Assembly: GCA_017852075.1 (NCBI GenBank)
Contig: JAFMLQ010000012.1
Location: 1-50,333 of the forward strand
Direction: 5' to 3'
DNA length: 50,333 bases
DNA from: Flavobacteriaceae bacterium
Lineage (GTDB): Bacteria > Bacteroidota > Bacteroidia > Flavobacteriales > Flavobacteriaceae
Shown: piece after piece, positions 1 to 50,333 of the stretch
Layout of the letters: each line of letters starts with the position of its first letter
Position numbering within the stretch: the stretch's first letter is position 1
Translations under genes and position numbers: made by a program
Notes under the pieces: generated by a model
What the model saw: only the letters and a program-made list of their open reading frames with translations
What the model was told of the DNA's origin: nothing
Databases searched by the model: none

Positions 1-1
1 A

Positions 2-1357
2 CAACTTGCCAATCAGGAAGTAGAAAAATTACAACCAAAATTTTTGGACTTCAAAGCAGATCTTGACTTTTACTCCATAGGCAATCTAGAAGTGATTCAA
101 AAAGAAAATACATCGAATGATCTGTTTGAATTGACCTATCGTTTTAACTTTGGAACCAACCTTGACCCAAAAATAGGGTTGGCTACAGGATTGATGAACT
201 ATGTAGGAACTTCAGATTTTAGTCCAGAAGAACTTAAAAAAGAGTTTTATAAGCTAGGAGCAAACTACAACTTTTCTACCTCTGGAGATGGAGAGGAAAC
301 CCTAGTCACTCTTCGGGGTTTAAGTGAAAATATGGAAGCCTCTCTACAACTATTCGAGCAACTCCTTGAGCAGCCTGTAGGAACACAAGAAGCTCTGGAG
401 CAGTTGGTAGGTAGGATTATCAAATCGCGTTCTGATGCAAAGAAAAATAAAAACATTATTCTGAGAAGACAACTATTAGACTACGGCAGATATGGAGAAT
501 TAAATCCTTCTGCAGATGTGCTGAGCTCTGAAGAATTGAGTAATGTAAAGGTAGAAGAACTGATGAAATGGATACAGGATTTATCCAACTACCCTCATCG
601 TGTTTTGTATTATGGCAATAAAAATGAAACTGAACTGAGTCAGCTCATTACGACCTACCATAAAACTCCAGACACCTTTTTAGAGCTGAATCAAGTAGAC
701 TCAAAATACATAGAAAAAGACTACGATACTCAAAATGTCTTTTGGACCCCTTTTGATATGGTTCAAACTGAAATTATCTTGCTCTCCAAACAAGAACTAC
801 TGGATCATTCAAAGACAGCAGCAATCAATTTGTTCAATCAATACTTTGGCGGAGGAATGAATTCTATCGTTTTTCAAGAGATACGAGAAGCTCAAGGATT
901 GGCCTATTCTGTTTATTCTACCTACAATCAGGCTAGTAGACCTGACCGATCTGACTATCTCCTTTCCTACATAGGTATCCAATCTGATAAGCAAGAAGAA
1001 GCCTTGTCGTCTATGTTTAACCTCATCAACAATTTGCCTGAATCACCTCAAGCATTTGAGATTGCAAAACAAGCAATACTCAATAAAATTGAGAGTGAAC
1101 GCATCACAAAATCAAGAATACTATACAGCTATCTCGCTGCGGAAAAGAAGGGAATAGACTACGACAGTAGAAAACAAATTTACAATGAGGTTAAAGAGAT
1201 GAAATTTGAAAATCTATTAGAATTTCACAAACAATTTGTTCAAAACAAACCCCACAATATTTTACTAATCGGAAATCGGGAAAACATAGACTTTACAAAT
1301 CTTAAAGGCTATGGAACAGTGAAAGAGATTTCTTTAGAGACCCTATTTGGATATTAA
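2..1357 (+). CDS. M16 family metallopeptidase-like protein, C-terminal part (5' end outside window)
   Basis: The reading frame is open from base 2, so the gene begins upstream of the window. A TTG at 44 could be read as a start, but the in-frame codons before it also encode protein. The visible part has the layout of the second half of a two-lobed M16 (pitrilysin/PqqL-type) peptidase. The segment FGGGMNSIVFQEIREAQGLAYSV (about bases 845-912) matches the conserved M16 C-domain motif that helps bind substrate. The zinc motif HxxEH is not in the visible part; in this family it lies in the N-terminal half. Family members are often periplasmic peptide-degrading enzymes, but the signal peptide region cannot be seen here. 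A terminator follows at once. The family call is secure; the substrate is unknown. Confidence 0.85.
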   Translation, partial: QLANQEVEKLQPKFLDFKADLDFYSIGNLEVIQKENTSNDLFELTYRFNFGTNLDPKIGLATGLMNYVGTSDFSPEELKKEFYKLGANYNFSTSGDGEETLVTLRGLSENMEASLQLFEQLLEQPVGTQEALEQLVGRIIKSRSDAKKNKNIILRRQLLDYGRYGELNPSADVLSSEELSNVKVEELMKWIQDLSNYPHRVLYYGNKNETELSQLITTYHKTPDTFLELNQVDSKYIEKDYDTQNVFWTPFDMVQTEIILLSKQELLDHSKTAAINLFNQYFGGGMNSIVFQEIREAQGLAYSVYSTYNQASRPDRSDYLLSYIGIQSDKQEEALSSMFNLINNLPESPQAFEIAKQAILNKIESERITKSRILYSYLAAEKKGIDYDSRKQIYNEVKEMKFENLLEFHKQFVQNKPHNILLIGNRENIDFTNLKGYGTVKEISLETLFGY

Positions 1358-1371
1358 ATTAAGGGAGTACT

Positions 1372-1408
1372 AAAAAAAAACACAAAGTTTGACTTTGTGT
1401 TTTTTTTT
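1372..1408. terminator. bidirectional intrinsic terminator between the M16 gene and nqrF
   Basis: A perfect 7-bp stem CACAAAG (1381-1387) / CTTTGTG (1393-1399) with loop TTTGA is flanked by A9 on the left and T9 on the right. It therefore has a U-tract in both directions and can end both convergent transcripts. Confidence 0.8.
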
Positions 1409-1430
1409 GATCTAAATTCAGCTTTGTGAT

Positions 1431-2726
1431 TTAACCACCAAAATCATCAAACCTTACATTTTCAGGAGGAACTCCAAAGTCTTCAGCCATTCGTTCTACC
1501 GCTTGATTCATCAACGGTGGGCCACAGAAGTATACTTCAATATCTTCTGGTGCATCATGGTTAGAAAGGTATTGATCAATTACAACTTGATGCACAAAAC
1601 CTGTAAATCCATCTCCTTCAGATTCCAAACTGGTTTTTTCTTTCCAATTGTCTTCTTCAAGAGGTTCAGATAAGGCAATGTAAAATTTAAAGTTGGAGAA
1701 GTCTTTTTCCAAAGCTCTAAAATGGTCAATATAAAACAATTCTCTTTTTGATCGACCTCCATACCAAAACGTAACTATACGTCCTGTTTTGAGGGTTCTA
1801 AATAACTCATACAAATGCGATCTCATGGGTGCCATTCCAGCTCCTCCTCCTACATAGAGCATTTCCGAGTCAGACTCATTGATAAAAAATTCTCCATAAG
1901 GTCCTGATATGGTTACTTTATCTCCAGGCTTTTTTGAGAAAATATATGAAGATGCCACACCAGGGTTGACATCCATCCAATCATTTTTTGCACGGTCAAA
2001 AGGAGGTGCTGCAATGCGAACATTCAACATTATTTCTTTTCCTTCAGCAGGAAAAGAGGCCATGGAATAGGCGCGTTCTACCGTCTCTGGATTTTTCATC
2101 ACCAACGGCCAAAGCTTAAATTTATCCCATTCCAATTTGAATTTATCAGGTTCACCTGGATGTTCTTCAGGGTGTGCAGAAATATCTATGTCTTCGTATT
2201 TGACCTCACATTGGGGTATTTCAATTTGAATATACCCTCCCGCTTTATAGTCCATTTCTTCTGGAATTTTAACCACAAATTCTTTAATGAAAGACGCCAC
2301 ATTCCAGTTACGTACTACGGTAGCTTCATATTTCTTAATTCCAAAAACCTCTTCTGGAACCTGTATGACCATATCTTGTTTTACTTTTACCTGACAGCCT
2401 AAACGCCATCCTTCAGCAACTTCTTTTCTTGAAAAATGCGGTGCTTCTGTAGGCAGAATTTCTCCTCCCCCTTCTAAGACTTGACATTTGCACTGTATAC
2501 AGGTGCCCCCTCCTCCACAGGCTGAGGGGAGAAAAATTTTATTATTTCCCAAGGTGCTCAAAAGTGTACTTCCAGAAGAAACTTCAACTTTATTCCCTCC
2601 ATTAATCAACAAGGAAACAGGGCCAGAAGGCAATAATTTTGCTTTGGCTCCCAGTAACATCCCAACCAATAAAAAGGTGATAGTTAAAAACACAACAATA
2701 CTCGCAATAACAACCGTGTACTCCAT
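1431..2726 (-). CDS. nqrF: Na+-translocating NADH:quinone reductase subunit F (NADH-oxidising, FAD and 2Fe-2S)
   Basis: Entry subunit of the Na+-NQR complex: it oxidises NADH through FAD and passes electrons to a 2Fe-2S cluster. The 431-residue protein has one N-terminal membrane helix (about residues 5-27). A plant-type ferredoxin domain follows, with Cys70-X5-Cys76-X2-Cys79 and Cys111. Next come the flavin motif RAYSMAS (about 219) and the NAD-binding segment YVGGGAGMAPMRSHL. The C-terminal end FDDFGG fits the family, and the length is slightly above the usual ~410. It is the last gene of nqrABCDEF, 7 nt after nqrE, and ends at a bidirectional terminator. Confidence 0.97.
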   Translation of the reverse strand: MEYTVVIASIVVFLTITFLLVGMLLGAKAKLLPSGPVSLLINGGNKVEVSSGSTLLSTLGNNKIFLPSACGGGGTCIQCKCQVLEGGGEILPTEAPHFSRKEVAEGWRLGCQVKVKQDMVIQVPEEVFGIKKYEATVVRNWNVASFIKEFVVKIPEEMDYKAGGYIQIEIPQCEVKYEDIDISAHPEEHPGEPDKFKLEWDKFKLWPLVMKNPETVERAYSMASFPAEGKEIMLNVRIAAPPFDRAKNDWMDVNPGVASSYIFSKKPGDKVTISGPYGEFFINESDSEMLYVGGGAGMAPMRSHLYELFRTLKTGRIVTFWYGGRSKRELFYIDHFRALEKDFSNFKFYIALSEPLEEDNWKEKTSLESEGDGFTGFVHQVVIDQYLSNHDAPEDIEVYFCGPPLMNQAVERMAEDFGVPPENVRFDDFGG

Positions 2727-2733
2727 TCTTAAA

Positions 2734-3351
2734 TTATAATTTAATTCCCATAAAACTCATAAAACCTAACGCCATAAGCCCCGTAATGATAAAGGTAATC
2801 CCTAAACCGCGAAGGGGAGCAGGTACGTTAGAGTACGTAATTTTTTCACGGATCGCTGCAATGGCTAAAATAGCCAAAAGCCATCCGATTCCAGAACCCA
2901 ATCCGTAAACAGCAGATTCTGTAACTCCTGAAAAGTCCTTTTGCTGCATAAAGAGTGAACCACCCAAAATGGCGCAGTTCACAGCAATGAGCGGAAGAAA
3001 AATTCCCAAGGCTCCGTATAATGCAGGTGCAAATTTTTCAACAATCATCTCGACCAGTTGAACCATTGAAGCAATCACTGCTATAAACATAATAAAACTC
3101 AAAAAACTTAAATCCAACGATGCATAAGATGAATCCAACCATGCCAATGCGCCAGGTCGAAGTAGGTAAGTGTCCAGTAAAAAGTTAATAGGAACAGTAA
3201 TCGCCAAAACAAAAATAACAGCAAAACCTAGGCCTACAGCAGTTTTAACCGTTTTGGAAACTGCCAAATAAGAACACATTCCCAAAAAATAGGCGAAAAT
3301 CATGTTCTCAATAAAGATGCTTTTTACAAATAAATTTAAATATGCTTCCAT
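2734..3351 (-). CDS. nqrE: Na+-NQR subunit E, integral membrane
   Basis: This hydrophobic 205-residue protein has about six membrane helices. Cys26 (in [11 protein letters not shown]) and Cys126 (in [10 protein letters not shown]) sit at the positions that, together with two cysteines of NqrD, hold the intramembrane iron-sulfur centre in the Vibrio enzyme. NqrD and NqrE are inverted-topology homologues and are also related to RnfA/RnfE. The NqrF partner and the full nqrA-F order make this NQR, not RNF. The gene starts 2 nt after nqrD and ends 7 nt before nqrF. Confidence 0.96.
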
Positions 3352-3353
3352 GT

Positions 3354-4049
3354 TTAGTTCTTTTCGATTAGGGTTCGGTTTCTATAACGTTGAACCCAAA
3401 TAATGAGTCCTACCGTAATCAATGCCATAGGAGATAATAACATCAATCCATTATTGACATACCCCATTTCATACAAGGCATCAGGAATTACTTGATATCC
3501 AAATAATTTTCCTGAACCTAACAACTCTCTAAAAAAGGCCACAAGGATAAGTATGAATCCATACCCCGCGGCATTACCCACTCCATCAAGAAAAGATTTC
3601 CATACCCCATTTCCTAAGGCAAAGGCTTCTAAACGCCCCATCACAATACAATTGGTAATAATCAACCCGATAAAGATGGAGAGTTCTTTACTCACATCAT
3701 AAGCAAATGCTCGAAGCACTTGATCAACCAATATAACCATAGAAGCAACGACTACTAATTGCACAATGATTCGAATACGGTTGGGAATTAAATTTCTCAG
3801 TAAAGAAATGATGACGTTACTAGCAGCCATTACCGCCATTACGGAAACACTCATTACTACAGCAGGTTTTAGCTGCACCGTTATAGCTAAGGCAGAGCAA
3901 ATTCCCAATACTTGAACGGTAATTGGATTGTTATCGTCCATAGGATCGGACAATAACTTCCGATTCTTTTTAGAAAATAATGGTTCTTTCTCTTTGTTAA
4001 CAAAAAGAACGGTAGGGGTCTGTTCTGTGGTGGCTTTGTTTTCTTCCAT
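3354..4049 (-). CDS. nqrD: Na+-NQR subunit D, integral membrane
   Basis: Membrane subunit homologous to NqrE. The open frame extends to 4070, but that start is TTG and lies inside nqrC. The ATG at 4049, 4 nt after the nqrC stop, is the better start and gives 231 residues. Conserved Cys51 ([11 protein letters not shown]) and Cys134 ([11 protein letters not shown]) match the iron-sulfur ligands of Vibrio NqrD. Compared with that protein there is a hydrophilic N-terminal extension of roughly 20 residues before the first helix. The extension's role is unknown. Confidence 0.95.
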
Positions 4050-4053
4050 TCGT

Positions 4054-4785
4054 CTAGTTGTTTGATGCAACAGTGTTTTCGTTCGTTTGGAGATAAGGCA
4101 AATAGTGAGTCAGGCGCTCAATGATCATGTCAGTTACTCCGTCACCTGTAATGGTCGCTCCAGAAATCGCATCTACTTCGTGATCGTCTTTGTCTAAATC
4201 TTTGGGATCGTTGTTGGTTTTAGAAACATTAATACCCACTAGGTTGCCATTGGCATCAAATACTTTTTCTCCCAAAAACCGATCCTGAAACCATTGCTGG
4301 GTAATTTCTGCTCCCAGTCCTGCAGTTTCTCCTGTGTGATCAAATACAGCACCTTTAATTGTGTTTTTATCTTCTTCTAGAGCAATATAACCCCAAATGG
4401 CATTCCAAAGTCCTGCTCCGCGAAGTGGAATGATGAAGAATTTTTGGCCATCGACTTCAGCCTCGTACATCGGAAAACGTTGCTCAGAAACAGGTTTTTT
4501 TAATTCGTTATTCAATTTAATTTCAAAAGCAGCTACCTCACTATCCACCGCTCCAGACTGGGTCAATGACAGTTCAGCAGTAATGTACTTACGGTACAAT
4601 TTTTCTGCTTCTTCTCTGTCAGTTTCAATCCCAATAGTTGCCAAGATGTTTTGCATTTTTTCTTTTCTCACATTCGCATTTTGAAGATCTTTGAGTGAAC
4701 TTGCTGTAAAGGCTAGTGCTGAAGCAACCACCAAAACCATAAGGGTGGCAAACAAAAATGTGTACGCATTGCTATCTCTGTTCAT
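4054..4785 (-). CDS. nqrC: Na+-NQR subunit C, covalent FMN carrier
   Basis: One N-terminal helix (about residues 8-30) anchors a periplasmic FMN-binding domain. The motif DAISGATITGDGVT carries Thr211 in SGAT, the residue to which ApbE attaches FMN by a phosphoester bond. The 243-residue length is normal for the family. It starts 2 nt after nqrB and ends 4 nt before nqrD. No apbE flavin transferase gene is in the window, so that enzyme must be encoded elsewhere. Confidence 0.96.
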   Translation of the reverse strand: MNRDSNAYTFLFATLMVLVVASALAFTASSLKDLQNANVRKEKMQNILATIGIETDREEAEKLYRKYITAELSLTQSGAVDSEVAAFEIKLNNELKKPVSEQRFPMYEAEVDGQKFFIIPLRGAGLWNAIWGYIALEEDKNTIKGAVFDHTGETAGLGAEITQQWFQDRFLGEKVFDANGNLVGINVSKTNNDPKDLDKDDHEVDAISGATITGDGVTDMIIERLTHYLPYLQTNENTVASNN

Positions 4786-4787
4786 TT

Positions 4788-5951
4788 TTATGCAGTTTTA
4801 AGTTCTTGTGAAGCTGTTGCCCATCGTTTTTTACGTTTTTTAATATTTCCATTGACGACATAGTGATCAATCGTGGGAGCAAACACATTCATCAACAAGA
4901 TGGCGAGCATGACCCCTTCTGGGTAGGCAGGGTTGAACACCCGTATCATGATACAGAACACTCCTACTAAAAAACCGTAAATCCATTTCCCTTTTGTGGT
5001 CTGCGCTGCAGAGACAGGATCAGTTGCCATAAATACTATTCCAAAAGCGAATCCTCCTACCACGAGATGGTTCATCCATGAAAAACTCATCAATTCATTG
5101 GCTCCCCACAAATTAAACAGCACTCCCATTACGGCAGCTCCTAAAATACCTCCCGTGATGATGCGCCAACTTCCTACTCCAGTCAAAATTAAAATCAAAG
5201 CACCTACCGCCACCCAAAGTGTAGAAGTTTCTGCAATCGAACCCGGAATGGATCCTTGAAACATTTCCATCATTGAATAGTTTACATCACCTCCAGCGGC
5301 AAGGCTTCCCAATATGGTTTCTCCAGAAATTGCATCTACATTTCCTGCTTCTGAAACCCAAACTTTATTTCCTGACATGTAGGTGGGATAAGCAAAAAAT
5401 GCGAAAGCTCTCGCTGTCAGAGCAGGATTTAAGATATTCATTCCTGTTCCTCCAAATGCTTCTTTTGCTACCAATACTGCAAAGGCGGTAGAAATTCCTA
5501 CCATCCAAAGCGGAATGTCTACAGGCATGATCATCGGAATCAAAAGTCCTGTAACAAGGTATCCTTCGTTTACCTCATGACCTCGATAAACGGCAAATCC
5601 AAATTCGATGGTGAGTCCTACCACATACGAAACAATTATCATAGGTACGATTTTCCATGACCCATGAATGAAGGCGTCTAAAAAAGTAAAGGGTTCATTC
5701 GTTTGAATGTAATATTGATATCCAGTATTGTAAATTCCATAAATCAATGCTGGTAGTAGAGCGATAATTACGGTTACCATGGTGCGTTTCAAATCTACCG
5801 CATCTCGAATGTGAGCTCCTTTTTTTGTAGTGTGATTGGGAACAAACAAAAAGGTGTCAAAAGCGTTTATCGCTGGAGCGAATTTTTCAAATTTTTGACC
5901 TTTCCCAAAAGGTTTTTTCAAATTGTCTAAACTTTTTCTAAGAAAATTCAT
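4788..5951 (-). CDS. nqrB: Na+-NQR subunit B, main membrane subunit
   Basis: Integral membrane subunit that carries a second covalent FMN and riboflavin and forms much of the Na+ path. The 387-residue protein has many hydrophobic helices. Conserved blocks include EVNEGYLVTGLLIPMIMP and FGGTGMNILNPALTARAFAFFAYP. The flavinylation site is probably Thr212 in DAISGETILG. In the Vibrio enzyme the site reads SGAT, so the Ala-to-Glu change in the third position is worth noting. The gene lies 10 nt after nqrA and 2 nt before nqrC. Confidence 0.96.
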   Translation of the reverse strand: MNFLRKSLDNLKKPFGKGQKFEKFAPAINAFDTFLFVPNHTTKKGAHIRDAVDLKRTMVTVIIALLPALIYGIYNTGYQYYIQTNEPFTFLDAFIHGSWKIVPMIIVSYVVGLTIEFGFAVYRGHEVNEGYLVTGLLIPMIMPVDIPLWMVGISTAFAVLVAKEAFGGTGMNILNPALTARAFAFFAYPTYMSGNKVWVSEAGNVDAISGETILGSLAAGGDVNYSMMEMFQGSIPGSIAETSTLWVAVGALILILTGVGSWRIITGGILGAAVMGVLFNLWGANELMSFSWMNHLVVGGFAFGIVFMATDPVSAAQTTKGKWIYGFLVGVFCIMIRVFNPAYPEGVMLAILLMNVFAPTIDHYVVNGNIKKRKKRWATASQELKTA

Positions 5952-5961
5952 AGTTGTTGTT

Positions 5962-7320
5962 TTATCCTACTTCATTTATCATTAATTCAATTCCCTTGCG
6001 TATGATTTCTTGAGCTTCTAATTTGGAAGTATTGGAGTAATCTACCAATCCGAAATCTTCTGGCACCACTTCGTAAATCCCTAAAGCTTCCATTTTTTCA
6101 ATATCTTCTATCATACAGGCCTTAATCAATTGCATGGGGTAAATCTCCATGGGGAAAATTTTTTCCATTTCTCCTGTAACTACCAATGCACGTTCTTCTC
6201 CGTTGAGATTGGTATCTACCTCAAATCCTTTCCGATTGAAAAGCCTTGAGAATGAAGTGTTAGATAAACTCAAAATATTGTTGTCTTTAAAAGGCAACCA
6301 TCCAAACATTCGGTAGTTGTTTCCTTCAGGTATGACCGAAACTAAATTGTTGAAATATCCCAAATAATCTGAAAAATGGGCTTGAGAACCAGTCAAAATG
6401 TCTCCGTTGATTACACGCACATGATCTTGTTTAAGCCCTACTTTTTCCAAAAAAGGTGCTAAAGCAGACCCGATTAGGGTTCTGAAGTAAATGGGATGAT
6501 CCACTGCATTTCCAGAAACAGCAATCGTTCGTTGGGCAGAAAAAATGCCCGTACTGATAAATCTTCCTAGGTTGGCCACATCTTCCGGATTTACGGTCCA
6601 GATGCGTTCTCCCATGTTTAGGGGAGCAATATTTTGAATGTGTAAACTGAGATTTCCCGCAGGATGAGGACCTTGAACAATGTAGTGTTGAACCCCCTCA
6701 ATCGTTTTAAAATAACCTACCTCATCAGCATCTACTCCTAAAAACACAGGCTGATCAACCAGCTTGTTGAGCAAATCGATCCCCAGTTGAAATTCTTTAG
6801 AATCGTCCTTAAGCAGATAGTGAAATTCTTCGCTCAACGGACTTGTTTTTACCGTATTGACAAATATGGCTTTGGGTGTGTCTTGAGGATCAGCCATAAT
6901 CCCGTAGGGTCGTTGATGAATAAAAGGCCAATTACCACTTTCCATCAATAATGCTTTTAGCTGCTCCCTGTCTTTCTTTTCCCAGTCCTTTACGGTGTGA
7001 GAATTAGATTTTTGAGTTTTAGAAGCTTCTATACAAATACGCTCTATTTTACGCTTGGGTCCGCGTTCAATAGCTGTAACAGTTCCAGATACTGGAGAAA
7101 CAAATTTAATGTCTGGATTTTTTTTACTGAAAAAAATTGGGGTACCTGCCTTAACTTGGTCTCCTTCTTTGCACAGGAGTTTGGGTGTGGTTCCAAAAAA
7201 ATCGTCAGGTCTAAGGGCAAAGGTGGTTGCTGAAGTTGATTTGTTAAGTATTTTCTCAGCTTTACCTTTAATGTTCAAATTCGCACCTCTACGTGTTCGA
7301 ATTTTTTTAATCACTTCCAT
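5962..7320 (-). CDS. nqrA: Na+-NQR subunit A, cytoplasmic
   Basis: Soluble cytoplasmic subunit of the Na+-pumping NADH:quinone reductase and first gene of the operon. The open frame begins at a TTG (7335); the ATG at 7320 (MEVIKKIRTRRG) is preferred and gives 452 residues. Recognisable blocks are KGDQVKAGTPIFFSKK (a biotinyl/lipoyl-like fold near the N-terminus), VQGPHPAGNLSLHI and ERIWTVNPEDV. A Bacteroidota -7 element lies 24 nt upstream, so the 5' leader is very short. The operon makes the Na+ gradient on which marine flavobacteria often rely. Confidence 0.96.
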   Translation of the reverse strand: MEVIKKIRTRRGANLNIKGKAEKILNKSTSATTFALRPDDFFGTTPKLLCKEGDQVKAGTPIFFSKKNPDIKFVSPVSGTVTAIERGPKRKIERICIEASKTQKSNSHTVKDWEKKDREQLKALLMESGNWPFIHQRPYGIMADPQDTPKAIFVNTVKTSPLSEEFHYLLKDDSKEFQLGIDLLNKLVDQPVFLGVDADEVGYFKTIEGVQHYIVQGPHPAGNLSLHIQNIAPLNMGERIWTVNPEDVANLGRFISTGIFSAQRTIAVSGNAVDHPIYFRTLIGSALAPFLEKVGLKQDHVRVINGDILTGSQAHFSDYLGYFNNLVSVIPEGNNYRMFGWLPFKDNNILSLSNTSFSRLFNRKGFEVDTNLNGEERALVVTGEMEKIFPMEIYPMQLIKACMIEDIEKMEALGIYEVVPEDFGLVDYSNTSKLEAQEIIRKGIELMINEVG

Positions 7321-7343
7321 CAAAATCTGTTTCAAAAATCGAT

Positions 7344-7351
7344 CAAATTTA
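7344..7351 (-). promoter_or_regulatory. -7 element of the nqr operon promoter
   Basis: On the minus strand TAAATTTG is an exact match to the Bacteroidota -7 consensus TAnnTTTG, 23 nt before the nqrA ATG. No clean TTTG lies at the usual 17-20 nt spacing; a T-rich run (TTGTTTTTT) is close to that place. Confidence 0.5.
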
Positions 7352-7487
7352 CTAACTAAACCGCTTTGGAAAAAACAATTAATCAGGGAAATAAATTATT
7401 TATATTCATTCTAAATAGATGTTGAATCTTTACATAAATAAAGTGGTCATTTGGTCATCACAAATTGAACATTTACATTTACTCGTG

Positions 7488-8771
7488 ATGAAAAAAGGTT
7501 TTTTTGCATTTTGCCCTACAAGAAAGAAATTCCTTTTTGGGGTGGGTCTCATTCTCTTTCTTTTCAACTATACAAATGCGCAAATGGTTCCTGAACATGC
7601 GCCTCCTGAACACATAAAATCGATCCAATTTTTTGGATCTGAAAATACAGACAACTTTCCCTTAGTAAGCCTTGGGGAGCAAATTACCTTACGATTTGAT
7701 GACCTTAATGGGGATGAGGCAGACTACTATTACAAAATTAAACACTTTAATCACGATTGGACTCCTTCTGCCCTTTTTCAAAATGAATATATGGAAGGTT
7801 ATGACAATTTGCGGATTGACAATTACAACACTTCATTTAACACACTGCAGACCTATACCCACTATTCTATTCAACTTCCTAATGAAAACGTTCAATTTAA
7901 AGTATCTGGGAATTTTTTAATGGAAATTTATGACGCATACGACACACTGGTGTTTTCGAGAAGATTTTGCATTTATGAAGAACAAGCCAGTGTACAAACA
8001 GCAGTTAATAGGCCCCAAAACATGGATCGTTTTACCACCCACCAATCGCTCCATTTTTCAATTACACCCTTTCAAGGGGTTTTTAGGAACCCTGAACGGA
8101 CAGTGTTTGTGCATTTACTTCAAAACAGACAGTGGGATTCAAAAATAACAGGATTAAAGCCCCAGTATTTTTCAGGCAGTACATTAGAATATCGCTATGA
8201 ACTTCCCTCACAGTTTGAGGGCGGAAATGAGTTTTATTTTTTTGACACCAAAGACCTTAGGGTTTCGAGCCCTAACATAAGTTTTATTGAAAGAAATCAA
8301 CTCTATGAAACCTATTTAAACCTTGATATTTCTCGACTTAACCAGCCTTACACCTTTGCTCCTGACATCAATGGTGGATTTCAAATAAGAAACATCATGA
8401 GACCAGGTAACCCAAATTTTGAAGCAGATTATAGCTTTGTTTATTTTAGTTTGGCTGCAGATTTTGAACTTTACAATAATGAAATATACATCTACGGAAG
8501 CTTTAATAATTATCATCTCAGTGATGCCAACCGAATGTATTTTAATCCTTCCCTAAACATATACGAAGGAGTACTTCTTTTAAAGCAAGGATTTTATAAT
8601 TATAAATATGTAACCAAACGGGAATCTTACCTTGATAAAAATGCTCTAAGTGGGACTCATGCCCTGACTGAAAACGATTATTTGGTCTTAGTTTACTACA
8701 GAAATCTAGGCGCCCAATACGATGCTTTAATTGGTATTGGTAGAACAAATTCTTTTGAATTGCAAAATTAG
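7488..8771 (+). CDS. type IX secretion system plug-type protein (DUF5103)
   Basis: The sequence resembles the DUF5103 family, now named for the plug protein that closes the SprA channel of the Bacteroidota type IX secretion system. The frame is open from 7419, but the ATG at 7488 is chosen because it puts a signal peptide at the N-terminus (MKKGFF, a hydrophobic core FLFGVGLILFLF, cleavage near NAQ); this gives 427 residues. Typical blocks are IKSIQFFGSE, the WTPSALFQNEYMEGYDNLRI segment and a C-terminal YIYGSFNNYHLSDANRMYFNP part with an Ig-like look. No other T9SS structural gene is adjacent. The role in closing the channel is inferred from the family. Confidence 0.8.
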   Translation: MKKGFFAFCPTRKKFLFGVGLILFLFNYTNAQMVPEHAPPEHIKSIQFFGSENTDNFPLVSLGEQITLRFDDLNGDEADYYYKIKHFNHDWTPSALFQNEYMEGYDNLRIDNYNTSFNTLQTYTHYSIQLPNENVQFKVSGNFLMEIYDAYDTLVFSRRFCIYEEQASVQTAVNRPQNMDRFTTHQSLHFSITPFQGVFRNPERTVFVHLLQNRQWDSKITGLKPQYFSGSTLEYRYELPSQFEGGNEFYFFDTKDLRVSSPNISFIERNQLYETYLNLDISRLNQPYTFAPDINGGFQIRNIMRPGNPNFEADYSFVYFSLAADFELYNNEIYIYGSFNNYHLSDANRMYFNPSLNIYEGVLLLKQGFYNYKYVTKRESYLDKNALSGTHALTENDYLVLVYYRNLGAQYDALIGIGRTNSFELQN

Positions 8772-8801
8772 TTTCTATTTTGTGTACACGACACTATTTT
8801 T

Positions 8802-8830
8802 TTTGTATTTTTAATGTTCCAATATATTTA
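8802..8830 (+). promoter_or_regulatory. candidate apaG promoter
   Basis: TTTG (8802-8805), a 17-nt spacer and TATATTTA (8823-8830, one mismatch to TAnnTTTG) lie just upstream of the apaG GTG at 8841. Confidence 0.4.
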
Positions 8831-8840
8831 ACAAGCAACT

Positions 8841-9227
8841 GTGATACAACAAATTACAAGAGGAATTAAAATTTCTGTCGAAACTAAATTTGAAGGCAGC
8901 TTTCTTAAAGAAAATGTTCCTCACCATGCTTTCTTGTATTTTATCACAATTGAAAATCAGAGTAAAAATGTGGTGCAACTCTTGTCAAGACATTGGAAAA
9001 TTCAAGAGGCTATCAACAGACCCCAATATGTCAACGGCGTTGGTGTAGTAGGAAAAAAACCAGTGTTAAGACCGGGAGAAACTCATACTTATCAGTCCGG
9101 AAGTTTGATTACTTCCCCTATGGGCTCAATGTCTGGTACTTTTATCATGATCAACTTTACTACTGCAAAAAAATTCAATGTAGAAGTCCCTTGTTTCAAA
9201 CTCAATGTCCCTTATATTCTCAATTAG
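8841..9227 (+). CDS. apaG: ApaG domain protein
   Basis: A 128-residue single-domain protein of the ApaG fold (Ig-like beta sandwich), historically linked to Co2+/Mg2+ resistance in enterobacteria; its biochemical role is unsettled. Conserved segments are FFYFITIEN-like FLYFITIENQS, VQLLSRHWKI, VVGKKPVLRPGETHTYQSG and PMGSMSGTF. The start is GTG at 8841, the only sensible start before the conserved VETKFEGSF block. It is followed by pruA, which has its own promoter. Confidence 0.92.
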   Translation: MIQQITRGIKISVETKFEGSFLKENVPHHAFLYFITIENQSKNVVQLLSRHWKIQEAINRPQYVNGVGVVGKKPVLRPGETHTYQSGSLITSPMGSMSGTFIMINFTTAKKFNVEVPCFKLNVPYILN

Positions 9228-9246
9228 TCAAGTCTGAAAACGAAAC

Positions 9247-9276
9247 TTGTTTTCTCAGTATAAATCAATACTTTTG
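9247..9276 (+). promoter_or_regulatory. pruA promoter
   Basis: TTG (9247-9249), a 19-nt spacer and TACTTTTG (9269-9276, exact TAnnTTTG) lie 14 nt before the pruA ATG. The expected 5' leader is very short. Confidence 0.6.
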
Positions 9277-9290
9277 GCAAAAAAGAAATT

Positions 9291-10919
9291 ATGGCTAATC
9301 GTATTGCACAAGTTCCCTACCCAACGAATGAACCCATTTTATCATATGCTCCAGGCAGTCCTGAAAAAGAGGAAGTATTAAAAATGTATGATGCATTGTA
9401 CCACGATACTATCGAAATTCCTATGCGTATCGGAAGCCAAGATGTTAAAACTGGGGACACTTCTAGCATGCACCCTCCACATGACCACCACCATTTACTT
9501 GGAACCTATCACAAAGCCAATAAAAAAAATATTGAAGACGCAATCGCTACTGCTTTGGAAGCAAGAAAAGCATGGAGTCAGATGCCTTGGGAATCTAGAG
9601 CTGCGATCTTCTTAAAAGCCGCCGACCTTGTATCAGGTCCCTATCGAGCTAAAATCAATGCTGCTACAATGCTAGCGCAGTCCAAAACTATTTTTCAAGC
9701 TGAAATTGACGCGGCTTGCGAGTTCATTGATTTCCTCCGATTTAACGTGCAGTACATGCAAGAGATCTATGAAAATCAACCCGAAAGTAGTCCTGGAATT
9801 TGGAATCGTCTCAGCTACAGACCTTTAGAGGGTTTTGTCTATGCCGTAAGTCCGTTTAACTTTACTGCCATTGCTGGAAATTTAGCTGCCAGTGTTGCCA
9901 TGATGGGAAATGTTGTGGTCTGGAAACCCAGTGATCATCAAGTTTTTTCTGCAAAAGTATTAATGGATGTTTTTAGAGAGGCTGGACTTCCCGATGGGGT
10001 GATCAATTTGGTATTTGGAGATCCTGAAATGATCACCAATACTGTATTAGAAAGTCCAGACTTTGCAGGGATTCACTATACAGGATCTACCACAGTTTTT
10101 AGAAATCTCTGGGGAAAAATTGGAACGAATGTCGATCGTTACCGCTCCTATCCACGTATTGTTGGAGAAACAGGAGGGAAGGATTTTATCGTAGCACACC
10201 CCTCTGCCAATCCTAAAGAAGTGGCCACTGGAATCATCAGAGGTGCTTTTGAATTTCAAGGACAAAAATGTTCCGCCGCTTCTCGAGTTTACCTACCCCA
10301 ATCCCTAGCCGATAAAGTAATTGCTGAAGTTAAATCGGACTTAAAAACCATTTCTATGGGATCCCCAGCAGACTTTAAAAACTTTGTCACAGCAGTCATC
10401 CACAAAGGTGCCTACGACAGACTGGTAGCTGCTATAGAACAAGTCAAAAAAGATCAAGAAGCAGAAATTATTGCTGGAGGAGGCTATGACAATTCCAAAG
10501 GCTATTTTATTGAACCAACAGTGGTACTAACCACAAATCCTCAATACGATACAATGAACCGAGAACTGTTTGGTCCTTTGGTAACCTTGTATGTATATCC
10601 TGACGAGGAGTGGAGCAATACCTTGAAACAAGTAGATCAAACCTCAGAATATGCGTTGACAGGAGCTGTTTATTCACAAGATCGATATGCACTAGAAGAA
10701 GCGCTTAGCGCTTTGGAAAATAGTGCAGGAAATTTTTACATCAACGATAAACCTACTGGCGCCGTAGTTGGGCAACAACCTTTCGGCGGAGCAAGAGGTT
10801 CTGGAACCAATGATAAAGCAGGTTCCGCATTAAATCTATTGCGCTGGGTATCCCCAAGACTGATCAAAGAAACTTTTGTGCCCGCTTCTGACTATCGCTA
10901 TCCTTTTTTGGAGTCCTAA
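9291..10919 (+). CDS. pruA: L-glutamate gamma-semialdehyde (1-pyrroline-5-carboxylate) dehydrogenase
   Basis: This enzyme oxidises glutamate semialdehyde to glutamate with NAD+, the second step of proline breakdown. The 542-residue length is the usual one for the stand-alone bacterial/mitochondrial-type enzyme. Aldehyde dehydrogenase landmarks in order are SPFNFTAIAGNLAA, GNVVVWKPSD, VGETGGKDFI (general-base Glu), FQGQKCSAASRVYLP (catalytic Cys in QKCSA) and FYINDKPTGAVVGQQPFGGARGSGTNDKAG. No proline dehydrogenase gene is in the window, so the first step is encoded elsewhere. Confidence 0.97.
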   Translation: MANRIAQVPYPTNEPILSYAPGSPEKEEVLKMYDALYHDTIEIPMRIGSQDVKTGDTSSMHPPHDHHHLLGTYHKANKKNIEDAIATALEARKAWSQMPWESRAAIFLKAADLVSGPYRAKINAATMLAQSKTIFQAEIDAACEFIDFLRFNVQYMQEIYENQPESSPGIWNRLSYRPLEGFVYAVSPFNFTAIAGNLAASVAMMGNVVVWKPSDHQVFSAKVLMDVFREAGLPDGVINLVFGDPEMITNTVLESPDFAGIHYTGSTTVFRNLWGKIGTNVDRYRSYPRIVGETGGKDFIVAHPSANPKEVATGIIRGAFEFQGQKCSAASRVYLPQSLADKVIAEVKSDLKTISMGSPADFKNFVTAVIHKGAYDRLVAAIEQVKKDQEAEIIAGGGYDNSKGYFIEPTVVLTTNPQYDTMNRELFGPLVTLYVYPDEEWSNTLKQVDQTSEYALTGAVYSQDRYALEEALSALENSAGNFYINDKPTGAVVGQQPFGGARGSGTNDKAGSALNLLRWVSPRLIKETFVPASDYRYPFLES

Positions 10920-10988
10920 AAATTACTTCGCAGTGTAACATTTGGGGATTTTGTTCGTCTTTTTTTAATGAACTAAAACCCCATATCT

Positions 10989-11495
10989 ATGAAAAAATCA
11001 TTTTTAATAATACCACTGTTGCTGGCATTTAATTTTTTAAGTTTTGGACAAAGTACTCCTATCAAGGATAATGATGTAGAATTTAGCGTCTATAAAGAAT
11101 ATGACAAAAACGGAAACTTGATTCGCTACGATTCTTCACGCGTTGAAAAAGGGCACAGACTTAAGCGCCATTTTCAATTCAATTTTCTGGCAGATTCACT
11201 TCCTTTTAAAAGTTTTAAAATTGACTCGTTATTAAGCCACAAAAATGCCTTTCTTTTTAAAGATAAGGGTCTAATAGACAGCTTGATACAACATAAAATA
11301 ACGCCAGAAATGTCAATTTTTAAGATTGATTCATTGAGGGAAGTTCTGCCTCGTAATTTCTTTTATTTTCAAGATAAGTACAATGAAAAAAACGTGGACT
11401 CAATTCTGGATCGTCACTTCGACCGTATGGAAAAATTATTTGAACAGTTTTTTGAAAAAAACGATCGAACAGAAAGGAGAAAGAAAACCCTCTAA
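10989..11495 (+). CDS. small secreted protein of unknown function
   Basis: A 168-residue protein with a clear signal peptide (MKKSFLIIPLLLAFNFLSFGQ, cleavage near FGQ). The mature part is hydrophilic and rich in Lys, Asp, Phe and Ser, with repeated short motifs of the type FKSFKIDSLLSHK and FKIDSLREV. The C-terminus is charged (FEQFFEKNDRTERRKKTL). I do not recognise a family. The last 4 bases overlap the stop codon of convergent rsmG. Confidence 0.75.
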   Translation: MKKSFLIIPLLLAFNFLSFGQSTPIKDNDVEFSVYKEYDKNGNLIRYDSSRVEKGHRLKRHFQFNFLADSLPFKSFKIDSLLSHKNAFLFKDKGLIDSLIQHKITPEMSIFKIDSLREVLPRNFFYFQDKYNEKNVDSILDRHFDRMEKLFEQFFEKNDRTERRKKTL

Positions 11496-12109
11496 AAAGG
11501 CAAATGAACTACTTTTTTGGTTTCAAAAAAAGGGCTTTTAAAAAAATGATTCAATTCATACTGTCTAGCTCTTGGAAAAGATTTGAGCTCTTCGGTCAAA
11601 TCCCCTCCTTTTAAATACAAAATTCCGTTTTGTAAAGGGTGGTTGCTTTCGGATTTAATATTGTTCTGCACCCATGGAACAAAAGATTCCATTTTGGTTA
11701 CAGCACGACTAACAACAAAATCTACTTTTCTTTTAAATTCCTCTGCACGAAGATGTTGCGAGGAGACGTTTTTTAATTCTAACGCATTGGTTACCTCTTG
11801 CACGACCTTGACTTTTTTTCCTATACTATCGATCAAATAAAATTGTGAGTCAGGAAATAATATTGCCAAAGGGATCCCTGGAAATCCTCCGCCAGTGCCC
11901 ACATCTAAAATCTGCGTATGAGGCTGAAACAAAATCACCTTAGCAATGCCCAAAGAATGGAGAACATGTCGCTCATAAAAAGCATCCATATCCTTTCTAG
12001 AAATTACGTTAATCTTTGCATTCCATTCAAAATACAATGCATAAAGCATTTCAAATTGGTCATATTGCAATTTTGTCAGTTTGGGAAAATATTTAGCAAG
12101 CTTCTCCAT
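11492..12109 (-). CDS. rsmG: 16S rRNA (guanine527-N7)-methyltransferase
   Basis: SAM-dependent methyltransferase that modifies G527 of 16S rRNA; its loss gives low-level streptomycin resistance in several bacteria. The 205-residue length fits RsmG/GidB. The conserved segments NVISRKDMDAFYERHVLHSL, ILDVGTGGGFPGIPLAILFP (SAM-binding loop) and VVSRAVTKMESFVPW are all present. Its stop overlaps the stop of the convergent secreted-protein gene by 4 bases. The divergent desaturase gene starts 65 nt away. Confidence 0.96.
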   Translation of the reverse strand: MEKLAKYFPKLTKLQYDQFEMLYALYFEWNAKINVISRKDMDAFYERHVLHSLGIAKVILFQPHTQILDVGTGGGFPGIPLAILFPDSQFYLIDSIGKKVKVVQEVTNALELKNVSSQHLRAEEFKRKVDFVVSRAVTKMESFVPWVQNNIKSESNHPLQNGILYLKGGDLTEELKSFPRARQYELNHFFKSPFFETKKVVHLPF

Positions 12110-12174
12110 AACTTTTTACACTTGTGATCGGATTAAATTAAAATTTCTGTTATTTTAGCATAACAATAATTTTT

Positions 12175-13269
12175 ATGCAAGCTACACAAAGCCTACGCTT
12201 TTCAAGAAAAGACTCAAAAAAATTTTTTAAAACTTTAAATCTTCGGGTAAACCGTTATTTTAAAGAAAATAATATACAAAAAACAGGGGACTGGAGACTC
12301 TACCTCAAATCCATTGTGATGTTTTCTTTATTACTGACTCCATACGTACTCGTTCTAATGTTAGATATCAGTTTGTGGTACAAGCTACCGATGTGTATTG
12401 TGATGGGAGTTGGCATGGCTGGAGTAGGAATGAATGTAATGCACGATGGAAACCATGGTTCTTTTTCAAAATATCCTTGGGTTAATAAATTGATGGGGAG
12501 TAGTATTTATATTTTGGCTGGAAACGTTTTTAATTGGAAAGTACAGCACAACATCTTACACCATACGTACACCAATATTCACGGTCATGATGAAGATTTA
12601 GAAGCAGGAAGGGTACTGCGTTTTTCAAAGCACTCAAAATGGATGCCCCACCACAAATTCCAACATCTCTATTCTGTTTTGTTGTATGGGCTTCTGACTA
12701 TCAATTGGGCTATTTTTACAGATTTTCAGCAAATGAAACGCTACACTGCTCGAAAACTTTCTTATCTAAATAGCAAAAAGCCAAGTCTACAATGGGTTGG
12801 ACTAGTTATTTCTAAAATTGTATATTTTTCAATTTGGCTGGTCATTCCAATGATTTTTCTAAATGCTCCTTGGTGGGCCATTCTCATTGGATTTGTAATT
12901 ATGCATTACACAGCAGGACTAATTCTTAGCCTAGTATTCCAGTTGGCCCATGTCATGGAAGATGCAGAGATGCCCAAACCTGACGAAACAGGAACTATGA
13001 AAAATACTTGGGCCATTCATCAACTCTTGACCACGGTAAATTTTTCAACCAAAAACCGATTTGTAAACTGGTTTACAGGTGGACTGAACCATCAAATAGA
13101 GCATCATATTTTTCCCCATATCAGTCATATTCATTATTCCCATATCGGTGCTATTGTCAAAAAAACAGCTAAGGAATTCAATCTTCCTTATAACGAATAT
13201 AAAACTACACGAAGTGCCCTTTTTTCGCACTTCAGATTTTTAAAACAAATGGGAGTTCAACCTAGCTAA
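12175..13269 (+). CDS. membrane fatty acid desaturase, front-end type
   Basis: Di-iron membrane desaturase of 364 residues. The three histidine boxes are HDGNH (90-94), HNILHH (125-130) and QIEHH (307-311). The third box has the QxxHH form typical of front-end (delta-5/delta-6-like) acyl desaturases, but the fused cytochrome b5 domain of eukaryotic members is absent. Four hydrophobic stretches (about residues 47-63, 73-88, 205-222 and 229-255) are consistent with the family topology. It probably adjusts membrane lipid unsaturation. A 9-nt gap to the following aminotransferase suggests co-transcription. Confidence 0.9.
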   Translation: MQATQSLRFSRKDSKKFFKTLNLRVNRYFKENNIQKTGDWRLYLKSIVMFSLLLTPYVLVLMLDISLWYKLPMCIVMGVGMAGVGMNVMHDGNHGSFSKYPWVNKLMGSSIYILAGNVFNWKVQHNILHHTYTNIHGHDEDLEAGRVLRFSKHSKWMPHHKFQHLYSVLLYGLLTINWAIFTDFQQMKRYTARKLSYLNSKKPSLQWVGLVISKIVYFSIWLVIPMIFLNAPWWAILIGFVIMHYTAGLILSLVFQLAHVMEDAEMPKPDETGTMKNTWAIHQLLTTVNFSTKNRFVNWFTGGLNHQIEHHIFPHISHIHYSHIGAIVKKTAKEFNLPYNEYKTTRSALFSHFRFLKQMGVQPS

Positions 13270-13278
13270 TTACCAATC

Positions 13279-14463
13279 ATGGACTCACTTTCAGCACGAA
13301 TAAATAGTCTTCCTGTTTCCGCTACATTAGCTATGGCGGCTAAAGCTAGGGAATTGAAAAATCAAGGGGTTGATGTCATTGGATTGAGTTTAGGTGAACC
13401 CGATTTCAACACACCAGAGTTCATAAAAGAGGCAGCTATACAAGCTGTAAAAGACAATTGGAATTCATACTCTCCAGTAGATGGTTACGCAGATTTGAAA
13501 ACTGCAATCTGCGCAAAATTTAAAAGAGATAATGGGCTAGAATATACCCCTTCTCAAATAGTGGTTTCTACAGGAGCCAAACAATCCATTGCCAATGTAT
13601 GTATGGTTCTTTTGGATCCTGGAGACGAAGTATTACTTCCTGCACCTTATTGGGTAAGTTATTCTGCTATTGCAACTTTGGCAGAAGCTAAATCAACGAT
13701 TATTCCCTCCAGTATTGAAACGGATTTTAAAATCACACCAGCACAACTGGAATCCGCAATCACTCCAAAAACCAAATTGGTGATGTTTAACTCACCAAAC
13801 AATCCCAGTGGAACAATCTATACCGAAGAAGAATATCGTGCACTAGGTAAGGTATTAGAAAAATATCCAGACATCTTCATTCTTTCGGATGAAATTTATG
13901 AGCATATTAACTACGGAACACCCCATTTTAGCATTGGAGCAATTCCAGAACTTTACGACCGTACCATAACGGTAAACGGAGTGGCAAAAGCTTTTGCCAT
14001 GACGGGATGGCGTATCGGTTATATTGGAGCACCGGAATGGCTTGCCAAAGCTTGTAACAAAATGCAAGGGCAAATCACCTCTGGAGCCAACTGTATCGCA
14101 CAGCGCGCTACGATCGCTGCTGTAGAAGCTCCTGTTAGTAAGATTCAGTACATGGTAGATGAATTTGCAAAACGCAGAGAAATTATCATTGAATTACTCA
14201 ATACCATTCCTGGAATTCAAGTCAACCAACCTCAAGGTGCTTTTTATGTTTTTCCAGACATATCCGCTTACTTCGGAAAAACCTTAAAAGGAAAGAAGAT
14301 CGAAAATGCATCAGACTTTGCATTGTACCTATTGGAGGAGGCACACGTTGCTACCGTTACGGGTGATGCGTTTGGTAACGGTGATTGCATTCGTATTTCT
14401 TACGCCGCTTCTGAAGAAAATATCCGAACGGCTATAGGACGAATCGCAGCCGCATTGCAATAG
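13279..14463 (+). CDS. class I/II PLP aminotransferase (aspartate aminotransferase type)
   Basis: Fold-type I aminotransferase of 394 residues. The landmarks are SLGEPDFNTPEFIKEAA, the cofactor-stacking YSPVDGYADLK, NSPNNPSGTIYT, SDEIYEHINYG and the PLP Schiff-base Lys237 in NGVAKAFAMTGWRIG. The substrate-carboxylate Arg lies in DCIRISYAAS near the C-terminus. The closest functional class is the aspartate aminotransferase Ib/AspC group. A role in aspartate-glutamate exchange is likely, but substrate range cannot be read from sequence. Confidence 0.9.
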   Translation: MDSLSARINSLPVSATLAMAAKARELKNQGVDVIGLSLGEPDFNTPEFIKEAAIQAVKDNWNSYSPVDGYADLKTAICAKFKRDNGLEYTPSQIVVSTGAKQSIANVCMVLLDPGDEVLLPAPYWVSYSAIATLAEAKSTIIPSSIETDFKITPAQLESAITPKTKLVMFNSPNNPSGTIYTEEEYRALGKVLEKYPDIFILSDEIYEHINYGTPHFSIGAIPELYDRTITVNGVAKAFAMTGWRIGYIGAPEWLAKACNKMQGQITSGANCIAQRATIAAVEAPVSKIQYMVDEFAKRREIIIELLNTIPGIQVNQPQGAFYVFPDISAYFGKTLKGKKIENASDFALYLLEEAHVATVTGDAFGNGDCIRISYAASEENIRTAIGRIAAALQ

Positions 14464-14484
14464 CTTTTCAATCTTTTATATTTG
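14455..14484 (+). promoter_or_regulatory. promoter of the Sua5/TsaC gene
   Basis: TTG (14455-14457, inside the end of the upstream aminotransferase gene), a 19-nt spacer and TATATTTG (14477-14484, exact TAnnTTTG). The GTG start is 24 nt further on. Confidence 0.6.
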
Positions 14485-14507
14485 CGGTAAATTAGAACCC
14501 TCCACCT

Positions 14508-15461
14508 GTGATTACTACTGATTTAAATTTGGTTATTGAAACCTTAAAAAAAGACGATGTTGTAGCAATACCCACAGAAACTGTCTATGGCCTGGCAGGA
14601 AATGCATTTAAAGATAGTAGCGTAGAAAAAATATTTCAACTGAAAGAGCGCCCCGCATTTAACCCATTGATTGTGCACATTGCAAAACCTGAATTGCTAG
14701 ATCAAGTAGCTACATCCATTCCGCCAAACGCTCAATTACTAGCAGATGCCTTTTGGCCTGGGCCACTGACCCTCGTGTTGGATAAGAAAGATCAAATTTT
14801 AGACCGCGTTACGGCAGGTAAATCTACCGTTGCCGTTCGGGTTCCCAACCACCCTCTAACCCTTAAACTATTACAGGAATTAGAATTTCCCCTAGCCGCT
14901 CCCAGTGCCAATCCTTTTGGCTCCATAAGTCCTACCTCTGCCGCGCATGTCGATGCCTATTTCAATGAACGTCTGAGTCTAATTTTGGATGGAGGTCCTT
15001 GTCGCAATGGTTTAGAGTCTACTATTATCGGATTTGAGGATAATAGACCTCTACTCTATCGCCATGGTGCGTTAGCTATTAATGACATCGAAAAAGTGGT
15101 AGGAAAGGTAGAAATAAATACTAAAAATGACCAAAGTCCCATAGCACCAGGCATGCTCTCACGCCATTATGCTCCTAAAACATCAACCATTCTCAGTAAA
15201 AACCCTGTTGAGGCCCTTGAAACATTTTCCAATAAAAAAATAGGGCTTTTAAGCTTACAAAAAATTGAGCTTTCCAATATTGAAATTTATCAGGAAATTC
15301 TATCAACAGATGGAAATCTAAAGGAAGCCGCTAAGAACTTGTACGCTGCACTCCATAGACTGGATCAAATGAACTTGGATTTGATTATTGTTCCTTATTT
15401 CCCTGACACCGGTTTAGGAAAAACCATTAACGATCGATTGCAACGTGCTATCCAAAAATAA
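14508..15461 (+). CDS. L-threonylcarbamoyladenylate synthase, Sua5 type
   Basis: First enzyme of t6A37 tRNA modification: it makes threonylcarbamoyl-AMP from threonine, bicarbonate and ATP. The 317 residues comprise an N-terminal YrdC domain (IPTETVYGLAGNAF, KERPAFNPLIVHI, FWPGPLTLVL, PLAAPSANPFGSISPT) joined to a C-terminal Sua5 domain after the linker SPIAPGMLSRHYAPKT. It is therefore the long Sua5 form rather than short TsaC. The start is GTG at 14508, supported by the promoter just upstream. It converges on the DUF975-like gene with a 1-nt gap. Confidence 0.94.
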   Translation: MITTDLNLVIETLKKDDVVAIPTETVYGLAGNAFKDSSVEKIFQLKERPAFNPLIVHIAKPELLDQVATSIPPNAQLLADAFWPGPLTLVLDKKDQILDRVTAGKSTVAVRVPNHPLTLKLLQELEFPLAAPSANPFGSISPTSAAHVDAYFNERLSLILDGGPCRNGLESTIIGFEDNRPLLYRHGALAINDIEKVVGKVEINTKNDQSPIAPGMLSRHYAPKTSTILSKNPVEALETFSNKKIGLLSLQKIELSNIEIYQEILSTDGNLKEAAKNLYAALHRLDQMNLDLIIVPYFPDTGLGKTINDRLQRAIQK

Positions 15462-15462
15462 A

Positions 15463-16062
15463 TCAATTCGAGAACCTATTATCTTCTGTAAGACGCCCCT
15501 TGATGCTTTGATAATAATTTGCAATCGCTAAATAATGCCAAGGAACCACTATAAATATCCCAACTATAAAACACAACAGACCCAAAAGATACCACGGAAT
15601 AAAACGTAAGTGCAAGAAAAAGAGCTCCATTTTTTTTCCGTCCATAATCTGCCAACTACGCTGAAGCGCATCATTTATTGACATTTCTGGATTCTCGGCT
15701 ATGATATAAAAGGTCATCGAAAAACCCAAACTCACAATAATCCCAGGGACAATAAAAAACAATAACCCTAAGATTGTAAGTGCACTTATAATGACAAATG
15801 CCAATAGGGCATTAAGCAAGAAATTAAACCCCTCAAAAAGATCAAAAAAAGAAGGGTTATCTTCCTTGGAAATCTTTAAAAAATGTATGCATAAACCCAG
15901 TTGTAAGGGTCCCGCTAAAAGTAAAGACAACCACTCTCCATAGATATTTAACTCTGAAGGAACTCCAATAAGCATCCCATAAACCAAACAAACCAAAGTA
16001 GCCAATACCCAAAAAGGCTTTAATTGTAAACGTGTGTTTTGTATTAACGCAAGTAAATCCAT
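15463..16062 (-). CDS. DUF975-like integral membrane protein
   Basis: A 199-residue protein with four to five hydrophobic segments (about residues 17-35, 45-60, 85-108 and 153-175). The pattern FFIVPGIIVSLGFSMTFYIIAENPEMSINDALQRSWQIMDGKK is typical of DUF975-type proteins, in which S-x-x-M-x-G-x-K follows a helix pair. Its function is unknown. It lies 12 nt downstream of the DAHP synthase gene and is probably the last gene of the aromatic amino acid operon, so a transport or membrane role in that pathway is possible but unproven. Confidence 0.7.
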   Translation of the reverse strand: MDLLALIQNTRLQLKPFWVLATLVCLVYGMLIGVPSELNIYGEWLSLLLAGPLQLGLCIHFLKISKEDNPSFFDLFEGFNFLLNALLAFVIISALTILGLLFFIVPGIIVSLGFSMTFYIIAENPEMSINDALQRSWQIMDGKKMELFFLHLRFIPWYLLGLLCFIVGIFIVVPWHYLAIANYYQSIKGRLTEDNRFSN

Positions 16063-16074
16063 TGATCAGGTTTT

Positions 16075-17157
16075 TTAAGAATTTAAAATTTTCTCCTGCT
16101 TATTTATGGATTCTTGGTGTATCGCTTTAAATACTCGTAGAATAAATTCCTCAGACAAATCTCGGTCTTCTCCTTCCAAAATCATTTTTCCTAAAATCTC
16201 GTTCCAGCGTTTATTTTGTAAAACGGCGACATTATTGGTTTTTTTCAATGCTCCAATTTCAAGTGCTATTTTCATTCGTTTTCCTAAGGTATCCAAAAGG
16301 TTTTGGTCAGCCACGTCAATCTGGGTGCGGAGGTTGTTGAGTTGATGTTTGTAGGCTTCTTCATCAGTCGTTTTTTTACGGACCTTGAGGTCTTTCATAA
16401 TTTCGATCAGACGGGTTGGAGTTACCTGTTGTTTGGCATCACTCCAAGCATTGTCAGGATCCCAATGCGATTCAATCATCAAACCTTCAAAGTTCAAGTC
16501 CAATGCAGCTTGAGAAACATCAAAAATCAAATCACGACGACCCGAAATATGGGAAGGGTCACAAATCATTGGTAAATCTGGAAATCGGTTTTTTACTTCA
16601 ATTGCAATTTGCCATTCTGGAATATTTCGATATTTGGTTTTCTCATAGGTTGAAAACCCTCTATGAATGAGTCCTAAATTTTTAATATTGGCCGTATACA
16701 AGCGCTCTACTCCCCCCAACCAAAGAGCCAAATCTGGATTTACTGGGTTTTTTACTAAAACGATTTTATCTGTTCCTTCAAGAGCATCAGCAATTTCTTG
16801 CATAATGAAAGGACTTACCGTTGAACGAGCACCAATCCACAATATGTCTACATCGTTATCGATGGCCAGTTTTACATGGTCTTTGTTGGCTACCTCGGTA
16901 GCGGTCAGCAAGCCTGTCTGTTCTTTTACTTTTTTAAGCCATCCTAATCCTATGGCGCCCACCCCTTCAAACATTCCAGGTCGGGTTCTAGGTTTCCAAA
17001 TTCCAGCACGATATACTGTTACATCTGTATCTTTGAGTTCATGTGCAATTTTTAATACTTGCTCTTCCGTTTCTGCGCTACAAGGACCTCCAATTACCAA
17101 AGGGTGATCTAACCCAAAGTTGTCTAACCATTGACGCATTTCTTTTTTATTTTCCAT
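16075..17157 (-). CDS. bifunctional DAHP synthase / chorismate mutase
   Basis: This protein joins the entry and branch enzymes of aromatic amino acid synthesis. Residues about 1-260 form a DAHP synthase of the AroA-I-beta/KDO8P-synthase-like group (VIGGPCSAETEEQ, YRAGIWKPRTRPGMFEGVG, IWIGARST, LVKNPVNPDLALW, CDPSHISGRRDLI). Residues about 265-350 form an AroQ-type chorismate mutase helix bundle (LRTQIDVADQNLLDTLGKRM, IGALKKTNN, ILEGEDRDLSEEFI). A fused mutase often serves as the sensor for feedback inhibition. The gene sits fourth in the operon, 28 nt after tyrA. At 360 residues it is the normal length for this fusion. Confidence 0.95.
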   Translation of the reverse strand: MENKKEMRQWLDNFGLDHPLVIGGPCSAETEEQVLKIAHELKDTDVTVYRAGIWKPRTRPGMFEGVGAIGLGWLKKVKEQTGLLTATEVANKDHVKLAIDNDVDILWIGARSTVSPFIMQEIADALEGTDKIVLVKNPVNPDLALWLGGVERLYTANIKNLGLIHRGFSTYEKTKYRNIPEWQIAIEVKNRFPDLPMICDPSHISGRRDLIFDVSQAALDLNFEGLMIESHWDPDNAWSDAKQQVTPTRLIEIMKDLKVRKKTTDEEAYKHQLNNLRTQIDVADQNLLDTLGKRMKIALEIGALKKTNNVAVLQNKRWNEILGKMILEGEDRDLSEEFILRVFKAIHQESINKQEKILNS

Positions 17158-17185
17158 GATTTGTTTATTTATAACTGTTCTTATT

Positions 17186-18034
17186 TTAATTTATTCCTGC
17201 CAAAATTGTTTTGATGGCATTGGTTTCTTGCATTTTTTGATAAATCGCTTCGTAGTCTTCTTGCTCCATGAGCATTTTAAATTCCTGTAAATTGGCGATG
17301 TATTCACCTAGTACTTCTAAAATATTTTCTTGATTTTGTTTAAATATTGGCGTCCACATGGCGGGTGAACTTTTTGCCAAACGAACGGTAGATGCAAACC
17401 CACTACCAGCCATAGCAAAAATAGCTTTTTCGTCTTTTTCTTTTTCCATCACAGTTTTCCCCAACATAAAAGAAGAAATATGAGATAAATGAGATACGTA
17501 AGCGATATGTTGATCATGTTCTTTTGGATCCATTTCTTGAATGACCATTTCCATGTTTTTAAACCACTGCACTGCCCACTCGAATAAGTCGGGGCGGGTC
17601 TTGTGCGTTTCACATAAAATTTGTGCCTTCCCTTTATACAAAGTAGCGAAGGCTGATGAAGGTCCAGAAAATTCAGTCCCTGCGATGGGGTGGGTCGCCA
17701 AAAATTGATTGCGCTTCGGATGTAGCTCCAGAGCATTACAAATTAGGGATTTTGTTGATCCTACGTCAATCAACAACGCATTGTCATTCATCTGGTCTAG
17801 TAGTGGTAAAGCAATTTGTATTGCAGCATCCACAGGAATAGCTAGAATAATTACATCCATATTGGCATAATTGGAGCTGCCTAATGTATGATCTATAAGT
17901 CCTAAATCTAGGGCTTCCTTTTGATGGTCTGAATTTTGGTCTTCTCCAAACAATTCACAAGCGGTGATCTGCTTTTTCGCAGCCAAAGCGAGAGATCCGC
18001 CAATCAATCCTAATCCGATGACTCCTATATTCAT
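17186..18034 (-). CDS. tyrA: prephenate dehydrogenase
   Basis: It oxidatively decarboxylates prephenate to 4-hydroxyphenylpyruvate, the tyrosine branch. The 282-residue protein opens with the Rossmann motif GVIGLGLIGGSLALAAKK. It continues with VIILAIPVDAAIQI, LIDVGSTKSLI, THPIAGTEFSGP (substrate-binding His) and IAYVSHLSHISSFML. There is no ACT domain, so feedback by tyrosine would have to act elsewhere. Its start overlaps the end of the aminotransferase gene by 4 bases, which points to translational coupling. Confidence 0.95.
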   Translation of the reverse strand: MNIGVIGLGLIGGSLALAAKKQITACELFGEDQNSDHQKEALDLGLIDHTLGSSNYANMDVIILAIPVDAAIQIALPLLDQMNDNALLIDVGSTKSLICNALELHPKRNQFLATHPIAGTEFSGPSSAFATLYKGKAQILCETHKTRPDLFEWAVQWFKNMEMVIQEMDPKEHDQHIAYVSHLSHISSFMLGKTVMEKEKDEKAIFAMAGSGFASTVRLAKSSPAMWTPIFKQNQENILEVLGEYIANLQEFKMLMEQEDYEAIYQKMQETNAIKTILAGIN

Positions 18035-19179
18035 AATTCAATACGTTTTATGGCTTCTTTTATCGTATCCTCAGGTACACAAAGCGAAAACCGAATATAG
18101 CCTTCACCTTGGCTTCCAAAAATAGTTCCTGGGGTGATAAAGATATTTTTCTCATGCAACAGGGTATTGATAAAGACCTCTGCATCTGGGGCTTCTTTAG
18201 GGAGTTTAGCCCATAGAAAGAGGCCTACACTTTGTGACTCTATAGTGGTTCCCAGTTTTTGTGCCAAAACCTCCATTAAAACGCGACGCTTTTTATAAAT
18301 GTCATTGAATTCCTCAAACCAATCAGAGGTCATTTTCAATGCTGCTATAGCTCCTTGCTGGACACCGAAGAACATCCCGGAGTCCATATTACTTTTGACT
18401 TTAAGCACCTCTTGTAAGACAGTTGCTTTTCCAGAAAGCATCCCCACACGCCAACCTGCCATATTAAAGGATTTGCTCAAAGAATTAAGCTCTACAGCCA
18501 CTTCGCTAGCTCCTGGTCGGGACAAAATACTTTTAGGCTTTTTAGTCAATACAAAACTGTAGGGATTGTCATTCACCAATAAAATGTCGCGTTCTTTTGC
18601 CCAACGAATTAAATAGTCAAAAGTTGCTATGGACACATCAGTGCCGGTAGGCATATGAGGATAGTTAAGCCACATGATCTTGACTTTGGACGTATCCATT
18701 GCCTCTAATGCCTCTAAATCAGGCTGCCATCCGTTGCTCGCTTTCAATTCATACAGAACGGCTTCTGCCTCCATCAAACGGCTTACTGAGGCATAGGTTG
18801 GATAGCCTGGATTGGGAATCAATACCTGATCACCTGGATTGAGAAAAGCCATAGAAAGATGCATGATTCCTTCTTTAGATCCCATTAAAGGAAGAGTTTG
18901 CGAATTGGGATCCAAAGTGACTTTATAATGAGTTTTATAAAAATCTGAAATCGCTTTACGAAGTTCAGGTAGTCCCTGATAGCTTTGATACATATGCGCT
19001 TTGGGATGCATAAGGGCTTCTTTTAATGCGCTTACCACGTCTGGGTGAGGCTTTAAATCTGGACTACCAATACCCATGTTGATGACAGGTTTACCTTCTT
19101 TTATCATTTCTGCAACTTCTCTGAGTTTTCGAGAAAAGTAGTATTCCTTTACACTATGTAAACGTGTGGCTGTTTTCAT
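18031..19179 (-). CDS. class I/II aminotransferase of the aromatic operon
   Basis: PLP aminotransferase of 382 residues with GIGSPDLKPHPDVV, YQSYQGLPELRKAI, NPGYPTYASVSRL, the motif VNDNPYSFVL, and the Schiff-base Lys236 in NSLSKSFNMAGWRVG. It overlaps pheA by 4 bases and tyrA by 4 bases. This placement suggests that it transaminates phenylpyruvate and 4-hydroxyphenylpyruvate, or prephenate, to finish Phe and Tyr. The sequence alone resembles the broad LL-diaminopimelate/aspartate aminotransferase group, so the specificity is an inference from context. Confidence 0.88.
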   Translation of the reverse strand: MKTATRLHSVKEYYFSRKLREVAEMIKEGKPVINMGIGSPDLKPHPDVVSALKEALMHPKAHMYQSYQGLPELRKAISDFYKTHYKVTLDPNSQTLPLMGSKEGIMHLSMAFLNPGDQVLIPNPGYPTYASVSRLMEAEAVLYELKASNGWQPDLEALEAMDTSKVKIMWLNYPHMPTGTDVSIATFDYLIRWAKERDILLVNDNPYSFVLTKKPKSILSRPGASEVAVELNSLSKSFNMAGWRVGMLSGKATVLQEVLKVKSNMDSGMFFGVQQGAIAALKMTSDWFEEFNDIYKKRRVLMEVLAQKLGTTIESQSVGLFLWAKLPKEAPDAEVFINTLLHEKNIFITPGTIFGSQGEGYIRFSLCVPEDTIKEAIKRIEL

Positions 19180-20009
19180 CTTTGGTGTTGAGCGTATTCG
19201 CCTAAAATTTTAAATTTCGAGGCCATAATGGCAATTAACTTTCTCGCTTTTTCGTAATGGGTAAAATCATCAAAAGTAACGTCTACAAAAAAGGCGTATT
19301 TCCCTGGAGTTTCAATTACAGGTAATGATTGAATTTTGGTCAAATTGAGCTGACAATCACTCATCACATTAAGTACCGCAGCCAAGCTTCCCCTTTGGTG
19401 ATCTAAAGTAAATTTCAGCGCAGCTTTGTTAATTTGTGATTTGGAGACTAGATCTCCTTTTCTTTGGACAATTACAAAACGAGTCACATTGTTTTTAATG
19501 GTTTGAATGGAAGTGGCGAAAACAGTCAATTGATAAAGTTCGGCTGCCTCTTGACTGGCAATTGCTCCAATACCTTTAATTTGATTTTTAGAAATTCTTT
19601 GAGCTTCTTCTGCCGTATCTTCTGCCTCTACCAAACGAATATGGGGATGCTGCTGAAAAAAGTTTTTACATTGCAACAACGCCATGGGGTGGGAATGAAC
19701 CTCTTTAAGATCTTTAATTGTCTGGCCGGAAAGTCCCATAAGGTTGTGATGGATACTCAAACCGTACTCTCCAACAATTTTTAAATCATTTTGATCGATC
19801 AAAGCATAATTGGGAATGATAGAACCTGCAATTGAATTTTCAATGGCCAGTACCGCTTGCTCTGATTCACCGTCAACAAGAGTCTGAATTGTATCATCAA
19901 AAGTGTCACAAGGCAACAAATCCAATTGGGCACCAAAGTAGCGCTGGGCAACAATATGATGGAAAGATCCTTGCTTTCCCTGAATGGCTACTTTTGTTTT
20001 TGCTTTCAT
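19176..20009 (-). CDS. pheA: prephenate dehydratase
   Basis: It converts prephenate to phenylpyruvate, the phenylalanine branch. The 277-residue protein has the PDT domain (KVAIQGKQGSFHHIVAQRYFG, VLAIENSIAGSI, SHPMALLQCKNF, IASQEAAELY, and NVTRFVIVQRK with the catalytic Thr in TRF). A C-terminal ACT domain (KFTLDHQRGSLAAVLNVMSDCQLNLTKIQSLPV) is expected to bind phenylalanine for feedback inhibition. There is no chorismate mutase domain; that activity is on the downstream DAHP synthase fusion. It is the first gene of the operon and lies directly behind the attenuator. Confidence 0.96.
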   Translation of the reverse strand: MKAKTKVAIQGKQGSFHHIVAQRYFGAQLDLLPCDTFDDTIQTLVDGESEQAVLAIENSIAGSIIPNYALIDQNDLKIVGEYGLSIHHNLMGLSGQTIKDLKEVHSHPMALLQCKNFFQQHPHIRLVEAEDTAEEAQRISKNQIKGIGAIASQEAAELYQLTVFATSIQTIKNNVTRFVIVQRKGDLVSKSQINKAALKFTLDHQRGSLAAVLNVMSDCQLNLTKIQSLPVIETPGKYAFFVDVTFDDFTHYEKARKLIAIMASKFKILGEYAQHQR

Positions 20010-20017
20010 TTTAATTC

Positions 20018-20050
20018 AAAAAAAAAGTCCCGATAAACTCAGGACTTTTT
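20018..20050 (-). terminator. attenuator terminator of the aromatic operon (arms 3 and 4)
   Basis: On the minus strand AAAAAGTCCTGA (20050-20039) pairs with TCGGGACTTTTT, giving a 12-bp stem with one G-U pair, a GTTTA loop and a run of nine T. It ends 8 nt before the pheA ATG and would stop transcription before the gene. Arm 3 can instead pair with an upstream copy of the complement, AGGACTTT (20085-20078). Confidence 0.88.
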
Positions 20051-20073
20051 AATTCTATATTGTTATTCCAATA

Positions 20074-20142
20074 CTACAAAGTCCTATCTGCTTCCGTATA
20101 GAAGTAGTAAAAACTGTTGTAGTAAAAGAATGAGTTTTTCAT
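20074..20142 (-). CDS. Phe/Tyr-rich leader peptide of the pheA attenuator
   Basis: A 22-codon reading frame from ATG (20142) to TAG (20074). Residues 5-15 read FFYYNSFYYFY, which is four Phe and five Tyr in 11 positions, followed by TEADRTL. The longer in-frame frame to 20271 is not used, because the promoter -7 element is at 20158-20165 and transcription should begin about 8-10 nt before this ATG. The last codons (AGG ACT TTG) contain the antiterminator arm AGGACTTT. Ribosomes slowed at the aromatic codons would leave this arm free, while ribosomes at the stop would cover it. The peptide itself probably has no further function. Confidence 0.88.
   Translation of the reverse strand: MKNSFFYYNSFYYFYTEADRTL
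20078..20085 (-). promoter_or_regulatory. antiterminator arm (arm 2) of the pheA attenuator
   Basis: AGGACTTT is a perfect 8-nt complement of AAAGTCCT inside the 5' arm of the terminator (20041-20048), extendable by one U-G pair. It lies inside the final sense codons of the leader peptide. A ribosome finishing translation would mask it; a ribosome stalled on the Phe/Tyr run would not. Confidence 0.82.
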
Positions 20143-20157
20143 TTTAACAAATCTGGA

Positions 20158-20188
20158 CAAATTTACCATTGCTTTTGATAAAAACAAA
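20158..20188 (-). promoter_or_regulatory. promoter of the aromatic amino acid operon
   Basis: On the minus strand TTTG (20188-20185), a 19-nt spacer and TAAATTTG (20165-20158) form a full match to the Bacteroidota housekeeping promoter. It places the RNA start about 10 nt before the leader peptide ATG. Confidence 0.75.
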
Positions 20189-20285
20189 TATTCACTCCTG
20201 TTTTTTACAATTTTATCTTTTTTAAAAAAGTTAAATAAAAAAAGGATAAATTTAGAATGAAAACGTTTCACCCTAAATCGTACAC

Positions 20286-20723
20286 ATGAAAAAAATAGTT
20301 CTTTATCGTAATAACTACCTAGGCCCAGAAATTTTAGGTCATTTGATGGTCTTTGAAGACAACTCTTTTGGAGGGAGTCGGATGCTCTTCGAATGCAAAA
20401 CTCTTGAACTGGAATGGAAAAACAATGCGCGCAATATTTCTTGTCTCCCTGCGGGATTTTTTACAATTAAATGGGAACATTCCGCTCGATTCAATCGAAA
20501 TCTATGGGAATTAAAGGGAGTGCCGGGCAGAAGTGAAGCTAAAATTCACGTTGCCAATTACTATACCCAAATCCAAGGTTGCATAGGAGTGGGAGATATG
20601 CATACCCATATTAATGGAGACGCGATTCCCGATGTAAGAAATAGCTCCGTTACTCTGAATCGGTTGCATGAGGTCATGCATCCACAAGTTGAATCTACGA
20701 TTCGGATCATTGGAAAATCCTAA
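20286..20723 (+). CDS. DUF5675 family protein
   Basis: The 145-residue protein matches the pattern I know for DUF5675: an N-terminal strand set VLYRNNYLGPEILGHLMVFED, then FECKTLELEWKNNARNISCLPAGFFTIKWEHSARFNRNLWEL, then KIHVANYYTQIQGCIGVGDMH, and a short C-terminal helix NSSVTLNRLHEVM. The family has no established function and is found both in phages and in bacterial genomes. There is no signal peptide. The gene is divergent from the pheA attenuator, and no other phage-type gene is nearby. Confidence 0.8.
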   Translation: MKKIVLYRNNYLGPEILGHLMVFEDNSFGGSRMLFECKTLELEWKNNARNISCLPAGFFTIKWEHSARFNRNLWELKGVPGRSEAKIHVANYYTQIQGCIGVGDMHTHINGDAIPDVRNSSVTLNRLHEVMHPQVESTIRIIGKS

Positions 20724-20788
20724 AACCACGCCCACATCAAAGAGTTTTGAAGAAGGGTTGGGAATAAGATAGGTCCAATCTATTTGAT

Positions 20789-20809
20789 AAAGGGTTGATT
20801 CCCTTTTTG
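20789..20809 (+). terminator. candidate terminator after the DUF5675 gene
   Basis: AAAGGG (20789-20794) and CCCTTT (20801-20806) with a TTGATT loop are followed by only a short T-run. The stem is short, so it is a weak candidate. Confidence 0.45.
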
Positions 20810-20868
20810 CTAATTAAATTCATTTAGAGGAAAACAACTATCTTAACGTATTATTTAAAACGACGCTA

Positions 20869-21996
20869 TTGATCATCCCGGGACTGATAACCTTGTGTAC
20901 GGTACTTTTAATTCTTTTTCTTGAGGGTTTAAAAAAAGCCTGGATCAAAAAAATCTTCAATTGGATACCTTCTATTTTATTTGCCTACCTCATTCCTGCG
21001 GGACTTTCCGCTCTTTTAAATGAGGACTATAGCGAAGCGACAATACACACCTACAGCAAAACACTCTTTATTCCACTGGCCGTTTTGGCCGTTATGAGCA
21101 GTCTTTCTTTGGTTCAATTAAAAGCTGTTGGATGGAAGCCCATTGCCGTTTTTGTGTCGGGTTCCCTTTGGATTGCTCTATTTCCAGTAGGTTTTTTGTT
21201 CCTGTTTCAAGACACCTCCATCGTGTCGGATCTGTTTATCGGTCAGGAAGTGTGGAAGGCCCTTCCTCCTGTTGTGGGGAGCTGGATTGGAGGAAGCACG
21301 AGTCAATTGGTGCTTAAAGAAGTTGTGGCTTGCTCCGAAGCGCTCTTTTTAACGGTATTGGTTTTGGATAATATTTTGGTCAATCTTTGGACTATTGGAA
21401 TGTTTCAGAGCATTAAAAAAAGTGATGCCCTAAACCGACTCCTCAGAATCAATGCCCTCTCACCTCCAGAACACTTAGAAGAAAGTCAGCAGAAAAAAAC
21501 CGCTCCTGTTTTGAGTTTGCTTCTGATCTTGGGCCTTGTTTTTTGTGTTCATGTCAGTATTGACTCTTTTGTAGGTAAAATAGTGGTGTTGTCATTTATA
21601 GGTTTAGCCTTGGGGTTTTTTATCAAAAGTTGGAACCGTGTTTTTATTCTCAAACTAGGAAGTATTTTAATCCTGATCGTAATGGCGGTTTTGGGATTAA
21701 AGCTCAAATTCAGTCTGATTCGATTTGACCCAGCTTTTATGAGTTTCTTAGTAGTTTGGCTGGTGAGTCACTTTATTTTCATGTTGGGTATAGCCAAAGT
21801 CCTAAAGGTCAATGTAGCGTGGGTTCCCATTGCCAGTATGGCCAATGTGGGAGGGATTGCCACTGCCCCTGCGGTAACGGCCGCCTACAAAAAAGAATGG
21901 ATGCCACATGCCATCATTCTTGCAGTATTGAGCATGGCCACAGGTACGTTTTGGGGTTTACTGACCATCCAGCTTTTCCGTTTTTTTATTCTCTAG
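20869..21996 (+). CDS. DUF819 family integral membrane protein
   Basis: The 375-residue polytopic protein has about ten hydrophobic helices. DUF819 hallmarks are GSWIGGSTSQLVLKEV, a SEALFLTVLVLDNILVNLWTIGMF helix, and the C-terminal WVPIASMANVGGIATAPAVTAAYKKEWMPHAIILAVL. The family looks like a secondary transporter, but no substrate is established. The best start available is TTG at 20869; the frame is open back to 20818 with no ATG or GTG start, so the start is uncertain. The next gene begins at the very next base. Confidence 0.82.
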   Translation: MIIPGLITLCTVLLILFLEGLKKAWIKKIFNWIPSILFAYLIPAGLSALLNEDYSEATIHTYSKTLFIPLAVLAVMSSLSLVQLKAVGWKPIAVFVSGSLWIALFPVGFLFLFQDTSIVSDLFIGQEVWKALPPVVGSWIGGSTSQLVLKEVVACSEALFLTVLVLDNILVNLWTIGMFQSIKKSDALNRLLRINALSPPEHLEESQQKKTAPVLSLLLILGLVFCVHVSIDSFVGKIVVLSFIGLALGFFIKSWNRVFILKLGSILILIVMAVLGLKLKFSLIRFDPAFMSFLVVWLVSHFIFMLGIAKVLKVNVAWVPIASMANVGGIATAPAVTAAYKKEWMPHAIILAVLSMATGTFWGLLTIQLFRFFIL

Positions 21997-22878
21997 ATGA
22001 AGCCCATAAAATCCACAAACCCACACCTATACTATGCCCTTTTGCTCAATTTGGGTATGCTGTTTATCAGTACCTCAGGAGTATTGGGACGCTATATCGC
22101 TCTCCCTCCCCCAGTTTCCATTTGGTTTCGTTCTTTGATTGCAATTGTGCTACTCGTGCTTTATGCTCGCTATAAAAAATTCAGTTTTCAAATCCACTGG
22201 AAAAAACACGGTGTTGCGGTCTGGTGGAGTGGTTTTTTTATGGCGGTGCACTGGATCACCTATTTCTTTGCTTTGCAATGGAGTAATGTTGCCATCGGGA
22301 TGCTGTCCCTGTTTACCTACCCCATCATCACAGTTTTTTTGGAACCTTTTTTTATGCCCGTACAACTTCAAAAAAGACATTTGTTGTTGGGTACTTTGAT
22401 CTTGGTTGGAATTTATTTATTAGTACCCGAATTTGATTTAAAAAACACGGCTACCCAAGGACTACTCATCGGTTTGTTTTCTGCCTTGGCGTATTCCCTC
22501 AGAAATTTAATTCTAAAAAAACACAATGCGATGGGTAATGGTTCCATTCAAATGATTTATCAACTTGGGGTAATTGTTGTGCTTTTACTACCCGTACTTT
22601 GGATTTATCCCAATACCGATCTGAGCTCCCAATGGCCTTATTTACTTTTACTCGGTGCAATTACAACCGCTTTAGGGCATACTCTTTTCCTGAGTAGCTT
22701 TGCTCATTTCAGCATCAGTACCGCGAGTATCATGAGCAGTATTCAGCCATTGTTCGGGGTACTACTTGGCGCATTGTTTTTATCTGAAATTCCCGACCTA
22801 AAAAGCATTCTTGGGGGCGTCTTGATTTTAACCACTGTCGTTCTAGAAAGCCGAAGGGCACGTCCCAAAAAGAACTGA
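21997..22878 (+). CDS. EamA/DMT family transporter
   Basis: A 293-residue protein with ten predicted helices made of two EamA repeats: the first from about residue 10 to 140 (including ALQWSNVAIGMLSLFTYPIITVFLEPFF), the second from about 153 to 285 (including FAHFSISTASIMSSIQPLFGVLLGALFLSEI). The family exports or imports small metabolites such as amino acids and nucleosides; the substrate cannot be deduced. It starts directly after the DUF819 stop codon, so the two are likely one transcript. Confidence 0.9.
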   Translation: MKPIKSTNPHLYYALLLNLGMLFISTSGVLGRYIALPPPVSIWFRSLIAIVLLVLYARYKKFSFQIHWKKHGVAVWWSGFFMAVHWITYFFALQWSNVAIGMLSLFTYPIITVFLEPFFMPVQLQKRHLLLGTLILVGIYLLVPEFDLKNTATQGLLIGLFSALAYSLRNLILKKHNAMGNGSIQMIYQLGVIVVLLLPVLWIYPNTDLSSQWPYLLLLGAITTALGHTLFLSSFAHFSISTASIMSSIQPLFGVLLGALFLSEIPDLKSILGGVLILTTVVLESRRARPKKN

Positions 22879-22909
22879 AGAGAAAGGCGTATCTTTAACC
22901 AAAAACACG

Positions 22910-23803
22910 ATGAGTCTTGTCTTAGAAAACGTGGCCAAAAGCTTTGGGGAGGTTCATGCCCTTAGAGGGGTTTCTTTGACCTTAAAAAAAGGGGAGGTCG
23001 TGGGTCTTTTAGGACCTAATGGTGCAGGAAAATCAACTTTAATGAAAATCCTTACGGGCTACTACACCCAATGGGAAGGCAAAGTTGCCTTCTTTGATAA
23101 AGATTTAAAAACCGACTTGCGAGCCATACAAAAACAAGTAGGGTATTTGACCGAAAACAACCCCCTCTATCCCGAAATGTATGTCAAAGAATACCTGCGG
23201 TATGTTGCAGATTTATATCGTTTAAAAAATCCTCCCATTGTCCCACTTATGGAACAAACAGGTCTTATGAAGCACCAAACAAAGAAAATTCAAACCCTTT
23301 CTAAAGGATATAAACAACGTGTAGGTTTAGCTGCTGCACTTCTTCATGATCCCAAATTGATCATCTTAGACGAACCCACTACAGGGTTGGATCCCAATCA
23401 GCTGGTAGAAATCCGCAAACTCATTCGCAATTTGGGAAAAGATAAAACAGTGTTGCTCTCCACCCACATCCTTCAGGAAGTGGATGCGCTTTGTGATCGG
23501 GTATTGATTATTCATAAAGGAGAAATTGTATTGAATCAAGTTTTAAACGATCTGAGAAAAGACCAAAAGCAAATCATCGAAGTGAGCTTTGATTACAGGG
23601 TAGAAACTGAGGCACTTGCTCGGATTCCTAAGGTACAAAAAGTAAAAAACACTCATGAATTTGATTACGAAATCCACATCGAGGGAAATCAAGACCTACG
23701 CCCAGCTGTGTTTGATTTTGCGAACGATAGTGGTTTAAAAATTCTAAAAATGCAGCTTAAAAATGAAAGTTTGGAGCAGCTATTTAAGAGTTTGACGAGT
23801 TAG
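22910..23803 (+). CDS. gldA: gliding motility-type ABC transporter ATPase, GldA-like
   Basis: ABC ATPase of 297 residues with Walker A GPNGAGKST (about 35-43), Q-loop region KQVGYLTENNPLYPEMYVKEYLRYVADLYRLK, signature LSKGYKQRVGLAAALL, Walker B LIILDEPTTGLDP and switch His in LSTHIL. The segment TENNPLYPEMYVKEYL resembles GldA of the Flavobacterium gliding system, which works with the membrane proteins GldF and GldG. Neither lies next to it here; in flavobacteria gldA is often unlinked from gldFG. Its stop overlaps that of convergent metF by 4 bases. Assignment as a generic ABC exporter ATPase remains possible. Confidence 0.82.
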   Translation: MSLVLENVAKSFGEVHALRGVSLTLKKGEVVGLLGPNGAGKSTLMKILTGYYTQWEGKVAFFDKDLKTDLRAIQKQVGYLTENNPLYPEMYVKEYLRYVADLYRLKNPPIVPLMEQTGLMKHQTKKIQTLSKGYKQRVGLAAALLHDPKLIILDEPTTGLDPNQLVEIRKLIRNLGKDKTVLLSTHILQEVDALCDRVLIIHKGEIVLNQVLNDLRKDQKQIIEVSFDYRVETEALARIPKVQKVKNTHEFDYEIHIEGNQDLRPAVFDFANDSGLKILKMQLKNESLEQLFKSLTS

Positions 23804-24756
23804 AAAACCTGTGCTGCTATCGCTTTAATATTATCTGCTTTTCCCATAGAATAATAGTGTAAAAAAGGAACACCTGCAGCTTTGAGTTCTTTGCTTTGTT
23901 CGATACACCATTCTACACCTACCTGACGAACGGCGGTATTGTCTTTACATCGAATCACTTCTTTGATCAAGGTCTCTGGCAGATCTACATGAAAACGGTG
24001 GGGAATCATATTCAATTGTTTGAGGGTTGAAAGGGGTTTGAGTCCTGGAATGATCGGTACATCAATCCCTTCAGCACGAGCGAGATCTACAAATTCAAAA
24101 AACTTTTGATTGTCAAAAAACATCTGAGTCACTACATAATCCGCACCGGCTTTTATTTTCTTCTTCAAAAAATGAAGATCACTCGCCAGGCTTGGTGCTT
24201 CCATGTGTTTCTCGGGATAGCCAGACACTCCTATACAAAAATCTGTGGCGTGAGAATTCAACAATTCTTCATCCAAATAAACACCTTGATTTAGTGCCGT
24301 AATTTGTTCTACTAATTCGTTAGCATAACGATGTCCATCTTCTGTAGGGGTAAAATAGGTTTCTGTTTTTACCGCATCGCCACGAAGTGCTACTAGATTG
24401 TCAATCCCTAAAAAGTCCAAGTCAATAAGGAAGTTTTCTGTGTCTTCTTTGCTAAACCCCCCACAAAGGATATGAGGTACAGCATCGACGTTGTATTTAC
24501 TCTGTATGGCGGCACAAATTCCAACCGTTCCCGGGCGTTTTCGAATGATTTTTTTTTCGAGCAAACCTTTACCTACCTCTTTGTAAACGTGCTCTTCCCG
24601 ATGATAAGTCACATCGATAAAAGGCGGATTGAAATCCATGAGTAGATCAATGGCTTCAAAAAGTGAGTTGATATTCTGTCCCTTGAGGGGAGGTAAAATT
24701 TCAAAGGTAAACTGCGTCTGCTTTTTCGCTTTTGCTATATGTTCGGTAATTTTCAT
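23800..24756 (-). CDS. metF: 5,10-methylenetetrahydrofolate reductase
   Basis: It supplies 5-methyl-THF for methionine synthase, using FAD and NAD(P)H. The 318-residue protein carries FTFEILPPLKG, PPFIDVTYHREE, GICAAIQSKYNVDAVPHILCGGFSKED, LVALRGDAV, FCIGVSGYPEKH, GADYVVTQMFFDNQKFFEF and IIPGLKPL, all in the expected order. It is the last gene of the methionine operon, 21 nt after the larger metH piece, so methyl donor and acceptor enzymes are made together. Confidence 0.96.
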   Translation of the reverse strand: MKITEHIAKAKKQTQFTFEILPPLKGQNINSLFEAIDLLMDFNPPFIDVTYHREEHVYKEVGKGLLEKKIIRKRPGTVGICAAIQSKYNVDAVPHILCGGFSKEDTENFLIDLDFLGIDNLVALRGDAVKTETYFTPTEDGHRYANELVEQITALNQGVYLDEELLNSHATDFCIGVSGYPEKHMEAPSLASDLHFLKKKIKAGADYVVTQMFFDNQKFFEFVDLARAEGIDVPIIPGLKPLSTLKQLNMIPHRFHVDLPETLIKEVIRCKDNTAVRQVGVEWCIEQSKELKAAGVPFLHYYSMGKADNIKAIAAQVF

Positions 24757-24777
24757 TTAGTTTTTAATTTAGTTTGA

Positions 24778-27456
24778 TTATTCAGCAAGATTTGGGTTCA
24801 ACCATTTTCTTGCTTCATCTAGAGTAATCCCCCTACGGTCACTATAAGAAATCAGTTGGTCGAGTTTGATTTTTCCTAAACCAAAATAATGTGCTTCAGG
24901 ATGGGCAAAATAATAGCCCGAAACCGAAGAAGCGGGCCACATAGCCAGACTTTCCGTGAGCTTTACACCAATAGTTTCTTCTACATCTAAAAGTTTCCAA
25001 AGGGTTTTTTTCTCTAAATGATCTGGACAGGCTGGATATCCCGGAGCGGGGCGAATACCCTTATACTGCTCGCCAATAAGTTCTTCTTTAGAAAAAACTT
25101 CTTCAGCCGCATACCCCCAATAATGAGTGCGTACTCTTTCGTGTAAATATTCAGCAAATGCCTCCGCCAACCGATCTGCAAGTGCCTTGATCATAATTGA
25201 GCTATAATCGTCATTTTCTGCCTCAAAGGCCTTTGCCTTTTCATCAGTGCCAAAACCGGTAGTTACACAAAAGGCGCCCACATAATCTTTTTTCCCACTT
25301 GCTTTGGGTGCAACAAAATCAGCTAGGGCATGGTTGGGATGTCCACTGCGTTTTTTTAGTTGTTGGCGAAGGGTAAGCCAACAGGCACTTACCTCAGATC
25401 GAGCTTCTGTTTTATAAATTTCAATATCGTCTCCAACGGCATTGGCAGGGAAAATTCCAAAACGAGCCTTAGCAGTCAACCACTCTTCGTTAACAATTTG
25501 ATCTAGCATCTGTTGTGCATCTTGGAATAGGGATTGCGCTTGTTCGCCTACAACTTCGTCTTTCAAAATTTCAGGATATTTCCCATGCAAATCCCAAGAA
25601 CGGAAAAAAGGACTCCAATCGATATAAGGTACTAATTCCGCTAAGGACTGGTTTTCAATTGAATGCATTCCCAATTGGTTAGGCTCTTTTGCATCAAAGG
25701 AATTCCAATCGATAGAAAACACATTTTTTTGGGCTTCTTCCAGACTCACATACGACTTGGCCGAGGTACGCTCTAAAAACTTGATCTTAAAAACTTCATA
25801 TTCTTCACGGATTTTTAAGGTATAAGCTTCCTTTTTATCCTCTTGTAAGAGATTGCTTACCACACCCACCGCCCGTGAAGCATCGTTCACATGAATGACT
25901 GGGGCTTTAGAATGTGGAGCTATTTTTACTGCAGTATGAGCTTTGGAAGTCGTTGCGCCTCCAATCAGTACAGGTATTTGAATCTTTTGACGATCCAATT
26001 CTTTTGTTAAATACACCATTTCATCCAATGACGGGGTTATCAATCCTGAAAGTCCGATGACATCTACCTGTTCTTCCAGTGCCCGTTGGATAATGATTTC
26101 TGGGGGTACCATGACCCCTAAATCCACAATTTCATAATTGTTGCAGGCCAAGACTACACTCACAATATTCTTTCCAATATCGTGTACATCACCTTTGACT
26201 GTAGCCATCAAAATTTTTCCAGCATATTGGGTGCTATCTGTTTTTTCTGCCTCAATAAAGGGTTGTAAGTAGGCTACAGCCTTTTTCATCACCCGGGCAG
26301 ATTTTACAACTTGAGGAAGAAACATTTTACCTTCTCCAAAAAGGTCACCTACTACATTCATCCCATCCATTAAAGGTCCTTCGATAACATGAATGGGCTT
26401 TTCTGCCAAGAGCCTAGCCTCTTCTGTATCTTCTTCAATATAGGCGTCAATCCCTTTGATTAAGGAGTGGGTAATTCGAGATTTTAAATCCTCATTGCGC
26501 CAGGCATCATCCACTTTTTTCACTCCTTTGGATGCATTGACAAGAGTTTCCGCATATTCCAAGAGGCGTTCAGTTGCATCTTCTCGGCGATCCAATAAAA
26601 CGTCCTCTACATATTCCATCAATTCTTTGGGTACCTCATCGTAAACTTCCAACAGAGTAGGGTTTACAATCCCCATATTCATTCCGTGTTGGATAGCGTG
26701 ATAAAGAAAAGAAGCATGCATGGCTTCTCGAACCGTATTGTTCCCCCGAAAGGAAAAAGAAACATTGCTAACACCACCACTCACGCTAGCATGAGGTAAA
26801 TTTTCACGGATCCACTTTGTGGCTTTAAAAAAGTCTAAGGCATTTTTTCGGTGTTCTTCCATTCCCGTTGCCACAGGAAAAATATTGGGATCAAAGATGA
26901 TGTCCTCGGGTGGAAAGTGAACCTTTTCCACCAAAACCTTATAGGAACGTTCACAAATCTGAATTCGACGTTCCAGTGTATCCGCTTGACCGTCTTCATC
27001 AAATGCCATAACGATAACTGCAGCTCCGTATTTTTTTAAGGTTTGGGCTTGTTGGATAAAATTTTCTTCTCCCTCTTTTAAACTGATGGAATTCACCACG
27101 CATTTTCCTTGAACAACTTTCAGTCCCGCTTGGATGATCTCCCATTTCGAACTGTCGATCATTACTGGAACACGAGCGATATCTGGTTCTGCAGCGATAA
27201 GATTTAAAAAGGTGGTCATGGCAGCTACTCCATCAATCATCCCTTCGTCCATATTGATGTCTATGATCTGAGCGCCCCCCAGTACTTGTTCCCTTGCAAT
27301 ATCCAAGGCTTGATCGTACTGCTGATTTTCAATCAATCGAAGAAACTTTCTTGATCCCGTGACATTGGTGCGTTCCCCAATATTCACAAAGTTGGTGTCT
27401 TTAGTGATTGCTAAAGGTTCCAATCCAGATAGCAATAAAGGTTTCTTATGAAGCAT
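24778..27456 (-). CDS. metH: methionine synthase, large piece (pterin, cobalamin and reactivation domains)
   Basis: This piece carries everything in MetH after the homocysteine domain. The methyl-THF-binding domain comes first ([40 protein letters not shown]). It is followed by the cobalamin cap and the B12 domain with the lower ligand His425 in [11 protein letters not shown]. The C-terminal SAM-dependent reactivation domain has [12 protein letters not shown]. The frame extends to a TTG at 27507, but the ATG at 27456 ([11 protein letters not shown]) is preferred, giving 892 residues and an 11-base overlap with the smaller piece. The two pieces must cooperate in trans. Cobalamin is required. 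Confidence 0.94.
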
Positions 27457-28453
27457 TTTCTTCAGCTTTACGTTTTCTGGGTTTGTATTTTTTAGCAATT
27501 TCTGCAATCAATCGGATGTGATCTGGTGTTGTACCACAACAACCCCCAATAATGTTCACCACATTTTGTTTTAAATACTCCTCTATCAACTCCTGCATTT
27601 CTTCAGGAGTTTGATCGTATTCTCCAAAGGCGTTGGGTAATCCTGCATTGGGATGGGCAGAAATATAAGCATCACTTTGATTTGAAAGTCTTTTTACATA
27701 AGGAAGTAACTGATCTGCGCCTAAGGCGCAATTGAACCCAATACTCAAAATGGGAAGATGACTCAATGAAATCCGAAAAGCCTCTACAGTTTGTCCTGAA
27801 AGTGTTCTTCCACTGGCATCGGTTATGGTTCCACTGATCATGATGGGAATGTCAACCTGTTTTTCTGTTTTAACAGAGTCTATAGCAAACAAAGCCGCTT
27901 TGGCATTAAGAGTATCAAAAATGGTTTCTACCAAAAGTACGTCCGCACCTCCGTCGATTAAACCCAACACCTGTTCCCGATAGGCATGCACCAATTCATC
28001 AAAAGTAACGGCGCGAAAACCTGGGTCGTTGACATCGGGAGACATGCTAGCAGTTTTGTTCGTCGGTCCAATGGATCCTGCAACATAGCGTTTTTGTAGG
28101 GGAGTTTTTGATATGTATTCTTGGGTCACTTCTTTGGCAATCTTTGCACTTTCATAATTGAGCTCATAGGCCAAATCTTCCATCTGATAGTCAGCCATCC
28201 CAATAGAAGTAGAGGAAAAGGTATTGGTTTCTACAAGATCTGCTCCCGCTTCCAAATAGGCACGATGAATGCCTTTTATAATTTCGGGCTGGGTGATGGA
28301 CAATAAATCATTATTTCCCTTGAGTGAACATGGATGACTTTCAAAGCGCTTGGCTCTGAAATCAGCCTCTTCTAATTGGTGGTTTTGAATCATGGTGCCC
28401 ATAGCTCCGTCCAAAACCAACAAGCGCTTTTCTAAATCCTTTTGAATACTCAT
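27446..28453 (-). CDS. methionine synthase, small piece (homocysteine S-methyltransferase domain)
   Basis: This 335-residue homocysteine-binding barrel is the missing N-terminal domain of the next gene. The motifs are [29 protein letters not shown] and [12 protein letters not shown]. The zinc ligands are Cys242 (GFNCALGA) and Cys305-Cys306 ([12 protein letters not shown]). The end is a basic tail ([15 protein letters not shown]). The stop codon lies inside the start of the larger piece, which favours coupled translation in a fixed ratio. The gene starts 1 nt after the metZ/metB-type gene. A frameshifted single metH is unlikely, because both parts have proper starts and stops and are well conserved. 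Confidence 0.94.
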
Positions 28454-28454
28454 A

Positions 28455-29621
28455 TCAATGTGTTATCGCTTGATTTAAATCTTTCCAAATGTCCTCCGGA
28501 TGTTCTAAGCCTACAGACAAACGAATCATACCGCCTGTAATTCCTACCGCTAGCTGATCTGCAGCTGACAACTTGCTGTGAGTCGTTGAGGCAGGGTGAG
28601 TGACAATCGTTCTGGAATCGCCTAAATTGGCAGATAGCGAACACATTCGGATTTGATTGATGAATTTTCGACCAGCTTCTACCCCACCTTTAAGCTCAAA
28701 AGAGATAATTGTCCCCCCTTGTTTCATCTGTTTTTGGGCCAATTTATTTTGGGGATGGGAGGGTAAAAAAGGATATTTCACCCAGTTAATTTCTTCCAAT
28801 TGCTCTAGTTTTTGAGCTAGTATTAACGCATTCTTACAATGCCGATCCACACGAACCGAAAGAGTTTCTAAACTTTTAGACAGTACCCAAGCATTGAACG
28901 GAGATAGGGAAGCTCCTGTATTTCGTGCAAAAAGATACAACTCCCGGATCAATTCTTTCTTACCAACAGTGATCCCACCTAATACTCTTCCCTGACCGTC
29001 CATGAGTTTGGTCGCAGAATGAATTACAAGATCAGCGCCAAATTGAATTGGATTTTGCAGGTAGGGGGTCGCAAAGCAGTTGTCAACAATAAAAAGGAGC
29101 TTATGCTTTTTGGCAATTGTACCCAAAACCTCCAAATCCAAAATATCCACACCCGGATTGGTTGGAGATTCCACATAAATACACTGGGTGTTTTTTTGAA
29201 TCAAATCTTCGACCGTATCTAACTGATTTACGTCAAAATAGGAAGTTTGAATGCCCCATTTGGGAAAATATTTAGTAAACAAACTGTGCGTAGAACCAAA
29301 CACGGCACGTGCAGAAATGATATGATCTCCTGTGTTTAAAAAAGTGGCAAAAGTACCGAATACCGCTCCCATACCACTTGCGAAAGCAACACCCTCTTCA
29401 GCCCCTTCCATTTGACATACTTTCTGAATAAATTCTGATGTATTTGGGTTGGAAAATCGACTGTAGATATTGCGCTCTTTTTCTTCCGCAAAAGAGGCTC
29501 GCATTTCTTCAGCATCCTCAAAGACAAAACTAGAGGTAAGGTGTAAAGGCGTAGAATGCTCTAAAAACTGAGAACGCTCAGTTTGCGTTCGTATGGCCTT
29601 GGTTTCAAATTGAAAACTCAT
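28455..29621 (-). CDS. Cys/Met metabolism PLP enzyme, O-succinylhomoserine sulfhydrylase or cystathionine gamma-synthase type
   Basis: A 388-residue fold-type I enzyme of the transsulfuration family. Landmarks are [93 protein letters not shown] (PLP Lys in SATK) and [10 protein letters not shown]. Overall it looks most like MetZ (sulfhydrylase), but MetB cannot be excluded from sequence. The gene overlaps osmC by 4 bases. It is a second, divergent relative of the metY product in the same operon. Confidence 0.85.
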
Positions 29622-30043
29622 ACTTTTTTGCCATTTAAAATTACGTTATGATTAATTTTTGCGGTATGCTCAAGGGTTTTGGAAACAGAACAATATTTGT
29701 CAAAAGACAACTGAGCCGCACGTTTTGCTTTTTCTGGAGAAAAATCTCCTTCCAAATAGATGTCAATATCTATTTGATAAAATAATGAGGGCACTTCATT
29801 TTTATGACGGTGTCCATGCACTTCCATTTTTAGCACCTTGGGATTAATTTTTTGCTTGTTTAAAATTGCAACAATATCAATACTACTGCAACCTGCTACA
29901 CCCATCAAAAGGAGCTCCATTGGGCTTACTCCCTGCACTTCTCCTGTGGTTTTTGAGTTGTTATCCAATCGAACTCGCATTCCATTGGCGTTGGTTACTT
30001 CAAAGAGGTAATCTTCATTAATTCGTTCTAGTGAAACATTCAT
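29618..30043 (-). CDS. OsmC family protein
   Basis: The 141-residue protein carries the two family cysteines: one in LLMGVAGCSSIDIVAIL and one in LSFDKYCSVSKTL. In OsmC/Ohr proteins these reduce organic hydroperoxides. Ohr-type motifs beyond the cysteine pair are weak, and the sequence is closer to the OsmC-like/YhfA subgroup, whose substrate is less clear. It sits inside the methionine operon, 14 nt after metX and overlapping the following gene by 4 bases. A link to thiol or sulfur chemistry is suggested by position only. Confidence 0.88.
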   Translation of the reverse strand: MNVSLERINEDYLFEVTNANGMRVRLDNNSKTTGEVQGVSPMELLLMGVAGCSSIDIVAILNKQKINPKVLKMEVHGHRHKNEVPSLFYQIDIDIYLEGDFSPEKAKRAAQLSFDKYCSVSKTLEHTAKINHNVILNGKKV

Positions 30044-30057
30044 CAGGTAATGGTTTT

Positions 30058-31023
30058 TTAGGGTTTAAAAATTGGAGATAAAATTCGAATCATGTCCTCA
30101 TTTTCGATCAAAAAGGCATCGTGTCCGTGAAGGGAACTCAATTCGTGATAAAAAATATCTTTTTTAAATTTTTTAGTGAAATCCATCGTTTTTCGATCTT
30201 CTGCCGGAGTAAAAAACAAGTCACTATCAATAGCAATCAAATGGATTTCAGCTGTAATACGCTTAATAATTTCTTGGACAGTTTGTCCATGTCTTTCGAT
30301 ATTGATCGAAGCCAAAAGGTGGTTCATCATCACGTAGGCATCCAACTGAAAACGTTTTGCGAGTTTATCCCCATGATACATTAACCAACTTTCTATGTTA
30401 TATATCCCAAGTTCTTCATTTTTGGTTCTTCCGAAACGAAATTCAAAAGACTGTGGAGTTCTGTAGGTCAACATAGCATGGATACGGGCATCTTCTAGGG
30501 GTTGCTTCGAGTTTTGTAAAATGCGTTTTTGTAAAAATGTATTGGCGATGATCCAATCATTGGCTTTCCAATCGGCAGCTATAGGGACTAAATATTTGGT
30601 TATTTGGGGAGCCAGTGCGGCCATTTCCCAGGCTATTCCGCCTCCAATAGAACCTCCAATAAGGGCGTGAAGCTTTTCAATATTTAAGGCCTTTAAACCC
30701 AACAGATAAAGAGAAGCAATATCGCCCGCGTGAAAATCTTCTGGGATTGAAAAAGTTTGACCCAATACGCCATTTCCAGGAATATTAAATCCCATTATGG
30801 TATATCGTTGGGTATCGATTGTTCGGCCATGACCGATAATTTCGTTCCACCAGCCTCCATCTCCTGTCAGGCGTGCATCTCCAGTAAGGGAATGGTTGAC
30901 CAACACTACAGGGGCTGTACCAATCTCACAACCAAATTGCTGAAAATGCAAATCGATAGAAGGGTAAACAGCGCCTGAGTGGGTTTTAAAATCAGGTATG
31001 GAAATCGTTTGGATCCCTGCCAT
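30058..31023 (-). CDS. metX: homoserine O-acetyltransferase-type enzyme
   Basis: Alpha/beta-hydrolase-fold acyltransferase that activates homoserine. Conserved parts are VVLVNHSLTGDAR, WWNEIIGHGRTIDTQRYTIMGFNIPGNG, the nucleophile elbow LIGGSIGGGIAWEMA, MLTYRTPQSFEFRFGR, IAIDSDLFFTPAED and the catalytic His in SLHGHDAFLIE. At 321 residues it is shorter than the usual 340-380, chiefly in the lid region. Whether the donor is acetyl- or succinyl-CoA cannot be settled by family name alone. It starts 5 nt after metY, whose product would use O-acetylhomoserine. Confidence 0.92.
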   Translation of the reverse strand: MAGIQTISIPDFKTHSGAVYPSIDLHFQQFGCEIGTAPVVLVNHSLTGDARLTGDGGWWNEIIGHGRTIDTQRYTIMGFNIPGNGVLGQTFSIPEDFHAGDIASLYLLGLKALNIEKLHALIGGSIGGGIAWEMAALAPQITKYLVPIAADWKANDWIIANTFLQKRILQNSKQPLEDARIHAMLTYRTPQSFEFRFGRTKNEELGIYNIESWLMYHGDKLAKRFQLDAYVMMNHLLASINIERHGQTVQEIIKRITAEIHLIAIDSDLFFTPAEDRKTMDFTKKFKKDIFYHELSSLHGHDAFLIENEDMIRILSPIFKP

Positions 31024-31028
31024 AGGTT

Positions 31029-32300
31029 TTATATCTGCGAAAAAGCGGATTCTAAATCAGCAATTAAATCGTTGATGTCTTCTAAACCGACGGAGAGTCG
31101 AATTAAATCTTGGGTCACACCTGTGGTTTTTTGAGCTTCCTCATCCAACTGTTGATGGGTGGTACTTGCAGGGTGAATAATCAAGGATTTGGTATCTCCA
31201 ATATTCGCCAAAAGCGAAAACAATTGGGTATGATCGGCTACCTTTTTTCCTGCCTCATAGCCCTTTTTCAGACCAAAGGTTACAATACCACTTTGCCCCT
31301 TAGGAAGGTATTGTTGTGCCAAAGTATTGTACTTTGAGCTTTTTAAGCCAGGGTAATTCACCCAGGCTACTTCTTCTCGTGTGGATAGCCAGGCAGCTAA
31401 CTTCAAAGCATTTTCAGAATGTTTTTTCATTCGGATATCCAGGGTTTCTATTCCTTGAATGGTTTGGAAACTGTTAAACGGACTAGGGGCACTTCCCAAG
31501 TCACGTAAACCTTCAATCCGTACTTTGGCAATAAAAGCAATATTTCCCAGTGCTTCATGATAATTCAATCCATGATAACTAGGATTGGGCGATGTAAATT
31601 CTGGAAAATTTCCATTGCTCCAATCAAAAGTACCTGCGTCTATGATCACCCCCCCTAAAGAAGTTCCATTACCTGTGAGGTATTTTGTTAAGGAATGAAT
31701 CACTATGTTGGCCCCATACTCAATAGGGTTTAACAAGGCTGGTGAGGCTACTGTGTTGTCTACAATAAAAGGAACTTTTGCTTTTTGAGCAGCTTCAGAG
31801 ATGGCTTTAAGATCAAGGACATCTAATTTGGGATTTCCCAAAGATTCTGCAAAGAAAACACGTGTGTTAGATTTGACCGCTTTAGAAAATTCGATCGGAT
31901 CATCAGGATCTACAAAAGTAGTAGTGATACCAAAACGCGGTAAAGTATTTGCCAACAGGTTATACGTTCCTCCGTACAAACTATTTGAAGCTACGATATG
32001 ATCTCCTGTTTTAAGGATCACCATAAGCGTAGTGGCTATGGCGGCAGTTCCCGATGCCGTAGCTACGGCAGCGACACCTCCTTCAAGAGCAGCTAGACGT
32101 TGCTCCAAAACATCATTGGTTGGATTGTTTAAACGTGTATAAATGTACCCAGGTTCAGCGAGAGAAAATAAATTCGCTGCATGATCCGAGTCTTTAAACA
32201 CATAAGATGTGGTTTGATAAATAGGAACCGCTTGGGAACCTTGCGTATTTTTAGCATCATGACCTGCATGCAATGCTTGTGTGGCTATATGTGTACTCAT
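31029..32300 (-). CDS. metY: O-acetylhomoserine sulfhydrylase (aminocarboxypropyltransferase)
   Basis: A PLP enzyme of 423 residues that forms homocysteine from O-acetylhomoserine and sulfide. Landmarks are [91 protein letters not shown] (PLP Lys in SLTKYL) and a large insertion near 220-260 that marks the MetY/Met17 group. The C-terminus has [21 protein letters not shown]. Its start overlaps the end of metK by 4 bases. Confidence 0.93.
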
Positions 32301-33553
32301 TTTTGAAATTCTTTTTTGATGGATTCGATATAATCTAATTTTTCCCAGGTGAAAAGCTCTACTTCCTTCGATACTTTTCCGTTGTACGGGGACTCAAACG
32401 TTTTGGTAACAGTTAGAGGCTGGCGCCCCATATGTCCGTAGGAAGCTGTTTCCAAATACATTGGATTTCTCAACTTCAGTCTTTGTTCTATAGCATATGG
32501 ACGCATATCAAATAAGGTTGCGGCTTTGGTTGCGATTTCTGCGTCGCTTAAATCTACCTTGGAAGTACCGAAAGTGTTAACATTAATTGAAGTTGGTTCT
32601 ACTACTCCGATGGCATAGCTAAGTTGTACCAAAATTTCATCTGCTACTCCTGCAGCAACTAAATTTTTGGCCATATGGCGTGCCGCATATGCCGCACTAC
32701 GATCTACTTTACTCGGGTCTTTTCCGCTAAAAGCACCTCCTCCATGACCTCCTTTCCCTCCATAGGTGTCTACAATAATCTTTCGTCCTGTCAAACCTGT
32801 ATCGCCGTGTGGACCTCCAATGACAAACTTTCCCGTTGGATTGACATGATAGGTAATATCTGCACCAAAAAGTTTTTGAATATCAGGTTGTAATTTGGCT
32901 ATTACGCGAGGAATTAAAACGTGAATCACATCCGATTTTATTTTTTCTAGCATCGCCTTTTCATCTGCGTTAAAATCATCGTGTTGAGTTGAAACTACAA
33001 TCGTATCTATACGCAAAGGTTTGTTATTGTTGTCGTATTCAATGGTTACTTGCGATTTAGAATCGGGACGTAAATAAGTAATCTCTTTATTTTCGCGTCT
33101 GAGGGCTGCCAACTCAATTAAGATTTTATGCGAAATATCAAGCGCTAGGGGAATCAATGATTCCGTTTCATTAGAAGCATAACCAAACATAATACCTTGG
33201 TCTCCTGCTCCTTGTGCTTCTTTTTCTTCACGGTCCACACCACGATTAATATCTTGTGACTGTTCATGAATTAAAGAAATGACACCACAAGAGTCTCCAC
33301 TAAATTGATACGCTCCTTGGGTGTATCCAATGTTATTAATTGTTTCTCTGGCAATAGACTGGACATCTAAGTAAGTAGCACTTTTGACTTCTCCAGCTAA
33401 AATTACCTGCCCCGTGGTTACAAGGGTTTCACAGGCCACTTTACTTTCGGGATCGAAAGCTAAAAAGTGATCCAACAATGCATCACTAATTTGATCTGCA
33501 ATTTTATCTGGATGTCCTTCACTTACAGATTCTGAGGTAAAAAAATATGACAT
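32297..33553 (-). CDS. metK: S-adenosylmethionine synthetase
   Basis: It makes SAM from methionine and ATP. The 418-residue protein has [49 protein letters not shown] (a hallmark hexapeptide region), [42 protein letters not shown] and [13 protein letters not shown]. It is the first gene of a methionine operon and is placed directly behind a SAM-II riboswitch, so its product feeds back on its own expression. The start ATG at 33553 is 6 nt after a 9-bp inverted repeat. Confidence 0.97.
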
Positions 33554-33559
33554 TTATTT

Positions 33560-33604
33560 GTTGCTTTTGTGGAAGGATTCAAACGGTGCGTTTTGAAAAG
33601 CAAC
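33560..33604 (-). promoter_or_regulatory. expression platform hairpins between the SAM-II aptamer and metK
   Basis: On the minus strand GTTGCTTTT (33604-33596) and AAAAGCAAC (33568-33560) form a perfect 9-bp stem ending 6 nt before the metK ATG. The same TGCTTT (33602-33597) can pair with AAAGCA (33612-33607), which lies inside the aptamer core. The two pairings exclude each other, as expected for a switch. Confidence 0.72.
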
Positions 33605-33656
33605 ACTGCTTTAGCATTTTTTTTTCGAGGTTTGCAATCAGTCAAATCCTTCCTCG
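33605..33656 (-). ncRNA. SAM-II riboswitch
   Basis: On the minus strand the P1 arms CGAGG (33656-33652) and CCTCG (33630-33626) enclose AAGGATTTGACTGATTGCA. The loop keeps the GATTT...TTGCAA pattern of SAM-II. Downstream come an A-rich strand and GCTAAAGCAGT. CAGT (33608-33605) can pair with ACTG in the loop (33642-33639) to form the pseudoknot P2. The layout matches the Sargasso metX SAM-II RNA almost block for block. SAM-II is known from alphaproteobacteria and Bacteroidota. Confidence 0.92.
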
Positions 33657-33665
33657 TTATTTGTA

Positions 33666-33695
33666 CAAATGTACAGCTTTTTTTGAATTTGCAAA
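33666..33695 (-). promoter_or_regulatory. promoter of the methionine/SAM operon
   Basis: On the minus strand TTTG (33695-33692), an 18-nt spacer and TACATTTG (33673-33666) form a full consensus match. Transcription would start just before the first P1 base of the riboswitch. Confidence 0.76.
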
Positions 33696-33816
33696 TTTTT
33701 GGTTAATTGATTTTAAGTATCGGATATAAGCCAAGCCTTACTTTTTATCTCCCACCCCTTTTATTGTTTAAAAAAAGAAACTACTTTGCAATACCATAAA
33801 CAAACTATAAAGTATT

Positions 33817-34419
33817 ATGCATATCGCCATTGCCGGGAATATTGGGGCAGGTAAAACCAGCCTTACTGAACTTTTAGCCAAACACTATAAATGGGAGGCC
33901 CATTTTGAAGACGTGATTGACAATCCCTATCTCGATGATTTTTATAATCACATGGAGCGCTGGTCTTTTAATTTACAGATTTACTTTTTAAAAAGTCGTT
34001 TTCAGCAATTGCTCAAGATTAAGAATGGAAAAAAGACTACAATTCAAGATCGAACCATCTACGAGGATGCCCATATTTTTGCACCCAACCTCAAGGCGAT
34101 GGGGCTCATGAACCAAAGAGATTTTAAAAATTATCAGGAACTTTTTGAATTGATGGAATCGCTAATCCAAGGCCCAGATTTATTGATTTACCTACGCAGT
34201 AGCATTCCCAATTTGGTCAACAAAATCCACAAGCGTGGTCGAGAATATGAGAATTCGATCAGTATTGACTACCTCAGTCGCCTAAACGAACGTTATGAAG
34301 CTTGGTCCTCTACTTATGACAAGGGGAAAATGGTCATAATCGACGTGGACAATCTTGATTTTGTAGAAAATCAAGAAGACCTCAACATCATTATATCGAA
34401 AATTGACCAAGCTCTTTAG
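33817..34419 (+). CDS. deoxynucleoside kinase
   Basis: The 200-residue enzyme salvages deoxynucleosides by phosphorylation. It has a P-loop at the N-terminus (GNIGAGKTSLT, about 7-17), the substrate-side motif EDVIDNPYLDDFY (Glu-Asp replacing the common E-P-V), the DRT form of the DRS/ERS motif in TIQDRTIYED, and an arginine lid region HKRGREYENSI. This arrangement matches the dGK/dAK-type group in Bacteroidota and Firmicutes. The preferred base is not readable from sequence. It converges on hppA across a terminator. Confidence 0.9.
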   Translation: MHIAIAGNIGAGKTSLTELLAKHYKWEAHFEDVIDNPYLDDFYNHMERWSFNLQIYFLKSRFQQLLKIKNGKKTTIQDRTIYEDAHIFAPNLKAMGLMNQRDFKNYQELFELMESLIQGPDLLIYLRSSIPNLVNKIHKRGREYENSISIDYLSRLNERYEAWSSTYDKGKMVIIDVDNLDFVENQEDLNIIISKIDQAL

Positions 34420-34505
34420 AATCTAAACCTCATTAAGATATAAAGGAACTAATTTAAAGTCTGCTAACCACTTTCGTAAAGAATTCGCGTGAAATAAAAG
34501 CAAAA

Positions 34506-34533
34506 AAAAGAGGCTCAAAAGAGCCTCTTTTTT
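34506..34533. terminator. bidirectional terminator between the deoxynucleoside kinase gene and hppA
   Basis: AAAAGAGGCTC (34506-34516) and GAGCCTCTTTT (34521-34531) form a perfect 11-bp stem with loop AAAA, flanked by A- and T-runs, so it can act on both strands. Confidence 0.88.
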
Positions 34534-34548
34534 ATTTTGCTTTAAAAT

Positions 34549-36852
34549 CTATTCTTTAGAACTGACTCCGGTTGAAGACTGATTTTCGTTAATCGTAACT
34601 TCAACAACCATTTTCTGATCGTCTTGTGAAGTAACGTTTACGGTGTAGTTTTTTTCATCGGATTCGTCTTCCGTAACTACTACTTCCACAAGGTTGGTTT
34701 CTACTTTAGCGTCAACATAAGCAGCTACCGCATCATTATTCATAGCAATACTTGGTGCAATAACCAATGCTACTACGGACATAAGTTTCAGTAGAATATT
34801 TAACGAAGGGCCAGAAGTGTCTTTAAAGGGATCTCCTACGGTATCTCCCACAACTGCGGCTTTGTGCGCATCTGTACCTTTTTTTCCTTGTTCTTCAATC
34901 ATTTTTTTGGCATTGTCCCAAGCACCACCAGCATTAGATTGGAAAATCGCCATCAATACCCCACAAGTAGTTACTCCTGCGAGAAGTCCTCCAAGCATTT
35001 CTGCACCTCCTATAAACCCAACCGCTACGGGAACCACAATTGCTAAAACACCAGGTAAAACCATTTCTTTAATTGAAGCCGTTGTAGAAATGGCAACACA
35101 TTTGTCGTATTCTGCAACACCATCTGCGGCATCAAATATTTTACGATCTGCAGCCGAAGCTTTGGACATGTCAGAATCGTATTTGATCATAACATCCAAT
35201 GCAGCTCGAAGAGCAGGTATGTCTCTAAACTGACGTCGTACCTCTTCAATCATCGCCATAGCAGCTCTTCCTACAGCATTCATAGATAAGGCTGAAAACA
35301 CAAAAGGCAACATTCCTCCGACAAGTAGTCCCGCCATAATCTTGGGTTGAGACACATCAATTGCAGCAACACCAGCGGTTTTCATAAAGGCTGCAAATAA
35401 AGCTAAAGCAGTTAATGCTGCAGAGGCAATAGCAAATCCCTTTCCGATGGCAGCTGTTGTATTTCCTACTGCGTCTAATTTATCTGTACGTTCTCTTACT
35501 TCAGGATCCAACTCTGCCATTTCTGCTATTCCTCCTGCATTGTCAGATATGGGTCCATAGGCATCGACAGCTAACTGAATTCCTGTATTGGCTAACATTC
35601 CAACAGCGGCAATGGCAATACCATAAAGACCTGCAAAATGGTGAGAAACCAAAATCGCTGCTGCGATAAGGATAATCGGAAGAGCTGTAGACATCATTCC
35701 TACTCCAAGACCGGCAATGATATTTGTTGCTGCGCCCGTTTCAGATTGCTTTACGATTGAGTTTACGGGTTTGGTCCCTGTTCCTGTATAGTATTCTGTA
35801 ACTTTTCCAACTGCTAGTCCTGCTACTAAACCTGCTATGGTAGCAAAGAAAACTCCTAAAGCTCCTGAAGGAAGTCCTTCAACGGTTTCTGGAATAAAAG
35901 CATGGATCAAAAAATAGGAGGCTACTAACATCAAGCCTGCAGAGCCAAACTCTCCAAGATTTAATGCAGCATGAGGAGAACCTCCTTCTTTAACTCGAAC
36001 AAAAAAGGTTCCAATGATAGACATCACAATACCTATCGCTGCTAAAGCAAGGGGAAGATATACCGCTCCGAGACCATCAAAGTCTGGAGTAACAATTAAA
36101 GCCCCTAAGACCATTGTCCCGATGATAGATCCAACATAAGATTCGAATAAGTCTGCACCCATTCCGGCTACATCCCCAACATTGTCCCCAACGTTATCTG
36201 CAATTGTAGCAGGATTTAACGGGTGGTCCTCAGGAATTCCTGCCTCTACTTTTCCTACTAAATCGGCTCCTACATCAGCAGCCTTAGTATAAATTCCTCC
36301 TCCTACACGAGCAAAAAGAGCAATGGATGAAGCACCTAAAGAGAATCCCGAAAGCACATTCAATATTTCGGTGATTTCCCAGCCTTGACCACTGTAGATG
36401 GCAAAAAGACCACTAAGTCCTAAAACTCCAAGTCCTACAACGCCCAAACCCATTACGGCTCCTCCTGCAAAAGCAACTTCTAGTGCCTTTCCTAAAGAAG
36501 TTCTAGCGGCATTGGTTGTTCTGACGTTGGCTTTGGTCGCTACTCGCATTCCAATAAATCCAGCCAATGCAGAACAAATGGCTCCTACGATAAAGGAAAC
36601 GGCTACCATCCCATTAGAACCAGTTTCTGCCTGACCCTTAAAGAATAATAATACCGCAACTGCGGCGACAAAAATCGATAGTATTTTGTATTCCGCCTTT
36701 AGAAAGGACATCGCTCCGTCTGCAATATTTTTTGCAATACGTGCCATTTTTTCATTTCCTACCTCTTGTTTTGAAACCCAATTATTTTTGAAAAATACAA
36801 AGACTAATGCTAAGACTCCAAAAGCGGGTAAAAATTGTATGAATAATTCCAT
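34549..36852 (-). CDS. hppA: membrane-bound ion-pumping pyrophosphatase
   Basis: It uses pyrophosphate hydrolysis to pump Na+ or H+. The 767-residue, roughly 16-helix protein has the PPi site motifs [58 protein letters not shown] and [23 protein letters not shown]. In the segment [18 protein letters not shown], Ala follows GNTT where K+-independent enzymes carry Lys, so it is probably the K+-dependent class that includes the Na+ pumps. After the last helix there is a hydrophilic tail of about 60 residues rich in Glu, Val and Asp, which is unusual. A promoter with the Bacteroidota pattern precedes it. Confidence 0.95.
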
Positions 36853-36878
36853 GTTTGTGTGTTGTTTGTAAGTGTGCG

Positions 36879-36908
36879 TAAAAATAGTAAAACAATCTAG
36901 AATACAAA
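36879..36908 (-). promoter_or_regulatory. candidate hppA promoter
   Basis: On the minus strand TTTG (36908-36905), an 18-nt spacer and TATTTTTA (36886-36879, one mismatch to TAnnTTTG) are found. The ATG follows 26 nt later. Confidence 0.48.
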
Positions 36909-36972
36909 ACGATTAAAACTTGTGAATACAAGCCAAGGTCACCTTTAAATTCTGATGTTTTTTTGATTCAAT

Positions 36973-37953
36973 TTATTTATGGTACATGACTTTTTTTACC
37001 GCCTTGATCACATCTTGATAATTAGGCAACCATTCCGCCAAAAGTACTGGAGAATAAGGAGCTGGAGTATCTGCGGTATTAATTTTTTCTATAGGTGCAT
37101 CAAGGTAATCAAAAACCTGGCTTTGAACTTGGTAGGTGATTTCTGTTGAAATATTTCCAAAAGGCCAAGATTCCTCAAGAATAACCAGACGATTAGTTTT
37201 TTTCACTGACTCAAAAATAGCCTGATAATCCATCGGGCGTATGGTTCGTAAATCAATCACTTCGACTTCGATTCCTTCTTTTGCCAATTCTTCTGCGGCT
37301 TTCATTGCTTCTTTAAGGATTTTTCCAAAAGAAACCAAAGTGATGTCTTTTCCAGCACGTTTAATGTCTGCCACACCTATTGGGAGCGTGTACTCTCCTT
37401 CGGGAACTTCGCCTTTATCCCCATACATTTGTTCAGATTCCATAAAGATGACTGGGTCATCATCTCGAATAGCGGATTTTAGTAGTCCTTTGGCATCATA
37501 AGGATTGGAGGGAACAATGACTTTAAGTCCAGGACAGTTGGCATACCAACTTTCGAAAGCTTGTGAGTGGGTGGCTGCGAGCTGGCCAGCAGAAGCAGTG
37601 GGACCTCTAAAGACGATAGGACAAGGAAACTGTCCTCCCGACATTTGTCGGATTTTTGCTGCGTTGTTGATAATTTGATCGATGCCTACCAAGGCAAAAT
37701 TAAAGGTCATATACTCAATGATGGGGCGATTTCCCGTCATCGTAGATCCTACACCAATTCCTGAAAATCCAGCCTCAGATATTGGGGTATCGATCACGCG
37801 TTTTTCTCCAAATTCATCTAGCATTCCTTTGGAAGCTTTGTAAGCGCCATTGTATTCGGCAACCTCCTCTCCCATCAGATATATGCTTTGGTCTCTTCTC
37901 ATTTCTTCGCTCATGGCCTCAGCGATGGCTTCTCTAAATTGAATGGTTTTCAT
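36973..37953 (-). CDS. pdhB: pyruvate dehydrogenase E1 component, beta subunit
   Basis: Beta chain of the thiamin-diphosphate-dependent E1 of a two-chain (alpha2beta2) 2-oxoacid dehydrogenase. The 326-residue protein has REAIAEAMSEEMRRDQSIYLMGEEVAEYNGAYK, DTPISEAGFSGIGVGSTMTG, RGPTASAGQLAATHSQAFESWYANCPGLKVIVPSNPYDAKGL, FMESEQMYG and EVIDLRTIRPMD. The specificity for pyruvate over branched-chain acids is inferred from the closest pattern. The alpha subunit and the E2 gene are not in this window. Confidence 0.93.
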   Translation of the reverse strand: MKTIQFREAIAEAMSEEMRRDQSIYLMGEEVAEYNGAYKASKGMLDEFGEKRVIDTPISEAGFSGIGVGSTMTGNRPIIEYMTFNFALVGIDQIINNAAKIRQMSGGQFPCPIVFRGPTASAGQLAATHSQAFESWYANCPGLKVIVPSNPYDAKGLLKSAIRDDDPVIFMESEQMYGDKGEVPEGEYTLPIGVADIKRAGKDITLVSFGKILKEAMKAAEELAKEGIEVEVIDLRTIRPMDYQAIFESVKKTNRLVILEESWPFGNISTEITYQVQSQVFDYLDAPIEKINTADTPAPYSPVLLAEWLPNYQDVIKAVKKVMYHK

Positions 37954-37962
37954 CGTTTAAAT

Positions 37963-37982
37963 TACATTTGAGTGCAAATTTA
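37963..37982. promoter_or_regulatory. divergent -7 elements between pdhB and the bifunctional nuclease gene
   Basis: TACATTTG on the plus strand (37963-37970) and TAAATTTG on the minus strand (37982-37975) are exact -7 matches only 4 nt apart. Neither has a clear -33 element at the standard spacing. Confidence 0.4.
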
Positions 37983-38060
37983 ATCATTAATTATCTATTT
38001 ATTCCACTCAATAAAAAAGGAAAAAATACGTTCCAATGAAACAAAACATATTTAAATAAG

Positions 38061-38675
38061 ATGAAGTTAATTCAAATGTCGGTAAGAGGAATTTCCTATA
38101 GTGAAACTCAAACAGGGGCTTATGCACTGATTTTAAGTGAAGAAAAAGGAGATCGTAAGCTACCTATCATTATTGGAGGCTTTGAGGCCCAATCCATTGC
38201 AATTGCATTAGAACAAGAGGTAAAACCCTCTCGTCCTTTGACCCACGACCTGTTTAAAAGTTTTGGCGAACGATTTGAAATCTATGTAAAACAAGTCATC
38301 ATTCACAAATTGGTTGATGGAGTGTTTTATGCCAGTTTGATTTGCGAACGTGACAAAATAGAAGAGATCATTGACTCTCGAACTTCAGATGCCATTGCAC
38401 TTGCCCTACGCTACAATGCACCCATCTATACGTATGACTCCATCCTTAAAAAAGCGGGGTTTACGGCAGCCGTTTCTGGAGAATCAAAAAAATTGTCTGA
38501 AGACAACTGGATTCAAAACTTTGTAAAAGAACAAAGTAATCAAAATGAAGAAATTGGAGACCTTAAAAAATTGTCTGTGGCCAAACTAAAAAGCTTGCTG
38601 ACCAAACTTGTCAATCAAGAAAATTACGAAAATGCAGCAAAGGTTAGAGACGAATTATCCAAACGAAAAAGCTGA
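38061..38675 (+). CDS. bifunctional nuclease (BFN/DUF151) family protein with UVR motif
   Basis: A 204-residue protein with the DUF151 domain at about residues 5-125 (ALILSEEKGDRKLPIIIGGFEAQSIAIALEQ, RPLTHDLFKSF, DSRTSDAIALALRYNAPIYTYDSIL). A C-terminal UVR motif follows at about 168-203 (LKSLLTKLVNQENYENAAKVRDELSK), the helix hairpin also seen in UvrB/UvrC. Family members from plants and Thermotoga are reported to have nuclease activity; in bacteria the role is not settled. Confidence 0.9.
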   Translation: MKLIQMSVRGISYSETQTGAYALILSEEKGDRKLPIIIGGFEAQSIAIALEQEVKPSRPLTHDLFKSFGERFEIYVKQVIIHKLVDGVFYASLICERDKIEEIIDSRTSDAIALALRYNAPIYTYDSILKKAGFTAAVSGESKKLSEDNWIQNFVKEQSNQNEEIGDLKKLSVAKLKSLLTKLVNQENYENAAKVRDELSKRKS

Positions 38676-38765
38676 TTTTTTTTATTGTTAATTTTTTTTG
38701 ATAACCTTCTTGAATTTCGATTCTTATATAGAAGAAATGCACCTATTTTTGAATAAAGTCATTTC

Positions 38766-39590
38766 ATGAAGCAATATTTAGATCTGCTCAAACACGTTCA
38801 AAGTAAAGGGATAGAAAAATCGGATCGTACTGGTACGGGTACCAAAAGTATTTTTGGGTATCAAATGCGCTTTGATCTCGCAGAAGGCTTTCCTCTTGTG
38901 ACCACAAAAAAAATTCACGTAAAATCTGTTATCCATGAACTACTTTGGTTCCTAAAAGGAGATACAAACATCGGTTATTTGCAAGAAAACGGGGTGCGTA
39001 TTTGGAATGAATGGGCAGATGAAAATGGCAACTTAGGTCCCGTGTACGGTCACCAATGGAGGAATTGGAATAGTGAAGGATTGGATCAGATTCAACATGT
39101 CGTAGAAACTCTAAAAACCAATCCCGACTCTAGAAGAATGCTCGTTTCGGCTTGGAATCCAAGTGTTCTACCAGATACCAAAGTTTCCTTTGCTGAAAAT
39201 GTCGCTAACCAAAAAGCGGCACTCCCCCCTTGTCATGCTTTTTTTCAATTTTATGTTGCAAACAACAAACTTTCCTGTCAATTGTATCAACGAAGTGCAG
39301 ATGTTTTTCTAGGTGTTCCTTTTAATATAGCTTCCTACGCCCTACTAACTCTAATGATGGCCCAAGTTTGTGGCTATGAAGCTGGAGACTTTGTACATAC
39401 CTTTGGAGATGTACATATCTACTCCAATCACGAGGACCAAGTAAAAGAACAATTGTCTCGAACTCCCAAACCGCTTCCTACAATGAAATTAAATCCTAAG
39501 GTGACTTCTCTTTTTGATTTCTCTTATGAAGATTTTGAATTACTCAACTACGATCCACACCCACTCATCCGAGGTGCCGTAGCAATTTAA
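38766..39590 (+). CDS. thyA: thymidylate synthase
   Basis: It converts dUMP to dTMP using methylene-THF and gives dihydrofolate. The 274-residue length is normal for ThyA. Motifs are [56 protein letters not shown], the catalytic Cys in [35 protein letters not shown] and [16 protein letters not shown] -7-like TATTTTTG lies at 38744-38751. Its stop codon shares bases with that of the convergent class V aminotransferase gene; folA, its partner enzyme, is 1.1 kb away. Confidence 0.97.
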
Positions 39591-40621
39591 GAGAATTGTT
39601 CCAAAACTTCCATCAAATGATCGAGATCCATTTCTGTATTGTAGTAATGGAATGAAACGCGAACACCTTTACCACGTTGGGCACAATTAATATTGTTTTG
39701 GATCAAATGTTCATACAAACCCACTGCTCCCTCCAAAACAAAAATACTACTGTGTTGCTTTCGTTTTAACACCCATGGACCAATCCATTTACCTTCACCA
39801 AGTTTATGTTTTGCTTGTTCCGCTAATGCTTCTTTTTTTTGCATTAATTGCTCAAATCCTTGCTCTTCGAGAGACTGAATTGCAAAATGAAGACTCGCCA
39901 AAGCCAAAATACTAAAATGTCCTATGAAAATCCTTTCGAATATGACTTGGGGCTTTAATTGAAAATGATTCAAAAAAGTCTCTGAAACCATCATCACACC
40001 ATTTCCAAAACCTGCCAACAGCCATTTGTATCCAGAACCCACAACCACATCAAAAGGACTACGATCAAAATGAAACGAATGAGCTCCCAAAAATTGGGTT
40101 CCATCTCCTATAATAATCAAATTGGGGTGCTTTCGTTTGAGTTGTATTAAAAAATCAATGTCAATTAAAAGTCCCGTATTGTATTGGACTATACTCAACG
40201 CCAGGATGTCAATGTCGTTTTTGGCCAATCTTTTTTCGATAGCAATTTCAATTTCTGATTCCATTGAAATCTTATGAATCACAAAATCTCTTTCTTCAAA
40301 TGCAGCAGCAAGGGAAGGATATTCCTCTTCCATCAAAAGTACCTTTTGGTTTTTGGGTATAAAAGAAAGCGCCTGCCTAATACCAATAGAGAAATTGGGA
40401 ACAGCAAAAATTCTTTCAGACTTTAAACCAAAAAAACGCGCCATAGAGTGGTGTGTCTTTTCCAATAATGCATGGGAGTTAATTTTGTAATAGACTCCGT
40501 TTTCAACATAGAGTTGTTCGTGTTCGCTTCTAAATTTGGCTAAAGAAGTAGAAAGAGGGCCTACGTAGGCCGTGTTTAGGTAAGTACCTTTTGTTAATAA
40601 TGGAAAAAAATGAGGGTCCAT
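39587..40621 (-). CDS. aminotransferase class V-fold PLP protein
   Basis: The 344 residues from ATG 40621 ([24 protein letters not shown]) form a NifS/Csd-like fold-type I protein. The longer frame to 40693 would overlap folA and is less likely. Recognisable are NTAYVGPL, the segment [39 protein letters not shown] (cofactor-binding Asp) and [14 protein letters not shown] with the PLP Lys in YKW. The catalytic Cys loop of true cysteine desulfurases is not evident. The function is unknown; a role in amino acid or sulfur metabolism is possible. Confidence 0.82.
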
Positions 40622-40671
40622 AGGTGAAAAAGAAAAGTGTATTTTTGGCGTAAATTTAATCTTTTCAATAG

Positions 40672-41178
40672 ATGAGCGACTCAAATTCATCAAAAGAAAT
40701 TACCCTTATTGCCGCAGCATCGGAAAACAATGTTTTAGGGAAAGACAATCAACTCATTTGGCACATATCCGAAGATTTAAAACGTTTTAAGCGTCTTACT
40801 CAAGGTCACGCGATCATTATGGGAAGAAAAACTTTTGAATCCATGCCAAAGGCACTACCCAACCGCACCAATATTATTTTAACGCGAAATCGGGATTACA
40901 AAGCAAAAGATGCACTTGTTGCTCATACACCAGATGCCGCTTTGAAGCTTGCAGGCACTGATCCCTTACCCTTTATTATTGGAGGGGGTGAAATTTACTC
41001 CTTATTCCTCCCTATGGCAGACGCCATAGAGTTGACTCGTGTACACCATCACTTTGAAGGAGATGCTTTTTTTCCTGAAATTGATTCCTCACAATGGATC
41101 CTATCCCATCAGGAAAGAAACGAAGCTAGCGAAGGGCAGCCTTATGACTTTTCGTATTTAACCTACAAAAAACACTAA
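40672..41178 (+). CDS. folA: dihydrofolate reductase
   Basis: It reduces dihydrofolate with NADPH, renewing the folate used by ThyA. The 168-residue protein has ITLIAAASENNVLGKDNQLIWHISEDLKRFKRLTQGHAIIMGRKTFESMP (active-site Glu in SEDLK), LPNRTNIILTRN and the closing FIIGGGEIYSLFLPMADAIELT. A -7-like TATTTTTG lies at 40640-40647. The gene runs into fabD with 3 nt between them. Confidence 0.97.
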   Translation: MSDSNSSKEITLIAAASENNVLGKDNQLIWHISEDLKRFKRLTQGHAIIMGRKTFESMPKALPNRTNIILTRNRDYKAKDALVAHTPDAALKLAGTDPLPFIIGGGEIYSLFLPMADAIELTRVHHHFEGDAFFPEIDSSQWILSHQERNEASEGQPYDFSYLTYKKH

Positions 41179-41181
41179 CAG

Positions 41182-42060
41182 ATGAAAGCATATGTATTTC
41201 CGGGCCAAGGTGCTCAGTTTCCAGGAATGGGAAAAGACCTTTATGAAAATTCCGATTTGGCTAAAAAAAGGTTTGAACAAGCCAATGAAATCCTTGGATT
41301 TTCGATTACCGATATCATGTTTGGAGAAGATCCAGAGGCTTTAAAAGAAACTCGAGTCACTCAACCTGCGATATTTTTACACGCTACCTTATTGAGTGAA
41401 GTTATGGGTGATCGATTTCAACCCGAAATGGTTGCCGGACATTCTCTGGGAGAATTTTCAGCTTTAGTCGCTGCTGGGGTATTCCCTTTTGAAAATGGAT
41501 TGCGCCTAGTACAAGAAAGAGCCTTGGCAATGCAAGCAGCTTGTGATGAAGTACCTGGAACCATGGCTGCCATTTTAGGATTGGATGACCAAGTGGTAGA
41601 GTCAGTTTGCGAAGCAATCTCTGGTGTAGTCATTGCGGCAAACTACAACTGTCCTGGACAATTAGTGATTTCTGGAGCTATCGATGCAATTGATGAAGCC
41701 TGTGCTGCACTGACCGAAGCAGGAGCACGAAGAGCTTTGGTACTTCCTGTAGGGGGTGCTTTTCACTCTCCACTAATGGCTCCAGCAAAAGCGCGGTTGG
41801 CAAAAGCCATTGAAAACACTCCATTTTCAACACCTACTTGTCCCGTATATCAAAATGTATGTGCCACGGGTATTAAAAATCCAGAAACCCTTAAGACTAA
41901 CTTGATAGAACAACTTACCGCACCTGTTCGATGGACACAAACCGTACAACAGATGATCGCAGATGGTGCGACACACTTTACAGAGGTTGGGCCAGGAAAA
42001 GTACTGCAAGGTTTGGTCAAAAAAATAGATCGCAGTATGGAAACCGAATCTGGTAGTTAA
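41182..42060 (+). CDS. fabD: malonyl-CoA:ACP transacylase
   Basis: It loads malonyl groups on acyl carrier protein for fatty acid synthesis. The 292-residue protein shows the opening FPGQGAQFPGMGKDLY, the nucleophile Ser88 in VAGHSLGEFSALVAAG, VQERALAMQ, CPGQLVISG, the catalytic His in GGAFHSPLM and the end segment FTEVGPGKVLQGLVKKI. It follows folA at once and probably shares its transcript. No other fab gene is adjacent. Confidence 0.96.
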   Translation: MKAYVFPGQGAQFPGMGKDLYENSDLAKKRFEQANEILGFSITDIMFGEDPEALKETRVTQPAIFLHATLLSEVMGDRFQPEMVAGHSLGEFSALVAAGVFPFENGLRLVQERALAMQAACDEVPGTMAAILGLDDQVVESVCEAISGVVIAANYNCPGQLVISGAIDAIDEACAALTEAGARRALVLPVGGAFHSPLMAPAKARLAKAIENTPFSTPTCPVYQNVCATGIKNPETLKTNLIEQLTAPVRWTQTVQQMIADGATHFTEVGPGKVLQGLVKKIDRSMETESGS

Positions 42061-42115
42061 ACCTTATTCATCTTTATAGACCACTCCATTTATAATCATA
42101 AAAATAAGTTTGGAT

Positions 42116-43252
42116 TTAGCTTTTGTCCAAAAAATCAAGTAGCTCGTAACAGATGTATTCAATTTGATCTACAGATAGCTCTGAATGCATCGGCAAAGAG
42201 ATAACTTCATTTACCAACTGATTGGTCACCGGAAAAGTAAGGGTGTCTAGCTTTGGATCGACATAGGCTTTTTGTTGATGTAGGGGTACGGGATAATAAA
42301 TCGCATAGGGAATCTTTTTAGCATTTAGTGCTTGTGCTAATCCATCTCGATTTTCTTCCAAAATACGTAGGGTATATTGATGGTACACATGAGAATTACA
42401 ATCTCCTACTCTAAAAGGAGTTACGATTTTGGGATGCCCATTTAGTAACTTAGTGTAACGCAAAGCAGCTTCCTTTCTCCTTTCGTTATAAAAATCCAAG
42501 TAGTGTAATTTTACCTTGAGCACTGCAGCTTGAAGGGCATCCAGTCGAGAATTGACACCCACCACATCATGGTAATATCGTTTGTACATGCCGTGATTGA
42601 CAATCCCACGGATGAAATGGGCGAGATCATCGTCATTGGTAAAAATGGCACCTCCATCACCATAGGCTCCTAAATTTTTTGAGGGAAAAAACGAAGTTGC
42701 GGAAACATGCCCTAAGGTTCCTGTTTTAGCTTTAGATCCATTTGAAAAGGTGTAGTCTGCTCCAATTCCTTGAGCATTGTCTTCAATAACAAAAAGATTA
42801 TGTTTTTTGGCAAGATCCAAAATTTCTTCCATTGCTGCGGCTTGACCAAAAAGGTGAACAGGTATGATGGCCTTCGTTCTCGGAGTAATGGCTTTCTCAA
42901 TTGCCTTGGGGTCTATGTTGAAGGTATGCATATCCACATCTACCAAAACAGGTTTGAGTTTTAAAAGAGAAATTACCTCTACAGTTGCGGCAAAGGTAAA
43001 ATCTGCAGTAATCACTTCGTCCCCAGGTGCCAACTTCAATCCCATCAATGCGATTTGCAAAGCATCCGTCCCATTGGCACAGGGAATGACATGTTTTACA
43101 TTCAAATAGTGTTCCAAATCCTTTTGAAAAGCCTGCACCATAGGCCCATTGATAAAAGCTGAGGTGTCCATTACTTCTTGCATCGCAAGAGCAACTTCAT
43201 CTTTAATGAATTTGTATTGCTTTTTCAAGTCCACCATTTGAATTGGATCCAT
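42116..43252 (-). CDS. DegT/DnrJ/EryC1/StrS family sugar aminotransferase
   Basis: A 378-residue PLP enzyme that usually transaminates nucleotide-linked keto sugars. Motifs are MVDLKKQYKFIKDEV, VKHVIPCANGTDALQIALM, DEVITADFTFAATVEVI, IIPVHLFGQAAAM, FVIEDNAQGIGADY, the PLP Lys in SFFPSKNLGAYGDGGAIFT, NHGMYKRYYHDVVGVNSRLDALQAAVL and VYHQYTLRI. The pattern is close to WbpE/VioA-type enzymes of surface-polysaccharide pathways. It follows the glycosyltransferase and Stealth genes (33-nt gap), which supports such a role; the exact sugar is unknown. Confidence 0.9.
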   Translation of the reverse strand: MDPIQMVDLKKQYKFIKDEVALAMQEVMDTSAFINGPMVQAFQKDLEHYLNVKHVIPCANGTDALQIALMGLKLAPGDEVITADFTFAATVEVISLLKLKPVLVDVDMHTFNIDPKAIEKAITPRTKAIIPVHLFGQAAAMEEILDLAKKHNLFVIEDNAQGIGADYTFSNGSKAKTGTLGHVSATSFFPSKNLGAYGDGGAIFTNDDDLAHFIRGIVNHGMYKRYYHDVVGVNSRLDALQAAVLKVKLHYLDFYNERRKEAALRYTKLLNGHPKIVTPFRVGDCNSHVYHQYTLRILEENRDGLAQALNAKKIPYAIYYPVPLHQQKAYVDPKLDTLTFPVTNQLVNEVISLPMHSELSVDQIEYICYELLDFLDKS

Positions 43253-43285
43253 CAGTTATTTTTTTTACAAAGATAAAGCGCTTAC

Positions 43286-44122
43286 TTATACTAGCGTTTG
43301 AAATCTTTTTGGAATTTTTATTACGCTAGGACCTTTTAAAGGAGCGGGCTTGTTCCAAGCATACCATTTTCGGGTTTTGATGAAATAGTTCCGTGCTTTT
43401 TCAAAAAAGGTATCTCCAGGCTGAGGGCGTTGTTTTTCTAATGCCTTATACAGTTCAAACCGACGGTCAAAATGCCCCTTCCAACCTGATCTGAGGAGTT
43501 CACTTTCTTTTGTTTTTTCTTGAGCTTGATGCCAATCTACCAATCCAAAGTGAAATAAAAACAGATTGGGATCTAGAGTGAAATTTTTCCCTTTAACCCG
43601 ATGAAATCCCGAACCCCATTGTAATGGTTTTAAACTGACTACAGGTTTGGTATAACGATCTGAAACTTGAGCAAATGAACGCTGAGAAAGAAACGGTTTT
43701 TGTACATCGATTGCTTGTTCGTACTGGAGGTGTTGTCCCACATCAAGACCCAAAGCCGATCGAGAAGAGGTTGTAAATTTTTGTTGCAAATACATTTTAA
43801 GACTGAGGTTCGTTTTAGGATCGACCACTAAAAACTCGTCAATATCCATCGCTAAAACTGAATGGTATTTGGGATATAAACTTTGGGCAAAGTTGGAAAT
43901 TTTTTTAGCTCGTATTTTATCACCTTGAGCTCTTGGGTATGGTTTGTGGGGAATTTGAAAACAATTGATTTTTTCTGCTCCTTTGGGTAAGGGCTGATCC
44001 ATCCCATCCACAAAAAGATATAAGTGCTCAAAGCCCAATTGTGCTCCGTAATAGGAAATCCATTTATCGGCAAAAATAGTATCGTTTCGAACCATAGATA
44101 CCGCAGCTATAAGTTTTTCCAT
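43286..44122 (-). CDS. glycosyltransferase family 2/GT92-like protein
   Basis: The 278-residue protein starts LIAAVSMVRNDTIFADKWISYYGAQLGFEHLYLFVDGMD, the pattern of the GT2-type subfamily whose acceptor chemistry is poorly known. It continues with the metal/nucleotide-sugar motif MDIDEFL, GSGFHRVKG and a C-terminal basic region. It lies 5 nt behind the Stealth gene and most likely acts on the same polysaccharide or phosphoglycan. No transmembrane segment is evident, so it is probably cytoplasmic. Confidence 0.78.
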   Translation of the reverse strand: MEKLIAAVSMVRNDTIFADKWISYYGAQLGFEHLYLFVDGMDQPLPKGAEKINCFQIPHKPYPRAQGDKIRAKKISNFAQSLYPKYHSVLAMDIDEFLVVDPKTNLSLKMYLQQKFTTSSRSALGLDVGQHLQYEQAIDVQKPFLSQRSFAQVSDRYTKPVVSLKPLQWGSGFHRVKGKNFTLDPNLFLFHFGLVDWHQAQEKTKESELLRSGWKGHFDRRFELYKALEKQRPQPGDTFFEKARNYFIKTRKWYAWNKPAPLKGPSVIKIPKRFQTLV

Positions 44123-44127
44123 AATTC

Positions 44128-45153
44128 TTAAAGTTGAGTTTCTAATAATTCATTCATTCTTTTAAGAACGTATTCTTGATCTTTTTTTGTAGCTAAATCC
44201 AAACTCTGCACACAAAGAAACAAGATGTTTTTATCCTGTTCACATTCCATGAATTTTCGATTTACATAACCGTCTCCTCGATTGTGGGGCTGCATATATA
44301 CTGCTTGAGATGAGGCAAAGTTTCGATTTCCGATATTGTATTCCAAATGATTGGCTAGGGCCACTGTATTGAACTGTTCATAATTTCGAAAACGATGTTT
44401 GATATTCTCTTTTAAAATATATGGATAGGCCTCTAAAAAAGCCTTTAGCGTTTGCCTGTTTAAGGCCAATGGTGTGTGCCCCGATCTAAAATATCGATAT
44501 TTAAAACCCAGCCTACGGGCTGCATTCCATTGATTGACTTGAAAAGAGGAAACACGTTCCTTTTTTTGTTTTAAAAATAACTTTTGAAAACCTGCTTTTA
44601 TTTCATCCCACAACAATCTTTCGTACGGAGGTAAGACCCATTTACCTCTCAATACAGGTCTTCCGTTTTTAAACCAATCCTCTGGATTCAATGGGCGAGT
44701 AAGGAAAATATCATCGTTGAAATAAACAAATTGATCTGACAAGCCTTTGATACGCCAAAGCATATTGGAAATACAAATACTATTGAAAGTAGGGAGATAC
44801 GATTCAAATCCTTCAAAAATTTCGGTGTGATCTACAATTCTAATATCTGAAATTCTGCTTGGAAAATATTCTTTAATGGTATCATGAATCTTTGGATCTT
44901 GTTGGTCGGTCACGACAAAGATATTTCTGACAAAAGGCGCGAATTTTAAAATGGAAAGCACACAAAAGTGGACTTCATTTAAGGAATGAAATCGAGTAGC
45001 CGAAGCTCCAGGATGTGCTCCATTATCTAAATTAAGATAGCTCATTCGTTTTTTGTGTAGAATGGGGTCTGCTCCATCCACCCAAGCTACAACAATGTCT
45101 ATAGGAACTGTTTTTGAATCCATAGGTGTATCAAAGATAGGCATTTGGCACAT
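44128..45153 (-). CDS. Stealth family protein, sugar-phosphate transferase-like
   Basis: The 341-residue protein has the four Stealth regions: CR1 IDIVVAWVDGADP, CR2 with RFHSLNEVHFCVLSILKFAPFVRNIFVVTDQQ and YFNDDIFLTRPL, CR3 near GHTPLALNRQTLKAFLEAY, and CR4 NRKFMECEQDKN. The family includes bacterial capsule hexose-1-phosphotransferases and the eukaryotic GlcNAc-phosphotransferase. It probably forms phosphodiester links in a surface glycan. Several ATGs exist near the start (45153, 45144, 45123); the first is given. It heads the operon. Confidence 0.88.
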   Translation of the reverse strand: MCQMPIFDTPMDSKTVPIDIVVAWVDGADPILHKKRMSYLNLDNGAHPGASATRFHSLNEVHFCVLSILKFAPFVRNIFVVTDQQDPKIHDTIKEYFPSRISDIRIVDHTEIFEGFESYLPTFNSICISNMLWRIKGLSDQFVYFNDDIFLTRPLNPEDWFKNGRPVLRGKWVLPPYERLLWDEIKAGFQKLFLKQKKERVSSFQVNQWNAARRLGFKYRYFRSGHTPLALNRQTLKAFLEAYPYILKENIKHRFRNYEQFNTVALANHLEYNIGNRNFASSQAVYMQPHNRGDGYVNRKFMECEQDKNILFLCVQSLDLATKKDQEYVLKRMNELLETQL

Positions 45154-45227
45154 CCTAGAAATATTTTACCACATGTAGATTTTTCAATTGAAAAGGTATT
45201 GTATCTTTAAAATCTAATACCTATATC

Positions 45228-46283
45228 ATGCGTAAACTATTATTTTTTATTACTTTATTGACCCTCAACTCCCTTTTGGGTCAAGACAAAACTCCCAATA
45301 TCATCCTTCTGATTGGTGACGGTATGGGACTGACTCAGATCAGTGCAGGAATGTATGCCAATGACAATTCTACAGCATTGGAAGGGTTTGAATATGTAGG
45401 CCTTTCGAAAACTCATGCCATAAAACAATTGATTACTGACTCAGCAGCCAGCGGGACCGCCATGGCCTGTGGTGTGAAAACATTTAATGGAGCTATAGGA
45501 ATCGACGATAAAAACCAGCAACATCGCAGCATTTTAGAATTGTGTAAAGAAAGAGGATATGCTACAGGACTGATTGCAACCTCAAGCATTGTCCATGCCA
45601 CCCCAGCTTCTTTTTATGCTAAAGTACCCTCGAGAAAACAATATGAAGAGATTGCTCTACAGCTTAGTCAACATAATGTAGATTTATTTGTGGGTGGAGG
45701 GGAAAAGTATTTTTCAAAGCGATCAGACGATAGAAATTTAATTCAGGAAATGTCTCAATACAAGTTTGTAAAAAACTTTAGAGAATTTAAAAATGCTACT
45801 GCTGAAAAAATTGGGTTTTTAACCTATAATGAAGAACCTCCAAGGAAAATGGAGGGACGCACTCCTGATTTGGAATCACTGGTAGAAACTAGCTTACAGA
45901 AAATGGAATCCCTTGGAGCTCCTTTTTTCATGATGATAGAGGGATCTCAGATAGATTGGGGTGGACATGCAAATGAAACAAACTATGTGATTACAGAATT
46001 TCAAGAATTCAATCTTACCATACAAAAGGTGTTGGACTATGCAAAAGCGGATGGTAATACACTTGTCATTGTGACTGCAGATCATGAAACAGGTGGATTC
46101 GCAATTACTGGAGGAAATCTAGATCATGCTCAAGTAAAAGGAGATTTCAACACAGAAGGTCATTCTGCCTCAATGGTACCTGTCTTTAGCTATGGTCCCA
46201 ATTCAGAATTGTTTAAAGGAATTTATGAAAATACGGCCATTTTTGACAAAATGTGGTTTACTGTCCAAGGCGCCTCTGAATAA
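45228..46283 (+). CDS. secreted alkaline phosphatase
   Basis: The 351-residue protein begins with a signal peptide (MRKLLFFITLLTLNSLLGQ). The catalytic core has NIILLIGDGMGLTQIS (metal Asp) and the nucleophile Ser in TDSAASGTAMACGVKTFNGAIG, then SSIVHATPASFYAKV, FMMIEGSQIDWGGHAN and TADHETGGFAITG, the last two holding zinc ligands. The enzyme would free phosphate from organic esters in the periplasm or outside the cell. It is smaller than the ~450-residue E. coli PhoA. No PHO-type regulatory site could be recognised. Confidence 0.93.
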   Translation: MRKLLFFITLLTLNSLLGQDKTPNIILLIGDGMGLTQISAGMYANDNSTALEGFEYVGLSKTHAIKQLITDSAASGTAMACGVKTFNGAIGIDDKNQQHRSILELCKERGYATGLIATSSIVHATPASFYAKVPSRKQYEEIALQLSQHNVDLFVGGGEKYFSKRSDDRNLIQEMSQYKFVKNFREFKNATAEKIGFLTYNEEPPRKMEGRTPDLESLVETSLQKMESLGAPFFMMIEGSQIDWGGHANETNYVITEFQEFNLTIQKVLDYAKADGNTLVIVTADHETGGFAITGGNLDHAQVKGDFNTEGHSASMVPVFSYGPNSELFKGIYENTAIFDKMWFTVQGASE

Positions 46284-46286
46284 AAA

Positions 46287-47306
46287 TTACTTTGTCCTTG
46301 CTTTTGCAACAATTGATTCTTCAAACTTATCTTTGTCTTCTAGGACTTCAAAAAAATCGTTCAAAAAATCAATCATAGTATTGTATTCATCGGGATTTGA
46401 AAACTCAGATTCAAAACTTGCTACCATATCCAATAATTCATCTTTTTTCTCAAGGAACTGCTCCCGAACCTGATCAAAATAAGTTTGATCTCTTTTGAAT
46501 CCCCGATAGATACGATCTTTTACAGAGTTGATTCCCAGTGAAGTATTCACTGTAGCATAACTGGGGTTGACCCAGCCAGTCATATCAAAATCATAAGGTA
46601 ATGGGATGAATTGATTGTCCTTAAACATCATTTTTCCGTTGTGCTGGTATGCGACAGAAAAATCTGTATTCCCCAATAAAAATTGGAAGAACGCATTTTG
46701 AACTGAGGTAAGGTGTTCCTGACGCAAGGGATGAACAAACCGTTCATACAATTTGCCTTCATGACGTTGAGCTACGCGCTTATCATCTTCAATTAAAAAA
46801 CCTTTGAGTTGAAAATTTTTGATTTTATCTTTTTTAATTTCTCCAAAATCAATATCAACTCGCTTGGTTTTAAAATGATAAGGAGATATTTTTTCGTATA
46901 TCTTATATGCAATAAATTCTTGAAGAATATTGTCATTGTTTTCAGACTCAATCTTGCAAGGCATAACCAATTTCAAGGTTTTGTTTCCGTCAAAAAGAGT
47001 TCCCTCGCGTTGATTTTTTTTGATTTTCATTTTAATGGGAGGAAAATAACATTGAGAACGTCTGAAATTTCCACGCGCTCTTAGTTGCACCTCCATTGAA
47101 ACCCATTTCCCCTCATGAAGATATTCCATAGTGGTTTCGATGAATGTAGAATCGTCGGTTTTAGCATTCATCTCTTTGTTGGAATAATTCAACTTTATTT
47201 TTAAAGGCACTTGATCGTTGTAAAGTAGATCAGATTTTAGCTCTTTTTGTGCAGATGCAACAACAGAGATCAAAAAAATGAATATTAATATTCCTTGGTT
47301 CTTCAT
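46287..47306 (-). CDS. secreted CotH kinase-like protein
   Basis: From ATG 47306 the protein begins with a signal peptide (MKNQGILIFIFLISVVASAQ) and has about 339 residues. It resembles CotH-type atypical kinases in order: VQLRARGNFRRSQCYFPPIKMKI, KTLKLVMPCKIESENNDNILQEFIAYKIYEKI, GFLIEDDKRVA, FFQFLLGNTDFSVAYQHN and LPYDFDMTGW, the last resembling the CotH metal-binding DFD. Secreted CotH proteins phosphorylate spore coat proteins in Bacillus; in Bacteroidota the substrate is unknown. The assignment is from pattern and should be treated as likely. Confidence 0.72.
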   Translation of the reverse strand: MKNQGILIFIFLISVVASAQKELKSDLLYNDQVPLKIKLNYSNKEMNAKTDDSTFIETTMEYLHEGKWVSMEVQLRARGNFRRSQCYFPPIKMKIKKNQREGTLFDGNKTLKLVMPCKIESENNDNILQEFIAYKIYEKISPYHFKTKRVDIDFGEIKKDKIKNFQLKGFLIEDDKRVAQRHEGKLYERFVHPLRQEHLTSVQNAFFQFLLGNTDFSVAYQHNGKMMFKDNQFIPLPYDFDMTGWVNPSYATVNTSLGINSVKDRIYRGFKRDQTYFDQVREQFLEKKDELLDMVASFESEFSNPDEYNTMIDFLNDFFEVLEDKDKFEESIVAKARTK

Positions 47307-47348
47307 ATTATAGTTAATAAATTTACTCAAATATAAGAATAGATTTTT

Positions 47349-48086
47349 ATGTCTAGATATCTCATCATAATCAATTTTAGAACTGCCATCACAATGGCGT
47401 TATCCTTGTTCGTGCCAGTTATTGCCTACCAATTTAAAGTGGTGTACAATATTGATTTAACCTTGATGAGTATCGCGATTATTTTCCCATTGGTATTTAC
47501 CATTCGTGGTGCCTTCCGCAGAAGAGAAAAAGCATTGGAGCATTTGAGTCGTTTTAGAGCTAGCTTAAAAACCGTAGAAAACTTTTTTCAGCACTCCAAA
47601 ATGGAAGACTCTCTTCGAAAAGAAAGTATCCGATTGGTTCATGAAATAAATGATAAACTCTTCAGTCATTTGAGCACGAAAAGTGAGGACACCAGTATTT
47701 TTGATGCTAAAATCAACGAATTTTTCGGATTTATTGATAAAAATAAAGAATCTATCTCCGGAGGAACTCAAGGAAAAATCTTTCGGTTTTTTAAAGACAT
47801 CATAGAAAGTTCAGATAATCTGATTGCCATTCACTCCCATCGTACCCCTGTAAGCTTAAAAGCCTATTGTTTAATTTTTATTTACATTTTCCCCGTAATT
47901 TACACCCCTACCATCATCAATAAAATTGGATATGATAATCCTAGTTGGCTCACTTTTTTCATTGTTGCTTTAAGTGAATTTATTTTGATTTCATTATACA
48001 ATATTCAAGATCAAATGGAATATCCCTTTGACGATGAAGGCTTGGATGATATCAAATTCAACCTGTTTAAAATCGACAGAAAATAA
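47349..48086 (+). CDS. bestrophin-like membrane protein
   Basis: A 245-residue protein with two N-terminal helices (about 10-27 and 36-51), a charged helical middle of about 110 residues, and two C-terminal helices (about 169-187 and 199-214). The end (ALSEFILISLYNIQDQMEYPFDDEGLDDI) resembles the family pattern in which an acidic PFDD/GDD motif follows the last helix of bestrophin anion channels. The divergent CotH-like gene starts 42 nt away. The anion-channel function is inferred and not certain. Confidence 0.62.
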   Translation: MSRYLIIINFRTAITMALSLFVPVIAYQFKVVYNIDLTLMSIAIIFPLVFTIRGAFRRREKALEHLSRFRASLKTVENFFQHSKMEDSLRKESIRLVHEINDKLFSHLSTKSEDTSIFDAKINEFFGFIDKNKESISGGTQGKIFRFFKDIIESSDNLIAIHSHRTPVSLKAYCLIFIYIFPVIYTPTIINKIGYDNPSWLTFFIVALSEFILISLYNIQDQMEYPFDDEGLDDIKFNLFKIDRK

Positions 48087-48224
48087 ATATTTATCTGTAT
48101 ATTGTTTAACACGAACAAAATCCGGATTAACTTTAATTGATTTTCTGAAGAGCACTTCTTTAGCTTTCTTTAATTTACGACACTCCTAATTAGGTTTTTG
48201 TTTATTATTTTAAATTTCAAAAAA

Positions 48225-49931
48225 ATGAATAAAATACTTTGTTTTGTTTTTTCGCTATTGCTTATCAGCTGTAACGTTTCTAAACCAAAAGACCAACTCA
48301 ACGAGATCATCGCTACCTATGAAAACTATGGTAAAAGCAAAAAGGAAGATTCCCCCCTTGGAGATTATACCGAAGCGCGCTTTGAAGCCTATGCCAAGTT
48401 TTCTGATTCACTTAAAACAGTACTTGGAGCGATAGATCCCAACAAATTGAGTGCTGATGATCGAATTTCTCATACCCTTCTTCACTTCGTTCTCAATGAA
48501 ACTGTGGTGAAATACGATTTTAAAACCCATTGGAATCCAATATTATCTGATGCTGGGTTTCACTCCAGTTTAACCTACCGTGTTCGACCCATTACAAATA
48601 AAAAAAGTGCTTTAGCATACCTTAAACTTCTCAAAGCCATCCCAACCTATATTGAACAACAGTCCGTTTTAATAAAAAAAGGATTGGATGCTGGGATGGG
48701 ACAACCACTGGTCATTTTTAAAGGTTACGAATCTACCTATGAGCAACACATCACCAAAACTGCTGAGGAAAATTTTTACTACTCCCCCTTTTTGAAGCTT
48801 CCTCCACAACTTACATCTAAAGAAAAAGACTCTTTACGCCAGGCAGCTAAAGAAATCGTATTGGAACAATTGATTCCTGCCTTTCAATTTGTAAAACGCT
48901 TTTTTGAAGAAACCTATTATCCCAATACAAGAACCACGTTAGGAGTTTCAGAAACTACAAATGGTGCCTCCTATTATCAAAGCAGGATCAACTATTTTAC
49001 CACACTAGACGAAACCCCTAAAAGCATTCATCAAAAAGGACTCCAAGAAGTTGCACGAATCCGAAAAAAAATGGAGGATATTGTCAAAGAAGTCAAATTT
49101 AAAGGAGACCTAAAAGCCTTTATTGCATTTTTAAGAACCGACCCACAGTTTTATGCTACTACTCCCGAGGAGTTACTCAAACACGCTCGAAATATTGCCA
49201 AAAAATTAGATGAACAACTTCCTCGCTATTTCAAAACCCTCCCTAGAAAACCCTACGGGGTAGCTCCTGTACCTGCTGCCATTGCACCAAAATATACAGG
49301 AGGTCGCTATGTAGGTACTTCTCCAGAAAGCACAGATCCAGGCTACTACTGGGTTAATACCTACAACCTACCCAGCAGGCCTCTCTACGTGATTCCTTCA
49401 CTTACGGCTCACGAGGCGGTTCCAGGGCATCACCTACAAGGAGCTTTAAACAACGAACTGCCCGAATCCATTCCTCAATTCAGAAGAAACCTATACCTCT
49501 CTGCCTATGGAGAAGGCTGGGGACTTTATACAGAATACTTAGCCGAAGCTATGGGAATTTACACCACTCCCTACGAACATTTCGGCAAGCTCACTTATGA
49601 AATGTGGCGTGCCTGCCGTCTGGTAGTCGATACGGGCATCCATGCATTTGGGTGGACTAGAGCACAGGCAGTAAATTTTATGGCAGAAAATACAGCCCTT
49701 TCCCTTCATGAAGTCAACACTGAAATTGACCGCTATATCTCTTGGCCAGGACAGGCATTAGCCTATAAAATAGGAGAGCTTAAAATCAGAGAACTACGCC
49801 AAAAAGCAGAGATGGAGCTAGGCAATCAATTTGACATTCGTGAGTTTCACGAGGTTATTTTAGAAAAAGGAACTGTAACTCTTCCTCTTTTAGAAGAACG
49901 AATTAATCAATATATCGCATCTAAAAACTAA
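48225..49931 (+). CDS. DUF885 family lipoprotein, putative metallopeptidase
   Basis: The frame is open from 48198, but the ATG at 48225 gives a lipoprotein signal (MNKILCFVFSLLLISCN) with the lipobox Cys in LISC. The 568-residue protein carries the zinc motif HEAVPGHH (His396, Glu397, His402), of HExxxGH type, as in the DUF885 family, followed by AYGEGWGLYTEYLAEAMG. A C-terminal segment includes SWPGQALAYKIGELKIRELRQKAE. It is probably an outer-membrane-anchored or periplasmic peptidase; the substrate is not established. Confidence 0.9.
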   Translation: MNKILCFVFSLLLISCNVSKPKDQLNEIIATYENYGKSKKEDSPLGDYTEARFEAYAKFSDSLKTVLGAIDPNKLSADDRISHTLLHFVLNETVVKYDFKTHWNPILSDAGFHSSLTYRVRPITNKKSALAYLKLLKAIPTYIEQQSVLIKKGLDAGMGQPLVIFKGYESTYEQHITKTAEENFYYSPFLKLPPQLTSKEKDSLRQAAKEIVLEQLIPAFQFVKRFFEETYYPNTRTTLGVSETTNGASYYQSRINYFTTLDETPKSIHQKGLQEVARIRKKMEDIVKEVKFKGDLKAFIAFLRTDPQFYATTPEELLKHARNIAKKLDEQLPRYFKTLPRKPYGVAPVPAAIAPKYTGGRYVGTSPESTDPGYYWVNTYNLPSRPLYVIPSLTAHEAVPGHHLQGALNNELPESIPQFRRNLYLSAYGEGWGLYTEYLAEAMGIYTTPYEHFGKLTYEMWRACRLVVDTGIHAFGWTRAQAVNFMAENTALSLHEVNTEIDRYISWPGQALAYKIGELKIRELRQKAEMELGNQFDIREFHEVILEKGTVTLPLLEERINQYIASKN

Positions 49932-49937
49932 AATTAA

Positions 49938-50117
49938 ATGAACGAAAACAAAGTACATATCTTTAGAAAATCAAAAGGTCAAATCGTAATTGACGGTCCA
50001 GTAAAACTCACGGACGAAGATGGAAACCTACTTCCGCATGGAGATCGTTTCACCCTTTGTGGCTGTGGCAAATCCAAACGAATGCCCTTTTGTGACAGTT
50101 CTCATAAAGATTCTTAA
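49938..50117 (+). CDS. small CDGSH-type iron-sulfur protein
   Basis: A 59-residue protein with a single CDGSH-type cluster region at about 41-56: CGCGKSKRMPFCDSSH. The three cysteines (41, 43, 52) and the His (56) are the 2Fe-2S ligands. The middle Gly of CDGSH is replaced by Ser. The sequence fits the family of small bacterial mitoNEET-like proteins of unknown function. It lies 6 nt after the DUF885 gene, so the two are probably co-transcribed. Confidence 0.9.
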   Translation: MNENKVHIFRKSKGQIVIDGPVKLTDEDGNLLPHGDRFTLCGCGKSKRMPFCDSSHKDS

Positions 50118-50172
50118 ATTCAGATAAAAATATTAACTTTAAAGTCAAACCTATTGAATTAAAATCGATACC

Positions 50173-50333
50173 ATGTCAACATTTAATCTTAACATCAACG
50201 GTAAGGTTCACAAAGTAGATGCAGATCCCACCACTCCATTACTTTGGATTTTGAGAGACCATCTAGACCTCGTAGGAACCATCTCTACCACTGTGGCTAA
50301 GACAACTTTACGATTGTCCTTTTGCCAGGCCCA
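50173..50333 (+). CDS. molybdo-hydroxylase small (2Fe-2S) subunit, incomplete
   Basis: The start matches the small subunits of isoquinoline 1-oxidoreductase/xanthine dehydrogenase type enzymes: MSTFNLNINGKVHKVDADPTT and PLLWILRDHLDLVGT. The next residues should read roughly KYGCGIxQCGACTV, but from base 50281 the frame reads ISTTVAKTTLRLSFCQA and the cluster cysteines are missing in all three frames. The last 50-odd bases are discussed as a possible assembly break. If intact, the enzyme would need a molybdenum-containing large subunit, which the window does not hold. Confidence 0.7.
   Translation, partial: MSTFNLNINGKVHKVDADPTTPLLWILRDHLDLVGTISTTVAKTTLRLSFCQA

Follow-up and report, generated by a model that had tools for sequence, protein, structure and literature searches.

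A predicted ribosome-mediated attenuator of phenylalanine and tyrosine synthesis upstream of pheA in Flavobacteriaceae

How does a member of the Flavobacteriaceae adjust transcription of its genes for phenylalanine and tyrosine synthesis to demand? The question is raised by a short region upstream of pheA in the stretch of 50,333 nucleotides analysed here (the window), in which sequence inspection reveals all parts of a putative attenuator on the minus strand, from 20188 to 20018. The promoter is of the Bacteroidota type, TTTG-N19-TAAATTTG; its -33 element TTTG (20185-20188) and -7 element (20158-20165) together match at 10 of 10 positions, exactly as a sequence-only reading of this DNA had described them. 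It is followed by an open reading frame for a leader peptide, MKNSFFYYNSFYYFYTEADRTL (20074-20142, minus strand), of 22 codons plus TAG, with the ATG starting at 20142 and the stop codon at 20074-20076. Codons 5-8 and 11-15 specify four Phe and five Tyr, and the aromatic 22-codon leader claimed before is thus indeed present. The 5' untranslated region would be only about 10-11 nt long, close to the 8-10 nt proposed earlier; we infer the RNA start by assuming 4-5 nt between the -7 box and the start, the value used for F. johnsoniae (PMC6847099).

Segment 1 of the leader RNA (UACUACAACAGUUUU, 20110-20124) lies within the control codons. Segment 2 (AGGACUUUGUAGUA, 20072-20085) comprises the last codons of the leader and its stop codon and includes the antiterminator arm (AGGACTTT / AGGACUUU, 20078-20085), which was correctly assigned to the last leader codons. 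Segment 3 (AAAGUCCUG, 20040-20048) is at the same time the 5' arm of the terminator and the 3' arm of the antiterminator. Segments 3 and 4 and a U9 tract form an intrinsic terminator (20018-20050), the hairpin of which extends from 20050 to 20022. Both a stem of 12 bp and a run of nine U are there as claimed, but they are not separate: five U are common to both. That this is the terminator of an upstream gene is ruled out because the upstream neighbour (20286-20723, plus strand) is divergent.

The first structural gene, pheA (19176-20009), encodes prephenate dehydratase (PDT); a match of its product to the ACT domain is under the Pfam cut-off. It is followed on the same minus strand by a gene for a class I/II aminotransferase (18031-19179), by tyrA, encoding prephenate dehydrogenase (PDH; 17186-18034), each overlapping its predecessor by 4 nt, and, 28 nt past tyrA, by a gene for a DAHP synthase fused to chorismate mutase (DAHP synthase-CM; 16075-17157). 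Judging from these overlaps and the short gap, the four genes could be carried on a single transcript, which could serve the synthesis of both Phe and Tyr. In the 73 pheA loci with full flanks, the aminotransferase gene follows pheA in the same orientation in all 73 and tyrA is kept in 70.

We consider it very likely that this region controls transcription of the Phe/Tyr synthesis cluster by ribosome-mediated attenuation, with charged tRNA-Phe and tRNA-Tyr as the signals sensed. According to this model, RNA polymerase would start about 10 nt ahead of the leader AUG and a ribosome would follow. During a shortage of charged Phe- or Tyr-tRNA, the ribosome would stall within codons 5-15 and cover segment 1, leaving segment 2 free to pair with segment 3 as it emerges; the terminator 3:4 would then be blocked and the operon transcribed. 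If both tRNAs are plentiful, the ribosome would reach the stop codon inside segment 2 and cover this segment, and the terminator would form. In the lineage of the window, a leader RNA free of ribosomes can also form the 1:2 pairing, which would favour termination.

Folding of the window's leader is consistent with these alternatives. The fold of the complete leader has z = -5.87, and the minimum-energy form consists of the terminator and a 1:2 hairpin, in which the antiterminator arm and the stop codon are engaged by segment 1 with its Phe and Tyr codons (UACUACAA and AGUUUU paired with UUGUAGUA and AGGACU). Folded separately, the 1:2 hairpin has -16.6 kcal/mol, the antiterminator 2:3 -12.7 kcal/mol and the terminator 3:4 -14.5 kcal/mol. 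The earlier statement that there is no clear protector hairpin is therefore wrong at this locus, where both the minimum-energy fold and the hairpin energy speak against it; the reduced two-state design derived from it does not apply here but may hold in many relatives.

To describe the effect of a ribosome, the A site was moved along the leader codon by codon, and each time the 13 nt beginning with the first base of the codon were masked, with a single footprint length and equilibrium folding. In the window, the modelled probability of the antiterminator is 0.99-1.00 with the ribosome at codons 4-16 and 0.07-0.46 from codon 17 to the stop (0.14 at codon 17, 0.46 at codon 21 and 0.23 at the stop). 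Since the control codons are codons 5-15, the predicted switch point lies just past them. Over 102 loci of the family, the mean is 0.97 for the aromatic codons, 0.91 for the last three of these and 0.14 for the stop codon, and at 101 of the 102 the value for the last three aromatic codons is higher than that for the stop by a margin above 0.1. At three loci (L005, L006, L038) the prediction stays above 0.5 even with the ribosome at the stop. Apparently, the stop codon is positioned such that a terminating ribosome, and not a stalled one, would mask segment 2. Shuffling of the tails lowers the probability for an exposed segment 2 from 0.99 to 0.63; the pairing that is left, above 0.9 in 259 of 1020 shuffled tails, indicates that tails rich in A+U get some of it by chance.

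Without a ribosome, the window has a probability of 0.42, and the 102 loci have a mean of 0.80 and a median of 0.95, with values below 0.5 in only 22. In most relatives, termination is thus not predicted for an untranslated leader, protection by the 1:2 hairpin is predicted to be weak, and only 37 of 102 loci have a value for the last three aromatic codons that lies more than 0.1 above the ribosome-free one. This high ribosome-free antitermination in many relatives would suit a constitutive or growth-rate-dependent attenuator, in which pheA transcription would be dampened by the terminator and only adjusted by a leader that reads general translation, with no specificity for an amino acid. The codons of the leaders are what makes it very unlikely.

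Relatives were compared for the aromatic leader, for the terminator and for compensatory changes in the arms, as proposed in the sequence-only reading. By a fixed criterion (six or more F/Y/W within 12 residues and a stop codon near a terminator), leader and terminator are present at 102 of 102 pheA loci of the Flavobacteriaceae, with none in 1020 dinucleotide shuffles and none on the 102 reverse strands, and both were thus conserved as anticipated. The 102 loci, which are related to each other and in part selected for similarity to the window's pheA, comprise 82 (L001-L082) and 20 more picked from search lists, and all 82 and all 20 match. L001 is the window's own locus, L002-L030 are the best 29 matches in family genomes and L031-L082 come from named genomes. 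The search of named genomes gave 53 pheA loci, most from Flavobacteriaceae or Flavobacteriales MAGs, with cultured carriers such as Bizionia, Flavobacterium and Hanstruepera; one of the 53, the distant protein of Candidatus Ancillula (L083), was excluded from every count. The closest among the 53 is Flavobacteriaceae bacterium UBA980 with 88% identity in pheA. Two terminators (L036, L043) have stems that extend through the U tract and were counted under the wider terminator rule.

The promoter is found as well. Ahead of the leader start, TTTG-N17/23-TAnnTTTG, matched at nine or more of its 10 positions, occurs at 90 of 101 testable loci, compared with 2 of 101 shuffles; L055 was left out since its upstream sequence is too short. 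At the 90 positive loci, the distance from the -7 box to the start codon has a median of 16 nt and a range of 7-30 nt.

Outside the family, leader and terminator were found in 9 of 20 loci from other families of the order, with one match on a reverse strand. The misses (L091, L093, L095-L103) include three genomes of 0.6 Mb and four with divergent pheA, and two of them (L093, L096) fall under the threshold of the fixed criterion, yet are matched by the covariance model R1 described below. Other orders of the class gave 12 of 15 loci. In other classes and a wider sample of the phylum the count was 1 of 35 (1 of 5 and 0 of 30, the 30 being the best PDT matches, among which L142 is an order genome also counted as L100), and the sole positive from another class, L170, has only E = 0.097 with R1.

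Homologues of pheA were found in 268 of 299 family genomes, and 12 of the 31 genomes without a match were examined. None of the 12 encodes a PDT domain and none a PDH domain, the latter being present in 4 of 4 comparison genomes, and all 12 retain the DAHP synthase-CM gene. Its upstream region could be assessed in 11, L258 being excluded because the contig begins inside the gene. A leader with adjacent Trp codons and a terminator precedes the gene in six of the 11 (L249, L251-L255), but this arrangement is absent from 13 loci of other PF00793 genes in these genomes and from all shuffles, of which 20 were made per locus. The other five have no Trp-Trp leader: in L250 a terminator accompanies a single Trp, so that a terminator-like hairpin occurs in seven of the 11, and four have neither. 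In these six genomes without pheA and tyrA, Trp codons stand in place of Phe and Tyr codons, and it appears that control codons track what the remaining pathway may still make, a suggestion drawn post hoc from a small set. The change is a natural experiment on regulatory re-coding.

Candidate leaders precede genes of other pathways as well. Reading of the upstream sequences in ten family genomes showed a terminator and a leader containing His codons ahead of hisG in 10 of 10, and a terminator and a leader with two or three adjacent Trp codons ahead of trpE, likewise in 10 of 10. An Ile/Val-rich leader with terminator precedes ilvD in 6 of 10; the window's own ilvD is without one. A leader that reads general translation does not account for aromatic codons retained at 102 of 102 pheA loci, for Trp codons in six of 11 assessable genomes lacking pheA and tyrA, or for His and Trp codons in front of hisG and trpE, which all favour the Phe/Tyr attenuator.

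The pairing of the arms was analysed in an alignment of 58 of 80 leaders, built without structure information; rows that were more than 93% alike or contained N were dropped. In the antiterminator 2:3, 79.4% of cells are paired compared with 28.6-49.5% when the arms are slid, and 43 cells carry double changes, a number reached in none of 500 shuffles; the number of pairs with a double change was reached in two of 500. Two of its pairs swap across lineages (A-U 24, G-C 18, G-U 5; G-C 32, A-U 18) and a third is altered in two rows (C-G 49, U-A 2). In the terminator, 91.4% of cells are paired and the third arm has changed to match (G-C 56, A-U 2). The anticipated compensatory changes are therefore seen in three antiterminator pairs, with matching changes in the terminator. 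One of five measures, the number of further pair types, is unexceptional, being reached in 54 of 500 shuffles for 2:3 and 40 of 500 for 3:4, and from this alignment RNAalifold predicts no structure other than the terminator. Altogether, covariation backs the antiterminator and the terminator as mutually exclusive structures.

For the 1:2 pairing the covariation is weak. Here 70.9% of cells are paired compared with 43.8-55.3% when slid, and 46 double-change cells are equalled in four of 500 shuffles, but 59 of the 500 reach as many pairs with a double change and 486 reach as many further pair types. Of 97 distinct leaders, 86 lie above a synonymous-codon null; these leaders are not independent, and the test counts every pair between the codons and the downstream leader, not 1:2 alone.

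The persistent aromatic stretch could also be seen as a product in its own right, a functional small aromatic, possibly membrane-bound peptide whose own transcript is served by the terminator. The strong aromatic content over 11 residues would suit this idea. What the relatives retain is the richness in aromatic residues and an arm at the stop codon, while peptide length and order vary: the 102 family loci have 98 distinct leaders and 95 distinct peptides. Together with the covariation of the arms, this makes a functional peptide extremely unlikely, and the attenuator that senses Phe- and Tyr-tRNA is retained as the preferred explanation.

From the 58 aligned leaders, that of the window included, the covariance model R1 was built. 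In the window's own genome it gives a single match, 20019-20142. It matches 111 of 120 family genomes, including 99 of 102 that carry pheA (G023, G035 and G092 are without a match). In 56 of 57 genomes compared by coordinates, the best match lies directly upstream of pheA; in the remaining genome, G048, the end of a contig holds the best match, and a separate match opens the contig that carries pheA. Twelve of 18 genomes lacking pheA are still matched, mostly weakly (best 2.6e-6). Seven other matches were inspected by eye: one (L234) precedes pheA, one (L233) precedes the DAHP synthase-CM gene, one (L229) could belong to a Met/Cys attenuator, and the remaining four have a terminator in which no aromatic leader was seen alongside. 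At weak scores R1 is thus not specific for pheA leaders.

No Rfam family matches 20018-20188 at its gathering score; the enterobacterial Phe_leader (RF01859) reaches 22.1 bits there, compared with a gathering score of 55, and the window's only match at gathering score is a SAM-II riboswitch at 33601-33661 (minus strand, 75.8 bits). That a metabolite riboswitch, a T-box or a protein-binding antiterminator is at work and the reading frame is incidental, an idea for which the structured leader (z = -5.87) could be cited, is extremely unlikely, as no riboswitch, T-box or known Rfam leader is matched at gathering score, no T-box is seen among the weak matches at the leader, and the position of the reading frame accounts for the alternative hairpins, the stalling window coinciding with the control codons. 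The conserved leader, the compensatory changes in the arms and the lack of an Rfam family all support attenuation by Phe- and Tyr-tRNA.

The predicted switch is of a known kind, and its breadth and re-coding are the notable part. Like the leader at the locus described here, the enterobacterial pheA leader has a leader reading frame, alternative hairpins, a terminator and pheA downstream. In E. coli this leader is rich in Phe only, and a Shine-Dalgarno site is used. In contrast, the present leader mixes Phe and Tyr codons, with tyrA in the same cluster. In ilvGMEDA of E. coli, one leader carries codons for several of the amino acids that the operon produces. The present leader resembles it in serving several products of one operon but differs in that the ilvGMEDA leader has Ile/Val/Leu codons and belongs to another phylum, whereas the codons here are for Phe and Tyr (and Trp).

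Whether the pheA attenuator has been described, which the sequence-only reading had left open, can be answered in part. A transcriptome study of F. psychrophilum from 2021 reported a conserved structured 5' element before pheA in Flavobacteriaceae, that is, at the same gene and in the same family; it found 5' elements before pheA and hisG in other genera, again without Rfam hits, and reported strong clues to leader-peptide attenuation before amino-acid operons (PMC9723704). The section of that paper on the element gives no leader sequence, arms, Phe/Tyr logic, covariation or distribution, some of which its supplements may contain. In B. thetaiotaomicron, small open reading frames reminiscent of attenuation leaders have been noted (PMC7366714). 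Our search of the literature, which covered open-access articles but neither their supplements nor preprints or subscription papers, gave no account of the Phe/Tyr leader, of its arms or of how widely it occurs. The locus adds a concrete candidate attenuator backed by covariation in a phylum for which this search gave only general hints.

It is tempting to extend the model. Attenuation of the trp type is probably a standard means of controlling amino-acid operons across this class of the Bacteroidota, sensing Phe/Tyr, His, Trp and Ile/Val through leaders that begin some 10 nt into the RNA, are re-coded upon loss of a pathway and can be stacked in tandem; the class-wide part is drawn from pheA, and the His, Trp and Ile/Val leaders from ten genomes of the family. 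If true, this would require functional coupling of transcription and translation without Shine-Dalgarno initiation, and it suggests that the phylum Bacteroidota, too, ties translation closely to transcription. The response of such attenuators depends on how fast the leader is transcribed relative to the translation of its control codons (PMC1183508), and the leader in F. johnsoniae would therefore be a direct test of coupling in Bacteroidota.

Further leaders were seen in passing. In the window's genome, attenuator-like leaders with His and Trp codons lie before hisG (L181, about 1375-1487, plus strand) and trpE (L191, about 2106-1993, minus strand). In a genome from another family of the order (G322), three tandem leader-terminator modules precede one pheA (L092, 184-590), with the peptides MKHITENKAFSFEAFFFNRKTQA (inside a longer reading frame), MNNLVSTFRFFGFFFFRKEGAMS and MNQNTQQNFSFFGFFFFKWKSEAVD and three R1 matches. 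At L229 (G030:C2:333607-333728, minus strand), the leader-like reading frame MITAISKHNHCMRMSFLLGTI and a terminator, possibly a Met/Cys attenuator, are followed by a gene that we take, from its sequence, to encode an O-acetylhomoserine sulfhydrylase-like enzyme. Upstream of ilvD, L202 has two terminators and at least one Ile/Val-rich leader, and L206 has two Ile/Val-rich leaders, each with a terminator, which suggests stacked attenuators.
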